A DNA stretch of 57,582 nt from Halobacteriales archaeon SW_5_70_135. GTDB lineage: Archaea; Halobacteriota; Halobacteria; Halobacteriales; SW-7-71-33. The notes beneath the pieces are model-generated. The model was not told where the DNA came from, ran no database searches, and saw nothing but the letters and a program-made list of their open reading frames with translations. A program made the position numbers and the translations under genes. Below are positions 1 to 57,582 of this stretch, in pieces; position 1 is the stretch's first letter; every line of letters begins with the position of its first letter. The stretch is from assembly GCA_003022865.1 (NCBI GenBank), contig PXSK01000010.1:1-57582 (forward strand), in the 5' to 3' direction.

Positions 1-392
1 ACCGGGTCTGTACGGTGCCCGCCAGCCCCGAGTATCCGGTGATGAACCTCGGTCAGGCCGCGACCGTGGTGCTGTACGAGCTCCGCTCGCTCGCCCTCGG
101 CGACGACCACCTCCCGGACGTGGCACAGGAGCGCGCGGACGAGGCGGAGATAGAGCGGCTGTACGACCGCTTCGATGCCCTGCTCGCCGCGATCGACCAC
201 CCCGAGGAGAAGCGCGCGAAGGCCGGTCGGCTCGTGCGCCGACTCCTCGGGCGCGCCCACCCCACCGACCGCGAGACGGTGACGCTCACGGGGATCTTTC
301 GACGCGCGAGCGAGCTGGCGAGCGAGGCGCCGACCGGCGGCGAGGTGCCGCCGGAAGGGGAGAGTGAGGACAGCGACGACGGAGACGGATAG
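1..392 (+). CDS. TrmJ-like SPOUT RNA methyltransferase, C-terminal part (cut by window edge)
   Basis: The frame is open to the left edge, so this is the last ~130 codons of a longer gene. The segment PEYPVMNLGQAATVVLYELR matches the C-terminal part of the SPOUT fold of TrmJ/TrmH-type 2'-O-methyltransferases, where the knot binds SAM and the dimer interface forms (family knowledge; TrmJ methylates tRNA position 32). The remaining tail is charged and helical, ending in an acidic stretch. An internal GTG at 15 is in frame but is unlikely to be the true start, because the knot motif begins before it. The substrate cannot be decided from this fragment. Confidence 0.78.
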   Translation, partial: RVCTVPASPEYPVMNLGQAATVVLYELRSLALGDDHLPDVAQERADEAEIERLYDRFDALLAAIDHPEEKRAKAGRLVRRLLGRAHPTDRETVTLTGIFRRASELASEAPTGGEVPPEGESEDSDDGDG

Positions 393-411
393 GGGCAAGG
401 CTCTTCGCCGC

Positions 412-427
412 GTATATCCAGATATAC
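412..427. promoter_or_regulatory. Perfect palindrome overlapping the vapB promoter region (putative TA operator)
   Basis: GTATATC at 412-418 and GATATAC at 421-427 are exact reverse complements separated by CA. The palindrome ends three bases before the vapB ATG at 431 and contains the only AT-rich, TATA-like sequence here. VapBC pairs usually repress themselves by binding such palindromes; binding here is inferred. Confidence 0.6.
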
Positions 428-430
428 ATC

Positions 431-679
431 ATGGTGAAGACGATCCGGGTCTCGGAGGAGTACCACGAGTGGCTGCTGGCGCACAAGCGGGACGACGAGA
501 CCGTGGAGGAGACGCTCCGCAGGATGACGCGCGGACCGAATCCCGAAGACGTGGCCGGGTTACTCACCGAGGAGGAGGCGGAGACTGCAAAGCAAGCCGT
601 CGAGAGAGTTCGAACGCGTGACCGGGGCCGGCTCGACGAAGCACGAGAGGCGGCCGAGAACGCCGGCCAGGATCGATGA
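431..679 (+). CDS. VapB-family antitoxin
   Basis: 82 residues. The N-terminal half (MVKTIRVSEEYHEWLLAHKR) looks like the ribbon-helix DNA-binding part of VapB-type antitoxins (PF02697-like). The C-terminal half is a charged helix rich in E, A and R, suited to wrap a PIN toxin. The stop codon overlaps the start of the next gene (ATGA), which implies translational coupling, the standard antitoxin-toxin arrangement. It should neutralise the adjacent VapC and, with it, repress the operon through the palindrome just upstream. The family is assigned by context as much as by sequence, because antitoxins diverge fast. Confidence 0.8.
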   Translation: MVKTIRVSEEYHEWLLAHKRDDETVEETLRRMTRGPNPEDVAGLLTEEEAETAKQAVERVRTRDRGRLDEAREAAENAGQDR

Positions 680-1071
680 TCCTCGACTCGTCGTACCTAT
701 TCGATCTCATGTCGAACAGTCCCGACGCCTTCGAGAAGGGGACTGAACTCGTCGACGAGGGGGAGATGCAGTGGTTACCGACTCCTGTCGTCGCCGAAGT
801 CTACTACGGCGTCGCGACGACCCGGAGTGACACCACGGAGGACCAGGTCCGAAACAGGCTCCTGGGCTACCCTCGGATCGACGTAGACGAGGAGGTCGCT
901 CGGACCGCCGGGGAACTGCTCGCGTCGGCCGACGACAGGGCCGGAGGTGAGGCAGGAGTCGGTCCGAACGACGCCTACATCGCCGCCATGGCAGGGATAC
1001 TCGGCGACTCAGTTCTGACCGCCAACGTCGACGACTTCGAGGCACTCGGCGTCGATGTCGAGACGTACTGA
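676..1071 (+). CDS. VapC-family PIN-domain ribonuclease toxin
   Basis: 131 residues, the usual length for a single PIN domain. The acidic metal-binding residues are all visible: Asp4 in MILDSSYL, Glu41 in VVAEVYYG, Asp99 in GPNDAYIA and the pair Asp119/120 in NVDDF. VapC enzymes are Mg-dependent endoribonucleases that cut tRNA or rRNA when freed from antitoxin; the target here is unknown. The gene overlaps vapB by four bases. All catalytic residues are present, so the toxin is probably active. Confidence 0.88.
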   Translation: MILDSSYLFDLMSNSPDAFEKGTELVDEGEMQWLPTPVVAEVYYGVATTRSDTTEDQVRNRLLGYPRIDVDEEVARTAGELLASADDRAGGEAGVGPNDAYIAAMAGILGDSVLTANVDDFEALGVDVETY

Positions 1072-1098
1072 CGCCTGCTGGAAGCCGATAGTGTACGG

Positions 1099-2886
1099 TC
1101 AGGAACGCTCCCGGATCGCCGCCCGCAGCGCGTCGCTGACGACCTCGCCGTCGGCTTTGCCGCGGAGTTCGCCCATCGCCTCGCCCATCAGCGCGGAGAA
1201 GGCGCCCATCCCCTCGGTGTCGACCTGCTCGGCGTTGCGCTCGACGACCCGCTCGACGGCCCTCGGCAGGTCCCCGTCGGCGAGTGAGTCGAACGTGTCG
1301 AGCAGGTGTTCGTCGGTGAGGCGGTCGACCGCGACGCCGTCGCGCCGGAGTTCGGTCAGCGTCGACTCGAGCACGCCGGCGGCGGTCGTCGGCTCGACGC
1401 CGCGCTCGACCGCCCGCTCGTACAGCGGCATCCGCTCGCCGTAGGCCACCTGCTCGGCGAGGTCGGAGTCGAGGCCGTGTTCGTCGACATAGCGGTCCAC
1501 CCGTTCGGTGAGCAGTTCGGGCGTCTCGACGTCGCCCGGGTCGGGGTCGACCGGCGGCACGTCCGTCTCGGGGTACATCCGTGCCGCGCCCGGGAGCGGC
1601 CGGAGATACCGCGTCGTCCCGTCCTCGTTCGCCCCGCGGGTCTCCTCCGGGACACCCTCGACCGCCGCACGGGCGCGGTCCGCGACGGCCTCGATCGCCA
1701 CCTCGGCGGTCGACTCGCCGGCGGCGACGAGCGCGACGGCGTCCGCCGGGTCGGCGTCGACGGCCTCGCGTAGCGCGGCGACCTCCTCGTCGGTGGTCCC
1801 GTAGGCGGGGAGTTCGTCGGTATGGAAGATCCCGCCGGCGCCGTGGCGCTTCGCGTGGTCGGAGAGCTCCGTCCCCAGACGGCGGTCCGGGGCGATCTCC
1901 CGGCCGACCAGTCCGTCGAAGCCCGCCAGTCGGACGGCGCGGACGACGCCGTCGTCGCCGAGGGCACCGCGGAGCAGGTCGCTGTCGGTGTCCTCGAAGA
2001 CGTCGGTCGCGTCCGTCGGCTCGCCGACGGCGGCGTCGCGCGCTCGTAGCTCGCCGGCAATGTCCGCGAGCGCGACCTGGCGGTCGGCCTCGGTCCGGAC
2101 GATGTCGTCGATGTCTTCCAGGGACTGCACGCCCTTGACCTCGACGCGGGCGCCGCGCTCGACGGAGACGTTGACGTCCTGGCGGATCGTCCCCAGCCCG
2201 CGTTTCACCGTCCCCGTCGAGCGAAGCAGCATGCCGATCCGCTCGGCCGCGGCGCGAGCGCCCTCGGGCGTGGAGATGTCCGGCTCCGTGCCGATCTCCA
2301 CCAGCGGCACGCCCAGCCGGTCCAACCCGTAGGTGACGCCGTCCTCGTCGTCCTCGATCCGGCGGGCGCTCTCCTCCTCGAGCATGAGGTCGGCGACCCG
2401 CACCTCGCCGGCGTCGGTCTCGATCGCGCCGTCGCGGGCGATCTGCATCGTGCGCTGGAAGCCGGAGGTGTTCGACCCGTCGACGACGATCTTCCGCATG
2501 ACGTGGACCTGGTCGACCGGCTCCATCCCGAGCAGGGCGGCGACCTGGAGTGCGGTCTCCATCGCCTCGTCGTCGACGCGGTGTGGCGGCTCCTCGTCGG
2601 CCTCGACGAGACAGGTGGCGTCGTAGGCGAGGTACTCGAACCGTCGCCGGACGCGGGACTCCTCCAGGGCGGCCTCGTCTATCTCTCCGAGTTCCGAGCG
2701 GGTCGGATGGAGGTAACGGACGAACCGCTCGGTCGCCGCCTCCGGCTCGCGGGCCTCGGTGGGACACGCACAGAACAGCTTCGTCTCCGTGTCGAGCTGC
2801 TGGTGTATCTCCAGGCCGGCGACGAGCCCGAGCGCCTCGTAGTCGCGGTCAGGCGCGGCGGCGTCGGCAGTGTCTGCGCTCATCAC
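1099..2886 (-). CDS. gatE: Glutamyl-tRNA(Gln) amidotransferase subunit E
   Basis: 595 residues, close to the usual archaeal GatE length. The N-terminus carries the GatB/E core motif GLEIHQQLDT (residues 24-33), followed by cysteines in KLFCACPT that fit the zinc site. The middle holds the aspartyl-tRNA-synthetase-like GAD insertion that distinguishes GatE from GatB, and the C-terminus is a YqeY-like tRNA-binding tail. With GatD it converts Glu-tRNA(Gln) to Gln-tRNA(Gln), the only archaeal route to this aminoacyl-tRNA. No gatD lies in the window. The first two codons are both methionine (2886 and 2883), so the start is uncertain by one codon. Confidence 0.95.
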   Translation of the reverse strand: MMSADTADAAAPDRDYEALGLVAGLEIHQQLDTETKLFCACPTEAREPEAATERFVRYLHPTRSELGEIDEAALEESRVRRRFEYLAYDATCLVEADEEPPHRVDDEAMETALQVAALLGMEPVDQVHVMRKIVVDGSNTSGFQRTMQIARDGAIETDAGEVRVADLMLEEESARRIEDDEDGVTYGLDRLGVPLVEIGTEPDISTPEGARAAAERIGMLLRSTGTVKRGLGTIRQDVNVSVERGARVEVKGVQSLEDIDDIVRTEADRQVALADIAGELRARDAAVGEPTDATDVFEDTDSDLLRGALGDDGVVRAVRLAGFDGLVGREIAPDRRLGTELSDHAKRHGAGGIFHTDELPAYGTTDEEVAALREAVDADPADAVALVAAGESTAEVAIEAVADRARAAVEGVPEETRGANEDGTTRYLRPLPGAARMYPETDVPPVDPDPGDVETPELLTERVDRYVDEHGLDSDLAEQVAYGERMPLYERAVERGVEPTTAAGVLESTLTELRRDGVAVDRLTDEHLLDTFDSLADGDLPRAVERVVERNAEQVDTEGMGAFSALMGEAMGELRGKADGEVVSDALRAAIRERS

Positions 2887-2941
2887 CCGCGTCTCCGGGA
2901 GCGCCCCTGAAAAATGCCCGGGGGGTCGACGGTCGCCGGAC

Positions 2942-4024
2942 TCAGACGACGCCGGTGGTCTCGGCGACCCGTCGCGCCGCGGGCTCGCTCATGCCGTCGC
3001 CGAGCACGGTGTAGCGGTCGCGGATCCGGTGGGCGGTGGTCATCGCCTCGATCAGCGTGTCGGCCTCGATGCCGAGTCCCTCGGCGGTCGTCGGCGCACC
3101 GAGACTCTCCAGCGCGGAGCGGATCTCCCGCCAAATGCCCCTGTCGCCGCCGTGGAGATACGCCGTCAGCACCGAGGCGACGCCGACCTGGTGGCCGTGC
3201 AGCGCCTCGCCCGGCGAGAGTCGGTCCAGCTGGTGGGAGATGAGATGTTCGGCGCCGCTGGCGGGTCGGGAGGAGCCGGCGATCGACATCGCCACGCCGG
3301 AGGAGACGAGTGCCTTCACAACGGTCCAGGCGGACTCCTCCAGGCCGGGGCGGATGGAGTCGGCGTTGTCGACGAGCATCTCGGCGGTCATCTCCGACAG
3401 GGCGCCGGCGTACTCCGAGTACGGCACGTTCTTCAGCCGCGTGGCGAGCTGCCAATCCATGACGGCAGTGTAGTTCGAGATGATGTCGGCACAGCCGGCG
3501 GTCGTCAGTTCCCAGGGGGCGTCCGCCAGCGTCTCGGTGTCGGCGACGACCGCCACCGGCGGCTCGGCGGCGACGGAGTGACGCGTGTCCCCGTCGGGGA
3601 CGGAGCCGCGACCGGAGACGATACCGTCGTGACTGGCTGCCGTCGGCACGGAGACGAAGGCCAGACCGAGGTCCTCGGCGGCCATCTTCGCGATGTCGAT
3701 CGCCTTGCCGCCGCCGACGCCGACGAGGTACGTCGCCTCGGCCTCGCGGGCCCGCTCGATGACGCGGGTGACGGCGTCGAAGCTCGCCGTCTCGACGACG
3801 ACCGTCTCCGGCGTCCCGTCCCCGTCGTCGCCGGGGCCGTCGGTGGCGGCCGCCAGCTGCTCCCGCACGCGGTCGCCCGCGATCGACCGTGGCGTCGGGC
3901 TCGTGACCACGAGCGGCCGCCCGGTGACGGGCAGGCTGCCGACCACTTCACCCACCCGGTCGACGACGCCGTGCCCTACGACGACGTCACGCGGGAGACG
4001 GATCCAGGTGGACTTCTCGAACAT
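2942..4024 (-). CDS. egsA: sn-glycerol-1-phosphate dehydrogenase
   Basis: 360 residues. It reduces dihydroxyacetone phosphate to sn-glycerol-1-phosphate, the stereospecific backbone of archaeal ether lipids. The start MFEKSTWIRLPRDVVVGHGV is typical of haloarchaeal enzymes; a much longer open frame continues upstream but is not protein-like there. The nucleotide-binding loop is VGVGGGKAIDIAK. The iron-containing-alcohol-dehydrogenase-fold metal site is provided by ASHDG and by the histidines in SGAEHLISHQLDRLSPG and EALHGHQVG. It lies after gatE on the same strand with a short gap and has no lipid-synthesis neighbour here. Confidence 0.96.
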   Translation of the reverse strand: MFEKSTWIRLPRDVVVGHGVVDRVGEVVGSLPVTGRPLVVTSPTPRSIAGDRVREQLAAATDGPGDDGDGTPETVVVETASFDAVTRVIERAREAEATYLVGVGGGKAIDIAKMAAEDLGLAFVSVPTAASHDGIVSGRGSVPDGDTRHSVAAEPPVAVVADTETLADAPWELTTAGCADIISNYTAVMDWQLATRLKNVPYSEYAGALSEMTAEMLVDNADSIRPGLEESAWTVVKALVSSGVAMSIAGSSRPASGAEHLISHQLDRLSPGEALHGHQVGVASVLTAYLHGGDRGIWREIRSALESLGAPTTAEGLGIEADTLIEAMTTAHRIRDRYTVLGDGMSEPAARRVAETTGVV

Positions 4025-4405
4025 ACCGCGATCAGGTCGGGCCGTCCGGAAACGCTTTGCCATCCGCCACCGGCGTCGACGACAGCACCTCCGTTCGACG
4101 CCGCCGCCCACGGGGGCCGCGACCGGCAGACCGGGGCGTCGTGTGTGCGGTCGTCGAGCTTTTGCTGAACGCCGAAAGCTTGACGAACGAACGAACGAAC
4201 GTACGTGACGGCTCCCGTAGTCGCGGTTCTGGCGTGGATGGAGCGAGCTGGCGGCGGTGGACGGCGCCCGCCGGCCGAGCTGGCGACCCGGCTCGCCGGC
4301 CGGTGCCGGGAGGCCGGAACGCGGTAGTCGTCTCTCCGACCACCGGGAACGAGTTCCGGTGCGTGAATATTTATCACGGGCGATCGCGTACGCCGACGAG
4401 TGACG
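4025..4405. other. Divergent intergenic region with inverted repeat and tetranucleotide repeat
   Basis: 381 bases between the divergent genes egsA and livK with no convincing gene. It holds an inverted repeat with 12-bp arms (4151-4162 and 4175-4186, one mismatch), directly followed by about four to five ACGA units (4183-4201). A second imperfect inverted repeat, caccgggaac...gttccggtg (4341-4361), abuts the livK TATA box. Confidence 0.6.
4366..4374 (+). promoter_or_regulatory. TATA box of the liv operon
   Basis: AATATTTAT, the most AT-rich spot in the region, lies 32 bp before the ATG at 4406. Transcription should start about 25 bp downstream, giving a leader of only ~10 nt. An imperfect inverted repeat immediately upstream could be a regulator site. 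Confidence 0.65.
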
Positions 4406-5617
4406 ATGCAACGCCGAACGTTTCTCAAGACGGCGGGAGCGGCGACGAGCGTGGGCGTGCTCGCGGGCTGTGCCGGTGGGTCGGAAGGCACGACGACGAT
4501 CGGCGTTCTCGGCCCGGAGAGCGGCCCGCTCTCGACGCTGTGGGAGTCCTACGAGGCGAACATCCAGCTCGCGGTCGACCAGATGAACGGCGACGGCAAT
4601 TTCGTCCACGACGGCGGCGGTCTCGACGTCGGCGGGACGGCCCGCGAGGTGGAGTACATCGCCTACGACACGGAGTCGAAGCCGAACGTCGGCGTCAGCG
4701 CCGCCCAGCGACTGATAGAACAGGACGGCGTCCCGGCCGTCCTCGGGGCGATGTCCTCGACGACGACGCTCGCGATAATGGACATCACCGAGAGTTCGGA
4801 GGTGCCCCAGATCACGAGCGTCTCGGTCAACGAGAAGATAACCGGCTCCGAGGGCCACCGGTGGATGTTCCGCAACAAGGACACCGACAGCATGCGGGCG
4901 CAGTTCATCAGCGACGCCATCGCCAACGATATTGGCTTCGACAGCGTCGGGATGGTCGGTCCGAACGACGACTTCGGCGTGGGACGGATGGAGGCGTTCG
5001 CCTCGGCGCTCGCCGACCGCGGCGTCGAGACGACCGCACAGCAGGCGTTCAACCCCGACCAGCAGTCGTTCCTCTCGGAGCTGGAGCAGATACGCGCCGA
5101 CGACCCCGACGCGGTGTATCTCGTCGTCAATGACCCGACCAGCGCGGAGGTGCTGGTGCCCCAGGCCCGTCAGGTCGGCTTCGAGGAGATAGTCGCCACC
5201 AACCCCGCCGGGACTGCCGACATGCCCGACAAGGTGGGCGACCCCCTCGAGGGGGCGTACATCGAGATCACCTTTCCGAACGAGGCCTCCGGCGCCGCCG
5301 ACCACGTCACCGACTGGGCCACGAGCCTGAGCGAGGCGACGGACGGCGAGATCCCGCCGGACTACATCGGCGCGCCGACGTACGACGCGGTGAACCTCCT
5401 CGGTGACGCCCTCGTCCGGGCGGGGTCGACGGAGCGGCCGGCCGTACGCGACGCCGTGGCGAGCGCGAGCATGACCGGCGTCTACCCGTACCCCGACTTC
5501 GAGTTGAGCTTCGACCGGAGCGGCCAGGCACAGGTCGTCTCGGGGCTGGCCCAGTGGCGCCAGGAGAGCGGTGAGTGGTCGCTGACGCCGGTCACCGGCC
5601 CCTTCGCCGACGGCTGA
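4406..5617 (+). CDS. Branched-chain amino acid ABC transporter substrate-binding lipoprotein (LivK-like)
   Basis: 403 residues. The start MQRRTFLK is a Tat motif followed by a hydrophobic stretch and the lipobox LAGC with Cys22, so the protein is exported folded and lipid-anchored outside the membrane. A GTG at 4400 is an alternative start two codons earlier. The body is a type I periplasmic-binding fold (TIGVLGPESGPLSTLW; SAAQRLIEQDGVPAVLGAMSS), as in LivJ/LivK and amide-binding proteins. It is the first gene of a five-gene transporter operon and captures the ligand for LivHM. The ligand could be leucine/isoleucine/valine, but also urea or short-chain amides, which this family also binds. 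Confidence 0.9.
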   Translation: MQRRTFLKTAGAATSVGVLAGCAGGSEGTTTIGVLGPESGPLSTLWESYEANIQLAVDQMNGDGNFVHDGGGLDVGGTAREVEYIAYDTESKPNVGVSAAQRLIEQDGVPAVLGAMSSTTTLAIMDITESSEVPQITSVSVNEKITGSEGHRWMFRNKDTDSMRAQFISDAIANDIGFDSVGMVGPNDDFGVGRMEAFASALADRGVETTAQQAFNPDQQSFLSELEQIRADDPDAVYLVVNDPTSAEVLVPQARQVGFEEIVATNPAGTADMPDKVGDPLEGAYIEITFPNEASGAADHVTDWATSLSEATDGEIPPDYIGAPTYDAVNLLGDALVRAGSTERPAVRDAVASASMTGVYPYPDFELSFDRSGQAQVVSGLAQWRQESGEWSLTPVTGPFADG

Positions 5618-5620
5618 GCC

Positions 5621-6544
5621 GTGAGCGTGACAGTCGGACTCACCGAGACCGCCGTAACTCTCCAGGCGAGGCCGGAACTGGTCGTCCAGCAGCTGCTGAA
5701 CGGGCTCTCCATCGGCGCAGTGTACGCACTCATCGCTATCGGTCTCACGCTCGTGTTCGGGATCATGGACGTGATCAACTTCGCCCACGGCGAGTTCGTG
5801 ATGCTCGGCGGCTACGCGCTGTTCTGGCTGATCACGCTGTTCAGCGTCCCGTTTTTCCCCGCGATGGTCGTCGGCGTGGTCCTGGTCGGCGGCTTCGCGG
5901 TGGTGGTCGAACGGTCCGTGTTCCGGCCGCTGTACGACCGCCCGCTGCTGGCGCCGATGATGGCCTCGTTCGGCCTGCTGCTCGTGGTGCAAAACGGTGT
6001 CAGCTACCTCTGGGGAGGGAGGCCGCGGTCGATCCCCGACCCGTTCGGCAACGCCGTGCTGTCCGTCGAGGGGTTCACGGTCTCGTATCTGCGGCTGTTC
6101 ACCGTCGTCGTGACGGCGCTGATGTATCTCGGCCTGTGGGCCTTCCTCCAGTACAGCGTCACCGGGAAGGCGATCCGCGCGACTGCACAGAACGAGGAGG
6201 CGGCGCTCATCCGGGGGATCGACACCGACCGGGTCAACACCGTGACGTTCGTCCTCAGTGGCGTCTTCGGCGCCGTCGGTGGCGTCCTCTACGGGACGCT
6301 GTTTCCGGTGTTTCCGACCATGGGTCTCTACCCGATGCTGAAGGCGTTCGCGGCCATCATCATCGGCGGCCTCGGCAGCGTTCCCGGCGCGCTCGTCGGC
6401 GGTCTCCTCATCGGCGTTATCGAAGCCGTCGGGATCGTCCTCGTCGAGAACGGCTCGCAGTGGCGTGACGCCTTCGCCTTCCTGCTTCTGGTGGTCGTGT
6501 TGCTGGTGCGCCCGCGAGGACTGCTCGGGGGGTGGGACAGGTGA
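5621..6544 (+). CDS. Branched-chain amino acid ABC transporter permease (LivH-like)
   Basis: 307 residues with about eight hydrophobic segments. Family marks are LLNGLSIGAVYALIAIGLTL near residue 27 and the conserved VINFAHGEFVMLGGY near residue 48. It forms half of the membrane pore with the following LivM. The gene starts with GTG four bases after the livK stop, and its own stop overlaps the next start, so the operon is translated as a coupled unit. Confidence 0.9.
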   Translation: MSVTVGLTETAVTLQARPELVVQQLLNGLSIGAVYALIAIGLTLVFGIMDVINFAHGEFVMLGGYALFWLITLFSVPFFPAMVVGVVLVGGFAVVVERSVFRPLYDRPLLAPMMASFGLLLVVQNGVSYLWGGRPRSIPDPFGNAVLSVEGFTVSYLRLFTVVVTALMYLGLWAFLQYSVTGKAIRATAQNEEAALIRGIDTDRVNTVTFVLSGVFGAVGGVLYGTLFPVFPTMGLYPMLKAFAAIIIGGLGSVPGALVGGLLIGVIEAVGIVLVENGSQWRDAFAFLLLVVVLLVRPRGLLGGWDR

Positions 6545-7620
6545 GTCTCGACTCCGTCACGGTGCGTCTCGCACGGACCGTCGAGAACTCCCGTCGGACG
6601 GCGACGCTCGCGCTCGTGGCGGCCGTCCTCGCGCCCGTCGCCCTCGCCAACAGCTACCAGATCAACGTCCTCGTGCTGGTGCTCGTCTTCGCGTTGCTGG
6701 CGCTGTCGGTGGACCTGCTGCTCGGGTTCACCGGCTACCTCTCGCTGGCACACCACGGCCTCTGGGGGGTCGGCGCGTACACCTCCGCAGTCCTGGCGGT
6801 GAAGGCCGACGTGCCGGTGCTTCTGGCGATGCTCGTCGCGACGGGGTTCACCGCCGTCTTCGCCGCCGCCGTCGCGGTGCCGACGTTCCGGGTCCGGGGA
6901 CACTACTTCGCGCTGGCGACGCTTGCGGTCGGCGAACTCGTCGTCCTCGTGTTGAACAACTGGGTCGAAGTGACCGAGGGACCGTTCGGACTGACGGGGA
7001 TCCCTGCCCCGCGGGTGCCGCTCGTCGGGACGGTGGAGTCGCGGCTTTTGTACTACTACGCGACGCTGCTGGTGCTCGTGGGCGTCGTGGCCGGGGTCGT
7101 CCGGCTTCTCCGGTCGCCGTTCGGCCTCTGTCTGCGGGCCATCCGGGAGGACGAAGGGCTGGCGGAGGCACAGGGACTCCGGCTGGTCCGCTACAAGGTG
7201 TCGGCGTACGCGCTGTCCGGCCTCATCGCCGGGATAGCCGGCGCGCTGTTCGCCCACTACCAGCAGGTGCTCGGCCCCGACAACTTCGCGATCCAGTACA
7301 TGGCCGAGACGCTGGTGATGGTCATCGTCGGTGGATCGGGCTTCGTCGCCGGCAGCGTCGTCGGTCCGCTCGTGTTCGTGACGCTGCCCGAGCTGTACCG
7401 GGCGCTCGGCGAACTGCGCCTGGTCCTGTTCGGGGCCGTTCTCGTCGTCGTCGTGATTCGGGCTCCGGAGGGGATCGTCGGTCTCGTTCGGGAGTGGACG
7501 AGACGGACCGTCCGCGGTCGGCGGGACGCCTTCGACCCCGACGAGAGCGCCCCCGAGAGGACGAAGCGGCGAACGGAGACCGACGGAAGTGGAGACGAGA
7601 ACAGGAGGGACCGCACGTGA
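6541..7620 (+). CDS. Branched-chain amino acid ABC transporter permease (LivM-like)
   Basis: About 359 residues. Hydrophobic segments begin near residue 20, and the LivM signature GFTGYLSLAHHGLWGVGAYT follows a DLLL stretch. The C-terminal ~45 residues are hydrophilic and charged and probably cytoplasmic. I chose the GTG at 6541, which overlaps the livH stop (GTGA); a GTG at 6532 would add three residues. Its stop overlaps the GTG start of the ATPase gene in the same way. It pairs with LivH to form the transport channel. Confidence 0.88.
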   Translation: MSLDSVTVRLARTVENSRRTATLALVAAVLAPVALANSYQINVLVLVLVFALLALSVDLLLGFTGYLSLAHHGLWGVGAYTSAVLAVKADVPVLLAMLVATGFTAVFAAAVAVPTFRVRGHYFALATLAVGELVVLVLNNWVEVTEGPFGLTGIPAPRVPLVGTVESRLLYYYATLLVLVGVVAGVVRLLRSPFGLCLRAIREDEGLAEAQGLRLVRYKVSAYALSGLIAGIAGALFAHYQQVLGPDNFAIQYMAETLVMVIVGGSGFVAGSVVGPLVFVTLPELYRALGELRLVLFGAVLVVVVIRAPEGIVGLVREWTRRTVRGRRDAFDPDESAPERTKRRTETDGSGDENRRDRT

Positions 7621-8372
7621 CGCTGCTGTCGCTCTCGGACGTCTCGAAGTCCTTCGGTGGCCTGACGGCCGTCGACGGGGCGAGCTTCGAGGTCCGCGAG
7701 GGCGAACTCCTGGGGCTGGCGGGACCGAACGGGGCCGGCAAGACCGTCACCTTCGACCTCATCACCGGCCAGCTCGCTCCGGACGCCGGTCGGATCACTT
7801 ACGACGGCGAGGAGATCACCGGCTACAGTCCGGACGAGGTCGCCCGCACGGGCATCGGCCGGACGTTCCAGGAGGTCCGCGTGTACGAGGACCTCACCGT
7901 ACGCCAGAATCTCGCCTTCGCCGCACAGCGGAAGGGGATCGTCACGACGCTGGGCTCGGTCGTTCCGGGCAGGGGGGGTGCCCGGACGGACCTGGCCGGT
8001 CGGGCCGACGAGATGCTCGAAACCGTCGAGCTCGAGCGCCTGGCCGACCAGCCGGCCGCCAACCTCTCGCACGGTCAGCAGAAGATCCTCGCCTTCGCGG
8101 CGTCGCTGATGACCCACCCGGAACCGGAGCTCGTCCTCCTCGACGAGCCGATGGCCGGGGTCAACCCGACGATGATCGAGCGTCTCGCCGACTACATCCG
8201 AACGTTCCACGACCGGGGCAAGACGTTCCTCATCGTCGAGCACAACATGCGTCTCATGGCCGACCTCTGTGACCGAATGGTCGTGATGGACGCCGGGTCG
8301 CCGATAGCGACCGGCCCGCCGGAGACGGTACGGAACGACGACCACGTCGTCGAGGCGTACTTCGGGAGCTGA
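7617..8372 (+). CDS. Branched-chain amino acid ABC transporter ATPase (LivG-like)
   Basis: 251 residues. Walker A is GPNGAGKT (36-43), the ABC signature is LSHGQQK (about 150), and Walker B is LVLLDEPMAG (about 171). NPTMIERL just after it and the C-terminal VEAYFGS are typical of LivG. After Walker A the sequence reads GKTVTFDL where most relatives have GKTTLFN, an unusual substitution next to the nucleotide. The start is a GTG overlapping the livM stop. An in-frame open stretch reaches much further upstream but lies inside livM and is not protein-like. Powers import together with the next gene. Confidence 0.9.
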   Translation: MTLLSLSDVSKSFGGLTAVDGASFEVREGELLGLAGPNGAGKTVTFDLITGQLAPDAGRITYDGEEITGYSPDEVARTGIGRTFQEVRVYEDLTVRQNLAFAAQRKGIVTTLGSVVPGRGGARTDLAGRADEMLETVELERLADQPAANLSHGQQKILAFAASLMTHPEPELVLLDEPMAGVNPTMIERLADYIRTFHDRGKTFLIVEHNMRLMADLCDRMVVMDAGSPIATGPPETVRNDDHVVEAYFGS

Positions 8373-8381
8373 CCCACGCTC

Positions 8382-9107
8382 GTGACCGACCCACTCCTCC
8401 AGCTGACGGACGTGTACTCGGGTTACGGCGACGCGGAGGTGCTTCACGGGGTCGACCTCCGTGTCGACTCCTCGGAGACGGTCGCCGTCGTCGGGCCCAA
8501 CGGCGCAGGCAAAAGCACGGTCTTCCGGACGATCTTCGGTCTGCTCACCCCGACGGCGGGGACCGTCGAGTACGACGGCGAGGTAATAAGTGGGCTGTCG
8601 CCGCCCGAGGTTCTGCGCCGGGGGCTCGCGTACGTTCCACAGCAGCGTTCGACCTTCCCGGAGATGACCGTCGAGGAGAACCTGGAGATGAGCGGCTACC
8701 TCAAGGACGACGTCGACGAGCGGATCGAACGGGTCTTCGAGCGCTTTCCCGTGTTGCGCGAGAAGCGTCACGACCGGGCCGAGACACTCTCCGGCGGCCA
8801 ACAGCAGATGATGGAGATGGCAGGCGGCCTGATAATGGAGGCCGACCTGCTGTTGCTCGACGAGCCCTCTGCGGGACTGGCGCCGACCATCGTTGACGAC
8901 GTGTTCGAGCGGGTTCGCGACCTCAACGACGACGGCACCACCTTCCTCGTCATCGAACAGAACGCTCACCGTGCGCTGCGTGTCGCCGACCGCGGATACG
9001 TCGTCGAACGCGGCACAGTCGCGATTGAAGGGGAAGCCGACGAACTCCTCGCCGACGAGGAGGTTCAGCGGCTGTATCTCGGCGGTCGCGGCGCGGAGGA
9101 GACCTGA
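8382..9107 (+). CDS. Branched-chain amino acid ABC transporter ATPase (LivF-like)
   Basis: 241 residues, the second ATPase of the heterodimer. Walker A is GPNGAGKS (38-45), the Q-loop region reads AYVPQQRSTFPEMTVEENL, the signature is LSGGQQQMMEMA (about 136) and Walker B is LLLLDEPSAGLAP. The start is GTG nine bases after livG. It is the last gene of the operon; the following gene is on the opposite strand and its stop lies one base beyond the LivF stop, so the two transcripts converge. Confidence 0.92.
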   Translation: MTDPLLQLTDVYSGYGDAEVLHGVDLRVDSSETVAVVGPNGAGKSTVFRTIFGLLTPTAGTVEYDGEVISGLSPPEVLRRGLAYVPQQRSTFPEMTVEENLEMSGYLKDDVDERIERVFERFPVLREKRHDRAETLSGGQQQMMEMAGGLIMEADLLLLDEPSAGLAPTIVDDVFERVRDLNDDGTTFLVIEQNAHRALRVADRGYVVERGTVAIEGEADELLADEEVQRLYLGGRGAEET

Positions 9108-9108
9108 C

Positions 9109-10113
9109 TCAGACGGTGTCGAGTACGCCCAGCACGCGCTCTTCGGCCTCGCGGGTCGGACCGCGCTCCCGGCCGGTGCGGTCGCTGTCGAGGTGGTCCG
9201 CGACGCTGCGCTCGTACGCCGTCGCGAGCGGCGTCGGCCTCCAGTCGAGCGCGGCGAGCTTGGCGGTCGAGAGGACGTGCGGCGGGTCGCGATACAGCGG
9301 GAAGTCGCCCGGAGAGAGGTCGGCGGCGGCGAGCTCGCGTCGGCCGGCGGTGACGACGTCGACGTCAGTCCCGAGGGCGTCGGCCAGTCGCTCGACCGTG
9401 TCCCGCAGCGTCGTCAGTCGCCGGTCGCCGGCGTTGTACGCCTCGCCCGCCGTTCCCTCCTCGGCGACGACCCGCAGGGCGCCGGCGACGCTCTCGACGT
9501 AGACGCGGTGCCAGAGGTTCGTTCCGTCGCCCGGGACGACGACGCGGTCGTGCTCCGCGACCCGGTCGATCCAGTAGTCGAGGCGCTCCGTGTAGTCGTG
9601 CGGGCCGTACACCACGGGCGGGCGGACGCTCATGGCGCGGACGCCGCGGTCGGCGGCCGCGAACACCGCCCGGTCGCCCTCGGCCTTCCGCGCGCCGTAC
9701 GTCTCCGGCGAGTCGTCGACGGCCTGCTCCCGTGTGCACGGCTCCAGCGGCGTCTCGTCCTCGCGCTTCGGGACCGCCTCCTCGTCGTAGGCCGACCCGG
9801 AGGAGACGTAGACGTAGGCGTCGACGTCGGCGAACGCTCGGGTCGCCGCCCGGACGTCCCGCGGGTGGTACGCGACCATGTCGAGGACGACGTCGGGATC
9901 GACCTCCTCGCGGGCCCGCTCCAGGGCGGTGTCGTTCGTCCGGTCGCCCCCGACGCGGGCGACGGCGTCGCGGTCGGCGAACGGGTTCTCGTGGTTGCCG
10001 CGGTTGAAGACGGTCACCTCGTAGCCGTTGTCGACCAGACGCTCGACGGTGTGGCGACCGATGAAGCGAGTGCCGCCGATCACCAGCGCGCGGTCACCGA
10101 CTGTCGTGCTCAT
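9109..10113 (-). CDS. NAD-dependent epimerase/dehydratase family protein
   Basis: 334 residues of the extended short-chain dehydrogenase (SDR) fold. The N-terminal NAD-binding motif is GGTRFIG (13-19), the catalytic tyrosine-lysine pair is Y139-x3-K143 (YGARK), and SSGSAYD supplies the serine. The sequence resembles the chloroplast CSP41/mRNA-binding-type epimerase subgroup found widely in haloarchaea rather than a dedicated sugar-nucleotide epimerase. The substrate is unknown. It stands alone between the liv operon (convergent) and proS, so context does not help. Confidence 0.82.
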   Translation of the reverse strand: MSTTVGDRALVIGGTRFIGRHTVERLVDNGYEVTVFNRGNHENPFADRDAVARVGGDRTNDTALERAREEVDPDVVLDMVAYHPRDVRAATRAFADVDAYVYVSSGSAYDEEAVPKREDETPLEPCTREQAVDDSPETYGARKAEGDRAVFAAADRGVRAMSVRPPVVYGPHDYTERLDYWIDRVAEHDRVVVPGDGTNLWHRVYVESVAGALRVVAEEGTAGEAYNAGDRRLTTLRDTVERLADALGTDVDVVTAGRRELAAADLSPGDFPLYRDPPHVLSTAKLAALDWRPTPLATAYERSVADHLDSDRTGRERGPTREAEERVLGVLDTV

Positions 10114-10315
10114 GGGACCCGCTCGCGGGCGGCCGACTAAACGGTGGCGTCACCGGCACTCGCGTCGGCCGGGCGGGCCGCCACAACTCGTGTGCCCTGA
10201 GTGACCACCCGACGGGCGCCTGAGACGGCGGCGCGACGCCCGTCGGCACGGGAGCGCCGCGTGTTCGCCCCCGCCCCGACGGTGAGCGAGACGGTCTCGA
10301 CCCGTGACGGCCCTG

Positions 10316-10338
10316 CCGCCGGCCCGGGCCGCCGGCGG
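10316..10338 (-). terminator. GC hairpin abutting the proS stop codon
   Basis: CCGCCGG and CCGGCGG pair across a short loop directly downstream of the proS stop. It lacks a clear T-run on the proS strand, so a terminator role is only a possibility. Confidence 0.3.
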
Positions 10339-11799
10339 TCAGTACGTCTTCGCGAAGTAGGCGGTCTCCTCGCTGGGCTCGTCACAGACCGCACAGGTCT
10401 CTGCGACCGGCTCGTAGTCCTCGTCGTCCTCCATCGGCAGCATGACGACCTCGGCGGCGATCTCGTCCTTGATGACGGTCTCGCAGGCCTCGTCGCCGCA
10501 CCACGCGGCACGCACGTAGCCGCCGTGCTTGCCGATGGTACCGAGCATCTCCTCGGGGCTGTCGGCGTCGCGGACGTTCTCCTCCAGGTGCTGCCGGGCG
10601 GCGTCGTACAGCTTCCGGTGGACGGCGTCGAGATGCTCCACGGCGGTCTCGGCGAGGTCGTCGCGGTCGACCTCGACGGTCTCGCCGTCCGGACGGTGAA
10701 CGAGCGTGACCGTCCCGTCGGCGACCTCGTTGCCGCCGATCTCCACGCGCAGGGGGACACCCCGCAGCTCCCACTCGTTGAACTTGAAGCCGGGATTGCG
10801 CTCGTCGCGGTCGTCGAACTCGACGCGCAGGTCCGCGGTTTCGAGGTCGTCGACGACGCTTTCGGCGTAATCGAGCACCGCCTCGCGGTCGTCGTCGCTC
10901 CAGATCGGGACGACGACGACCTGCTCGGGAGCGACGGCGGGCGGCAGGACGAGCCCCTGGTCGTCGCCGTGTGCCATCAGCATCGCGCCCATCGCCCGCC
11001 AGGAGAAGCCCCAGGAGGTGGTGTGAGCGGTACGCTCCCGCTCCTCGGCGTCGGTGTAGGTGATCTCGAAGGCCTCGGCGAAGGACCGACCGAGGTGGTG
11101 CGAGGTGGCACCCTGGACGGACTTGCCGTCGGGCATCAGCGCCTCTACGGTCGTCGTGGTGTCGGCGCCGGGGAACGTGTCGTGCTCGGGCTTGCGGCCG
11201 ACCAGCGCGGGCAGTGCGAGCACCTCCTCGTACACCGCTTCGTACTGCCGCAGCCGGAGCATCGTCTCCTCCCAGGCGCCGTCGCGGTCACGGTGTGCGG
11301 TGTGGCCCTCCTGCCAGAGGAACTCCTTCGTCCGGAAGAACGGCTTCGTCTCGGTGGCCTCCCAGCGACAGACCGAACACCACTGGTTGAGCCGCAGCGG
11401 CAGGTCGCGGTGCGAGCGGACCCACTGTGCCATGTACGGGGCGATGATCGACTCGCTGGTGGGGCGGACCGCGAGTCGCTCGTCGAGTTCGTCGTAGCCG
11501 CCGTGGGTGACCCACGCCACCTCGGGGTCGAACCCCTCGACGACCTCCTTCTCCCGCTCCAGGTAGGACTCGGGGACGAACATCGGGAAGTAGGCGTTCC
11601 GCACGCCGGTGTCCTCGAACCGGTCGTCGAGCGACTCCCGGATCGCCTCCCAGACGGCGTAGCCGCGGGGGCGGGTGACGATGAACCCGCCCATCGGGGC
11701 GTAGTCGGCGACTTCGGCCTTCTGGATTAGTTCGGTGTACCACTCGCCGGTGTTGTGCGCCTTGCTCTCGGTGATGCCGAGTTCTTGCTCGCCGCTCAT
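10339..11799 (-). CDS. proS: Prolyl-tRNA synthetase, archaeal/eukaryotic type
   Basis: 486 residues, the usual length of the short archaeal class II ProRS. Motif 2 elements are RPTSES (112-117) and CRWEATETKPFFRTKEFLWQ, and motif 3 is in the SFSWRAMGAML-like segment near residue 270. After the anticodon-binding domain comes a C-terminal zinc-binding segment with cysteines in WCGDEACE and CAVCDEP, and the protein ends in AKTY, a C-terminal tyrosine conserved in this type. It charges tRNA(Pro). A TATA-like sequence (11825-11831) lies about 28 bp upstream, so the message is probably leaderless. Confidence 0.96.
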   Translation of the reverse strand: MSGEQELGITESKAHNTGEWYTELIQKAEVADYAPMGGFIVTRPRGYAVWEAIRESLDDRFEDTGVRNAYFPMFVPESYLEREKEVVEGFDPEVAWVTHGGYDELDERLAVRPTSESIIAPYMAQWVRSHRDLPLRLNQWCSVCRWEATETKPFFRTKEFLWQEGHTAHRDRDGAWEETMLRLRQYEAVYEEVLALPALVGRKPEHDTFPGADTTTTVEALMPDGKSVQGATSHHLGRSFAEAFEITYTDAEERERTAHTTSWGFSWRAMGAMLMAHGDDQGLVLPPAVAPEQVVVVPIWSDDDREAVLDYAESVVDDLETADLRVEFDDRDERNPGFKFNEWELRGVPLRVEIGGNEVADGTVTLVHRPDGETVEVDRDDLAETAVEHLDAVHRKLYDAARQHLEENVRDADSPEEMLGTIGKHGGYVRAAWCGDEACETVIKDEIAAEVVMLPMEDDEDYEPVAETCAVCDEPSEETAYFAKTY

Positions 11800-11824
11800 T
11801 ACTCGGATCGGTGCGGCGAGTAGT

Positions 11825-11831
11825 CTTAAAC
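11825..11831 (-). promoter_or_regulatory. TATA box of proS
   Basis: CTTAAAC on the plus strand reads GTTTAAG on the minus strand, about 28 bp before the proS ATG, the spacing of leaderless haloarchaeal promoters. Confidence 0.5.
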
Positions 11832-11903
11832 TCGGTGGGGCCGCGGTGAGCGTTCACGTACTCTCGGAAACGAAGCGCCGTGAAGGGGGGACGTATCAGA
11901 AGG

Positions 11904-11910
11904 ATTTTTA
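11904..11910 (+). promoter_or_regulatory. Putative TATA box of fttA
   Basis: ATTTTTA is the only AT-rich element in the 350 bases between the divergent proS and fttA genes that points towards fttA. A start about 25 bp downstream would give a leader of roughly 215 nt, very long for a haloarchaeal mRNA. Confidence 0.45.
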
Positions 11911-11937
11911 CATCGCAGTGCGCAAGCCGACGCGAGC

Positions 11938-12150
11938 GGGGTTCCTCCCGGAGCACTCGACCCGACCCGGGAGGCCCCGAGCCCACCGACCGGCCTCCGT
12001 GCCGGGCGATCACGTCATGACCCGTCCGACAGTTCCTCCTGTTGTTCGACGGACGGGGACGACGAGTCCCCGTCACCGACGTCGAGGTGTGGCCTCGCCG
12101 AGGACCGGCGACGGGCCGAACGAGACCGGGAGCACTACGTCACACGACCC
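11938..12150 (+). promoter_or_regulatory. Structured fttA leader with alternative hairpins, or unannotated small RNA
   Basis: Three strong hairpins are visible. CCTCCCGG (11944-11951) pairs with CCGGGAGG (11967-11974), extended by GGGG/CCCC. CCCGTCCG (12021-12028) pairs perfectly with CGGACGGG (12050-12057). GACGGGGAC (12052-12060) pairs perfectly with GTCCCCGTC (12066-12074) over a 5-nt loop. The last two share bases 12052-12057 and cannot form together, as in attenuators and riboswitches. No protein-like frame fills this stretch. Confidence 0.45.
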
Positions 12151-14076
12151 ATGAGTTCAGTAGACCGACAGCTCGACGACCTGCAGGCGGAGATAGCGGC
12201 GGAGATACCGGACGACGTCTCGATATCGGACGTCACGTACGAGGGGCCGGAACTCGTCGTCTACACGCGGGACCCGAGGACGTTCGCCGAGAAGGGCGAC
12301 CTGGTCCGGCAGCTCGCCGGCAAGCTACGCAAGCGTATCACCGTCCGCCCGGACCCGGAGGTGTTGACGTCTCCGGCGGAGGCCGAACCGGAGATCCGCG
12401 AGGTCGTCCCGGAGGACGCCGGCGTCACCGAACTCGACTTCCACCCGGACACCGGCGAGGTGGTCATCGAGGCCGAGAAGCCCGGCATGGTGATCGGACG
12501 GCACGGCTCGACGCTGCGGGAGATCACCAGCGAGGTGGGGTGGAGTCCCGAGGTGGTGCGGACGCCGCCGATCGAGTCCTCGACGGTGAAGAACGTCCGT
12601 GACTTCCTCAAGCAGGAACGCCAACAGCGCCGGGACGTCCTCGAACGCGTCGGCCGACAGATCCACCGCGAGGAGATGGCCGACGAGCAGTGGGTCCGCA
12701 TCACGACACTGGGCTGCTGCCGGGAGGTCGGCCGCGCGGCCTTCCTCCTCTCGACGGCGGAGACGCGGGTCCTGATCGACTGCGGCGACAAGCCCGGCGC
12801 CGAGGACGAGGTGCCGTACCTCCAGGTGCCCGAGGCGCTGGGTGCGGGCGCGACGAACATCGACGCCGTCGTACTCACACACGCCCACCTCGACCACTCG
12901 GCGCTGATCCCGCTGCTTTTCAAGTACGGCTACGACGGCCCGATCTACACCACCGAGCCCACCCGCGACCTGATGGGTCTGCTCACCCTCGACTACCTCG
13001 ACGTCGCCGGCAAGGAGGGCCGCACGCCGCCGTACGAGAGCGAGATGGTCCGCGAGGCGATCAAGCACACGGTGCCGCTCGAGTACGGCGACGTGACCGA
13101 CATCGCCCCGGACGTGAAGCTCACGCTGCACAACGCCGGTCACATCCTCGGCTCCGCGGTGGCACACTTCCACGTCGGCGACGGCTACTACAACGTCGCC
13201 TTCTCCGGGGACATCCACTACGACGACACCCGGCTGTTCAACGGCGCCGTCAACGACTTCCCACGCGTGGAGACGCTCGTACTGGAGTCGACCTACGGCG
13301 GTCGCAACGACTACCAGACCGACCAGGAGGACTCCGAGCGCAAGCTCAAGCAGGTGATCCGCGAGGCTCACGACCGCGGCGGCAAGGTGCTGATCCCCGC
13401 CTTCGCCGTCGGGCGCTCGCAGGAGATGATGCTCGTCTTGGAGGAGGCGATGCGCGAGGGCGACGTCCCGACGATGCCGGTCCACCTCGACGGGATGATC
13501 TGGGAGGCGACCGCCATCCACACGGCGTATCCGGAGTACCTGCGCGACGACCTGCGGGAGCGCATCTTCCACGAGGACGAGAACCCGTTCCTCGCCGAGC
13601 AGTTCAACCACATCGACGAGGGCGAGGAAGAACGCCAGGAGGTGGCCGACGGCGACCCCGCGATCGTTCTCACCACTTCCGGGATGGTCGAGGGCGGACC
13701 GGTCATGTCCTGGCTGCGCCACCTCGCGAGCGACGAGCGGTCGACGATGGCCTTCGTCGGCTACCAGGCACAGGGCACGCTCGGTCGTCGCATCCAGAAC
13801 GGCCGCCGCGAGCTGCCGCTGAGCGACGGCGACCCCACCGGCCGCCGGGAGACAGTTACGATGGAGATGAACGTCGAGACCGTCGACGGCTTCTCCGGTC
13901 ACGCCGACCGGCAGGGCCTCGAGAACTTCGTCCGCACGATGAATCCCCGCCCGGAGAAGGTGCTCTGTGTCCACGGCGACGAGTCCTCCACGCAGGACCT
14001 CTCCTCGGCGCTGTACCACGAGTACAACATGCGCACCTTCGCCCCCCGCAACCTGGAGACGTTCCGCTTCCGGTGA
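12151..14076 (+). CDS. fttA: aCPSF1/FttA ribonuclease, transcription termination factor
   Basis: 641 residues, the typical archaeal CPSF1 length. Residues 1-150 hold two KH-like RNA-binding domains (second one with KPGMVIGRHGSTLREI). Then comes a metallo-beta-lactamase domain with the zinc motif HAHLDH (about 244-249), interrupted by a beta-CASP domain with LIPAFAVGRSQEMML and LTTSGMVEGGPV, and closing with the histidine motifs VDGFSGHADR and CVHGDE. This 5'-exo/endonuclease cuts nascent RNA and drives archaeal transcription termination at U-rich sites (family knowledge). The ATG at 12151 is chosen because the KH domain starts immediately. Confidence 0.95.
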   Translation: MSSVDRQLDDLQAEIAAEIPDDVSISDVTYEGPELVVYTRDPRTFAEKGDLVRQLAGKLRKRITVRPDPEVLTSPAEAEPEIREVVPEDAGVTELDFHPDTGEVVIEAEKPGMVIGRHGSTLREITSEVGWSPEVVRTPPIESSTVKNVRDFLKQERQQRRDVLERVGRQIHREEMADEQWVRITTLGCCREVGRAAFLLSTAETRVLIDCGDKPGAEDEVPYLQVPEALGAGATNIDAVVLTHAHLDHSALIPLLFKYGYDGPIYTTEPTRDLMGLLTLDYLDVAGKEGRTPPYESEMVREAIKHTVPLEYGDVTDIAPDVKLTLHNAGHILGSAVAHFHVGDGYYNVAFSGDIHYDDTRLFNGAVNDFPRVETLVLESTYGGRNDYQTDQEDSERKLKQVIREAHDRGGKVLIPAFAVGRSQEMMLVLEEAMREGDVPTMPVHLDGMIWEATAIHTAYPEYLRDDLRERIFHEDENPFLAEQFNHIDEGEEERQEVADGDPAIVLTTSGMVEGGPVMSWLRHLASDERSTMAFVGYQAQGTLGRRIQNGRRELPLSDGDPTGRRETVTMEMNVETVDGFSGHADRQGLENFVRTMNPRPEKVLCVHGDESSTQDLSSALYHEYNMRTFAPRNLETFRFR

Positions 14077-14279
14077 CCGCCGCTCGGGAGGCGGGGTCGA
14101 CGACGGTCCCGGTCGAGGTCACGACGTCGGGCGGCTCGGACGTCCCCTCCGACACGGAGACGACGCTGACCGTCATCAACTCCGTCAGGGAGTTTACCGC
14201 AAGCTCGTACCCGGTGCGGGCGGTCGCTTCCGGGACTGACAGACTCGTAGAGACGACGGCGACGCTGTCCGTCGGGTAG
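14073..14279 (+). other. Possible small or remnant ORF (68 codons)
   Basis: A GTG overlapping the fttA stop opens a 68-codon frame. Residues 10-68 look like a beta-rich secreted-protein C-terminus (STTVPVEVTTSGG; TLTVINSVREFTA; VETTATLSVG) with normal haloarchaeal composition rather than the arginine-rich look of shadow frames. It could be the leftover end of an exported protein or a real small gene. I recognise no family. Confidence 0.25.
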
Positions 14280-14330
14280 CCGTCCCGAGCGCCCACAAGA
14301 ATAAAGCGTCTGTCACTGGTACCGCGGCTC

Positions 14331-14894
14331 ATGGGAGCGGACGACACACGACGGGACCTGCTCGTCGCGGTCGGCGTCGGCGTCTGTGGCGGGCTCGCGG
14401 GCTGTGTCGGCGGCGAAGACGACGCGGCGGACCTGCCGTTCGAGCGCGAGGTGGACCCGTCACGGACCTACCTGCGGACGCAGTCGGACGACGCGGGTGA
14501 CGCCCGGTCGGTCGACCTGTCGTCGCTGGGCGTCGACCCGGGACTGACGGTCCGACTCGAACGACTCGGGTCGTTCACCGGCAGTTCGTCGGACGGAACG
14601 GGGATGACTGGCGTGTTCAGCGGGAGCAGCGAACTCGCCGCAGACGTGCGAGAGCGGGTTATCGACGCCGTCGACGCGGGCGAGGACTACGAGACGGCCG
14701 CCACGTTCGAGGGGAACGCCGAGACGGACGTGCCCGAGGACTTCCTGATCGCCGACAACGAGAACGAACGGACGAGTACTACTGTGACCGTGCCGGAGGG
14801 CGCGACACACCTGTTCCTTGCGGCCGTCGACAACTTCTACCAGGACAACGAGCAGGGCGATCCCCCGTTCACCCTGCGGATCGAGTCGGCGTGA
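14331..14894 (+). CDS. Putative secreted lipoprotein of unknown function
   Basis: 187 residues. The N-terminus has RRDLLVAVGVGVCGGLAGC, a twin-arginine-like motif leading to a lipobox with the acceptor cysteine in LAGC, so it should be exported and lipid-anchored. The mature part is acidic and beta-rich. Its C-terminal segment, VPEGATHLFLAAVDNFYQDN, strikingly resembles the recurring motif of bacterial secreted proteins that share a jelly-roll domain (VPxGATxLFLGxxDxxYxDN), which binds calcium or sugars in some relatives. That resemblance is by eye only. It is alone between fttA and a convergent nuclease gene. Confidence 0.7.
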   Translation: MGADDTRRDLLVAVGVGVCGGLAGCVGGEDDAADLPFEREVDPSRTYLRTQSDDAGDARSVDLSSLGVDPGLTVRLERLGSFTGSSSDGTGMTGVFSGSSELAADVRERVIDAVDAGEDYETAATFEGNAETDVPEDFLIADNENERTSTTVTVPEGATHLFLAAVDNFYQDNEQGDPPFTLRIESA

Positions 14895-15070
14895 CGACCG
14901 TGCGCGGCGAGGGTCGAGTCCGTCGCTGGCTTCGCCGGAGCGACGAGCGAACAGGTGACACCCGCGTCGGCAGGCCGACCCGGGGACGCTCCGTCGTCGG
15001 GACCGCGATCCGGTGAACCGGGGACGAGCCGTCCACCCGTCGCGGTCGGGACGGGGCCGTGAAACGGCGC

Positions 15071-15916
15071 TCAGTCCCAGTTCGGGTCGACGCCGACCCG
15101 GTCGCAGCACTCCGCCAGCGGACAGGCCTCGGGGTCGTCGAGACAGGCGGGCTCTCGCGCCGTGCAGTAGTCGCGGCCGAACTCGATCGTCGCCGTGTGT
15201 CCGAAGCCACACTTCTCCGGGGGCACCCGGTCTTCGAGCACCGCACGCACCGTCTCCGGGTCGGCGTCCGGCGGCGCCACCCCGAGTCGCCGGAAGACCC
15301 GGTGGACGTGCGTGTCGACGGGAAAGACACCGTCGCGGCCGCCGGAGAACAGCAGCACGCAGTCGGCGGTCTTCGGGCCGACGCCGTCGTACGAGAGCAG
15401 GTGTTCGCGGACGGTCGCCGGCGGCCGGTCGCGGACGAACGCGTCGAACGCCGCCGCGGAGCCGTGGTCGGCGAGGACCCGCTCGGCCGCGGCGACGGTC
15501 CGGCGCGCCTTCTGGTGCTGTAGGCCGGCGGCGGCGACCGTCTCCGCGAGGGTGCCGACGTCCGCCGCCGCGAGCGCCTCGGCGAGGTCGACATCGTCGT
15601 CGGTATCGCCGTCTTCGTCGCCGTCGTCGTCGCCGTCGACGTACCGCTCGCGCAGCGCCCCGTGGGCCGGCGCGCTCGCGGCGTCGGTCGTGTTCTGGCT
15701 GAGGATCGTCCGGACGAGACAGTCAAAGGCCGGCCGTCCGCCGTAGGTCGTCCGCCAGTACAACTCGCCGAGGCGGTCGACGACGCGCTCGGCGCGGGTG
15801 TCGTCCGGCTCGCCGGCGGGGAACGACCGCCGCTCGCTCGCCGCCGCGCCGATGTTGTGCTCCGGTTCATCGGTGTCCTCGTCGGTCACGCCGGCCCCGT
15901 GGGTCGCCGACGGCAA
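15071..15916 (-). CDS. Endonuclease III-like DNA glycosylase (HhH-GPD, 4Fe-4S)
   Basis: 281 residues. The helix-hairpin-helix is YDGVGPKTADCVLL, with the catalytic lysine in GPKTA. The catalytic aspartate is in FPVDTHVHRVFRRLG, and four cysteines near the C-terminus (FGRDYCTAREPACLDDPEACPLAECC) can bind the 4Fe-4S cluster. It should remove oxidised or mismatched bases in base excision repair. Between the early FDCLVRTILSQNT motif and the HhH lies an acidic insertion of about 15 residues made of D, G, E and T, which looks like a simple-sequence expansion. Haloarchaea have more than one Nth paralogue, so I give no symbol. The first codons are uncertain; an ATG-led acidic N-tail precedes the fold. 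Confidence 0.88.
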   Translation of the reverse strand: MPSATHGAGVTDEDTDEPEHNIGAAASERRSFPAGEPDDTRAERVVDRLGELYWRTTYGGRPAFDCLVRTILSQNTTDAASAPAHGALRERYVDGDDDGDEDGDTDDDVDLAEALAAADVGTLAETVAAAGLQHQKARRTVAAAERVLADHGSAAAFDAFVRDRPPATVREHLLSYDGVGPKTADCVLLFSGGRDGVFPVDTHVHRVFRRLGVAPPDADPETVRAVLEDRVPPEKCGFGHTATIEFGRDYCTAREPACLDDPEACPLAECCDRVGVDPNWD

Positions 15917-16147
15917 GACGCTGACGCCGGATCGGACCGGACGGGAGCGACAGGCGAGCCGCCAGTACCTCTCTGACCCCGGGATCGTACGCGGGGCATG
16001 GACGGCGACCGACGCGGCGAGGGCTGTCGCGCGCCGCCGGGGTGGCGGGTGTCGGCGGGCTGGCTGCAGACGCCGACTGAGTCGTTCGACACGAGAGCCG
16101 CCGGGGGACGTCGTGGGCCTGTACGGGCGAAGCGGTCGGCGCCCCCG

Positions 16148-16705
16148 TCAGGGCGGGTCGACGCGCAACTCGAGGAGGAGGTCGGTCCCGGGTCTCGACA
16201 GCGCGGCGACGAGCTCGCGGTCGAGGTCGGCGGCGGCACGGTTGGCGTCGACCATCACGGTGCGGTCGTCGACGTAGTCGGCGGTGCGACAGACGGCGCC
16301 TCGGTCGCTCTCGAAGGTGAGGTCGGGGTGGCCGCGGCCCCGGACGGCGGTCACCGCCGTCGGCTCGTCGGCGTCGTCGGGGAAGACCCGCAGCGTCGTC
16401 GTGATCGTCGCCGCGGCGTCCCGGCAGGCCTCGACGAAGGCGGGGTCGAAGTCGGCCGGCGCTCGGTCGGCCTCGACCCCGAGGATGCAGTCGCCGGCGG
16501 GGGTGAGCCAGTCGTCGGTCGTCACCTCGAACGTGCTCGCGTGAGTACCGCGAACGTTCGCGTGGCCGCGGGCGCGAAGGCACTCGACCCCGACCGATTC
16601 GACCCCGACCGGTTCGACCTCGACCGGCTCGACCTCGACCGGCGTGTCGCCGCCGCCGTCATCGTCACCGTCACGTCCGGACGTCTCGTCCTCGGCGGTG
16701 TCCAT
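16148..16705 (-). CDS. DUF371 family protein
   Basis: 185 residues. From about residue 50 it matches DUF371 (PF04027), an archaeal family of unknown function: ARGHANVRGTHASTFEVT, LTPAGDCILGV, a central GRGHPDL, and VDDRTVMVDANRAAADLDRE. The first ~48 residues are acidic and include an imperfect repeat of VEVEP / VEVEP / VGVES, encoded by tandem 15-bp units around 16590-16645; orthologues normally start near the ARGH motif. I start at the ATG at 16705 (MDTAEDETSG); a longer frame upstream is arginine-rich and not convincing. It shares a divergent intergenic region with the coiled-coil gene. Confidence 0.85.
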   Translation of the reverse strand: MDTAEDETSGRDGDDDGGGDTPVEVEPVEVEPVGVESVGVECLRARGHANVRGTHASTFEVTTDDWLTPAGDCILGVEADRAPADFDPAFVEACRDAAATITTTLRVFPDDADEPTAVTAVRGRGHPDLTFESDRGAVCRTADYVDDRTVMVDANRAAADLDRELVAALSRPGTDLLLELRVDPP

Positions 16706-17020
16706 GCTGGCAGGCGGTCGGAGGCACACTTCAAGCCTCGCGTTCGACGCCGCCGGTCCGTTCACGCCGCCGCGGAGTCGCACACGCAAAACCCGTGATA
16801 CTCGTTTGCACGGGGCGAGACCGTCAAAAACTGCCGTTTCGGGTTTCAGGTATCGGTAGGTTTAAATCGACAGAGAACACAGTGTGCGATACCGGAACGC
16901 CTCGGCGTTCGGGCAGCACAGTCCGCCGGACAGCATGACAGGACAGCATTATGCGACGACTGCACGAGCCAAGCAGCGACTGCCCTCGCCGGTGCGGTAT
17001 GGCCTCCTCGAACTGCAACT
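16706..17020. other. Divergent intergenic region with promoter, hairpins and an upstream ORF
   Basis: 315 bases between DUF371 and the coiled-coil gene. It contains a TATA box at 16861, two small stable hairpins (GAACGC/GCGTTC around 16891-16906; AGTCC/GGACT around 16919-16931) and a 30-codon ORF (16935-17027), all on the side of the coiled-coil gene. Confidence 0.5.
16861..16867 (+). promoter_or_regulatory. TATA box upstream of the coiled-coil gene
   Basis: TTTAAAT preceded by purines is a near-consensus haloarchaeal TATA box. Expected transcription start is near 16888-16892, about 130 nt before the start codon, so this gene probably has a true leader. Confidence 0.6.
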
Positions 17021-17027
17021 ATGGTAG
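16935..17027 (+). CDS. Upstream ORF / possible 30-residue peptide
   Basis: An ATG in the leader of the coiled-coil gene opens a frame of exactly 30 codons (MTGQHYATTARAKQRL...LELQLW). Its TAG stop at 17025 lies just inside the next gene, overlapping the ATG at 17021 in another frame. The arrangement is that of a translational coupler or regulatory uORF. The peptide is basic, unusual in a halophile, which argues for a regulatory rather than a structural role, or for chance. Confidence 0.35.
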   Translation: MTGQHYATTARAKQRLPSPVRYGLLELQLW

Positions 17028-18172
17028 ACGCGACACAGGACACCGAAGACGACGAGCACCGAACACGAACCGACGACAATTCTGCTGACACCGACTCCGA
17101 CTCCGGCTCCAGCTCCACGGCCGAGACCGCAGAGACCGACACGGAAGCGGAGACGGACACGGACACGGAGACAGAGGCAGACGTGGACACCGACACGGAG
17201 ACGGAGACGGAGACGACCGACGAGCCCGCGACCGAACCCGAGTCCGAGGACGCGTCGACGGGCACCGAGAGCCCGCTCGCCGACGCCGACTCCGTCGACA
17301 CCACGAAGAACGTCCACGTCGACCCGGACACCCTCGAAGAGGAGTCGAAGGGCGATCTGATCAAGATCGCCGGCAAGCTACGCGACCGGCGCAACGAGCT
17401 CAACCAACTCGCCTCGGAGCGTGCCTCCGAGCGGGACGACCTCAACGCGAAGACTCGAGAGAAAGTCGACGAGGCCCAGCAACACAGGGAGAAGCGCGAC
17501 GAGCTCAACGAGACGGTCCAGGAGCACAAGGAGAAGCGCAACGAGCTCAACGCGGAGGCCAACGAGCTGTTCGACGAGGTCGAGCAGAAGAAAGAGGAGA
17601 TGAACCTCGACGACGGCACCGACCTCGAAGGGCTCGAAGAGGAGATCGAGGACCTCGAGTTCAAGCAGCAGACCGAGGTTCTAAGCCCTGAGGAAGAGCG
17701 CGAGCTCATCGAGAAGATCGAGGCAAAGCGCGAGGAGTACCAGCAGCGCAAGGAGAAGCTCGAAGACAACGAGGGCGTCGAGGAGCTCGCCGAGAAGGCG
17801 AGTGACGTCCGCAGCGAGGCCTCGAAGCACCACCAGAAGGTGACCGAGCTCGCGGACGAGGCCCAGGAGCACCACAACGAGATGATCGAGGCCTACCGCG
17901 AGGCCGACGAGGTGCGCGACGAGGCCGACGAGACACACGAGAGGTTCGTCGAGGCCCAGGAGGCCGCGGACTACCACCACGAGATGTTCGTGGAGGTCCA
18001 GAAGCGCCTGCGCGAGCTGGACAAGCAGGAGGAAGAGGAGCGCCAGACCGAGCGCGAGAAGGAACAGGAGGCCGCGAAGGAGGAAGCCGAGGAGATCTAC
18101 CAGAAGTTCAAGGAAGGCGAGACGCTCGACACGGAAGACCTGATGAAGCTACAGAAGACCGGACTGCTGTAA
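17021..18172 (+). CDS. Large coiled-coil protein with acidic disordered N-tail
   Basis: 383 residues. Residues 1-95 are low-complexity T, D, E and S (alternating TETDTD-like runs) and certainly disordered. Residues ~105-370 are almost pure heptad coiled coil, rich in E, K, R and A, with a break near ELIEKIEAKREEYQQRKEKL. The C-terminus LDTEDLMKLQKTGLL is a short ordered tail that is conserved in archaeal coiled-coil proteins of this type. Such proteins are widespread in Euryarchaeota but uncharacterised; scaffolding or chromosome-related roles are guesses. It has its own promoter and leader with an upstream ORF, and stands alone. Confidence 0.85.
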   Translation: MVDATQDTEDDEHRTRTDDNSADTDSDSGSSSTAETAETDTEAETDTDTETEADVDTDTETETETTDEPATEPESEDASTGTESPLADADSVDTTKNVHVDPDTLEEESKGDLIKIAGKLRDRRNELNQLASERASERDDLNAKTREKVDEAQQHREKRDELNETVQEHKEKRNELNAEANELFDEVEQKKEEMNLDDGTDLEGLEEEIEDLEFKQQTEVLSPEEERELIEKIEAKREEYQQRKEKLEDNEGVEELAEKASDVRSEASKHHQKVTELADEAQEHHNEMIEAYREADEVRDEADETHERFVEAQEAADYHHEMFVEVQKRLRELDKQEEEERQTEREKEQEAAKEEAEEIYQKFKEGETLDTEDLMKLQKTGLL

Positions 18173-18248
18173 TCGTCGACGCCGCGGCGGTTCGACGGGG
18201 CTTCTCGAAAGGACAAGAGTGATACAGCGAGCGGCACAGGCGGAGTCC

Positions 18249-19217
18249 ATGGATAGCGTGGTTCTCGCGGGCGGGTATGCCACCCGTCTGTGGCCGATCA
18301 CTCGCCATCGCCCGAAGATGTTCCTCCCAGTCGGCGAGTCGACGGTCGTCGACTACGTGTTCGACGAACTGGAGCGTGACGACCGTATCGACGACGTCTA
18401 CGTCAGCACGAACGAGCGCTTCGCCGACGAGTTCGACTCGTTTCTCGCGGACCGGGAGTACGAGAAGCCCCGGCTGTCGGTCGAGGAGACGACCGCCGAG
18501 GACGAGAAGCTCGGCGTCGTCGGCGCGCTCGTCCAGCTCGTCGAGCGCGAGGGGATCGACGACGACCTGCTGGTGATCGCCGGCGACAACCTGATCAGCT
18601 TCGACGTGGCGGACTTCCTGGACGCCTTCGAGCGCCGCGAGGCGCCCACCCTCGCCGCGTACGACGTCGAGTCGCGCGAGCGGGCGAGGTCGTACGGTCT
18701 GGTCGAGCTGGACGGCGACCGCGTGGTGGACTTCCAGGAGAAGCCCGACGACCCCAAGAGTACGCTCGTTTCGATCGCCTGCTACGCCTTCCCGGCCGAC
18801 GCCGTCTCGCTGCTTTCGGCGTACCTCACCGACGGGAACAACCCCGACGAGCCGGGCTGGTTCGTCCAGTGGCTCCAGGCGCAGGAGCCGACCTACGCCT
18901 ACACGTTCGAAGGGGCGTGGTTCGACATCGGCACGCCGGAGTCGTACCTCGACGCCGTCGCCTGGCACCTCGACGGCGACAGCGTCGTCGCGGACGGCGC
19001 GGCCGTCGCGGACAGCGAGATCGGCGCGAACGTCCACGTGATGGACGGTGCCCGTGTCGGAGACGCCAGCCTGGAGCGGACGGTGGTGTTCCCGGAGGCG
19101 ACGGTCCGGGACGCCGCGGTCGACGCCTCCGTCGTCGACGAACACGCCCGCGTGGAGGACGTCGACATCGCCGGATCGCTCGTCGGGTCGTACTCGCAGG
19201 TGCTCGACGGGGAGTGA
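18249..19217 (+). CDS. Sugar-1-phosphate nucleotidyltransferase (glucose-1-P thymidylyltransferase type)
   Basis: 322 residues from the ATG at 18249. The nucleotide-binding signature LAGGYATRLWPITRHRPK (residues 5-22) and the magnesium site in VIAGDNLISFD identify the nucleotidyltransferase fold; PxEKP appears as VDFQEKPDDP and the sugar-binding segment is GAWFDIGTPESY. The C-terminus carries several left-handed beta-helix-like repeats (VVADGAAVADSEIGANVHV, and so on), as in haloarchaeal GlmU/Graph-type enzymes. It makes an NDP-sugar for glycan synthesis; which sugar is unclear. The open frame extends ten codons upstream to 18219, but the family start fits 18249. Confidence 0.88.
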   Translation: MDSVVLAGGYATRLWPITRHRPKMFLPVGESTVVDYVFDELERDDRIDDVYVSTNERFADEFDSFLADREYEKPRLSVEETTAEDEKLGVVGALVQLVEREGIDDDLLVIAGDNLISFDVADFLDAFERREAPTLAAYDVESRERARSYGLVELDGDRVVDFQEKPDDPKSTLVSIACYAFPADAVSLLSAYLTDGNNPDEPGWFVQWLQAQEPTYAYTFEGAWFDIGTPESYLDAVAWHLDGDSVVADGAAVADSEIGANVHVMDGARVGDASLERTVVFPEATVRDAAVDASVVDEHARVEDVDIAGSLVGSYSQVLDGE

Positions 19218-19296
19218 CGCCCGGCGCTCCCGCCCACGCCGGCGTCAGGGGCGGACGACCGACGCGCTCATGCGGCGACGGTCCACAGCCCTACCC

Positions 19297-20742
19297 GTGC
19301 TAGCGATCGTCGTCAGTCGTGCCGACGAGGCCTCCGAACACGTCGGCGAGCGACTGCTGGAGGCGGCCGACTGGGAGACGCGCACCGACGGTTCGCGACC
19401 GGACGCCGAGGGGGGCGGGGAGTTTTACGTCCTGCCGGCGGACGCGTCGGCGGGAGTGTCCCCGCGTCCGGACGCCGCCAGGGGTGTCGAGCGCGTCGAG
19501 CTGCGCACGTTCGAGGCGTTACATCTCCGTCTTGACGGCGTGGCCGGGGTGTTCGGCGGGGACGGGAGTGGCGGCACCGTGAGTCCGGACCTGCTCGCGT
19601 TCGCCTCGCGGCACTCGGGGGAGACGGGACCGCTGCTCACCGCACACTTCACGGGCAACGTCGGCGCGGCGGAGTACGGCGGTCGAGCGGGCGAGCTCGC
19701 GGCGGCCGCGCCGGCGGCACTCGACCGGGCGATCGAGGCGTTCGACGAGCACGCGCCAGCGGGATACGAGGTCGGCGTGGAGTGTACCCACCACGGGCCG
19801 TCGCGGGTGGGCTGTCCGTCGCTGTTCGTCGAGGTCGGCTCCGACGAGCCGCAGTGGCGCGACGCCGACGCGGCGCGGGCGGCCGCCCGGGCGATCCTGG
19901 CGCTGCGAGGGGTGCGAGCGCGCGGCGACCGGACGGTGGTCGGCCTGGGCGGCGGCCACTACGCGCCGCGGTTCGAGCGCGTGCTCCGCGAGACGGCGTG
20001 GGACGTGGGCCACGTCGCCGCCGACTGGGGGCTCGACGACCTCGACCCCGGGACCGAGGCGGGCCGGGAGGCGCTGCGCCAGGTCGTCGAGCAGTCGGTG
20101 GCGGAGCGGGTGCTGATCGACGGCGACCGTTCCGACGTGGCCGCGGCCGTCGAGGAGTCGGGCTACGAGACGGTGCGCGAGTCCTGGCTGCGGGCGGTCG
20201 ACGACCGGCCGCTCGACGTGGTCGAGGCGGTCGAGCGACGACTCGGACGGGTGGCCGACGGCGTCGTCCTCGGCGAGCGGGAGACGACGGCGGTCGCGGT
20301 CGTCGGCCTGCCAGTCGACCTCGTGAGGGAGGCGGAGGGGGTCGACCCCGGGGCGGCGTGGGCGGCCGTCGCCGAGAGGGCGGTCGCCGTCGAGACCACG
20401 GAGGGGGGAAGCCGGCTCGGCGAGCGCGTGCTCCTGCCGGCCGACTCCGGGTCGGACGTCGACACCGGCGCCGGTGACGAGCGAGCCGCGAGCGAGGCCT
20501 ACGACGCCGTGGTGGCGGGACTGGCCGACGTGTTGCGCGGGAAGTTCGAAGCGGTCGAGCGCCGCGACGGGGCGGTCGTGGCGACGCGGACGGCCTTCGA
20601 CCCGGAGCTGGCGCGGGCGGCGGGTGTCCCGGAGGGGCCGGCGTTCGGCCGGCTGGCCGACGGTCGGTCCGTCGAGGTCGACGGCGAGGAGGTCAGCCCC
20701 GAGACGGTCCACCGCGAGCGCCGCCGGGAGTTCCCGGTGTAG
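19297..20742 (+). CDS. dtdA: D-aminoacyl-tRNA deacylase (DtdA/GEK1 family)
   Basis: 481 residues from a GTG at 19297 (then LAIVVSRADEASEHVGERLLE), the usual beginning of archaeal DTD2. An ATG at 19270 would add nine residues. Family marks are FVSR-like VVSRADEASEH, the metal motif VECTHHGPS (cysteine-histidine-histidine) near residue 165, and GLGGGHYAPRF near residue 216. It removes D-amino acids from mischarged tRNA. Length is greater than the ~440 usual because of acidic inserts in the C-terminal half. It is followed by ftsZ1 on the same strand after 114 bp and is probably separately transcribed. Confidence 0.93.
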   Translation: MLAIVVSRADEASEHVGERLLEAADWETRTDGSRPDAEGGGEFYVLPADASAGVSPRPDAARGVERVELRTFEALHLRLDGVAGVFGGDGSGGTVSPDLLAFASRHSGETGPLLTAHFTGNVGAAEYGGRAGELAAAAPAALDRAIEAFDEHAPAGYEVGVECTHHGPSRVGCPSLFVEVGSDEPQWRDADAARAAARAILALRGVRARGDRTVVGLGGGHYAPRFERVLRETAWDVGHVAADWGLDDLDPGTEAGREALRQVVEQSVAERVLIDGDRSDVAAAVEESGYETVRESWLRAVDDRPLDVVEAVERRLGRVADGVVLGERETTAVAVVGLPVDLVREAEGVDPGAAWAAVAERAVAVETTEGGSRLGERVLLPADSGSDVDTGAGDERAASEAYDAVVAGLADVLRGKFEAVERRDGAVVATRTAFDPELARAAGVPEGPAFGRLADGRSVEVDGEEVSPETVHRERRREFPV

Positions 20743-20856
20743 GCCACGGCAGCGGCTGTCCGATACGACCGGCGGAGAGGTCGCCGCGGTCCGTCGTGCG
20801 AGCGTCTGACACGAGGGGAAGAATGATTACCGGCGGGTCGCCACGCAGGGGTACGC

Positions 20857-22056
20857 ATGGACTCGATAATAGAGGGCGTGATAGACGAGGCTGAGGGTGA
20901 CGGGGCCGACGCCTCCGAGGGTGAGCACGCTGCCGAGGGGTCTCCGGCGGCGTCGGAGGACGCCGGCGCGGGCGACGACCCGGACGGCACCGGCGACGGG
21001 AACGACCTCGAGGGGCAGACGGACGAGGACCTCGCGGAGATGCTCGACGACCTGGAGACACAGATCACGGTCGTCGGCTGTGGCGGGGCGGGCTGTAACA
21101 CTGTCGACCGGATGAACGAGGCGGGCATCCAGGGCGCCCGCCTGGTGGCGGCCAACACCGACGTCCAGCATCTCGTCGAGGTCGAGGCCGAGCGGAAGAT
21201 CCTGATGGGCGAGGAGCGCACCAGCGGTCGCGGCGCCGGCTCGCTGCCCCAGGTCGGCGAGGAGGCCGCCATCGAGAGCCAGGAGGAGATCCACGGCGCC
21301 ATCTCCGGCTCGGACATGGTGTTCGTCACGGCAGGGCTGGGCGGCGGCACCGGCACCGGCTCGGCACCGGTAATGGCGAAGGCCGCCCGCGAAGAGGGCG
21401 CCCTGACGATCGCCGTCGTCACGACGCCCTTCACCGCCGAGGGCGAGGTGCGGCGCACCAACGCCGAGGCCGGCCTGGAGCGGCTACGTGACGTCTCCGA
21501 CACCGTCATCGTCGTCCCGAACGACCGCCTGCTCGACTCCGTCGGCAAGCTGCCCGTGAAACAGGCGTTCAAGGTGGCCGACGAGGTGCTGATGCGCTCG
21601 GTGAAGGGGATCACCGAACTGATCACCAAGCCCGGGCTGGTGAACCTGGACTTCGCGGACGTACGTACCGTGATGCAGCGCGGCGGCGTCGCGATGATCG
21701 GGCTCGGCGAGTCCGAGTCGGACACGAAGGCCGTCGACTCCGTGAAGGGGGCACTGCGATCGCCACTCCTGGACGTGGACATCTCCGGGGCGAACTCCGC
21801 GCTGGTGAACGTCACCGGCGGCCCCGACATGGCCATCGAAGAGGCCGAGGGCGTCGTCGAGGAGATCTACGAGCGCATCGACCCCGACGCCCGGATCATC
21901 TGGGGGACCAGCGTCGACGAGGACCTCGAAGGGACGATGCGCACCATGATCGTCGTCACCGGCGTCGAGTCACCGCAGATCTACGGCCGCAACGACGACA
22001 AGAGCGGGGTCCAGGCTGGCGCCGGCCGCAAGCAGGAGATCGACTTCGTCGACTGA
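20857..22056 (+). CDS. ftsZ1: Cell division protein FtsZ (FtsZ1 type)
   Basis: 399 residues. The [13 protein letters not shown] start is characteristic of haloarchaeal FtsZ1; FtsZ2 starts differently. An acidic linker (15-65) precedes the GTPase core: [17 protein letters not shown], the tubulin signature [12 protein letters not shown] (about 159-170), the T7-loop region [13 protein letters not shown] and the domain boundary [19 protein letters not shown]. The C-terminus is short, ending KQEIDFVD, typical of FtsZ1. In Haloferax, FtsZ1 acts with FtsZ2 to build the division ring (established knowledge). A TATA-like AATGATTA lies about 28 bp upstream. Confidence 0.95.
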
Positions 22057-22109
22057 CTCCGTCGCTCCGTTCCGACCGGCGCCGGGTCGCGCGAGCGGCG
22101 ATGCCGGAG

Positions 22110-22526
22110 TCAGTCCGAGTCGCCGTCGGACTGGACGTCGTCGACCTCGGTCCCGTCGCGGCGGCGGTCGCGCTGTTCGATCTTGTTGAGTTCGACGAGC
22201 ATGCGGAAGACGGCCTTCACGAGGTTGCGGTCGACGTCGAAGCGGGCGGCGTTCTCGCCGGCACGGTCCATGACGCGCCGTTCCTGTCGCTCGTCGACGG
22301 TCGGCAGTCCACGACGCTGCTTCACGCCGGCGACGGTGTCGGCGACGTAGGTGCGGCGGGCGATCAGTTCGACTATCTCCCGGTCGATGGTGCGGATCTC
22401 CTCGCGCAGCTCGGGCAGGTCCATCCCCTCCGGCGGGCGGTCCCAGTCCGGTGCCGTCGTCGCGTCGCTCCGCCCTTCGTCTTCGCTCTCGGCGTCGGAG
22501 CCGGAGCCGGAGCCGGCGTCGGTCAC
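22110..22526 (-). CDS. Chorismate mutase (AroQ type)
   Basis: 138 residues. Residues 35-125 form the all-helical AroQ fold: LPELREEIRTIDREIVELIARR, VKQRRGLPTVDERQERRV and a third helix VKAVFRMLVELNKIEQ. It converts chorismate to prephenate for phenylalanine and tyrosine. The first 30 residues and the tail are acidic and disordered. The start is a GTG overlapping the stop of the shikimate kinase gene upstream (GTGA), so the two aromatic-pathway enzymes are co-translated. Converges with ftsZ1. Confidence 0.9.
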   Translation of the reverse strand: MTDAGSGSGSDAESEDEGRSDATTAPDWDRPPEGMDLPELREEIRTIDREIVELIARRTYVADTVAGVKQRRGLPTVDERQERRVMDRAGENAARFDVDRNLVKAVFRMLVELNKIEQRDRRRDGTEVDDVQSDGDSD

Positions 22527-23410
22527 ACGCCCACCTCCACACCGGTTTCGCGGGTGGTCGTCGTCCAGACGTCGCCGCCGAGCGCCGCGACGGCGGGGCG
22601 GACCCGCTCGATCGTGACGGGGTCGCCGACGGCCGTGACGGCGGGGCCGGTGCCGGACAGCGAGACGCCGTCGGCGTCGGGGAGGGCGGCCAGCAGCGGC
22701 GCGGTCGACGCGCCGAGGGCGGGAGCGAAGGCGAAGCCGTTGACCGTCATCCCGAGGGCGTACCGGCCGTCGAGCGCGAGGTCGGCGGCGTGGTCCGCCA
22801 GCGGTGCGACGCGCCGGCAGCGGTCGACGTCGACGTCGGCGGTGTAGGTGCGCTCGGCGGGGACGCGGACGAGCACGGTCCAGTCGACGGTGTCGGTCGC
22901 CAGCAGTTCGTCCTCGGCGTTGTCGGCGACGGTGACGCCGCCGAGCATCGAGGCGGAGGCGTCGTCGAAGGCGCCAGTGACGGTGACGCCGACGTCGCGG
23001 GCGGCGGCGACGCCGACCCGACAGGCCAAAAGCGGCTCCGGGTCGACGTCGAGGGCGTCACAGGTGGCCATCACGGCGGCGTTGGCGGCCGCACTGGAGG
23101 ACTTCAGCCCGACGGCGACCGGCACCTCGCTCTCCGTGCGCACCGTCGCGCCGCGGTCGGCGTCGTCGCCGAAGCGGTCGAGGGCGCGCTCGACGCAGCG
23201 CTCGACCAGCGAGGCGTCGACCTCGACGTCGTCGGTCGCCGACCCGGCCGTGGGGACGGCACCGACCTCGCCGTCGACGCTCCCGGAGTCGTCGAGCGTC
23301 ACCCGGGCGCGGACGACCCGGTCGAGGGCGAAGGCGCTCCCGACGCCGGTCGCCAGCGCGCTGACGACGGTGCCCGCGGCGGGCGCGGCCGCCGTCCCCT
23401 CGCGTTGCAT
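22523..23410 (-). CDS. aroK: Shikimate kinase, archaeal GHMP type
   Basis: 295 residues. The GHMP-kinase phosphate-binding motif is VPVAVGLKSSSAAANA (97-112) and the C-terminal glycine motif is VSLSGTGPAVTAVG. GLKSSS and a segment with TGAFDDASASMLGG mark the archaeal shikimate kinase subfamily, unrelated to bacterial AroK/AroL. It phosphorylates shikimate. The ATG at 23410 (MQREGTAAAPAAGTV) is the usual start; the frame extends upstream without homology. Coupled to the chorismate mutase gene. Confidence 0.93.
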   Translation of the reverse strand: MQREGTAAAPAAGTVVSALATGVGSAFALDRVVRARVTLDDSGSVDGEVGAVPTAGSATDDVEVDASLVERCVERALDRFGDDADRGATVRTESEVPVAVGLKSSSAAANAAVMATCDALDVDPEPLLACRVGVAAARDVGVTVTGAFDDASASMLGGVTVADNAEDELLATDTVDWTVLVRVPAERTYTADVDVDRCRRVAPLADHAADLALDGRYALGMTVNGFAFAPALGASTAPLLAALPDADGVSLSGTGPAVTAVGDPVTIERVRPAVAALGGDVWTTTTRETGVEVGV

Positions 23411-23511
23411 GGTAGCTGCTCGCAAGCCGGCACACTTAGCGGTGGTGGTAGCGGGCGGCGACCGGAGAGAGCCCGGCAGCCATTTGTTCGAGCGGACCGA
23501 AGGACGGGCCG

Positions 23512-24447
23512 ATGAACGCCGACGGCACCGCGGAACCGGTTTCGGGTCGGAGGGTCGCCGTCGTGACGCTGCTCGTCGTCGCGCTCGCTGGTGGCGCCAC
23601 GCTGGTGGCCGCACACGGCAACCACGTCAGCGCCAACCCGCAGGTCGCCGACGACGACCTGGTGGTCGAGTCGGCGTTCGTCTCCGAGGACGGCCATCTC
23701 GTCGTCCACCGCGACGACGGCGGCCGGCCGGGCGAGCCGGTCGGTCACGCCGGCGTCGAGCAGGGCTACCACGAGAACGTACGGGTGACACTCGACGCCG
23801 GCGTCGACGCCGAGACGACACTGTGGGTCGTGCTCCACGAGGACGACGGCGACGGCGACGGCGAGTTCGACCCCACGGACGACCCACCGCTCGAGTCGTT
23901 CGGCTCGGTCGCCGGCCGGCAGGTGTCAGTCCGTCCCGGCGACCAGCCGGTGTACGTCTCCGCGCCGGGCCAGTCCGCCCAGCGCGTCGACGGCGGGACG
24001 GTGCGGGTCGACCGGGTCGCCGCCGCCGAGGACGGCCGGGTCGAGATACGGGCCGTCGACGGCGGCCGACCCGGCGGCGTCGTCGGCTCGACGGCCGTCT
24101 CGGCGGGGGTCAACGAGAACGTCACCGTCGACGTGGACGAGAGCTTCGTCGCCGAGCAGCCGGAGTACTTCGGCGTCTACGTCGTGCTCGCGACGGCGGA
24201 GGGCGACGTCGTCGATGTCGGCGGCGAGCCGGTGCACAGTCGGCTGAGCCTGCGGACGGGCGACGACGGAAGCGACGGCGGGGGTGCCGACGGCGTGGAC
24301 GTCGTGACCGCGACGACGGACGACGCCGGGGGTGCCGGCGACGGCGACGAGTCCGGCGGCGTCCTCGCGCTGCCCGGGTTCGGCGTCGTCGTCGCGCTGG
24401 TCGCGGTCGTGGCGCTGCTGGCAGCGGCACGGCTCCGCGAGGACTGA
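23512..24447 (+). CDS. Surface protein with two repeats and PGF-CTERM anchor
   Basis: 311 residues. A signal peptide (VAVVTLLVVALAGGATLVAAHG, residues 15-36) is followed by two copies of a ~100-residue beta domain (VVESAFVSEDGHLVVHR...GYHENVRVTLD and VRVDRVAAAEDGRVEIRA...GVNENVTVDVDE), which resemble the haloarchaeal DUF7282-type domain. After a glycine-aspartate linker comes the tripartite C-terminal sorting signal PGF, a hydrophobic helix and RLRED. Such tails are cut and lipid-anchored by archaeosortase ArtA in Haloferax. The protein should therefore sit on the outer cell surface; its function is unknown. Confidence 0.82.
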   Translation: MNADGTAEPVSGRRVAVVTLLVVALAGGATLVAAHGNHVSANPQVADDDLVVESAFVSEDGHLVVHRDDGGRPGEPVGHAGVEQGYHENVRVTLDAGVDAETTLWVVLHEDDGDGDGEFDPTDDPPLESFGSVAGRQVSVRPGDQPVYVSAPGQSAQRVDGGTVRVDRVAAAEDGRVEIRAVDGGRPGGVVGSTAVSAGVNENVTVDVDESFVAEQPEYFGVYVVLATAEGDVVDVGGEPVHSRLSLRTGDDGSDGGGADGVDVVTATTDDAGGAGDGDESGGVLALPGFGVVVALVAVVALLAAARLRED

Positions 24448-24555
24448 CGCCGCCGGAGTCGTCGGGGCGGGACAGCGTGGCCGTGGTGTGGTCACGGCGG
24501 CGAGGAGCGGCCGACCGTCACCGTCTTGTTCGTCAGTGGCGTAGTTCGCGTGGAG

Positions 24556-25881
24556 ATGTTCGAGCCGGACGAGCAGTCGCGTCGCGACCTGCTGAAGGCC
24601 GCGGTCGCCATCGGCGGGAGTGCCGGTCTCTCGGCGTGTCTGGGCTGGCTGGGCGCGGACAGCGAGCCGGTACCCAGGGGCGACGGTACGACACACGAAC
24701 GGCAGTTCACCTGGAACGACCGCCTGCCGACGGACGACCACGGCAACACGCGTCTCCCACGTCACCAAGTGTTGCTGTATCTGGACTACGACCGGGAGGG
24801 GCCGCCGACGGCCGCGGACCGCGAGACCGTCGAGGCGGCGTTCGCCTCGCTGGACGAGGCCTACGACCGTTCGAACGAGGGCCTGCTGTACTCGGTCGCC
24901 TACTCGCCGGCGTACTTTGACCGGTTCGAGGCCTCGCTGCCGGAGACCGTCGACCTGCCGCCGCCGCGACGGCTCTCGGACTTCGAGAGCCCTACCCTGG
25001 ACGAGCAGGACGCGCTGGTCCACCTGGCGAGCGACCGACCCGACGCCGTCCTCGGGGCCGAGCGGGCGCTGCTGGGCGAGCGTGACGCCGCCAACGGCGT
25101 CGAGACGGCGGCCTCGCTCGCCGACGTGATGACGGTCGACTCCCGGCGGACGGGCTTCGTCGGCGAGGGGATGCCCGCCGCCCGACGGAACGTCGAGGGC
25201 GTGCCCGACTCGAACCCGGTCCCGGAGGCGTCGCCGCTGTTCATGGGGTTCAAGGCCGGCTTCGCCGGCAACCAGGCGACGGAGGAGTACGTCACGATCG
25301 ACGCTGGCCTGTGGCGGGGGGCGACGACGAAACACGTCGCGAACTTGCGCCAGCGACTCGATGACTGGTACGTCGAGCATGACCGCGACGAGCGAGTCGA
25401 GGAGCTGTTCAGCCCGGCCCACGCCGAGCGGGGGCTCGTGGAGGGCGCCGGCGAGAACCTCGGCGACCACAACGGCCTCACCCCGGAAATGATGGAGACG
25501 ATCCGCGAGCAGGCGGCGGCGTCGGGGCGAGTCGGTCACGCCCAGAAGGCCGCCCGTGCCAACCGCGACGAGGCCGGCAACGTCCGCCTGCTGCGGCGAC
25601 ACTTCGAGTCGATCGACGCCGAGTTCAACCCCGACGGCGAGGGCTTTCCCGACCAGGAGGGCGGCGTCGCCAGCCTGCACTTCCCGTCGCTGCAGCGGGG
25701 CATCTCGGCGTTCGAGGAGGTCCGCGAGGCGATGAACGGCACCGACCTCACCGACATCCCCGCGATCCGCACCCGCGTCAACAACGGCATCCTGGAGTAC
25801 GTCTTCGTCCGCCACCGCGGCAACTTCCTCGTCCCGCCGACGGAGTTACGGGCGCTGCCGCCGGTCCGACCCGAGCGCTGA
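24556..25881 (+). CDS. Tat-exported DyP-like heme-peroxidase-fold protein
   Basis: 441 residues from ATG 24556; an in-frame GTG at 24550 and an earlier start at 24526 are less likely. SRRDLLKAAVAIGGSAGLSAC is a Tat signal with a lipobox-like cysteine. The body is like dye-decolorising peroxidases: two ferredoxin-like halves, the second containing GHAQKAARAN...VRLLRRHFE (position of the proximal heme histidine) and a C-terminal LHFPSLQRGISAFEEVREAMN. The distal-side GFKDG motif of DyP enzymes reads GFKAG here (about residue 230), so the catalytic aspartate is missing. It is probably the haloarchaeal DUF7405-like family. Activity is uncertain; heme or another ligand may still bind. Confidence 0.7.
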   Translation: MFEPDEQSRRDLLKAAVAIGGSAGLSACLGWLGADSEPVPRGDGTTHERQFTWNDRLPTDDHGNTRLPRHQVLLYLDYDREGPPTAADRETVEAAFASLDEAYDRSNEGLLYSVAYSPAYFDRFEASLPETVDLPPPRRLSDFESPTLDEQDALVHLASDRPDAVLGAERALLGERDAANGVETAASLADVMTVDSRRTGFVGEGMPAARRNVEGVPDSNPVPEASPLFMGFKAGFAGNQATEEYVTIDAGLWRGATTKHVANLRQRLDDWYVEHDRDERVEELFSPAHAERGLVEGAGENLGDHNGLTPEMMETIREQAAASGRVGHAQKAARANRDEAGNVRLLRRHFESIDAEFNPDGEGFPDQEGGVASLHFPSLQRGISAFEEVREAMNGTDLTDIPAIRTRVNNGILEYVFVRHRGNFLVPPTELRALPPVRPER

Positions 25882-25884
25882 GTG

Positions 25885-26127
25885 TCAGTCCAGTCGCCGC
25901 CGGTGTTCGGCGGCGAGTTCCTCGGCGCGCTCGCGCGACGGTGCCGACTCCCAGCGGACCTGGTCGGCGTCGCCGTACGCGAGCGCCTCCTTCAGCTCGT
26001 CACGGAGCATCCCGCTGCCGACGGCCACCACCTCGCCGTCCCGGCCGAGCTCGTAGACGCCGTACCGTCTCGGGGCGCTGCCGGCCGTCGACCGGTCGAG
26101 CGAGCGCCAGCGTTTCGACAGTGGCAT
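25885..26127 (-). CDS. Small GIY-YIG-like haloarchaeal protein
   Basis: 80 residues. The core RRYGVYELGRDGEVVAVGSG followed by a charged helix and VRWESAPSRERAEELAAEH has the layout of a minimal GIY-YIG-type fold (two strands with YGVYEL and VAVGSG, then helices). The arginine and glutamate normally needed for nuclease action are not clearly placed, so it may not be a nuclease. Its stop lies three bases after that of the DyP-like gene (convergent). The start, ATG 26127 or GTG 26130, overlaps the preceding gene's stop, so it is the last member of a minus-strand operon. Confidence 0.7.
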   Translation of the reverse strand: MPLSKRWRSLDRSTAGSAPRRYGVYELGRDGEVVAVGSGMLRDELKEALAYGDADQVRWESAPSRERAEELAAEHRRRLD

Positions 26128-26585
26128 CACCGACCACCGTCGCCGTCGCCGTCCAGAGCGTCCCCGGGAACGACCTCCCGAGCGCGCTCGCCGAGTTCGT
26201 TCTCCTCGAAGACGAACACGCGGCCGTCGACGGCGTCGAAGTCGACGTCGACGAGGACGCGGTGCTCTCGGGCCCGCACGGCGACGCCGGGGAACAGTCG
26301 CTCGCGCTCGCCGTCGGCGAGCAGCAGGCGACCGACGCCGGTCGACTCCAGCACGTCGTCGTGGGTGCGGCGGTCGTTGACGTAGGTGAGCACTCCTCCG
26401 GTGCCGTCGGCGTCGGTGACGAGCACGTGCACCTCGACCTCGGGGGCGGTCCGCAGCGGCGAGGCCGCCCGGTCGGGAACGCCGTGGTAGAAGACCTCCC
26501 GGCCGTCGAGATACTCGACGGCGACCCCGCCGTCGCGAAGGTCGACCGACAGTGTGGTCGGCGGCACGTCGCTGCGATCGCGCAT
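26127..26585 (-). CDS. DUF5796-like haloarchaeal protein
   Basis: 152 residues from ATG 26585 (MRDRSDVPPTTLSVDLRDGG). It is a soluble beta-rich protein with recognisable haloarchaeal segments VAVEYLDGREVFYHGVP and HVLVTDADGTGGVLTYVNDR, which match a conserved haloarchaea-only family (DUF5796 as far as I can tell). The C-terminal ~25 residues are acidic. No catalytic motif is visible. It overlaps the downstream small gene by one base and follows the broken RAD55-like gene. Confidence 0.75.
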   Translation of the reverse strand: MRDRSDVPPTTLSVDLRDGGVAVEYLDGREVFYHGVPDRAASPLRTAPEVEVHVLVTDADGTGGVLTYVNDRRTHDDVLESTGVGRLLLADGERERLFPGVAVRAREHRVLVDVDFDAVDGRVFVFEENELGERAREVVPGDALDGDGDGGR

Positions 26586-26633
26586 GTCAGTCCGGAGGTG
26601 GTCGCGGGTCAAAAGCGCCGCGCTCCGCGGGGG

Positions 26634-27274
26634 TCAGGCGACGTCGCGGCTGGTGTCGGCGCGGACGCGGCGGCCGAAGTCGAGCGAGACGGGCTCGTCT
26701 GGCACCTCGCCGCCGCGGAACTCGCGGACGACCAGACACGTCTCGACGGAGCCGGCGGAGGCGTCGGTGCGCAACTCCCGGACGAGGTCGGCGACGCCGA
26801 GGGTGTGCTGGTGGCTGCGGCTGCCGTCCTCGGCGGTGGGAGCGACCGGCAGTCCGAGGCCGCCGACGTTCGAGAGGTGTCGCTGCAGGCCGTCGAGGAA
26901 CTTCACGTAGCGGTCGCCGTCGCCGTCCTCGGGCGGCGTGACGGGGTCGAAAACGACGTTCGCCTCCCGGTCGACGAGTTCGATCGCGTCGGAGCAGTCC
27001 CGAACGGGGGTGTCGAAGCCGACATCGCGGACGGTGTACTCGGCACGGGAACGACGTCGTCGAGTCCGTCGCGGACGGCGTCGCCGGCCCGCACCGTCGG
27101 CACGCAGACGCTGGATCACTCGGTCATGAACGACCAGACGAGCGGCTCGACCTGCGAGCCGGGCGGCGCCTCGACGGCGATCAGCGACCCCGGCAGCAGT
27201 CCCTTCGGGGTGTCGGCGCCGTCACGGAACTCGACCGCCAGTTCCGTGACGCCCGTCGAGAGTCGCTCTGTCAC
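26634..27274 (-). pseudogene. Broken RAD55/RecA-like family gene (nonsense codon plus frameshift)
   Basis: Read from GTG 27274, the frame gives MTERLSTGVTELAVEF...GLLPGSLIAVEAPPGSQVEP, the degenerate Walker-loop start of haloarchaeal RAD55-like proteins. It meets a TGA at 27116-27118 where CGA would continue naturally (TERSSVCVPTVRAG). The same frame then runs to DGLDDVVPV, where a one-base loss near 27042 shifts it. The rest (EYTVRDVGFDTPVRD, ELVDREANVVFDPV, VKFLDGLQRHLSNVGG, TCLVVREFRGG) is intact in the next frame down to 26634. Two lesions in ~640 bases argue for real decay rather than a single sequencing error. It lies between the DICT sensor and DUF5796 on the same strand. Confidence 0.72.
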
Positions 27275-27332
27275 GGGAGCCGTTCGGCGCCACGAGACGA
27301 AACGCTGACGCCGAGTCGAGGGCGGCGGGCGG

Positions 27333-28073
27333 TCACTGGCCGCCGTAGGTGGCCCGGAGGTAGCCCAGTATCTGGTCGACGATTCGGGCCTCGAACGTCC
27401 AGAAGCCGCGGTAGTCACCGTCGTCGAGGGTGACCAGCAGGGCGACCTTGTCGGCGTCGTCGCCGTCGCCGTCGAAGACGGCAAAGCGTGTGGTCTCGAA
27501 CTCCGTGGCGTCGGTCTCGTGGACGACGACTTCGTCGACGACGCCGTCGGGCCGGCCGTAGACGTGGAGCTCGACGCCGGCCGCGGTCAGCTGCCGGTCG
27601 ACGTCGCGGTCCCGGCTCGCTCCGTCGTCCGTCTCGGCGATGCGGTTGTGGCCGGTGTGGACCGCGCCGCCGCCGACACGGTAGGCCAGGTCGGCGACGT
27701 AGTGTGCGGTCTGCGCGAGCAGCATGTCGTCCTCGCCCTCGACGTTGAAGATGGAGTGGCCGAGCGAGCCGATGACGTCGGGTGTCCCGGCGTCGGTCGT
27801 CCGCAGCCCGCCGGTCGGCTCGCCCGGGTCGGCGACGTCGAGGAACAGTCCCTCGCGGACGTCCGCCAGGGTGGAGACGGCGACGGCCTCGCCCTCCTGG
27901 TGGAGGACGACGAAGTCCTCCGGGCCGTCGCCCTCGGTCTCGCCGCGACGGACGGCGACGTTCTGTACCTCGAAGAAGTCTCGCAACGCCTCGACGACGG
28001 ACGCGTCGTCGGTGAACACCGTCAGCGTCTTCTCCCGCTCGCGAACGTCGTCGACGAACTCCGCGAGACTCAT
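27333..28073 (-). CDS. DICT-domain sensory protein
   Basis: 246 residues. The sequence SLAEFVDDVREREKTLTVFTDD at the start, FVVLHQEGEAVAVSTLADVREG and the central SIFNVEGEDDMLLAQTAHYVADLAYRVG match the DICT sensory domain of haloarchaeal HTR-like proteins. DICT is associated with light or signal sensing beside diguanylate cyclases and two-component systems in bacteria; in haloarchaea its input is not known. No DNA-binding or kinase domain is attached. It heads an operon with the broken RAD55-like gene, DUF5796 and the small GIY-YIG-like gene. Confidence 0.8.
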   Translation of the reverse strand: MSLAEFVDDVREREKTLTVFTDDASVVEALRDFFEVQNVAVRRGETEGDGPEDFVVLHQEGEAVAVSTLADVREGLFLDVADPGEPTGGLRTTDAGTPDVIGSLGHSIFNVEGEDDMLLAQTAHYVADLAYRVGGGAVHTGHNRIAETDDGASRDRDVDRQLTAAGVELHVYGRPDGVVDEVVVHETDATEFETTRFAVFDGDGDDADKVALLVTLDDGDYRGFWTFEARIVDQILGYLRATYGGQ

Positions 28074-28098
28074 CGTCTCCCCGATCGACGACGACCCA

Positions 28099-28107
28099 GT
28101 TATAGCT
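28099..28107 (-). promoter_or_regulatory. TATA box of the DICT operon
   Basis: GTTATAGCT on the plus strand (AGCTATAAC on the minus) lies about 30 bp before the ATG at 28073, correct for a leaderless message. Confidence 0.55.
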
Positions 28108-28179
28108 TGCCGACTCGCCGACGGGAGCCGTCCGGAGCCGCGGGGGAACGCTCAAATGGGTCGCGCCCGTCACTCCTGC

Positions 28180-30414
28180 ATGAGCGGCGACGAGGACGCC
28201 GTCACCCTCGAAGTCAGGGGCGCCGAGAAGCGCGACGCCGGCCGCGGGATCGCCCGCGTCCCGGAGTCCGCACGCCGGCGGATCGGCGTCATCAGCGGCG
28301 ACACGGTGATAATCCAGGGGGAACGGACGACGGTGGCGAAGTACTGGCCGGGCGGGGTGGACATGCCTAGGGGGATCGTACGGATCGACGCCGACACGCG
28401 AGCCAACGCCGGCGTCTCTATCGGCGACGAGGTGCGCGTGAGTCAGCGTGCCGTCGAGGACGCCGACAGGGTCACGCTGGCCTACCCGCCGTCGCTGGAG
28501 GACGTCAACGTCGGGCTCCTCCGGCGGACGGTGAAAAGCGACCTGCGCGACCGGCCGGTCAAAAGCGGCGAGCAGGTCCACCTGGAGCGGATCACCGACG
28601 CTGCCTTCCAGGTGACCGACACCAACCCGAGCGGGCCGGTGATGATCACTCAGAACACGACGGTGCTGACCGACCCCGCCTCGTACAGTAGTCGCGACGG
28701 CGGGAGCGAGCAGTCCGCGAGCACGGGCGCCGACGCCGACGGCGAGGCCGGCGACGACGAGGGGCCGGGCAGCGTCACCTACGAGGACATCGGCGGGCTG
28801 GACGAGGAGCTGGAGCAGGTCCGCGAGATGATCGAGGTGCCGCTGAACGAGCCGGAGCTGTTCCAGCGGATCGGCATCGAGCCGCCCAAGGGCGTGTTGC
28901 TGTACGGACCGCCAGGAACTGGAAAGACGCTGATCGCCAAGGCCGTCGCCAACGAGGTCGACGCCGAGTTCCTCTCCGTGCCCGGTCCGGAGATCATGTC
29001 GAAGTACAAGGGCGAGAGCGAGGCGAAGATCCGCGAGAAGTTCGAGCAGGCCCAGGAGAACGCCCCGGCGATCATCTTCTTCGACGAGATAGACGCCATC
29101 GCCGGCAAACGTGACGACGAGTCGGACGTGGAGAACCGCGTCGTCGCCCAGCTGCTCAGCCTGATGGACGGGCTCGACCCCCGCGGAGAGGTGATCATCA
29201 TCGGTGCGACGAACCGTGTGGACACCCTCGACCCGGCGCTGCGGCGCGGCGGTCGCTTCGACCGCGAGATCGAGATCGGCGTCCCCGGCGAGACCGGTCG
29301 CAGGGAGATCCTGGAGGTGCAGACCCGAAACATGACCCTCGGCGACGACGTCTCGATCGACGGCCTCGCCGAGCGCACCCACGGCTTCGTCGGCGCGGAC
29401 CTGCACGCCATGGTGACGGAGGCCGCGATGGAAGCGCTGCCGCGCTTCCGAGCGGCGGTGAGCGAGAGCGAGAGCGACGGTGACGGCGGCGACAGCGAGG
29501 GCGAGGGCGAGGACGAGGGCGAGGAGAGCGAGACGGCGCGACCGGCGGTACGGCGGGCGGACTTCGACGCGGCGATGGCGTCGGTCGAGCCCAGCGCGAT
29601 GCGAGAGTTCGTCGCCGAGGCGCCGACGACGACGTACGACGACGTCGGCGGCCTGGAGAACGCGAAGCGGACGCTCACGGAGGCCGTCGAGTGGCCGCTC
29701 ACCTACGAAACGCTGTTCGAGTCGACGAACACCGAGCCGCCGTCGGGCGTGTTGCTGTACGGGCCGCCCGGTGTCGGCAAGACGACGATGGGCCGGGCGC
29801 TCGCCGGCGAGTCGAAGGTGAACTTCATCCACGTCGAGGGGCCGGAGCTGATCGACAAGTACGTCGGCGAGTCGGAAAAGGCGGTCCGCAACGTGTTCGA
29901 CCGTGCCCGGCAGGCCGCCCCTACCGTCGTCTTCTTCGACGAGATCGACGCCATCGCCGGCACCCGCGGCCGGGAGACGAACGAGGTGACCGAGCGGGTC
30001 GTCTCCCAGCTCGTCACCGAGCTCGACGGCGTCGCCGGCAACCCGAACATGGTGGTGCTGGCGGCGACGAACCGCCGTACGGAGATCGACGACTCGCTGC
30101 TGCGGCCCGGGCGGCTGGACACCCACATCGAGGTGCCCGCGCCCGACGCCGAGTCGCGCCGGAAGGTCCTCGACGTCCACACCCGCGGAAAGCCGCTGGC
30201 GGAGGACGTCGACCTGGCGGCGATGGCCGACGACCTGGAGAACTACACCGGCGCCGACATCGAGGCGATCGTCCGGGACGCCTCGATGCGAGCCATCCGC
30301 GAGACGGCGACCGAGTACGGCCCCGAGGAGGCCAACCAGCGCGCCGACGAGGTGCTCGTCACTCGGGAGCACTTCCAGCGGGCGATCGCCGGCGTCGAGC
30401 CGACACTGGGCTGA
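28180..30414 (+). CDS. Cdc48/VAT-family AAA+ ATPase paralogue
   Basis: 744 residues. Residues 1-185 are the CDC48 N-domain (double-psi barrel starting VTLEVRGAEKRDAGRGIARV, then the second subdomain with YPPSLEDVNVGLLRR). An acidic linker leads to D1 with Walker A GPPGTGKT (about 242), Walker B FFDEIDAI and the arginine finger in RRGGRFDREIEIG. D2 has Walker A GPPGVGKT (about 527), FFDEIDAI and RPGRLDTHIEV. Between them is a 30-residue acidic insert made of S, E, D and G. It unfolds substrates, probably for the proteasome. The N-domain departs from the main haloarchaeal Cdc48 sequences I know, so I call it a paralogue. Confidence 0.92.
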   Translation: MSGDEDAVTLEVRGAEKRDAGRGIARVPESARRRIGVISGDTVIIQGERTTVAKYWPGGVDMPRGIVRIDADTRANAGVSIGDEVRVSQRAVEDADRVTLAYPPSLEDVNVGLLRRTVKSDLRDRPVKSGEQVHLERITDAAFQVTDTNPSGPVMITQNTTVLTDPASYSSRDGGSEQSASTGADADGEAGDDEGPGSVTYEDIGGLDEELEQVREMIEVPLNEPELFQRIGIEPPKGVLLYGPPGTGKTLIAKAVANEVDAEFLSVPGPEIMSKYKGESEAKIREKFEQAQENAPAIIFFDEIDAIAGKRDDESDVENRVVAQLLSLMDGLDPRGEVIIIGATNRVDTLDPALRRGGRFDREIEIGVPGETGRREILEVQTRNMTLGDDVSIDGLAERTHGFVGADLHAMVTEAAMEALPRFRAAVSESESDGDGGDSEGEGEDEGEESETARPAVRRADFDAAMASVEPSAMREFVAEAPTTTYDDVGGLENAKRTLTEAVEWPLTYETLFESTNTEPPSGVLLYGPPGVGKTTMGRALAGESKVNFIHVEGPELIDKYVGESEKAVRNVFDRARQAAPTVVFFDEIDAIAGTRGRETNEVTERVVSQLVTELDGVAGNPNMVVLAATNRRTEIDDSLLRPGRLDTHIEVPAPDAESRRKVLDVHTRGKPLAEDVDLAAMADDLENYTGADIEAIVRDASMRAIRETATEYGPEEANQRADEVLVTREHFQRAIAGVEPTLG

Positions 30415-30551
30415 CCGGCTCGCCCGGCGGGCCAGTAGACGACCCGGGCTCGGTCGTGAGCCCGAGGACTCCGGGGGCGACTCGCCGGGCAGTGTCGGGG
30501 AGTGAGCGGGAGAGGACAAACTACTTCAGACGGCGGAGCCTTGCCGCGACC

Positions 30552-30884
30552 GTGAGCGCGGAGTTCGACGACGTCGAGGGACGGGCCGAGACGGACACCC
30601 AGGGGCTGAACGTACGGAACCCGTACGGACCCACGCGCAGCGTCCGGACGCTGCTGTCGCTGGTCGGCAAGTGGTTCCTGATGCTTCTGGGGATCTTTCT
30701 GGTCTTCGGACTCCTCCTGCAGGGCGCCGCCGGGCTGGTCGGCGAACAGGTGTACGACGGCGTCGGCTCGTTCTTCGTCGAGCTCGCCACCTGGTACAGC
30801 CGGCCGTTCGTCCTCCTGTACGTCCTGGCGTACGCGGTCTCCTGGGGGATCGACGTCGCCGTCGCCTCGCGGCGGACGGTCTGA
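30552..30884 (+). CDS. Small membrane protein with two transmembrane helices
   Basis: 110 residues from a GTG at 30552 (SAEFDDVEGRAETDTQGLNVRNPYGPTRS). A soluble ~40-residue N-terminus is followed by two hydrophobic helices (WFLMLLGIFLVFGLLLQGAAGLV and FVLLYVLAYAVSWGIDVAVA). A haloarchaeal family of unknown function is likely. Its stop lies one base from the stop of the phosphatidylserine decarboxylase gene on the other strand. Longer open frames upstream overlap cdc48 and are not real. Confidence 0.7.
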   Translation: MSAEFDDVEGRAETDTQGLNVRNPYGPTRSVRTLLSLVGKWFLMLLGIFLVFGLLLQGAAGLVGEQVYDGVGSFFVELATWYSRPFVLLYVLAYAVSWGIDVAVASRRTV

Positions 30885-30885
30885 G

Positions 30886-31572
30886 TCACCGGGCGGGGCG
30901 CACGACCTCGGGCGTCGAGTTCGAGCCCGACTCCGGGTCGGTCGCGTCGCCGAAGGCGTCGGGCGGCACGAGGACGGACTCGCCGGCGCGCACGCGCTCG
31001 CCGGGCTCGACGGCGAGGTCGCCGGGACCGACGCCGGGCGGGAGCAACACGTCGACTCGGGAGCCGAAAGCGATGTGTCCCAGGCGGGCGCCCCGCCGGA
31101 CGCGGTCGCCGGCGTCGGCGTAGGGACGGATCCGCCGAGCGACCGCGCCGGTGAGCATCGTCACGCGGAGCCCGTCGAAGTCGACGTGGACGCGCTCGTT
31201 CTTCTCCGCGCGGGCGAGGGCGGCGGGCCAGCGGGGGCCGCGCTCCCGGCGCACGTCGTGCACCCGTCCGCCGGCCGGCGCGCGGACGACGTGGACGTCC
31301 GACAGTGAGAGATAGACGCCGAGGCGGACGCGATCGCCGCGTCCGTCGGTCTCCTCGTCCCACCGGAGCACGCTCACGGTGCCGTCGGCGGGAGCGACCA
31401 GCCCGCCCGGCGGTGGCGTCCGCTCGGGGTCACGGTAGGCGTAGACGACCGCACCGGCCAGGGCGAGGAGGGCGACCCCGACTGGTGGAAGCGCGACCGT
31501 CGCCGGCAGCGCCGCGAGCGTCAGCAGGCCGGCCAGCCAGAACGCTCCCGGCGCGAACGAGGTCGTCACCAT
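30886..31572 (-). CDS. Phosphatidylserine/archaetidylserine decarboxylase
   Basis: 228 residues. Two N-terminal hydrophobic helices ([34 protein letters not shown]) are followed by the small PSD fold: [38 protein letters not shown], and the autocleavage site [13 protein letters not shown], in which the serine (about residue 170) becomes the pyruvoyl cofactor. It makes phosphatidyl- or archaetidylethanolamine. The archaeal substrate is archaetidylserine, an inference from family. The frame continues upstream into the remnant of another gene, so ATG 31572 is the real start. Confidence 0.93.
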
Positions 31573-31597
31573 GCCCGGGCCGTCGAGGGCCGAGGGC

Positions 31598-31872
31598 CTA
31601 ACCGTTGTGCTTGTCCGAGACCGGAGTCGGTCGACGACGGGAGCAACACGGCCGTGAGCGCCTCGGTTCCGTCGGCGTCCGGACCGTGGGCCTCGCAGGC
31701 GGCGGCGAACGCGCGGCGGTGCGGCTCGGACTCGACGGCCCGCAGCGCGGGGCTCGCTGCCGACGTAGACTCGCGGCGGCCGCGGGTACGTCCGGCGGCA
31801 AGGCGGGTCGTCGAAGGACTCGTCGTACCGCAGCAGCGTGCCGTCGAGGTAGAGGTACGCGGCCGTCGTCAC
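31598..31872 (-). pseudogene. Remnant of a HAD-superfamily hydrolase
   Basis: The frame from GTG 31872 reads [22 protein letters not shown], which is HAD motif I, except that the first aspartate of DLDGT (the nucleophile) is tyrosine. It then becomes arginine-rich nonsense, while another frame continues with protein-like sequence ([35 protein letters not shown]) typical of the HAD cap helices. At least one frameshift lies near 31800, and the body of the enzyme, including motifs II-IV, is missing before the psd start. It is a short decayed fragment. Confidence 0.6.
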
Positions 31873-31962
31873 AGCTCCCCGGGGGCGGGACGGCGACGAG
31901 TGCGTGTCGAACTCGGGAGTGTGGCAGAGTCGACGACCGGGCGGGCCGGAGATGGACAACGC

Positions 31963-31968
31963 TTTAAT
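31963..31968 (+). promoter_or_regulatory. TATA box of the rpl39e operon
   Basis: TTTAAT lies about 27 bp before the rpl39e ATG, the exact spacing for a leaderless transcript of this highly expressed operon. Confidence 0.65.
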
Positions 31969-31992
31969 CGATCCCGGGCGAAGGCGGAATAC

Positions 31993-32145
31993 ATGGGTAA
32001 GAAGTCGAAGGCGAAGAAGAAGCGACTCGCGAAGCTGGAGCGACAGAACGGCCGTGTGCCGTCGTGGGTGGTCCTGAAGACCAACCGCGACGTACAGCGC
32101 AACCCCAAGCGGCGCAACTGGCGGCGCTCGAACACGGACGAATGA
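31993..32145 (+). CDS. rpl39e: Ribosomal protein eL39
   Basis: 50 residues, [21 protein letters not shown]...[14 protein letters not shown], almost identical in design to all archaeal L39e: basic N-terminus, the [20 protein letters not shown] core that lines the peptide exit tunnel. It is one of the few basic proteins in the window. Its stop overlaps the ATG of rpl31e (ATGA). First gene of the conserved ribosome/prefoldin/FtsY operon. Confidence 0.97.
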
Positions 32146-32420
32146 GCGCGGACGAGTTCGAGGAGCGGGTCGTGACGGTCCCGCTGCGGGCGGCGAACGC
32201 GGAGGCCAACCACAAGCGCGCGGACAAGGCGATGACGATCGTCCGCGAACACCTCGCCAAGCAGTTCGCCGTCGAGGAGGAGGACGTCCGCCTCGACCCG
32301 TCGGTCAACGAGGCGGTCTGGTCGCAGGGGCGGGGGAACCCGCCGGGGAAGGTCCGCGTCCGTGCGGCCCGCTTCCAGGAGGCCGAGGGGGCCGTCGTCG
32401 AGGCCGAGCACGCCCGGTAG
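32142..32420 (+). CDS. rpl31e: Ribosomal protein eL31
   Basis: 92 residues. The segments [52 protein letters not shown] and [14 protein letters not shown] are typical of L31e, which sits at the exit-tunnel rim where targeting factors dock. The ATG at 32142 overlaps the rpl39e stop; an upstream in-frame ATG inside rpl39e can be ignored. Followed after one base by the aIF6 gene. Confidence 0.97.
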
Positions 32421-32421
32421 C

Positions 32422-33081
32422 GTGCTGCGCACCGCCTTCTCCGGGTCGGCGTACGTCGGCGTCTTCGCTCGTGCCGTCGACGACCACGTGCTCGTCCGGC
32501 CGGACGCCGAGGACCCGGAGGGGCTCGCGGCGGAACTCGGCGGAGAGGCGGTGCCGACGACCGTCGCCGGCGCCGGCACCGTCGGCGCACTGGCCGTGGG
32601 CAACGCGCACGGACTGCTCGTCAGCGGCCGCGTCACGCAGGTCGAACTGGAGCGGCTGCGCGAGGCGCTGTCGGTACCGGTCACGGAGCTGAACGCGCGG
32701 ATCAACGCCGCCGGCAACGTCGTGCTGGCGAACGACCGGGCGGCATACGTCCACTCCGACCTGGACGACGACGCCGTCGAGACGGTCGAGACGGCGCTGT
32801 CGGTGCCGGCCGAGCGCGGCCGGATCGCCGGCGTACGCACCGTCGGCACCGCCGCCGTCGTCAACGACCACGGCGTGCTCTGTCACCCGAAGGCGACCGA
32901 CGAGCAGCTCGACCGTCTCGCCGACCTGTTCGACGCTCACGCTGACGTCGGCACCGTCAACTACGGCGCCCCGCTGGTCGGGTCGGGGCTCGTCGTGGGC
33001 GACGAGGGGTACGTCACTGGCCGGGACACCACCGGTCCCGAGCTCGGACGGATCGAGGACGCACTCGGCTACGTGGACTGA
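32422..33081 (+). CDS. Translation initiation factor aIF6
   Basis: 219 residues from a GTG two bases after rpl31e (then [20 protein letters not shown]). The five-fold pseudosymmetric pentein repeats are seen as recurring segments ([55 protein letters not shown]). It binds the large subunit and blocks premature joining with the small one. Member of the rpl39e-ftsY operon. Longer frames upstream lie inside rpl31e. Confidence 0.95.
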
Positions 33082-33146
33082 GACCGAGACCGAGACTGAG
33101 ACGCCGGAGTGGAAACCGTTTTCCCGGCGCGCCCGCCAGAACGGAC

Positions 33147-33320
33147 ATGGCAGAGCACACGGTCAGCGGTCGCTTCCAGACACGGGGCGGCTGGTCGAGC
33201 TTCGAGACGGCGGTGGACGCCCCTAACGAGGACGTCGCCGAGGAGCGCGTCTACGCCACCCTGGGCAGCCGGCACCGACTGAAGCGCACTCAGATCGAGA
33301 TCGAGGAGGTGAGCGCATGA
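33147..33320 (+). CDS. rpl18a: Ribosomal protein eL18a (LX/L20e), 57 residues
   Basis: A short gene that length cut-offs easily miss. It encodes MAEHTVSGRFQTRGGWSSFE...LGSRHRLKRTQIEIEEV. The FxxRxGWxxFE start, APNEDVAEERVY and the GSRHRLKRTQIEIEEV end are the hallmarks of archaeal L18Ae/LX. It lies between aif6 and pfdA in the conserved order, and its stop overlaps the prefoldin ATG (ATGA). Part of the large subunit. Confidence 0.95.
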   Translation: MAEHTVSGRFQTRGGWSSFETAVDAPNEDVAEERVYATLGSRHRLKRTQIEIEEVSA

Positions 33321-33790
33321 GCCTCGGCGGCGGGGGCGGCGGCGGGGCCGACGAGCAACTGCGCGAGCTCTCCGAGCAGCTACAGGCCCTCGAAGAGCAG
33401 ATCGAGGCGCTGGAGGCCGAGCAGAAATCACTGCGCGAGCGCAAAGGTCGCATCGACGAGGCGATCGACGCGATGGACGAACTGGAGGACGGCTCGACGG
33501 TACAGGTGCCCGTCGCCGACGAGGCGTACGTCCACGCCGAGATCACCGACGTCGACCGCGTGACGGTCGACCTCGGTGGCGGGTACGCCGCCGAGCGCGA
33601 CGCCGAGGGCGCCGTCGACACCCTGGAGAACCGCAAGGAGACGATCGACGACCGCATCGCGGAGGTCGGCGACCGCATCATCGAGCTGGAGGAGGAAAGC
33701 GACGAGCTCGAAGACCGCGCCGTCGCCATGCAGCGCCAGCAGATGCAGCAACGCATGGGCGGCGGCCAGGGTCAGGGCCAGGACGAGTAG
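33317..33790 (+). CDS. pfdA: Prefoldin alpha subunit
   Basis: 157 residues. Two coiled-coil helices (LRELSEQLQALEEQIEALEAEQKSL and ETIDDRIAEVGDRIIELEEESDELEDRAVAMQRQQMQQ) flank a beta-hairpin region (TVQVPVADEAYVHAEITDVDRVTVDLGGGYAAER). This is the alpha-prefoldin layout with its double hairpin. Alpha-2 beta-4 prefoldin hands unfolded proteins to the thermosome. Start overlaps the rpl18a stop. The N-terminal seven-glycine run and the C-terminal MGGGQGQGQDE are flexible. Confidence 0.95.
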   Translation: MSLGGGGGGGADEQLRELSEQLQALEEQIEALEAEQKSLRERKGRIDEAIDAMDELEDGSTVQVPVADEAYVHAEITDVDRVTVDLGGGYAAERDAEGAVDTLENRKETIDDRIAEVGDRIIELEEESDELEDRAVAMQRQQMQQRMGGGQGQGQDE

Positions 33791-33802
33791 CCCCGCCCGA
33801 CG

Positions 33803-35047
33803 ATGTTCGACAGTCTGAAGGAGAAGATCGGGGAGTTCCGCGACGACGTCGAGGAGACCGCCGAGGAGAAGGCCGCGGCGGCCGAGGCCGAAACTGAAGC
33901 CGAAACCGAAGTCGAAGCCGAGACCGCCGGGGAGACGCCGGCCGAGGCCGGCGGTACGGTCGACCCGGGCAGCGACAGTGACGGCGACGCCGACGCCCCG
34001 GAGGGAGAGCCGACGGTCGACGACGGCGGGGGCGCCGCCGCGGTCGACGCGGACGCGGATGCGAACGCGGACATAGAGGGGGACGTAGACGCAGACAGGA
34101 ACACGAACGACGCGTCCGAGGGAGCGGCGTCGGCCGGCGACGAGGACGACGCGGACACGGGGCTCGGCCGGAAGGTGAGGTCGCTGGCTCGCGGGAAGTT
34201 CGTCATCGAGGCGGAGGACCTGGAGGACCCGCTGTGGGAGCTGGAGATGGCGCTGCTGGAGAGCGACGTGGAGATGAGCGTCGCCGAAGAGGTCCTCGAC
34301 GGCATCCGCGAAGAGCTCGTCGGGGAGACCCGCGGGTTCCGCGAGTCCACCGGCGCGCTCGTCGAGGCGGCGCTGCGCGAGGCGCTGCTCGACGTGATCG
34401 GCGTCGGCCAGTTCGACTTCGAGACTCGGGTCAGGGAGACGGACCGGCCGGTCGTGATCGTCTTCACCGGCGTCAACGGCGTCGGCAAGACCACCACGAT
34501 CGCCAAGCTGGCCCGCTACTTCGAGGAGCGCGGGCTCTCCGTGGTGCTCGCGAACGGTGACACGTACCGCGCCGGCGCGAACGAACAGATCCAGGAGCAC
34601 GCCGACCGGCTGGACACGCGGCTCATCTCCCACGAGCAGGGGGGCGACCCCACGGCCGTCGTCTACGACGCCGTCGAGTACGCCGACGCGAACGACGTCG
34701 ACGTCGTGCTCGGGGACACGGCCGGCCGGCTCCACACGGACCAGGGACTGATGGACCAGCTGGCGAAGATCCACCGCGTCGTCGACCCGGACATGACGGT
34801 CTTCGTCGACGAGGCCGTCGCCGGACAGGACGCCGTCCGCCGGGCCCGCGAGTTCGACGACGCCGCCGAGACGGACGGCGTCGTGCTCACGAAGGCCGAC
34901 GCCGACTCACAGGGCGGGGCCGCCATCTCGATCGCCCACGTCACGGGCAAGCCGATCCTCTTTCTAGGGACGGGCCAGGAGTACGACGACCTGGAGCGGT
35001 TCGACCCCGAACGGATGGTCGACCGACTGCTCGGCGAGGCGGACTGA
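33803..35047 (+). CDS. ftsY: Signal recognition particle receptor FtsY
   Basis: 414 residues. Residues 1-15 (MFDSLKEKIGEFRDD) form the membrane-binding amphipathic helix, followed by a ~100-residue acidic A-domain of E, A, D and T with repeats such as DADADANADIEGDVDAD. The NG domain has G1 TGVNGVGKTTT (about 221), DTYRAGANEQ, DTAGRLHTDQGLMDQL, TKADADSQGGAAIS and the closing GTGQEYDDLERFDPERMVDRLL. It docks SRP-ribosome complexes at the membrane. Twelve bases after pfdA; last gene of the operon. Confidence 0.97.
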   Translation: MFDSLKEKIGEFRDDVEETAEEKAAAAEAETEAETEVEAETAGETPAEAGGTVDPGSDSDGDADAPEGEPTVDDGGGAAAVDADADANADIEGDVDADRNTNDASEGAASAGDEDDADTGLGRKVRSLARGKFVIEAEDLEDPLWELEMALLESDVEMSVAEEVLDGIREELVGETRGFRESTGALVEAALREALLDVIGVGQFDFETRVRETDRPVVIVFTGVNGVGKTTTIAKLARYFEERGLSVVLANGDTYRAGANEQIQEHADRLDTRLISHEQGGDPTAVVYDAVEYADANDVDVVLGDTAGRLHTDQGLMDQLAKIHRVVDPDMTVFVDEAVAGQDAVRRAREFDDAAETDGVVLTKADADSQGGAAISIAHVTGKPILFLGTGQEYDDLERFDPERMVDRLLGEAD

Positions 35048-35376
35048 CCGCCGGTCGGTCCGTCCGACCCCGACCCGGCCCGGCCCGGCCCGGCCCGGCC
35101 CGGCGTGGCGCCCGGGTCGGGGCGACGCCGCGACGGCTGTGAGCGTCACCGGGACTTTGATGTTCCTGGCATCGCAGAGACCCGTGTGGACAGTTACAGG
35201 GCACCCCCGCCCAGCGTCGAGTCGGGTGTGGTCGGAGCGTCGACGCCGACGGTCGGGCGTCGGCCGCCCGGGTACGACGCGGACCGTCGCCGGGTGTGTG
35301 TGCGAACCGTGACCTCGACGAGGAGCCGCCCCGTACGGCTTCGGAAGCGAGTCCGCGGTGACGGCCCCCCGTCGCC
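35048..35376. other. Intergenic region with a CCCGG tandem repeat
   Basis: 329 bases with no convincing gene. It starts with about six consecutive CCCGG units (35074-35103). The remainder is normal GC-rich sequence with no strong TATA box near the next start; CTTTGATG at about 35155 is the most AT-rich point. Confidence 0.6.
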
Positions 35377-37056
35377 ATGCCGAGTGAGCCGATAGACCCC
35401 GACGCCGCCCGGTCTGGGTCCGGGTCTGGGTCCGGGTCCGAAGGGACGGACCGTCGCGACGGAGGAGAGGGCCCACGGACCCGCAAGCCGGGCGACGGAA
35501 GGCTGCTACGCGAGGCCGTCGACCGGCTCGGAGACATCTTCTTCGTGTTCGACGACGACCTCGACTTCCGGACGTGGAACGACACGGCGACGGAGGTGAT
35601 AGGCTACGACATGGAGGAGGTGGCCGAAATGTCGCCGACGGAGTTCGTCGTCCCCGAGGACCGACCGGCGGTGGCGAAGGCGATCGCGCGCGTCTTCGAG
35701 GAGGGACGGACGACCGTCGAGGTGACGTTGCTCACTCGCGACGGGGAGCGAGTCCCGTACGAGATCACCGGCTCCGCGCTCGGCGACCCGGACGACCCGG
35801 ACGGGGTCGTCGGGGTCGGGCGGGACATCTCCGAGCGACTCCAGCGCGAGCGGCAGCTACAGGAACAGGCACGGCGGCTGGAGCGACTCGACCGGATCAA
35901 CCAGGTGATACGGTCGATACTACGGGACCTCACCTCGGCCCGAACCAGAGCGGAGGCCGAGGAGGCCGTCGTCGGTCGGCTGGTCGACGCCGACCCGTAC
36001 CGGTTCGCGTGGATCGGGGGATTCGACCGCGGCGAGACGGTCGTCCCGCGGGCGTGGGCCGGCGACGGGGCCGGTTATCTGGAGGTCCGTGAGGAGATAC
36101 AGTTCGGCACCGGCGACGTGACCGCGGGCGACGCCATCCACAGCGACGCGACGATAATGGTCCAGCGGGTCGCGGAGAACCCGGCGGCGGAGACCTGGCG
36201 GGACGTCGCCCTGGAGTACGGCTTCGAGTCGGCGGCGGCGGTGCCGCTGTCGAACCGCGAGACGACACTGGGCGTGCTCTGCGTGTACGCCGACGAGCCC
36301 GACGCGTTCAGCCAGGAGGAGCAGGCGGTGTTACAGGAACTCGGGGAGGCGATCGCGTACGCCGTCACGGCCGTCGAGCGTCGCCGGGCGCTCATCACCG
36401 ACACGGGCGTCGAGCTCGAACTGGCGGTGCACGACCGAGACCTGTTCCCGGTCGCGCTCACCGACGAGGTGCCCGGGGCACGGGTCGAACTCGTCGGCGG
36501 CGTGCCCGACGGCGAGGAGGTGCGCCAGTTCTACCGCGTCGAGAACGCCGACCGCGGGACCGCACTCGACGTCGCACGTCACACCGGCTCGAAGGCCGCC
36601 TTCGTCCGCCGGGACGGGGAGGACTTCGTCGTCCGCGTGACCGACTCGGCCGACGTGGCCGGACTGCTCGCCCAGCGTGGCGGGCGGGTCGCCGGCGGCT
36701 ACGCCGAGGGCGGCGAGGGCCGACTCGTCGTCCAGCTGCCGCCACAGGTCGACGTCCGGTCGCTGGTCGACTCGCTGCAGGAGTACGACGTGCAGCTGGT
36801 CGCTCGCCGCGAGCAGCCCCAGGAGAGCGAGCCGGAGGATGACGGCCGGCTCGACGCGCTGACCGAGCGTCAGCGGACCGCCCTGGAGACGGCGTACCAC
36901 GCCGGTTACTTCGACTCGCCGCGGGAGAACACGGGCGCCGAGGTCGCCGAGTCGCTCGACATCGCCACGCCCACTTTCCACGAGCACATCCGCGCCGCGG
37001 TCCGCAAGCTCGTCGGCGAGAACGTCGAGGAAGACAGCCTCCAGCGTTCGGACTGA
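35377..37056 (+). CDS. Bat-type (bacterio-opsin activator) PAS-GAF-HTH regulator
   Basis: 559 residues. After a disordered SGSGSGSGSEG-containing tail comes a PAS domain (about 45-155: LGDIFFVFDDDLDFRTWNDTATEVIGYD...VGVGRDISERLQRE), a short coiled helix, a GAF domain (about 170-325: EEAVVGRLVDADPYRFAWIGGF, YGFESAAAVPLSNRETTLGVLCVY), a Bat-associated domain and a C-terminal HTH_10 (LTERQRTALETAYHAGYFDSP...SLDIATPTFHEHIRAAVRKL). This is the bacterio-opsin activator architecture; it senses a small ligand or redox state and regulates unknown genes. It stands alone. A GC hairpin (GCCGCCG/CGGCGGC, about 37064-37082) follows its stop. Confidence 0.9.
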   Translation: MPSEPIDPDAARSGSGSGSGSEGTDRRDGGEGPRTRKPGDGRLLREAVDRLGDIFFVFDDDLDFRTWNDTATEVIGYDMEEVAEMSPTEFVVPEDRPAVAKAIARVFEEGRTTVEVTLLTRDGERVPYEITGSALGDPDDPDGVVGVGRDISERLQRERQLQEQARRLERLDRINQVIRSILRDLTSARTRAEAEEAVVGRLVDADPYRFAWIGGFDRGETVVPRAWAGDGAGYLEVREEIQFGTGDVTAGDAIHSDATIMVQRVAENPAAETWRDVALEYGFESAAAVPLSNRETTLGVLCVYADEPDAFSQEEQAVLQELGEAIAYAVTAVERRRALITDTGVELELAVHDRDLFPVALTDEVPGARVELVGGVPDGEEVRQFYRVENADRGTALDVARHTGSKAAFVRRDGEDFVVRVTDSADVAGLLAQRGGRVAGGYAEGGEGRLVVQLPPQVDVRSLVDSLQEYDVQLVARREQPQESEPEDDGRLDALTERQRTALETAYHAGYFDSPRENTGAEVAESLDIATPTFHEHIRAAVRKLVGENVEEDSLQRSD

Positions 37057-37129
37057 CGGGACGCCGCCGTCGGCCGGCGGCCAGTCCGGAGACACTCGGT
37101 CTCGCGGGCGTGACAACGTATGACGCACC

Positions 37130-37534
37130 ATGGCGACAGAGCGAACGTCGTTTTCCGAGTCGTGGGCGTGTCGTCCTGTGCCGTCTGCGGACCCGGACGA
37201 GTCCGAACTGAGCGAGACGACGAGACGGGCGGTACTGGCGGCGGCCGCGGGCACGCTCGGCACGTCGGTGACGGGCGTCGAGAGCGCCCACCCCGGCAAG
37301 GACGAGAACAGCGAGGACCACGGCGAGACCGACGGGGAGGACAACGTCATCGACACGGAGATCGCCGGCTATCACTCGCTGGGCGGTGTCGGCGGCGAGT
37401 CGTTCGGCGGTCACGTCGGCGAGCCGTACTACGGCGTCTCGACGGAGCTGGTCCTCCACGAGGGGCGTGGCCTGGCGTTCATCGGCTTCTTCTCCTCCCG
37501 GGAGCCGACGCCTACACCGCGGGGTAGACGGTGA
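37130..37534 (+). pseudogene. Truncated LVIVD-type beta-propeller secreted protein
   Basis: The frame begins with a Tat-like signal (TTRRAVLAAAAGTLGTSVTGVES) and continues EIAGYHSLGGVGGESFGGHVGEPYYGVSTEL and GRGLAFIGFFSSREPTPT, the start of the first blade of haloarchaeal LVIVD-repeat proteins. It then stops after 134 codons, while intact family members run to several hundred residues. So only the signal and the first blade survive. It may still be expressed as a short exported stub, but I treat it as a truncated gene. Confidence 0.55.
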
Positions 37535-37790
37535 AACTCACCGTCGAGGTCACGAGCGACCGGCCGGTCGTCGTCCGCGGCCGGCTACCGGTCGGGTCCA
37601 CCGTTACTGGCGGTGACGACAGCGGCGAGGTGAGGTAAGGTACGACCGCGACGCCCGGCGGGGACTGTCGGGCACTGTCGACGCCAGCGTCGAAACCGGC
37701 GCCGACAGTGAGACCGGCCTGTAGGGCGGGATCGGGCGCTTCTCGTTCGGCGGACTCACGGGCGTCCCGGAGCGGACGACACGCAGCGCG
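37531..37790 (+). pseudogene. Decayed fragment of an exported beta protein
   Basis: A GTG at 37531 gives 35 protein-like residues (VKLTVEVTSDRPVVVRGRLP) before TAA at 37636-37638. Skipping into the neighbouring frame, the sequence goes on sensibly (YDRDARRGLSGTVDASVETG) up to a TAG and then IGRFSFGGLTGVPERTTRS. At least one shift and two stops interrupt what looks like one former reading frame. The family is unknown. It overlaps the end of the LVIVD stub. Confidence 0.35.
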
Positions 37791-37791
37791 G

Positions 37792-38457
37792 TTACGAGCG
37801 CGACCCCGGCGTCGGGTCGTACCGCAGCAGGTCGTCGGCCTCGCGGGCCACCCGGCGGGCGCGCGGGCCGAGCGAGTCGGCGTACCGCAGGACGAGCACG
37901 AGCACGGTCTCCGGGTGTCGCAGGGAGTAGTCGGTGCGGTCGAGCAGGCCCGCCCGCTCGAGGTCCGCGGCCCGGTCGCTGACCGTCGGCCGGGAGACGT
38001 CGAGTCGCGACGCCAGGTCGCCGGCCGACGCCGTCGGGTCGCTCAGCAGTTCGACGAGCACCCCCCGGGCGGTTTCGCGCCGTAGCTGCCCGAGGACGCG
38101 TTTCTCCAGGGTCGAGAACTGGCCGGCAGGGTAGAAGCGGCGGTAGTCACCGTCGCGGTGACTCTCCAGGGCGTTGTCGTCGACGAGCCGACGGAGGTGG
38201 TACTGTGCGGTACCCGTGCCGACGCCGAGGTCGTCGCGAACCTTCGAGAGGTGGACGCCCGGTGCGGAGTGGACGTAGCCGGCGACGGCCTCGCGGGTGT
38301 CCGTGTCGCCGCTGCCGCCGTCGGTGTCCACGTTCACGTCCACGTCCACGTCGGCCGTGGCACCGTCGCTGCCCAGTGCGGCGAGCGGGCCCGCAGCGCC
38401 GAGGGCGGCGACACGTCGCAGCGCCGCCCGCCTCGACTCGTCGACCTCGTCGGACAC
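37792..38457 (-). CDS. Double winged-helix transcription regulator with Tat-like N-terminus
   Basis: 221 residues. Residues 55-120 and 125-205 are two winged-helix domains (VAGYVHSAPGVHLSKVRDDLGVGTGTAQYHLRRLVDD; RETARGVLVELLSDPTASAGDLASRLDVSRPTVSDRAADLERAGLL). They are arranged as in membrane-linked haloarchaeal ArsR/MarR-type regulators. The N-terminus SRRAALRRVAALGAAGPLAALG resembles a twin-arginine signal, odd for a DNA-binding protein, and an adjacent VDVDVNVDTD stretch is encoded by hexanucleotide repeats. It may be membrane-tethered by this helix. It sits 15 bp downstream of the SPFH gene on the same strand. Confidence 0.8.
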   Translation of the reverse strand: MSDEVDESRRAALRRVAALGAAGPLAALGSDGATADVDVDVNVDTDGGSGDTDTREAVAGYVHSAPGVHLSKVRDDLGVGTGTAQYHLRRLVDDNALESHRDGDYRRFYPAGQFSTLEKRVLGQLRRETARGVLVELLSDPTASAGDLASRLDVSRPTVSDRAADLERAGLLDRTDYSLRHPETVLVLVLRYADSLGPRARRVAREADDLLRYDPTPGSRS

Positions 38458-38472
38458 GGCCGTCTCGGGCGG

Positions 38473-39648
38473 TCAGTCCTCCCTCGACGTCTCGGTTTCT
38501 GTCGCGGTTTCGGTCTCTGGCTCAGGCTCAGGCTCAGGCATCTCCTCGGTGGCGGCCTCGTCGATGACCTCCTCCGCGGAGCGGATGTTCTTCGGGTCCT
38601 CGCCCTCCTTTATCGCCTGGGCCTGCTCCTCCATCGCCTCGACGTCCATCTCGGCCTCCTGGTCGATCTGGCCGATGATCTCCTCGATGTCGTCCAGGCC
38701 GAGCATCTCGCGGGTCTCGGTGTCGAACTCCAGGCTGTCGAGCGTCTGGCCGTCCATCTTCACGTCCGAGCCGGTGAGGTGTTTGCCGTACCGACCGAGC
38801 AGCGAGGACAGTTCCTGCGGCAGCACGAACGTGGTGGAGTCGCCCTGGCCGATCGCCTCGAGCGTCTCCATCCCCTTGTCGATGATCGCCCGCTCGCCCA
38901 TCGACTCGGCGGACTTCGCTCGCAGCACCGTCGAGATGGCGTCGCCCTGTGCCTCCAGGATCTGTGACTGCTTCTCACCCTGGGCGCGGATGATGTTCGA
39001 CTGCTTGTCACCCTCGGCCTTCTCGATGGCTGAGCGGCGCTCGCCCTGCGCCTCGAGGATCATGGCGCGGCGGCGACGCTCGGCGGAGGTCTGCTGCTCC
39101 ATGGCCTGCTGGACGTCCTTCGAGGGGTTGACCTCGCGGACCTCGACGCTCTCGACGCGGATCCCCCACTCGTCGGTGGGCTCGTCGAGTTCCTCGCGGA
39201 TCTTCGCGTTGATCTCCTGGCGCTTGTTGAGCGTGTCGTCGAGCTCCATGTCTCCGAGCACGGCCCGCAGCGTGGTCTGGGCGAGGTTCGAGACGGCGCG
39301 CTTGTAGTCGTCGACCTCCAGGAACGCCTTCTTCGCGTTCATCACCTTGATGTAGACGACGGCGTCGGCCGTCACCGGCGAATTGTCCCGCGTGATGGCC
39401 TCCTGTCGGGGCACGTCGAGCGTCTGCGTGCGCATGTCGAAGGTGGTCGTGTTCGAGACGAAGGGCGGTACGAAGTTGATACCGGGCTCCAACAGTCCCT
39501 TGTACTCCCCGAGGACGGTCAGCGCCTTCTTCTCGTAGGCGTCGACGATGACGACGGCCTTCAGCACCGCGACGATCCCCAGTATCAGGGCGATGACGCC
39601 GAGGATCCCCACGAACCCGGGTGTGCTCTGTAGGACGACACCGAACAT
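38473..39648 (-). CDS. SPFH/band-7 (stomatin-like) membrane protein
   Basis: 391 residues. One N-terminal membrane helix (GFVGILGVIALILGIVAVLKAVVIV) is followed by the SPFH domain (VLGEYKGLLEPGINFVPPFV, TRDNSPVTADAVVYIKVMNAKKA, YKRAVSNLAQTTLRAVLGDMELDD, WGIRVESVEVREVNPSKDVQQAMEQQ). Next comes a long coiled coil with AEGDKQSNIIRAQGEKQSQILEAQGDA and a low-complexity PEPEPEPETETATETE tail. SPFH proteins oligomerise into membrane scaffolds and usually pair with an NfeD protein, here the next gene upstream. The role could be membrane-protein quality control; LonB is nearby. Confidence 0.93.
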   Translation of the reverse strand: MFGVVLQSTPGFVGILGVIALILGIVAVLKAVVIVDAYEKKALTVLGEYKGLLEPGINFVPPFVSNTTTFDMRTQTLDVPRQEAITRDNSPVTADAVVYIKVMNAKKAFLEVDDYKRAVSNLAQTTLRAVLGDMELDDTLNKRQEINAKIREELDEPTDEWGIRVESVEVREVNPSKDVQQAMEQQTSAERRRRAMILEAQGERRSAIEKAEGDKQSNIIRAQGEKQSQILEAQGDAISTVLRAKSAESMGERAIIDKGMETLEAIGQGDSTTFVLPQELSSLLGRYGKHLTGSDVKMDGQTLDSLEFDTETREMLGLDDIEEIIGQIDQEAEMDVEAMEEQAQAIKEGEDPKNIRSAEEVIDEAATEEMPEPEPEPETETATETETSRED

Positions 39649-39695
39649 ACCCCAGATTGGGCAAGGAGCCTCAAAAGCGTTCGCACGACCGCTCG

Positions 39696-40346
39696 TCAGT
39701 CCGTCTCCGTCTCAGCCTCCGCCTCGATCTCTCGTTCAGTCTCGCGTTCGGGCGCCGGTTCGGTGCCGCCGTCACTTTCCGTGCGCTCGCGGTCGCGGGC
39801 GAGCTCCCGGTCGATGGTGTCCTCGCTGGTGCTCGCCAGCGACATGACCGTCAGCACGTTGCCGCCGCCGGGGTCGACGACGACGACCTCCTCGTCCTCC
39901 GCGATCTCGCCGTGCATGCTCCGGGCGCGGTAGTACGGGTTGAAGCCGCCGCTCTCGAGTTTCACCTCGCCGCCGGTGCCGGTGACGCGCTCGGTGACGC
40001 GACCGGTCTGGCTCTTCAGCGACTCGGAGTCGGAGGTCGACCCGTGTGACCCGCCGCCGTAGACGTCGAACTCGCGGTACGCGAGAAAGGTGACGGCCCC
40101 GAAGACGAGCACCATCGCCGCGAGCGCCAGCGGGCCGGCGAGAACGGCGAGGGGACCGCCGACGCTCGCCGCACCCAGGCCGACGATCCCCGCCACGAGC
40201 AGCGCCACGCCGACGACGATGAAGTGGGCGCCGGGCGCCAGCGCCTCCATGACGACGAGTGCGAGTCCCGCCAGGAGCAACAGCGAGGGCAGTCCCAGGC
40301 TGACGATGTCCCCGGTCTGGAGGACGACCCCCACGGTCTCTATCAT
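39696..40346 (-). CDS. NfeD-family membrane protein
   Basis: 216 residues from ATG 40346. Three to four hydrophobic helices (LGLPSLLLLAGLALVVMEAL, FIVVGVALLVAGIVGLGAA, LAVLAGPLALAAMVLVFGAVTFLAY) precede an OB-fold C-terminal domain (LKSQTGRVTERVTGTGGEVKLESGGFNPYYRARS, EEVVVVDPGGGNVLTVM). This is the short NfeD1b-like form that partners SPFH proteins. It is transcribed with the SPFH gene (47 bp apart). The end is an acidic E/T-rich tail. Confidence 0.9.
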   Translation of the reverse strand: MIETVGVVLQTGDIVSLGLPSLLLLAGLALVVMEALAPGAHFIVVGVALLVAGIVGLGAASVGGPLAVLAGPLALAAMVLVFGAVTFLAYREFDVYGGGSHGSTSDSESLKSQTGRVTERVTGTGGEVKLESGGFNPYYRARSMHGEIAEDEEVVVVDPGGGNVLTVMSLASTSEDTIDRELARDRERTESDGGTEPAPERETEREIEAEAETETD

Positions 40347-40411
40347 ACCTGTCGTTGCGCTCCGCGGCGGATTAACCTTTTCCAGCGTGCGGCGTCGACG
40401 GCGGTCGGGAG

Positions 40412-40418
40412 AATATTC
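40412..40418 (+). promoter_or_regulatory. TATA box of the MGMT-like gene
   Basis: AATATTC lies about 30 bp before ATG 40446. On the other strand GGATTAACC (around 40368) can serve nfeD, so this 99-bp gap is a divergent promoter. Confidence 0.5.
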
Positions 40419-40445
40419 AAGTTCGAGCCACCCGCCGATCGAACG

Positions 40446-40922
40446 ATGAGCGAAGCGCCCGGCGAGCCGACGGAGGGGGTGTTCGCCGTCGACTCGGCGT
40501 ATCTCGACTGTGCGGTCCAGACAGGGGTCGCCGGCGGGCGCGTCATCAGTCTCTCCTTTCCCGACACGCCCGACGCCGAGGCCGACGACGACCACCCACT
40601 GCTCGACCGGATCGAAGCCTACCTGGAGGGCGTCGAGGACGACTTCACCGACGTCGAGGTGGCACTGACCGTGCCGACGGAGCAGCGTGCCGTCCTCGAT
40701 GCCGTACGGGGGGTCCCGTACGGACGGCAGGTCTCCGTCGAGCGGCTCACGCGGCTGGCCGCCGGCCTCGACGCCGGCGACGACGAGGACCGGGCGACGG
40801 TCCGACGGGCGCTCGCCGGCAACCCCGTTCCGCTCGTGATCTCCGACCACCGCGTCCGCGACGGACCCAGCGCCGCCCCGCCACGCGTCGAGCAGCGACT
40901 GCGGGACATCGAGGAGCTGTAG
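40446..40922 (+). CDS. MGMT/ATL-like DNA-binding protein lacking the acceptor cysteine
   Basis: 158 residues. The C-terminal half follows the O6-alkylguanine-DNA alkyltransferase fold: VRGVPYGRQVSVERLTRLAAGLDAGDDEDRATVRRALAGNPVPLVISDHRV. The helix-turn-helix and the arginine finger region are there, but the active-site PCHR is replaced by SDHR, so no alkyl group can be accepted. Known alkyltransferase-like (ATL) proteins without the cysteine flag alkylated bases for nucleotide excision repair. By analogy this one may do the same; that is inference. It has its own promoter. Confidence 0.75.
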   Translation: MSEAPGEPTEGVFAVDSAYLDCAVQTGVAGGRVISLSFPDTPDAEADDDHPLLDRIEAYLEGVEDDFTDVEVALTVPTEQRAVLDAVRGVPYGRQVSVERLTRLAAGLDAGDDEDRATVRRALAGNPVPLVISDHRVRDGPSAAPPRVEQRLRDIEEL

Positions 40923-40942
40923 CCGTAAGCGGCGAGTGAACC

Positions 40943-41041
40943 GTGCCGTTCGGCCGCGTCGAGCCGGACGAGTCCGTCGGCGAGACGGTCCGACAGGAGG
41001 TCCGAGAGGGGCTGCCGACCGCGTCGCCGGTCGGCGAGTGA
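40943..41041 (+). pseudogene. Remnant of a Nudix hydrolase
   Basis: A 32-codon frame reads VPFGRVEPDESVGETVRQEVREGLP, which aligns with the Nudix box (G-x5-E-x7-RE-x2-EE-x-G): the glycine, both spacings and the first glutamate fit, but the RE and EE residues are degraded. A TGA follows soon after and no other Nudix part is recognisable, so it is only a short fossil fragment. Confidence 0.35.
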
Positions 41042-41126
41042 GTCGAGGACACACTGGACCGCGAGACGACGTTGCGCTGACGGAGCCGACGGTGCGTCGC
41101 GAAGAAAGTGGGAAGAACTCGAGAGT

Positions 41127-43229
41127 TCAGTCCGCGCCCGGACTGGGCGAGCCGCCCTCGGAGGAGCGGCTGACCTCCCGTTCGAGGGCGGAGCCGGTGA
41201 TCGAGCGCAGGCGGTCGATGAGGCTGTCCTTCTCCGGTTCGCCGACCAGAGCGACGTCGAGCACCTCGGAGATGTGCGAGACCGGGACGATCTCGATCTG
41301 TTCCTTGAACTCGTCCTCGATCATCACGTCCTGTTCGTTCGCGGCGGGGATGATCACCTTGTCGAGGCCGGCCTTCGCGGCGGCCTCGATCTTGTGGGTG
41401 ACGCCGCCGACGGGGAGCACGTCCCCGCGCACGGACAGCGAGCCGGTCATGGCGATCGACTGGTCGATCGGCACCTCCTCCAGCGCGCTGATGATGGCGG
41501 TCGCCATCGTCACGCTGGCGGAGTCACCCTGCACGCCCTCGTACGACTGGACGTACTGGATGTGGATGTCCTTCTCCGAGATGGACTCGTCGGAGAACTT
41601 CTTGATGATCGCCGAGACGTTCTGTACGGCCTCCTCGGCGATGTCCTGGAGGTTGCCGGTGGCGATCACCTGGCCGGGCCCCTGCGAAGGGGTCACCTCC
41701 GCCATGACGGGCATGACGATCCCGGAGTCCTCGCCCATGACCGCGAGGCCGTTGACGCGGCCGGTGACGCTGCCCTCCGAGACGTTGAGCTCGTAGTCCT
41801 TGCGGCGCTGGATGTGTTCGTCGGCGAGTTGCTGCTCGATGGAGCGGGAACGCCGCTTGGCCTGGAGTACGTGCTCGCGCTGGGTGTGATCGGCGTCCTC
41901 GGCGCGGGCGATGTCGCCGGCGACGCGGACGAGCCCGCCGAGGTCGCGCAGCTCCAGGGTGAGGTGGCCCTTGCGCTGGGCGCGACGCTGCGCCTCGAGG
42001 ACGATCTCCTTCGCGGCCTCGCGGGTGAAGTGGGGCAGGCGGCCGTCGTTTTCGACCTCCTGGGCGATGAAGCGGGCGTACTTGCGGCGCATCTCGGGGG
42101 TGTCCTCGATGGTGTCGTCCATGTACACCTCGTAGCCGTACCCCTTGACGCGGGAGCGCAGCGCCGGGTGCATGTTCTCCATGGCGTCGAGGTTGCCCGC
42201 CGCGACCATGACGAAGTCACAGGGGACGGGCTCGGTCTGGACCATCGCACCCGAGGAGCGCTCGCTCTGGCCGGTGATGCCGAACTCGCCCTCCTGGATC
42301 GCGGTCATCAGCTTCTGCTGGCTGCGGATGTCGAGCGTGTTGATCTCGTCGACGTACAGCACGCCCTTGTTCGACCTGTGGATGGCGCCCGGCTCCACGC
42401 GGTCGTGGCTGGGCGTCTCCATGCCGCCGGACTGGAACGGGTCGTGGCGGACGTCGCCCAGCAGCGCGCCGGCGTGGGCGCCGGTGGCGTCCTCGAACGG
42501 CGCCGAGGTCTCGTCGGCGGTGTTCACGATGAGGTTGGGGATCATCGCGTCCGAGCCACGCGAGGAGTAGCGGAAGGCGAGGTAGATCACACCGGCGGCG
42601 AGCACGCCGATGAGGATGTTCGCGCCCGGCGACACCAGCGTGTAGCCGAGCACGATGATGATGACGATCCACATCAGGAAGGAGCGCATCTGGTTGCGCT
42701 TGCGGGCCTCCTCCTTGTGGGCCTCGACTATCTGCTCGCCCTTGCCCGACGGCACCGTCCGCACCTTCGGCTCGTTGCCGTCGTCGGGGTTGTGGTAGAC
42801 GAGCATGTCCTGTAGCTCCTCCTTGGGGAGCAGTTCGGACATCGCCTTCGCCAGCATCGACTTGCCCGTGCCGGGCGAGCCGATCATCATCACGTGGCGG
42901 CGCTGTTTCGCCGCCTTCTTGACGATGTCGCGGGCCTCGTCCTGCCCGATCACCTGGTCGACGAGGCGGTCGGGCACCTCGATCTCCGCGGTCGTCTCCA
43001 CCTGGAGACCGCCGAGCAGGTCCTCGTCGGCGGTCTCCTCGTCGATCTCTGCGTCGGCCTCGACGGAACTGCCGAGGTCGGTCGCGTCCGACCCGGCCCC
43101 CTCGTCGACGTCGTCGGAGACGTCCTCGCCGAACGCCTCGTCGAACCCCTCGAACGGGTCCCGCTCCTCGATGTCGTCGACCTCGTCGTCGGGGGGGTCG
43201 GCAGCGTCGTCCGTGCTGTCCTTGCTCAT
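41127..43229 (-). CDS. lonB: Membrane-anchored Lon protease, archaeal type B
   Basis: 700 residues. An acidic ~80-residue N-tail precedes the AAA+ domain with Walker A GSPGTGKS (117-124). Two transmembrane helices are inserted in it (about 186-224: FLMWIVIIIVLGYTLV and NILIGVLAAGVIYLAF), the archaeal LonB hallmark. Walker B is GVLYVDEINTL, and the protease domain has the catalytic serine in GDSASVTM (about 570) and lysine in THKIEA (about 612). It degrades membrane and regulatory proteins; in Haloferax it is essential and controls carotenoid synthesis by degrading phytoene synthase. Divergent from nadM. Confidence 0.96.
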   Translation of the reverse strand: MSKDSTDDAADPPDDEVDDIEERDPFEGFDEAFGEDVSDDVDEGAGSDATDLGSSVEADAEIDEETADEDLLGGLQVETTAEIEVPDRLVDQVIGQDEARDIVKKAAKQRRHVMMIGSPGTGKSMLAKAMSELLPKEELQDMLVYHNPDDGNEPKVRTVPSGKGEQIVEAHKEEARKRNQMRSFLMWIVIIIVLGYTLVSPGANILIGVLAAGVIYLAFRYSSRGSDAMIPNLIVNTADETSAPFEDATGAHAGALLGDVRHDPFQSGGMETPSHDRVEPGAIHRSNKGVLYVDEINTLDIRSQQKLMTAIQEGEFGITGQSERSSGAMVQTEPVPCDFVMVAAGNLDAMENMHPALRSRVKGYGYEVYMDDTIEDTPEMRRKYARFIAQEVENDGRLPHFTREAAKEIVLEAQRRAQRKGHLTLELRDLGGLVRVAGDIARAEDADHTQREHVLQAKRRSRSIEQQLADEHIQRRKDYELNVSEGSVTGRVNGLAVMGEDSGIVMPVMAEVTPSQGPGQVIATGNLQDIAEEAVQNVSAIIKKFSDESISEKDIHIQYVQSYEGVQGDSASVTMATAIISALEEVPIDQSIAMTGSLSVRGDVLPVGGVTHKIEAAAKAGLDKVIIPAANEQDVMIEDEFKEQIEIVPVSHISEVLDVALVGEPEKDSLIDRLRSITGSALEREVSRSSEGGSPSPGAD

Positions 43230-43266
43230 AGAGGCGTATCGCTACCGAAATCAAGGGGCACGATCT

Positions 43267-43273
43267 GATATAT
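43267..43273 (-). promoter_or_regulatory. TATA box of lonB
   Basis: GATATAT, read as ATATATC on the minus strand, lies about 40 bp before the lonB ATG, giving a leader of 10-15 nt. Confidence 0.55.
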
Positions 43274-43360
43274 CTTCCCCCCGTCGTCGCGACGTACTCC
43301 CGAGCGTATCCACGCGTTTCAGGCCCTGAGGACGCCGATCCGTCGTCAGTGTCCGGACTT

Positions 43361-43381
43361 GCCCCTACTTAAACGAGGGGC
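43361..43381. promoter_or_regulatory. Inverted repeat enclosing a TATA-like core
   Basis: GCCCCT (43361-43366) and AGGGGC (43376-43381) flank ACTTAAACG. The symmetry around an AT-rich core suggests an operator over a second, upstream nadM promoter; nothing else occupies the site. Confidence 0.35.
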
Positions 43382-43431
43382 GAGACGCGCCGTGACGGGC
43401 GGGCGAGCGGCCGGGTCGGCGCTTCCGAACG

Positions 43432-43437
43432 CTTATT
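43432..43437 (+). promoter_or_regulatory. TATA box of nadM
   Basis: CTTATT within ACGCTTATTGTC lies 26 bp before ATG 43461, fitting a leaderless message. Confidence 0.5.
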
Positions 43438-43460
43438 GTCGGAGCCGCCGAGAGGTCGGC

Positions 43461-44036
43461 ATGGCAGAGGAGCGCGAGCGGGGCCTCTTCGTCGGTCGGT
43501 TTCAGCCCCTTCACGAGGGACACCGCCGGGTGATCGAGACGCTCGGCGGGGAGGTCGACGAACTGCTCGTCGGCGTCGGCAGCGCTGGACGCTCGCACTC
43601 CGTCGACGACCCGTACACGGGTGGAGAGCGCGTCGAGATGGTGCTGCGGACCGCCGAGGCCACCGACGTCGCGGCGCCGGTCCACCCGGTCCCGCTGCGT
43701 GACGTCGACCGTAACGCCGTCTGGGTGAGCCACGTCCGGTCGCTCTGTCCGGAGTTCTCGGTCGTCTACTCGCACAACCCGCTGGTCGTCCGGCTGTTCC
43801 GCGAGGCCGGCGTCCCCGTCGGCGCCTTCCCGACCTACGACCGCGAGCGCCTGGAGGGCACCCGGATCCGACGGCGAATGCTCGACGGCGAGCCGTGGCG
43901 CGACCTGGTTCCGGGCCCCGTCGTCGACGTCGTCGAGGCCGTCGACGGCGTCGAGCGTCTCCGCCGGGTGGACCGCGACGACGCCGCCGACGTCGACCGG
44001 GTGCCCGGCACACCCGACGTCGGCGACGACGAATGA
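43461..44036 (+). CDS. nadM: Nicotinamide-nucleotide adenylyltransferase, archaeal
   Basis: 191 residues. The nucleotidyltransferase motif GRFQPLHEGH (12-21, HxGH) and the C-terminal EGTRIRRRMLDGEPW (ISSTxxR-like) show the family. It adenylates NMN to NAD. The next gene starts within its stop codon (ATGA), an arrangement common in archaea. The C-terminus has an acidic tail (DRDDAADVDRVPGTPDVGDDE) absent from shorter orthologues. The starting ATG at 43461 fits the fold; longer frames upstream are spurious. Confidence 0.95.
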   Translation: MAEERERGLFVGRFQPLHEGHRRVIETLGGEVDELLVGVGSAGRSHSVDDPYTGGERVEMVLRTAEATDVAAPVHPVPLRDVDRNAVWVSHVRSLCPEFSVVYSHNPLVVRLFREAGVPVGAFPTYDRERLEGTRIRRRMLDGEPWRDLVPGPVVDVVEAVDGVERLRRVDRDDAADVDRVPGTPDVGDDE

Positions 44037-44902
44037 TCACGCTCGCGAGCGACTTCGGCTCGCCGTACCCCGCCGCGATGCGGGGCGTACTCCTGCGGCG
44101 GACCGACGCCCGTCTCGTCGACGTGGCCCACGACCTCCCGCGGCAGGACCTGCGGGCGGCGGCCTTCTGGCTGTGCGAGACGCTGCCGTGGTTCCCGCCG
44201 GCGACACACCTCGCCGTCGTCGACCCCGGCGTGGGCACCGACCGGGCGGCCGTCGTCGTCGAGGCCGGCGAGCACACGCTCGTCGGTCCCGACAACGGCT
44301 CTCTGCTGCCGCCCGCCCGCCGGCTGGCCGCCGCCGGCCCCCCGGACCCCGTGCCGTACCGGCGATTCGAGCGTGCACCCAGCGAGTCCGGGGGCGACGC
44401 GGACGACGGCGACCACGGGGTGGAGATCGCCGTCTACCGCGTGGACGACACCGGCGCCCGCTCCTCGACGTTCCACGGCCGGGACGTGTTCGCCCCCGTC
44501 ACGGCGCTGGTCCACGACCACCCGCTCGCGGAACTGCGCGACCGTGGGCTGCTCACACCGCTCGCGGACCCCGTCTCGCTGTCGTTCCCGGAGCCGACGG
44601 TCGCCGACGACCGCGCGACGGGCGAGGTGCTGGTCGTCGACGACTTCGGGAACCTGATCACGAACGTCCCCGGTCACGCCCTGCGGGGGGTCGAGCGCGT
44701 CGGCGTCCGTCCCGGCGCCGACGGTGACGCCCGGGAGCGCGTCGTGCCGGCGGTCGAGACCTTCGAGGCCGTCGAACCGGGTGAGGCGCTGGCGACCGTC
44801 GGCAGTCACGGCAACGTCGAGTTGGACGCGAACCGGGGCCGTGGCGACGAGCGGTTCGGCCTGACCGCGGGCGACGGCGTGACACTCGTCGTCGACCCCT
44901 GA
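44033..44902 (+). CDS. SAM hydrolase / SAM hydroxide adenosyltransferase (DUF62)
   Basis: 289 residues. It begins ITLASDFGSPYPAAMRGVLLRR and contains VDVAHDLPRQDLRAAAFWL, HLAVVDPGVGTDRA, LVGPDNGSLLP, FHGRDVFAPVTA and VLVVDDFGNLITNVPG, all typical of the DUF62/fluorinase-like fold in which SAM is split with water to adenosine and methionine. The Asp-Arg-His water-activating triad typical of this family is represented by GRDVF and the early D residues. It overlaps nadM by four bases. Adenosine salvage linked to NAD metabolism is a possible reason for the pairing. A short acidic insert occurs near residue 120. Confidence 0.92.
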   Translation: MITLASDFGSPYPAAMRGVLLRRTDARLVDVAHDLPRQDLRAAAFWLCETLPWFPPATHLAVVDPGVGTDRAAVVVEAGEHTLVGPDNGSLLPPARRLAAAGPPDPVPYRRFERAPSESGGDADDGDHGVEIAVYRVDDTGARSSTFHGRDVFAPVTALVHDHPLAELRDRGLLTPLADPVSLSFPEPTVADDRATGEVLVVDDFGNLITNVPGHALRGVERVGVRPGADGDARERVVPAVETFEAVEPGEALATVGSHGNVELDANRGRGDERFGLTAGDGVTLVVDP

Positions 44903-44910
44903 CCCCTGAC

Positions 44911-45648
44911 CTACAGCAGCCGCGAGAGGAACTGCTGGCCCCGCCGGGTCGACGGCGACTCGAAGAACGGCTCCGGGGCGGCCTGCTCGACGATCCGCCC
45001 GTCGGACATGAGCACGATCCGGTCGCCCACCTCGCGGGCGAACCCCATCTCGTGGGTGACCACGAGCATCGTCATTCCGTCGCGGGCGAGGTCACGCATC
45101 ACGTCGAGCACCTCGCCGACGAGTTCCGGGTCGAGGGCGCTCGTCACCTCGTCGAACAGCATCACCTGCGGGTCCATCGCCAGTGCTCGCGCGATGGCGA
45201 CTCGCTGTTGTTGTCCGCCGGACAGTTCCTCCGGGTGCGACGTCGCCTGGTCGGCGACCCCGACGCGGTCGAGCAGGTCGTACGCCCGCTGTTCGGCGTC
45301 CTCGCGGGCGCAGCCGAGCACCCGCTCCGGGCCGACGGCGACGTTCTCGATGGCGGTCATGTGTGGAAACAGGTTGAACGACTGGAACACCATCCCGACG
45401 CGACGGCGGATCCGGTTCACGTCCGCGTCGGGACCCGTCACGGGGTCGCCGGCGACCCGGAGCTCTCCGCCCTGGACCTCCTCTAGGCGGTTCGCACACC
45501 GCAGCAGCGTCGACTTCCCCGACCCGGAGGGTCCGACCACGACGACGACCTCGCCGTCCTCGACCTGCAGGTCGACCGACCGCAGGACCTGCGTCTCGCC
45601 GAAGGACTTGTCGACGGCGTCGTACTCGACGAGCGGGCGGGCACTCAC
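44911..45648 (-). CDS. Polar amino acid ABC transporter ATPase
   Basis: 245 residues. Walker A GPSGSGKS (about 39), Q-loop [19 protein letters not shown], signature [15 protein letters not shown] and Walker [17 protein letters not shown] are all intact; [16 protein letters not shown] ends the D-loop/H-loop part. The [11 protein letters not shown] and HEMGFAREV segments are typical of the GlnQ/HisP/ArtP subgroup for polar amino acids. It is the last gene of a three-gene operon; its start overlaps the permease stop. Confidence 0.93.
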
Positions 45649-46538
45649 TCGCCGTCACCCCTGCCGCCCGCACGACGCAACAGCGCGGCCATCTGTCCCC
45701 GGCGGCTCTGTCCGGTCGGGTCCGCCCGCCGCTCCAGGGCGTTCACGAGTTGGCTCATCGAGAGGGTGATCGCGAGGTAGAACAGACAGACCCACACGAG
45801 CGGCGTCCACGGGTCGAGTCTAAGGGAGTTCACGTCCCGGAACACGCTCATGATCTCCGGGACGGCGATCACCGTCAGCAGCGAGGTGTCCTTCACGAGG
45901 ATGATCTGGTCGTTGCCGATCGCCGCCAGGGCGTTGCGCCACGCCTGCGGCAGGACGATCTCCCGCAGCGCCATCACGCGGGACATCCCCAGCGAGCGGG
46001 CCGCCTCCATCTGCCCGTCGGGGACGGCGTCGATCCCCCCGCGGATCGCCTCGCCGACGTAGGCGGCGTGGTTCAGGGTGAGTCCGATGACGGCGGCGGG
46101 CACCGCCCAGTCGGCGACCGGGAAGTTCGTCGACCCGGCCGGCCACAGGCGAGGCACGCCGAAGAAGATGAGAAACAGCTGGAACAGGAGCGGCGTCCCG
46201 CGGAAGAACTCGACGTACCCCTTCGCGATCCGGCCGGTCACGGGCGACCTGGAGATCCGGGCGAGCCCGACCAGCACGCCGAGCGTCACCGACAGCAGGC
46301 TGGCGACGGCGACGATCCGGACGACCAGCCAGAACGCCTCGACGAACTGTGGAAAGACGGTAGTCAGTAGTTCGGTGTTCACCTGCGTCACGGCGATGAA
46401 CCCGACCGCCCCGATGACCAGCAACAGGACCCCGACCGAGAGCAGTTCCCCGGCCCGCCTGATCAGCCCGTCGCGCATCAGCAAACTGCCGTCCCCGCCG
46501 GACTCCGCCGTCCCGTCCGTCTCGTAGGCGTCCGTCAT
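45645..46538 (-). CDS. Polar amino acid ABC transporter permease
   Basis: 297 residues with five to six membrane helices. The HisMQ family loop [33 protein letters not shown] and the coupling motif [21 protein letters not shown] are clear, as is [21 protein letters not shown] single permease gene implies a homodimer. The N-terminal 25 residues are acidic and cytoplasmic. It is 33 bp after the binding-protein gene and overlaps the ATPase start. Confidence 0.93.
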
Positions 46539-46571
46539 GTGGTCACGGAAGCGATGGTGGCGTCGTCGCGG

Positions 46572-47495
46572 TCAGTTCTCCGAGTCCGGGCAGAAGTACT
46601 TGGCGTAGATCTCGTCGTACGTGTCGCTCTCTCTCACCGTCGCCAGCGCGTCGTTGACCTGCTCGCGGAGCTCGTCGTCGTCTTCCGTGAAGGCGATGCC
46701 GTACTGCTCCACGGTGAGGGTGAGATACGGCGGTGCGGCCTCCCCCTGGTCGGCGGCGGCGCCCTCGCCCTCGACGAATCGGACGCCGTCCTGGCGGGCG
46801 ACGAAGTCGGCATTGACGGTGTTGTCGTTGACCACGGCCGACACCTGATTGTTCAACAGCGCGTCGAAGGCGCCGGGGATCTGGTCGTAACTCCGGACCG
46901 TCAGGTCGCCGTCGAGGTCGGCTTTGAGTTCCTCGGCGGCGGCCTCCCCGGTGGTGCCCTTCTGGGCGCCGACGGTCTCGCCCCGCAGGTCCTCACGCGA
47001 GGAGATGTCACTGTCCTCCAACACGACGATCGTCTGGTAAGCGGTGAAGTACGGGTCCGAGAAGTCGACCTGCTCGTCGCGCTCCTCGTTTATCGTCATC
47101 GCCGACATGATCACGCGGAAGTTGCCGTTGTTCAGCGACGGGATGATCCCGTCGAAGCTGGTCCGCTGGAACTGTGGCTCCCGGTCGAGCTGGTCGCCGA
47201 ACACGGCGTACGCGATCTCGACGTCGAAGCCGACGAGGTCGCCGCCGGCGGTGTTGTACTCGAACGGCTTGTACGGGATGTCCGACCCGATCGTCACCGT
47301 CTCCGAGTAGTCGCCGCCGCCGATGTCGGAACTGTCGATCTCGCCGCCGCTGACGCCCTCACAGCGGTTGCCGATGTCGCCGCCGCCGCCCCCGTCACCA
47401 CCGTCGCCACCCGCACATCCGGCCAGTACGAACGCTCCTCCGGTCCCGAGCGCCGTCAAGTACGCGCGGCGCGTGCTCACTCTCTCTTCTGTCAT
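46572..47495 (-). CDS. Polar amino acid ABC transporter substrate-binding lipoprotein
   Basis: 307 residues. STRRAYLTALGTGGAFVLAGC is a Tat signal with lipobox. A Gly/Asp-rich linker (GGDGGDGGGGGD) leads to a type II periplasmic-binding fold: VTIGSDIPYKPFEYNTAGGDLVGFDVEI, FDGIIPSLNNGNFRVIMSAMTINEERDEQVDFSDPYFTA, and C-terminal VNDALATVRESDTYDEIYAKYF. This is the glutamine/arginine/histidine-binding class; the exact ligand is unknown. First gene of its operon, with a TATA box about 30 bp upstream. Confidence 0.93.
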   Translation of the reverse strand: MTEERVSTRRAYLTALGTGGAFVLAGCAGGDGGDGGGGGDIGNRCEGVSGGEIDSSDIGGGDYSETVTIGSDIPYKPFEYNTAGGDLVGFDVEIAYAVFGDQLDREPQFQRTSFDGIIPSLNNGNFRVIMSAMTINEERDEQVDFSDPYFTAYQTIVVLEDSDISSREDLRGETVGAQKGTTGEAAAEELKADLDGDLTVRSYDQIPGAFDALLNNQVSAVVNDNTVNADFVARQDGVRFVEGEGAAADQGEAAPPYLTLTVEQYGIAFTEDDDELREQVNDALATVRESDTYDEIYAKYFCPDSEN

Positions 47496-47523
47496 CGGTG
47501 CGATCGGCTTCCGCTCGCCCGGT

Positions 47524-47529
47524 ATTAAT
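47524..47529 (-). promoter_or_regulatory. TATA box of the amino acid transporter operon
   Basis: ATTAAT within GGTATTAATG lies about 30 bp before the binding-protein ATG at 47495. Confidence 0.6.
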
Positions 47530-47627
47530 GTTTCGGGACTCGGCGAGTTTCGGTTTCCGTTTCCGGGACGGTCGGTCGGTGGGACGACGATCGGAAGGGC
47601 GGTCGAGCGGCGGGAGCCGCGGTCAGG

Positions 47628-49208
47628 TCACTCGGCGGCGATGACGTCGTCGATGCGGGCGATCATCGTCGCCGCCTCGCTGGCGGAGTCGACGGCCTCG
47701 CGCTTCACCGTGGCGGGGTCGACGACGCCGTCCGGGACGGGGTCGCCGACGGCGGTCTCGCCGTCGACGGTGACGAGCCCGGCGCGGCCGCTCTCGTCGT
47801 GTTCGGCGCGCAGGTCGACGAGTGCGTCGATGGGGTCGGTGCCGGCGTTCTCCGCCAGCGTGCGGGGGACGATGTCGACGGCGTCGGCGAAGGCCTCGAC
47901 CGCGAGCTGACGGCGCCCTTCGACGCCGGCGGCCTCGCGGCGGACGTGGTCGGCGATCGCGATCTCGCTGGCGCCGGCGCCGGGGACGACCTCGCCGGTC
48001 TCGACGGCGGCGGTGACGACGTTGACGGCGTCGGAGAGGGTGCGCTCCAGCTCGTCGACGACGTGCTCGGTGCCGCCGCGGACGAAGACGTTCACGGCCT
48101 GCGTCGCGGCGCCGCCCTCGACGAAGGTGACCTCGTCGTCGCCGAAGGTGTCAGTGCGGACGGTGTCGGCGCTGCCGACGTCGTCGCCGTCGAAGTCCTC
48201 CAGCGAGCCGACGCGGCCCGCGCCGGTCGCCCGTGCGACGGCGGTGGCGTCGTCGTCGTCGACGTCCTCGAAGGCGACGACGCCCTCGGCTTCGAGCAGC
48301 GAGGCGACGCGGTCGTCGACGTCGTCGGTGGTGAACACCACGTCGACGTCCTCGGCGGTGATCCGGTCGGCCAGCTCGCGCAGTTCGCTCTCCTCGCTCT
48401 CCATCGCGGCGGAGAGCTGGTCGACGGAGTCGAGCTCGTACTCGACGTCGACGTCGCCGGTGCGCACGCCGAGCTCGACGTCGAAGACGGCGATCCGGGG
48501 GTCGTCGACGCTGCGGGCCATCGCGGCCAACAGCGGCTCCTCGTCGACGACGACGCCCTCGATCAGTTCCGTGGCCGAGGAAGAGGCGCCGACCTGCGTC
48601 GAGAGGGCGATCCGGTCGTCGTCGACGACGCCGTCGTGCTCGACGCGACGGACGGCCCCGACGACGGTCTCGGCGAGGCGACCGGCCGTGATGCCGCCGG
48701 TGCCCTTCCCCGTCATGGAGGACTCGGCGACCTGTTCCAGCAGGTCGTCGTCGACGTCGACGTCGAGGGCGACCTCGTCGACCGCCTCGTTGGCGATCTC
48801 GGCGGCGTGGTGGTAGCCCTCGACGATCGTCGTCGGGTGGACGTCCTGGTCGAGCAGCTCCTCGGCCTGTGCGAGCAGTCGACCCGCCAGCACCGACGCC
48901 GTGGTGGTGCCGTCGCCGATCTCCTCCTCCTGCGTGTCGGCGACCTCGACGATCATCTGAGCGGCGGGATGCTCGATGTCCATCTCGTCGAGGATCGTGG
49001 CCCCGTCGTTCGTGATGACGACGTCGCCCGAGTCCGAGACGAGCATCTTATCCATCCCGCGTGGTCCCAGTGTCGTCCGGACGGATTCGGCGACCGCCTT
49101 GCCGGCGGCGATGTTCGACGTCTGTGCGTCCTTTCCGGAGGTTCGCTGACTGTCCTCGCTCAGTACGAACAGCGGCTGTCCGCCGAGCTGGCCCTGTCGT
49201 TCTGCCAT
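47628..49208 (-). CDS. Thermosome subunit without GGM tail (CCT3-like)
   Basis: 526 residues. The group II chaperonin motifs are present: [53 protein letters not shown], the catalytic [15 protein letters not shown] and C-terminal [19 protein letters not shown]. It ends [11 protein letters not shown]; the glycine-methionine repeat tail found on most archaeal thermosome subunits is absent. In Haloferax the third subunit, CCT3, is shorter than CCT1 and CCT2, and this one fits that type. It folds proteins delivered by prefoldin. ATG 49208 starts at [18 protein letters not shown]; longer frames upstream are spurious. Confidence 0.93.
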
Positions 49209-49235
49209 AGTCGTACGACACTTCGGTAGCGGTTC

Positions 49236-49243
49236 TATATAAA
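49236..49243 (-). promoter_or_regulatory. Strong TATA box of the thermosome gene
   Basis: TATATAAA, read as TTTATATA on the minus strand with upstream GTGAACC as a BRE-like element, lies about 30 bp before the ATG. It is the best TATA match in the window, as expected for a highly expressed chaperonin. Confidence 0.75.
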
Positions 49244-49316
49244 GGTTCACGCTTTCGTCTCTCGACGGCCGTCTCGTCGGGTGGTGACCTGTGACACGGC
49301 GCGTCTCGTCACGAGA

Positions 49317-49322
49317 TTTAAG
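49317..49322 (+). promoter_or_regulatory. TATA box of the amidohydrolase gene
   Basis: TTTAAG in GAGATTTAAGTACC implies a start near 49345 and a leader of about 40 nt before ATG 49383. Confidence 0.5.
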
Positions 49323-49382
49323 TACCGCGTTCGCTCGCGGCGATCGGCAGCGAGAAGTGCCGTCGCGGGCAAGGGACCGGCG

Positions 49383-50207
49383 ATGCTGGGGCTGGAGCAC
49401 GACTTTCGGGCCGTCGACGTGCACGTCCGGCTCGACCCCGGCGCGGACGGCACGGGAGGCGAGCGCCGCCGCTATGGCCCCGACGCGCTGGAGCGAGAGA
49501 TGCACCAGGCGGGGATCGCTCGCGCCGTCGTGTTCCCGCCGTCGGTCGAGGGCGAGCGGGACTACCTGGCGGCCAACAACGCCGTCGCTCGGGGCTGCGT
49601 GGACCGCCCGTTCGTCCCCTTCGCCCGGCTGAGCGGCGCCCGCGACGTCGACGGCGGCCCGGGCGCCCGCCTGCGCAACCTCGCCGCCGGCCGCGAGGAC
49701 TACCACACCACGCCCGAGGACATCGAGCAGTACGCCCACGGCGACCGCTTCGAGGGGTTCGTCCTCGACCCCGCGGTCGACGGCCTGCCGGACGACGCCG
49801 TCGTCGACGCGCTGAACGACGTCGGCTGTCCCGTGCTGGTCCGCGCCGGTCGCTCCGTCCCGGTGCGTGCCGTGCGACGGCACCTGCTCGGGGGCTCCTT
49901 CCCGGTGGTGCTCACACGCTCCGGCGCTCGTCCGCTGCCGGAGACCACCGCCGCCGCGGCCGTCGAGGCGCTGGCTGACCACGAGCGACTCCACCTCGAC
50001 TCGGGCTGTCTCCGTCGGCGGGCCGTCTTGGAGCGCACGCTGCGGGAGCATCCCGACCGCGTGCTGTTCGGGTCCGGCGCGCCGACGGTCCACCCCAACG
50101 TCGCGGCGATGGAGGTGCTCACCCTCGACGTGCCGGAGGACGCGATGCGACGCGTGTTCGAGCGCAATGTCACCCGGCTGGCGGCCGCGTTCGACGGCGA
50201 CGCCTGA
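49383..50207 (+). CDS. Amidohydrolase-like TIM-barrel protein (PF04909-like)
   Basis: 274 residues. AVDVHVRLDP at the start stands where amidohydrolase-2 enzymes have DxHxH, but only one histidine remains, so the metal site is incomplete. The family is supported by EMHQAGIARAVVFPPSVEG, NNAVARGCVDRPFVPFARL, DRFEGFVLDPAVDGLPDD, and the C-terminal HPDRVLFGSGAPTVHPNVAAMEVLTLDVPEDAMRRVFERNVTRL with the conserved late aspartate replaced by glycine-alanine. It may be a non-catalytic or altered member. Its stop codon abuts that of the methyltransferase gene (TGATCA). Confidence 0.78.
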   Translation: MLGLEHDFRAVDVHVRLDPGADGTGGERRRYGPDALEREMHQAGIARAVVFPPSVEGERDYLAANNAVARGCVDRPFVPFARLSGARDVDGGPGARLRNLAAGREDYHTTPEDIEQYAHGDRFEGFVLDPAVDGLPDDAVVDALNDVGCPVLVRAGRSVPVRAVRRHLLGGSFPVVLTRSGARPLPETTAAAAVEALADHERLHLDSGCLRRRAVLERTLREHPDRVLFGSGAPTVHPNVAAMEVLTLDVPEDAMRRVFERNVTRLAAAFDGDA

Positions 50208-51083
50208 TCAGTCGGCCGTCTCCGGCTCGGGGTCGGGGTCGGAATCGGGCTCCGACCCCCGCTCGCCGCCGTCGGCGGCCGTCTCGGGATCGGGGTCGGC
50301 GGGCTCTCCCGTGCCGTCGCTCGGCGTCGGGCCGGTCGTCTCCGTCCGGGCGACGCTTTCGGTCGGCTCGGCGTCGTCGGCGCCGGGGACGCGGGCCTCC
50401 CACCAGGAGACGGAGGCGAGCCGGTGACCGCCGGGGAGTCGGCCGACGGCGCGGTCCAGCGAGCGGAGCGGAGCGGCCAGGAGGTTCGGCGTCTGGCGGT
50501 AGAGGCCGTACGGCAGGACGAAGTCGTGGTCGGCACCGACGAGTTCGAGCGCCGAGCGGGCGAGCAGCCCCTCGACCTCGGCACGGGAGTACAGTCGCGA
50601 GCCCATCGGCAACAGCCAGTTGTAGACTGACCGCGTCGAGCCGCTGTTGAACGTGTCGAACACCACGCGGTTCCGGCTCACGCGACGCAGTTCGCTCAGA
50701 AAGGCGGCCGGCGTGTCCGCCAGGTGGAAAAACCGCATCGCGAGCACGGTGTCGAAGCTGTCGTCGGGAAAGGGTAGGCGGGCGGCGTCGCCGCGAAGCC
50801 AGTCGACCCGGCCGTTGGCGGCGGCGGCCTTCCGGCGGCCCTGCTGCAGCATCGGCTTGGAGATGTCCAGTCCGACGACGTCGGCCCCCCGCTCGGCGAG
50901 CATCACCGTGAAACGGCCCGTCCCACAGGCGATCTCGAGCACCTCCTGGTCCTCGACGGGGCCGAGCGCCGACAGCACCGCCCGTTTCTCCCGGCGGTCG
51001 ATCAGCTGTCCGCCACGGGAGAAGCGCTTGCTCTCGTACTCCTCGGCGACCTCGTCGGCCTGGTACCACTCCCGCCCTTTCAC
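50208..51083 (-). CDS. SAM-dependent methyltransferase (class I)
   Basis: 291 residues. Motif I is VLEIACGTGRFTVMLAERG (about 48-66), motif II VVGLDISKPMLQQGR, and post-I DAARLPFPDDSFDTVLAMRFFHL is characteristic of Methyltransf_11 enzymes that act on lipids, quinones or glycans. After ~residue 230 an acidic D/P/E/T-rich tail (PDSDPDPEPETAD and similar) is added, typical of this genome. The substrate is unknown; it stands alone and converges with the amidohydrolase. Confidence 0.88.
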   Translation of the reverse strand: MKGREWYQADEVAEEYESKRFSRGGQLIDRREKRAVLSALGPVEDQEVLEIACGTGRFTVMLAERGADVVGLDISKPMLQQGRRKAAAANGRVDWLRGDAARLPFPDDSFDTVLAMRFFHLADTPAAFLSELRRVSRNRVVFDTFNSGSTRSVYNWLLPMGSRLYSRAEVEGLLARSALELVGADHDFVLPYGLYRQTPNLLAAPLRSLDRAVGRLPGGHRLASVSWWEARVPGADDAEPTESVARTETTGPTPSDGTGEPADPDPETAADGGERGSEPDSDPDPEPETAD

Positions 51084-51148
51084 ACACTCCGTGTGCCGGA
51101 CCTCCGGTAAAACGGTAATGGATGACCGCCGCGAGGGGAGCCCCCGCG

Positions 51149-51568
51149 CTACGCGCTCTCGGTGCCGGTCACCCGCAGCGGCTCGACCCGGAGGACGACA
51201 CGGTCGCCTTCCTCCTCCTCGCGACTGGGGTACTCCTCGACGTCCATGTACTGCCGGGCGAGCATGTCGGCGTGGTCGTCGGCGCCCTCGGCGGTGACCT
51301 CCTCGACGCGACCCCGAACGGAGACGTAGCGGTAGCCGTCCTCGGGGTCGATGATACAGACGCCCACGAGCGGGTCCCGTTGGACGTTGCGTTCCTTCTG
51401 TCGGCCCCGCTCCGTATTGACGAGCACGCGGTCGACGCTCTCGCGTTCCTCGCGGTCGACCCAGACGACCGTCTGCTGTGGCGTGCCGGCCGGCATCTTC
51501 GTCGCGAACGTCGCGAAGTTTGGCTCGTCGAACAGGTCGTGGTACTGCGCCGGGATGTCCTCCGCCAT
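51149..51568 (-). CDS. Pyridoxamine 5'-phosphate oxidase-like (PPOX) flavin/F420-binding protein
   Basis: 139 residues from ATG 51568 (MAEDIPAQYHDLFDEPNFATFATK). The split-barrel pattern KMPAGTPQQTVVWVDRE, VLVNTERGRQKERNVQRDPLVGVCIID and YRYVSVRGRVEEVT matches PPOX-class F420-dependent oxidoreductases common in archaea and actinobacteria. The R-K-x-NV motif contacts the cofactor phosphate. The substrate is unknown. The gene is divergent from the MBL gene. Confidence 0.87.
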   Translation of the reverse strand: MAEDIPAQYHDLFDEPNFATFATKMPAGTPQQTVVWVDREERESVDRVLVNTERGRQKERNVQRDPLVGVCIIDPEDGYRYVSVRGRVEEVTAEGADDHADMLARQYMDVEEYPSREEEEGDRVVLRVEPLRVTGTESA

Positions 51569-51617
51569 GCGCGGCCTTCGCTCGTCGGGGGTCAAAGGCG
51601 TTCGGCCCCGCGCCAGG

Positions 51618-51625
51618 ATTGATAT
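51618..51625 (+). promoter_or_regulatory. TATA box of the MBL-fold gene
   Basis: ATTGATAT lies about 28 bp before ATG 51649, spacing for a leaderless message. Confidence 0.5.
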
Positions 51626-51648
51626 GCCGGGCCGGCGTATCCGGAGCG

Positions 51649-52314
51649 ATGGCGAGAGAGTTGGCCGACCGCGTCTGGCAGTTGGAACTCAGTGCGGCGA
51701 GCGCCTATCTGGTCGAGGACCGCGACCTGCTGCTGTTCGACGCCGGCACGCCGCGAGCCGCCGACCGGATCGTCGACGAGATAGGCGAGACCGGCCACGA
51801 CGTCGGCGACGTCGACCGGGTGCTCGTGACCCACTACGACCTGGACCACGTCGGCGGTCTCGCGGGACTGACGCCCGAACTCGACGCCCCGGTGTACATG
51901 CGCGAGCCCGACGCCAGCCACCTCACCGGCACCGAGAAGCCGGGACTGCTCGGCGTGAAGGGCTTCGTCCAGCGGGTCACGCGACCGCTGCTCTCGGTGC
52001 CCGACCTGGAGGTGCGCCGCGTCGTCGACGGCGAGGAGGTCGGCAGCTTCACCGCCTACCACACCCCCGGGCACACGCGCGGACACATGGCCTTCGTCAG
52101 CGACGAGCGGGACGTGGCCGTACTCGGCGACCTGGTCCGCGAGAACAGCGGTCGACTGCGACCCTCGCCCTGGTATCTGAGCCACGACACGAACGCCGTC
52201 CGCGAGAGCGTCCACACGCTCGCCACCCGTGCGCCGACCGTCGCCGTCGCCGCTCCCGGCCACGGCTCGCCGCTCACCGAGCGAGTCTCGCTCCCGTCCT
52301 CGCCGTCATTGTGA
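51649..52314 (+). CDS. Metallo-beta-lactamase fold hydrolase
   Basis: 221 residues. The zinc motif reads THYDLDHVGG (about 62-71), with aspartate at the second histidine position, a variant seen in several MBL subfamilies. The second histidine block is HTPGHTRGHMAFV and the bridging aspartate is in VAVLGDLV; the last histidine is APGHGSPL. The N-terminus AYLVEDRDLLLFDAGTP is typical. Similar to quorum-lactonase/glyoxalase II-like haloarchaeal proteins with no defined substrate. Confidence 0.88.
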   Translation: MARELADRVWQLELSAASAYLVEDRDLLLFDAGTPRAADRIVDEIGETGHDVGDVDRVLVTHYDLDHVGGLAGLTPELDAPVYMREPDASHLTGTEKPGLLGVKGFVQRVTRPLLSVPDLEVRRVVDGEEVGSFTAYHTPGHTRGHMAFVSDERDVAVLGDLVRENSGRLRPSPWYLSHDTNAVRESVHTLATRAPTVAVAAPGHGSPLTERVSLPSSPSL

Positions 52315-52895
52315 GCCGAGTCGAGGTCTCCTCGTCCGGCCCGGGCGCCGCGGCGGAGTCGACCTCCGTGGGCTCCTCCCGGCCGCCGACGCGCAGTTCG
52401 CCGTCCGGCCCTTCGACGTAGACGTCGTCGGCGAAGCCGCCGTCGGCGTCGGGGTGTTCGGGAGCGTCCGACCGCTCCGGCGTCGAAGGGGCTTCGGGCA
52501 CCGTCCGCGTGCGGAACTCGCCGAGGGGGGTCGTCGGTCGTGACGTCGTGACGCTCGAAGAACTCCCGGTGGCGCTCGTAGTGCTCGGGGAGTTCGTCGG
52601 CCGGGAACTCCATCGTCTCCGTCCAGCCGTGGTCGTAGACTCGAAGTTCGCCTGCACGTGGGGTATCTCCCGAGCCTCCGCCTCGGTGACGCCGGCATCG
52701 AGGGCGGCGACGTAGGTGCCCGTCGTGCAGTCGAAGAAGGCCTCCAGGTGGGCCGCACGCTTCTCGCGGGGGTCGGCCTTCTCGGTGGAGACGCGGGCGT
52801 GCGGGTCGGCGAGCCTGTCGTTCGCGATCGACCCGATGACGGGCGCCGTCAGCGCCCGCTTCGCCGCTCAGTGGCGGAGGCTCTGTTCGGTCTCC
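52315..52895 (-). pseudogene. Decayed DUF6149-family gene (stop codon and two compensating frameshifts)
   Basis: Minus-strand pieces in two frames together spell a haloarchaeal DUF6149-like protein: EQSLRH, TGA (52868-52870), then AAKRALTAPVIGSIANDRLADP, REKRAAHLEAFFDCTTGTYV, EAEAREIPHVQANFE; after losing one T near 52641, YDHGWTETMEFPADELPEHY and REFFERHDVTTDDP; after gaining one base in the six-G run at 52525-52530, LGEFRTRTVPEAP. The start codon position reads GCG. The two shifts cancel, so the outer parts share one frame. The C-terminal end is acidic and overlaps the MBL stop. Confidence 0.72.
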
Positions 52896-52955
52896 GCGCC
52901 CGGAGTTAGAGTCAGAGCCGCTTCAACCTCGCGTCCCCGCCGGAGAACGCGGGCG

Positions 52956-53291
52956 TCACTCCGCGGCGGCGGCCCCGCGGTCGGGCTCGGTGCCGCTGCC
53001 GCGTTCCCGGTCCCGGTCCCGGTCGGCGAGAGTGTAGACGTTCTGCCGAGCGTCGCGGTAGTAGACGTTCCGCTCGACGACGTCGTGCTCCTCGAGCCGC
53101 GAGAGGGCGTCGCGGACGGTGCGAGCGGACAGCAGCGAGCGTTCGATTATCTCCTGCTGGGTGAGCCGACCGTTCCACACGAGCGTCTTGTACACCAGCT
53201 TCGAGCTCGGGGGCAGGTCGGTCACGGCTTCGGGTGCCCGCTCCCGGTCGTCGCCCTCTGTCGTCGTCTCGTACAGGTCGGCGTCGGTCAT
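52956..53291 (-). CDS. Small winged-helix (MarR-like) regulator
   Basis: 111 residues from ATG 53291. The fold occupies residues 24-90: LPPSSKLVYKTLVWNGRLTQQEIIERSLLSARTVRDALSRLEEHDVVERNVYYRDARQNVYTL. The recognition helix is in LSARTVRDALSRLE and the wing is NVYYRDARQNVYT. Haloarchaea contain several such one-domain regulators with unknown targets. The C-terminal tail is a charged DRDRDRERGSG run. A TATA-like tract (minus-strand CTCTTTTTC, 53314-53322) lies about 28 bp upstream. Confidence 0.87.
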   Translation of the reverse strand: MTDADLYETTTEGDDRERAPEAVTDLPPSSKLVYKTLVWNGRLTQQEIIERSLLSARTVRDALSRLEEHDVVERNVYYRDARQNVYTLADRDRDRERGSGTEPDRGAAAAE

Positions 53292-53313
53292 CACCGGAAG
53301 TTGTAGCGGGACG

Positions 53314-53322
53314 TGAAAAAGA
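53314..53322 (-). promoter_or_regulatory. TATA box of the small winged-helix gene
   Basis: The plus-strand run GAAAAAGAG reads CTCTTTTTC on the minus strand, about 28 bp before ATG 53291. Confidence 0.5.
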
Positions 53323-53387
53323 GTTGGTCGGGGCTGTCCTGCTCACGCACAGGCGCCCGTGTGCGCGTGACTCAGTGATGTTCTCTG

Positions 53388-53423
53388 GGGCGGTGACGCT
53401 CTCCAGGGCGGTAACGCTCTCCG
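53388..53423 (+). repeat. 18-bp tandem repeat, two copies
   Basis: GGGCGGTGACGCTCTCCA (53388-53405) is followed directly by GGGCGGTAACGCTCTCCG (53406-53423), two mismatches. Similar CTCCGGGACAC-type pieces continue to about 53448. It lies in the 288-base divergent gap between the winged-helix gene and the oxidoreductase, in which I see no gene. Confidence 0.6.
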
Positions 53424-53579
53424 GGACACTGTGTTCTCCGGGACACACGCCGTCGGTCTGGTGTGTCTCCTGCCGCCGAGTGGCGGTCCCCCGTCGTCTG
53501 CCGTCCCTCGGCGCCCGGGTCGCCGGCGCGGTGGCGTCTCGAAAGGTAGTTGTGGGCGCGTCGCCAACGCAGCGGTCAC

Positions 53580-54836
53580 ATGACCGAGTCGTTCGTCGTC
53601 GTCGGCGACGGGGTAGCCGGGAGTTCCGCCGCCGAGACGCTCCGCGAGAGGGCCCCCGAGGCCGAGATCACGGTGATCACCGACGAGGGGGAGGCCCTCT
53701 ACAATCGCATTCTGATAAAGGAGTTCGCCAAGGGCAAGCTGCCGGAGGCGCCGATCTCGATCCACGACTCCGACTGGTACGCCGAGCGTGACATCGAGCT
53801 GTCGCTGAGCACCCACGTCACCGGCGTCGACACCGACGAGAAGGTCGTCCATGTCTACGAGGGCGACGACGTCCCGTACGACAAGCTGCTGGTGGCGACC
53901 GGAGGGACCCCTCGACAGCTTCCCGTCGACGACAGTGACGCCGACGGCGTCCACCACTTCTGGACGTTCCAGGACGCCCGCGCCATCGGGAAAGACGTCG
54001 AGGCCGCCGACACGGGCGTCGTCGTCGGGGCGGGCCTCCTCGGCGTCGACCTCGCCGCCGTCTCCGGCGCACGGGGACTCGACGCACACTTTCTCATGCG
54101 GGGCGACCGCTGGTGGCGCTACGCGCTCTCGCCCGACGGCGCCGAGATCGTCCACGGCGCCCTGCGCGAGCGCGGCGTCACGCCGGTCTTCGAGAGCGGT
54201 GTCGACCACTTCGAGACCGAGGACGGTCACGTCACCGCCGCCGTCGACCCCGGCGGCGACCGCTACGAGGCCGACTTCGTCGGCGTCGCCGTCGGTCTGG
54301 ACATGAACACCGCGTGCCTCCGCGGGTCCGGCGTCGAGCGCGACGACGGCGTCCTCGTCGACGAGTACATGCGGACCAGCGTCGAGGACGTGTACGCCGC
54401 CGGCGACCTCACCCGCTTTCACGACACCATCGTCGGCGAGCGCGCCCAGAACGGCTCCTGGGGCTCCGCGAAGGAGCAGGGCCGGGTCGCCGCCGTCAAC
54501 ATGGCCGCCGACGGCCGAGAGGAGGCGTTCCGCTGGGTCTCCTCGTACTCGATCACGCACTTCGATTTCCCGTTTCTCTCCTTCGGTCACCCCACCGAGG
54601 GCGACGAGCACTTCGAGCGGAAGTACTCCGACACGGAGTGGCGCCGCATCGCCCTGAAGGACGGCAGGATCGTCGGCGGCGTCCTCATCGGCGACCTCGC
54701 GCCACAGACCACGCTCAAGCAGCTGATGCGCGAGGAGCGCGAGGTCGCCGACCACCGCGAGGAGCTGCTCGCCGAATCGATCGACTTCGACCGGATCGAC
54801 GCCACCCCGCAGGTCGAGGCGGAAGCCGACGACTGA
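53580..54836 (+). CDS. FAD-dependent pyridine nucleotide-disulfide family oxidoreductase
   Basis: 418 residues from ATG 53580. FAD-binding GxGxxG is VVGDGVAGSSAAETLRE (7-23), with the glutamate ERAPEAEITVITDE following; the NAD(P) site is VVVGAGLLGVDLAAVSGARG (about 142-161); the third conserved block is EDVYAAGDLTRFHD. It resembles the reductase parts of NirB, rubredoxin reductase and haloarchaeal NADH oxidase-like proteins. No redox-active cysteine pair is seen. The electron acceptor is unknown. C-terminal ~100 residues form a haloarchaea-type dimer domain. Confidence 0.88.
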   Translation: MTESFVVVGDGVAGSSAAETLRERAPEAEITVITDEGEALYNRILIKEFAKGKLPEAPISIHDSDWYAERDIELSLSTHVTGVDTDEKVVHVYEGDDVPYDKLLVATGGTPRQLPVDDSDADGVHHFWTFQDARAIGKDVEAADTGVVVGAGLLGVDLAAVSGARGLDAHFLMRGDRWWRYALSPDGAEIVHGALRERGVTPVFESGVDHFETEDGHVTAAVDPGGDRYEADFVGVAVGLDMNTACLRGSGVERDDGVLVDEYMRTSVEDVYAAGDLTRFHDTIVGERAQNGSWGSAKEQGRVAAVNMAADGREEAFRWVSSYSITHFDFPFLSFGHPTEGDEHFERKYSDTEWRRIALKDGRIVGGVLIGDLAPQTTLKQLMREEREVADHREELLAESIDFDRIDATPQVEAEADD

Positions 54837-54945
54837 CCGGCATCCCCGTCCCCGTCCTCGTCCTCGTTCTCTTCCTTGTCCCCGTCACCGCTCCCGTCCA
54901 GGTCAGCCGGTCCCGTCCCCGTCACCGCTCCCGTCCGGGTCGGTC
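54837..54945 (+). terminator. Pyrimidine-rich convergent gap with a 22-bp direct repeat
   Basis: On the plus strand this 109-base gap between convergent genes is strongly C/T-rich (ctcgttctcttccttgtccc). The 22-bp run from 54878 to 54899 recurs exactly at 54915-54936. Pyrimidine-rich tracts are typical of archaeal termination zones, so it may end the oxidoreductase transcript. Confidence 0.35.
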
Positions 54946-55515
54946 TCAGCCCGTCCAGTCCTCGCGAAGCAGTCCGTACACCACCGCGTCGCGGTGCTCG
55001 CCGTCGACGTACGTGTACCCCCGCATGCGTCCCTCCTCCCGGAAGCCGAGCGACTCCAGCAGGCCACGAGACGCCTCGTTGAAGACGAACGCGTGGGCGC
55101 CGACGGCCGGTGTGGGGTACGTGTTGAACGCGTAGTCGACCGCCTCGGCGACCGCCTCCCGGCCGTACCCCTCGCCCTGTCGTTCGGGGGCGATCCAGAA
55201 GCCGAGTTCCGGCCGCTTGTAGCTCGCGTCCTCGACGCTGACCTGCCCGATCCGCGTCGTCTCCGCGCCGTCTGCGTCCACGTTCGTGTTCGTGTTCATG
55301 TCCGCATCGGTGTCCGTGTCGTCGAGACAGACGACGAAGCGGTCGTCGCCGCCGCGCTCGTCGCCGAGGTCGTATCCCTCGGTCGAGCGCACCCGCGACC
55401 CGAGCGGCACCCGCAGGTCCGGCTCGGCGCTCGCCCGCTGGAGGAAGCGGGCGTCCTCCGGTTCGGCCACGCGGAGCGTGACCCGCTCGCCGCGTCTGAC
55501 CGTCGCGCCTGGCAT
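54946..55515 (-). CDS. GNAT N-acetyltransferase (RimJ/RimL type)
   Basis: 189 residues from ATG 55515. TVRRGERVTLRVAEPEDARFLQRAS opens the RimJ/RimL fold, and the acetyl-CoA loop is GFWIAPERQGEGYGREAVAEAVDYAF, followed by AHAFVFNEASRGLLESLGFREEGRMRGYTY. It acetylates protein N-termini or small amines; the substrate is unknown. A ~20-residue D/T/N/A insertion (TDTDADMNTNTNVDADG) splits two strands; it is encoded by near-repeats of 6 bp and is absent from ordinary members of the family. Confidence 0.88.
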   Translation of the reverse strand: MPGATVRRGERVTLRVAEPEDARFLQRASAEPDLRVPLGSRVRSTEGYDLGDERGGDDRFVVCLDDTDTDADMNTNTNVDADGAETTRIGQVSVEDASYKRPELGFWIAPERQGEGYGREAVAEAVDYAFNTYPTPAVGAHAFVFNEASRGLLESLGFREEGRMRGYTYVDGEHRDAVVYGLLREDWTG

Positions 55516-55636
55516 GGTTCCGCCTCGCAGCGACGGCGCAAGTACCTTCCCCCCGCGTGTCACGGCGACCCGAGCCCGCCACGGACGACCGGTCACAGAG
55601 CGAAGCCGTTTTGCGCGTCTCCCCCGCAGCACGGGT

Positions 55637-56050
55637 ATGGACGGCGGCAGCTCCACGGACATGACACTGGCTTTCGAGCTGGCCGCGCTGCAGCGACTCG
55701 CCGACCCGGGTGGCGTCTTCGACGGTGCCCGTCGCTGGAGCGAGTACGTCGGCGTCGTCAGCGCCGAACCCACCTACGTCGTCACCAACTTCACGCGCAC
55801 ACACCGCATCCGCCAGGACTTCTTCTCGGGGCCGCAGGGCAAAGGCGAGTCGCTGGAGAACGTTCGCGGCCAGTTCGACACCGACCGGCACGTGCTCGTC
55901 TCGTCGCTCGCGGCGGACGAAGAGCTCGCCGCCGACGTCGGGTGGGAGTTCGTCCCCCTGGAGCGGGCCGCCGAGGCCGCCGACTGGGAACTCGGCGACC
56001 CCGAGGCCGGCGACCCCGGCGCCGACGACGGCCGCGAGGACTGGCCGTAG
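55637..56050 (+). CDS. Haloarchaeal conserved small protein (DUF7124-like)
   Basis: 137 residues from ATG 55637. The strongly patterned segments STDMTLAFELAALQRLADPGGVFDGARRWSEYVGVVS, PTYVVTNFTRTHRIRQDFFSGPQGKGESLENVRGQFDTDRHV and VGWEFVPLERAAEAADWEL look like a conserved haloarchaea-only family (DUF7124 as far as I can recall). No catalytic motif is evident. The C-terminus is acidic. It stands between a divergent GNAT gene and a convergent oxidoreductase gene. Confidence 0.75.
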   Translation: MDGGSSTDMTLAFELAALQRLADPGGVFDGARRWSEYVGVVSAEPTYVVTNFTRTHRIRQDFFSGPQGKGESLENVRGQFDTDRHVLVSSLAADEELAADVGWEFVPLERAAEAADWELGDPEAGDPGADDGREDWP

Positions 56051-56121
56051 CTCGGTCGTCTCGGGCCGCGACGGCGCTCTCGGGCGGGCCACGCGGGGGG
56101 CGACGGCACCGGACGGACGGC

Positions 56122-57540
56122 TCAGTCGCCGGCGATACGGTCGGCACACTCGAAGCCGGCGACGACGCCGCCGTCGAGCGAGCGCTCGGGGTACTGCGCC
56201 CGCGAGGCCATCCCGGCGTAGTAGAGGCCGTCGGCCACCGTCCCGAGGTCGTAGGGGACGACCATGTCGAGGTAGCCCCGCTCGTAGACGGGGGCCGTGC
56301 GGGGGTTCCGTGCCGTCCGCACCCATCGTACCGAGTCGGGGTCGAAGTCGGGGAACACGTCGGCGATCCCCGCCGTATAGCGGCGCTCCACCTCGCGGTC
56401 GGCGGCCTGCCACAGCGGCTCCTCGGGGTCCTGGACGTAGCTCGCGGCGTAGAGGAGGTGTTCGCCGCCGTACCGCTCGGGCGGAACGAAGTTCGTGTGC
56501 TCGATGAGCGCGCCGAAGGGGGCGTCCTCGGCGACGTTCAGCCAGTAGGTGTCCGTCAGCGGCTCGTCGAGGGAGAACACGGAGACGACCGACCCCTGGA
56601 AGTCGATCGCGCACTCGTAGCCTGTGAGCGACTCCAGCACGGTCGGCATCGTCGCCACTACGGCCGCGTCGACGTCGTAGGTCTCGCACTCGCGGGTCGG
56701 CGTCCCGCCGTCGATTCCCGTCGCTCCGGCGCCGCCGTCGGTCGGCTCCGCCCCGCCGTCGGCCTCGACCGGTTCGTCGCGGTCCGCGTCGTCGGCGAGC
56801 TCGCGCTCTACCGTCAGCCCGCTCACCCGGCCGTCCTCGGTGCGCAGGTCGGTGACGCGGGCGCCGCACGAGACGTTCTCCCGGCCGACGGCGTCGATCA
56901 GCGTCTCGATCAGCCGGTGGAAGCCGCCTTCGAGGTAGCCGAGGATTTCGCCGCGCAAGACGTCCCGCTCGCCGCGGAACTTCACCCGACCCAGCAGCCA
57001 CGCCGCCGAGGCGTCCTCCTTACGGGAGCCGAACTTCGCGTCCAGGAGCGGCTCCCAGAAGTTCTCGTAGACGCCGCGTGTGGTGTGCTCGACCAGGAAG
57101 TCGCGGATCGGCACGTCCTCGAACTCGGAGAGGTCGTCGTAGGTGTCGAGCCGCGGGCGACCGCCGCGGACGTCGACTTCGAGCAGCAGCATCGCCAGCC
57201 GGAACTTGTCGTACAGCGAGAGGTGCGGGTACGCGAGGATCTGCCACGGCGCGTCCAGCGGGTGGACGACGCCGTCGACGTAGTAGGCGTTCTCGCCGAT
57301 CCGCCACTCGACGGCGTCGCCCAGTCCGAGCTCGTGGGCGAGGTCGACGATCGTCTGCTCGGACTTCGAGAGGTGGTGGTAGAACTTCTCGATCCGGTCG
57401 CCGGCGGTCTCGTACGTGGCGGCCAGCCCCCCGAGGTCGTCGCTGGCCTCGAACACGCGGACCTCGCGGCCGTGCTGCTGGAGCCGGTAGGCCGCCGCGA
57501 GCCCCGCGATCCCGCCGCCGACGACGCCTATCACACTCAC
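56122..57540 (-). CDS. FAD-dependent amine oxidase/protoporphyrinogen oxidase-like oxidoreductase
   Basis: 472 residues. The FAD dinucleotide motif is IGVVGGGIAGLAAAYRLQQHG (4-24) with the following EASDDLGGLAATYE (RxGG-type). The middle contains FWEPLLDAKFGSRKEDASAAWLLGRVKFRG and LGYLEGGFHRLIETL, and the C-terminal FAD motif is GLYYAGMASRAQYPERSLDGGVVAGFECADRI. Such proteins include HemY-like protoporphyrinogen oxidases, carotenoid desaturase relatives and UDP-galactopyranose mutase-like enzymes; this one belongs to the haloarchaeal cluster with FYHHLSKSEQTIVDLAHELGL. An acidic/glycine linker sits near residue 250. The true substrate is unknown. Confidence 0.88.
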   Translation of the reverse strand: MSVIGVVGGGIAGLAAAYRLQQHGREVRVFEASDDLGGLAATYETAGDRIEKFYHHLSKSEQTIVDLAHELGLGDAVEWRIGENAYYVDGVVHPLDAPWQILAYPHLSLYDKFRLAMLLLEVDVRGGRPRLDTYDDLSEFEDVPIRDFLVEHTTRGVYENFWEPLLDAKFGSRKEDASAAWLLGRVKFRGERDVLRGEILGYLEGGFHRLIETLIDAVGRENVSCGARVTDLRTEDGRVSGLTVERELADDADRDEPVEADGGAEPTDGGAGATGIDGGTPTRECETYDVDAAVVATMPTVLESLTGYECAIDFQGSVVSVFSLDEPLTDTYWLNVAEDAPFGALIEHTNFVPPERYGGEHLLYAASYVQDPEEPLWQAADREVERRYTAGIADVFPDFDPDSVRWVRTARNPRTAPVYERGYLDMVVPYDLGTVADGLYYAGMASRAQYPERSLDGGVVAGFECADRIAGD

Positions 57541-57582
57541 GCCCTGGGAGAGCGGGCGTTTGTGCCTTTCCGTTCTCCTGTT

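Follow-up and report, generated by a model that had tools for sequence, protein, structure and literature searches.

The window analysed here, a 57,582-nucleotide stretch of a haloarchaeal genome (G000, 63% complete), carries fttA next to a divergently transcribed proS gene, the two being separated by an intergenic gap of 351 bases (table 1). A preliminary description of this DNA had identified the gene starting at 12151 as fttA and placed approximately 215 nt between it and the best TATA candidate. Both points are borne out, the first by the three Pfam domains of the product and the second by the position of the best BRE/TATA match, with no TATA box immediately 5′ of the fttA ATG. Transcription of fttA is therefore predicted to start near 11934–11937, which would give a leader of about 215 nt. 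Two features of this leader had gone unmentioned in the preliminary description: a conserved 5′ element, and an upstream open reading frame (uORF) that encloses both of the stems it had pointed out.

Table 1. Features of the proS–fttA locus, with positions in the window.
Feature	Position	Strand	Evidence and remarks
proS, prolyl-tRNA synthetase, divergent neighbour	10339..11799	-	Pfam tRNA-synt_2b, HGTP_anticodon, ProRS-C_1
BRE/TATA promoter of fttA leader, GAAGGATTTTTA	11899..11910	+	Aligns with GAAGGCTTTTATAA, shared by almost every one of 106 haloarchaeal fttA upstream regions
Predicted transcription start	11934..11937	+	~30 nt from TATA; aligned with the AAGCGGG that opens the conserved element of relatives
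5′-terminal RNA element, derived version	11937..11979	+	Fold -26.2 kcal/mol, z = -2.0
Outer stem P1 of derived element, CGGGG/CCCCG	11937-11941/11975-11979	+	Around UU at 11942-11943
Inner stem P2 of derived element, CCUCCCGG/CCGGGAGG	11944-11951/11967-11974	+	Within P1
uORF, 45 codons, MTRPTVPPVVRRTGTTSPRHRRRGVASPRTGDGPNETGSTTSHDP	12017..12154, stop TGA 12152-12154	+	Unannotated; support comparative
Stem 1 (I5)	12021-12028/12050-12057	+	Perfect stem; within uORF; not conserved
Stem 2 (I2)	12052-12060/12066-12074	+	Perfect stem; within uORF; not conserved; without U-run after it
ATGA overlap: fttA ATG 12151-12153 and uORF TGA 12152-12154	12151..12154	+	Sequence; identical overlap in 54/99 leaders
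fttA (aCPSF1), transcription termination ribonuclease, 641 aa	12151..14076	+	Pfam KH_TffA 3e-29, Beta-Casp 6e-31, RMMBL 4e-17

Comparison of the fttA upstream regions of 106 distinct haloarchaea reveals a common plan, in which the promoter is followed some 30 nt later, at the expected transcription start, by an AAGCGGG-TTYTC element. In the GCGGG type of this element the order is AAGCGGG-UUYUC-(N)-CCCGC, the two arms lying 13–18 nt apart in most leaders. A search for a 5-bp partner of P1 at any place in up to 90 nt found one in 87 of 112 cases against 87.8 expected, a test that is uninformative in GC-rich DNA; redone with a limit on position, it located CCCGC 4–20 nt beyond the tract in 36 of the 57 leaders of this type, where 3.6 are expected. 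Variants of the pairing include GCGGG/CCCGU and GCGGG/CUUGC, and in two leaders (L010 and L011) GCGGUUUCUACCGC retains it through a compensated change (GCGGU/ACCGC). It is position and one compensated variant, rather than broad covariation, that argue for the GCGGG/CCCGC pairing. The second type, found in Halosimplex, Halorientalis, Halovenus and others, consists of CGG-UUUU and, after it, a hairpin with coordinated base changes in its two arms (CCGGAC/GUCCGG, CCAGGC/GCCUGG, ACCC/GGGU), the third pair occurring as G-C, A-U, U-A and C-G. Since the two types differ, RNAalifold recovered no structure from a mixed alignment of both. The unpaired UUYUC is conserved at least as well as the stem, and the element is present even in the small-genome family f2 (L111 and L112). 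The version in the window is homologous in position to the GCGGG-UUYUC..CCCGC and CGG-UUUU-CCGG..CCGG elements, its tract comprising only UU plus CCU, versus UUUUC in relatives.

Halorussus and relatives (L013, L014, L027, L030, L040, L067, L068, L070 and L107) have no nearby CCCGC. Reading by eye, a CCCGC is seen in these leaders roughly 100 nt downstream, just 5′ of the uORF, with extra stems in between, and it may close a larger multi-branched domain into which these stems have been inserted.

Of 59 genomes, 26 contain the pattern TTTTAT-N16-26-AAGCGGGTTYTC, each of them a single time and in all 26 directly upstream of fttA, so that the element is tied to this gene and is no general leader motif. 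The reversed pattern, run as a control, gave one match, and a type-B promoter pattern with a spacer too short to reach fttA gave one chance match. Among the sequences searched, the 5′ element is a companion of fttA only.

The leaders share the uORF as well. We took as its start the first ATG lying 60 nt or more beyond the beginning of the promoter motif, an ATG that is found in 99 of the 106 leaders; the uORF begins approximately 100 nt after the promoter. From this ATG the frame stops between −15 and +20 of the fttA start in 88 of the 99 leaders, versus 13 and 24 of 99 when the frame is shifted by one and two bases, and in-frame stops amount to 20 in 3928 codons, versus 45 and 60 for the other two frames. 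Across 45 clusters of similar leaders, 33.8 fall in the range −10 to +8, against 18.8 ± 2.8 from shuffled uORF bodies. Several of the misses (L005, L017 and L030) have an extra ATG upstream, and there the next ATG fits. The context 5′ of the uORF ATG has A at −3 in 58, C at −2 in 63 and T at −1 in 54 of the 99 leaders. In the window all three frames of this region are open, and it is for this reason that support for the uORF there is comparative only.

The encoded peptide shows no mark of selection: in alignable uORF groups the minimum number of changes is 62 at the first, 77 at the second and 78 at the third codon position, with no third-position excess. Suggestive similarities between single peptides, as between MTGPTVP of L035 and MTRPTVP of the window, failed this codon-position test. 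Arg makes up 16% of the peptides and their net charge is +7 per 100 aa, a basic, Arg-rich composition that resembles translated GC-rich non-coding sequence, and Halorubrum uORFs differ from each other through frame-changing deletions. A start, an openness and a stop position that are kept while the sequence drifts are, on this comparison, the signature of a uORF working by translation. Given that the peptide is unconserved, what the uORF supplies is probably ribosomes, through termination-reinitiation. At the Halorubrum loci (among L015–L104), an 18-nt block at the uORF start, ATGCCTACCCCGTCACGG, is nearly invariant, and the remainder drifts and changes frame. Seven leaders with the promoter have no uORF (Halolamina, A07HB70-like and one other), so the uORF is not indispensable. 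These leaders (L083, L084, L095 and L110 of Halolamina; L054 and L063; L082) have no leader ATG and keep the fttA promoter; in Halolamina the 5′ element is clearly kept and a GC-rich hairpin lies just before the fttA start.

Clues to where the leader came from lie in its distribution. Genomes sampled from outside the order, and likewise the deep-branching families f9 and f11 (L117–L120, L131–L150), have fttA directly after another long and conserved ORF that, judged by eye from its translation, resembles a proteasome beta subunit gene, and there no 5′ element is found near the fttA start. The pairing of this proteasome-beta-like gene with fttA is apparently ancestral and was broken in Halobacteria. 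In view of this upstream-ORF context without the element outside crown Halobacteria, the leader seems to have arisen in Halobacteria when fttA acquired a promoter of its own. In family f3, two genomes (G058 and G019) hold two full-length fttA genes each, 72–79% identical to the query. Only the canonical copies (L114 and L115) bear the element and the uORF, and the second copies (L113 and L116) have an unrelated upstream region.

How would such a leader work? Reinitiation in Haloferax needs overlaps of −4, −1 or −8 or gaps of a few nucleotides and fades by about 20 nt (PMC10666635; PMC6728339); it is strict at ATGA overlaps in H. volcanii (PMC6728339), and drops to 40–60% at 13–14 nt, with almost none left at 23 nt (PMC10666635). 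The stops of the fttA uORFs fall mostly within this measured range, so fttA is likely to be translated by ribosomes that the uORF delivers. The comparison shows the conserved element, its tie to fttA, and the uORF with the place of its stop; from these we infer that the uORF is translated and that reinitiation takes place in vivo.

aCPSF1/FttA acts on nascent RNA. Its KH domains bind U4 tracts, as found for a methanogen rather than a haloarchaeal enzyme (PMC8716108), and it has been hypothesised that FttA is kept off nascent RNA by the coupled ribosome (PMC11616081). We consider it probable that the fttA leader is uORF-coupled, with the U-tract element as a candidate site of feedback by FttA. 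Ribosomes finishing the uORF would restart on fttA and, while on the uORF, would shield the leader from FttA; FttA in excess would attach to the U-tract element and either cleave the leader as it emerges or end its transcription. The steps that lead from a conserved U-tract to FttA binding, and from binding to feedback, are ones that we infer, and feedback on the leader by FttA itself is possible, though somewhat doubtful. That FttA might limit its own synthesis through the leader had been suggested in the preliminary description and is supported as plausible. In the species of the window, the idea of FttA binding is mildly weakened by a tract of UU plus CCU in place of UUUUC.

The uORF could instead serve constitutive termination-reinitiation only, with the 5′ hairpin merely guarding the mRNA against attack on its 5′ end by exonucleases, aRNase J for example, and with no feedback by FttA, a real possibility that we would place somewhat short of even. 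Such a leader would explain the uORF evidence without feedback, it would agree with an element at the extreme 5′ end that forms a stem in most species, and Halolamina, with the element and without the uORF, indicates that the two parts are separable. However, a generic stabiliser would be expected on other mRNAs, whereas the promoter-linked element occurs at fttA only, and conservation of the unpaired UUYUC equals or exceeds that of the stem. Less probable by far, and in our view unlikely, is that the GCGGG..CCCGC dyad acts not as RNA but as a DNA operator with a repressor of its own. The inverted repeat does span the predicted start site and is nearly invariant in the GCGGG type, but the spacing of its arms varies between 13 and 18 nt, and apparently reaches some 100 nt in Halorussus via the inserted stems; other lineages carry a hairpin of different sequence and position with the pairing kept, and the most conserved part, UUYUC, is asymmetric.

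The preliminary description had favoured an attenuator, made of two mutually exclusive hairpins at 12021–12074. The two perfect stems are indeed there, with six bases in common, and a 66-nt piece that holds both is moderately more structured than its shuffles (z = −2.2); the leader as a whole is not above shuffles in structure (z = −0.8, with 41 of 200 shuffles as stable). Mutual exclusion is not forced, because a single minimum-energy fold accommodates both hairpins, stem 2 complete and stem 1 re-registered to 12023–12032/12039–12051. Across 99 leaders (the window and 98 relatives), the homologous position immediately 3′ of the first leader ATG shows no comparable structure (mean z = −0.29), so that the stems are, as judged from these leaders, a local peculiarity of this genome without evolutionary support; at close range the comparison comprised one close relative, L002, from the same family and another genus. 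A lack of conservation of the stems in relatives had been named beforehand as refuting the idea, and neither stem is conserved. Furthermore, the leader has no T-run after stem 2 and no intrinsic-terminator-like site, and both stems lie inside the uORF. A trp-type hairpin switch is built from exclusive alternative stems that are conserved or covary, one of them a terminator with a U-run, and the fttA leader has no such arrangement. Comparative sequence thus largely refutes the attenuator, which we now regard as highly improbable. What stands of the regulatory leader then proposed is that it is long, specific to fttA, conserved across Halobacteria and plausibly regulatory; its signals, however, sit at 11937–11979 and in the uORF at 12017–12154.

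That the region encodes a small RNA in its own right, or a micro-protein with a function, is just as hard to credit, for although the uORF offers a 45-aa frame with a conserved start and small proteins are common in haloarchaea (PMC4983044), its peptide is unconserved, with codon-position changes (62/77/78) that lack the third-position excess of purifying selection, changes frame among Halorubrum species and is basic and Arg-rich, unlike typical acidic haloarchaeal proteins. The small RNA, raised as an alternative in the preliminary description, has no separate promoter and no terminator, the region has no Pfam match, and an Rfam scan of the window gave 0 matches above the gathering score, whether to a riboswitch or to an sRNA family.

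Several known systems resemble parts of the leader that we favour, a uORF-coupled one with a candidate FttA site. RNase E, PNPase and RNase III are autoregulated in bacteria at the 5′-UTR, through a structured element in their own leader. They belong to other enzyme families, and cleavage in the fttA leader is a proposal only. For PNPase, KH/S1 autoregulation is cited within the aCPSF1 literature (PMC8716108). Long leaders with uORFs of 15–31 codons have been described for 16 genes of H. volcanii by Babski et al. 2016 (PMC4983044). The fttA gene (HVO_0874) is absent from that list, and those uORFs were validated by an acidic product, whereas the peptides of the fttA uORFs are basic and unconserved, and the uORFs are defined by where they stop. 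In ATGA termination-reinitiation coupling, known from Haloferax volcanii and E. coli, the stop/start geometry is identical, with −4 and −8 overlaps and short gaps, and coupling has been measured in the same species group (PMC6728339, PMC10666635). Coupled genes have the upstream stop about −8 to +10 nt from the downstream start, as is the case here, with ATGA in the window and in 54 of 99 leaders, but what precedes fttA is no protein gene of an operon; it is a short uORF that drifts fast and has no conserved product. A literature search found no paper that ties fttA/aCPSF1 to autoregulation or to a uORF. Coupling by reinitiation and autogenous leaders are already known, and it is their combination on fttA, proposed here from comparative sequence, that appears to be new.

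FttA is the general archaeal termination factor, an ancestor-like form of CPSF73/INTS11. The leader touches on whether, and by what means, cells adjust the level of FttA, and on whether FttA polices transcription-translation coupling in the way of Rho, as hypothesised (PMC11616081). With a conserved fttA-specific leader and a uORF at the start codon, both questions become testable in Haloferax volcanii with simple mutants. In that species 72% of mRNAs are leaderless (PMC4983044), and a leader conserved for so long is found here in a group with mostly such mRNAs.

Autogenous attenuation of rho, in E. coli and other bacteria, shares with the proposed fttA system a general, ribosome-sensitive termination factor and a long leader on which the factor could act in its own transcript. 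The E. coli rho leader also contains a short ORF, rhoL. In rho the attenuation in the gene's own leader is established (PMC6582626), whereas feedback at fttA is proposed only; FttA is an unrelated ribonuclease of the CPSF73 type, and the archaeal leader is distinguished by a conserved 5′-terminal U-tract stem element and a uORF overlapping the start codon. As in rho-type autogenous leaders, the fttA leader is long, specific to the gene of the factor and conserved in relatives. Tentatively, and as a reading that we hold to be rather doubtful in its full extent, FttA may read the 5′ U-tract of its own transcript while a uORF of free sequence shields the leader and hands ribosomes to fttA, so that the gene would report on transcription-translation coupling and represent an independently evolved counterpart of rho autoregulation.
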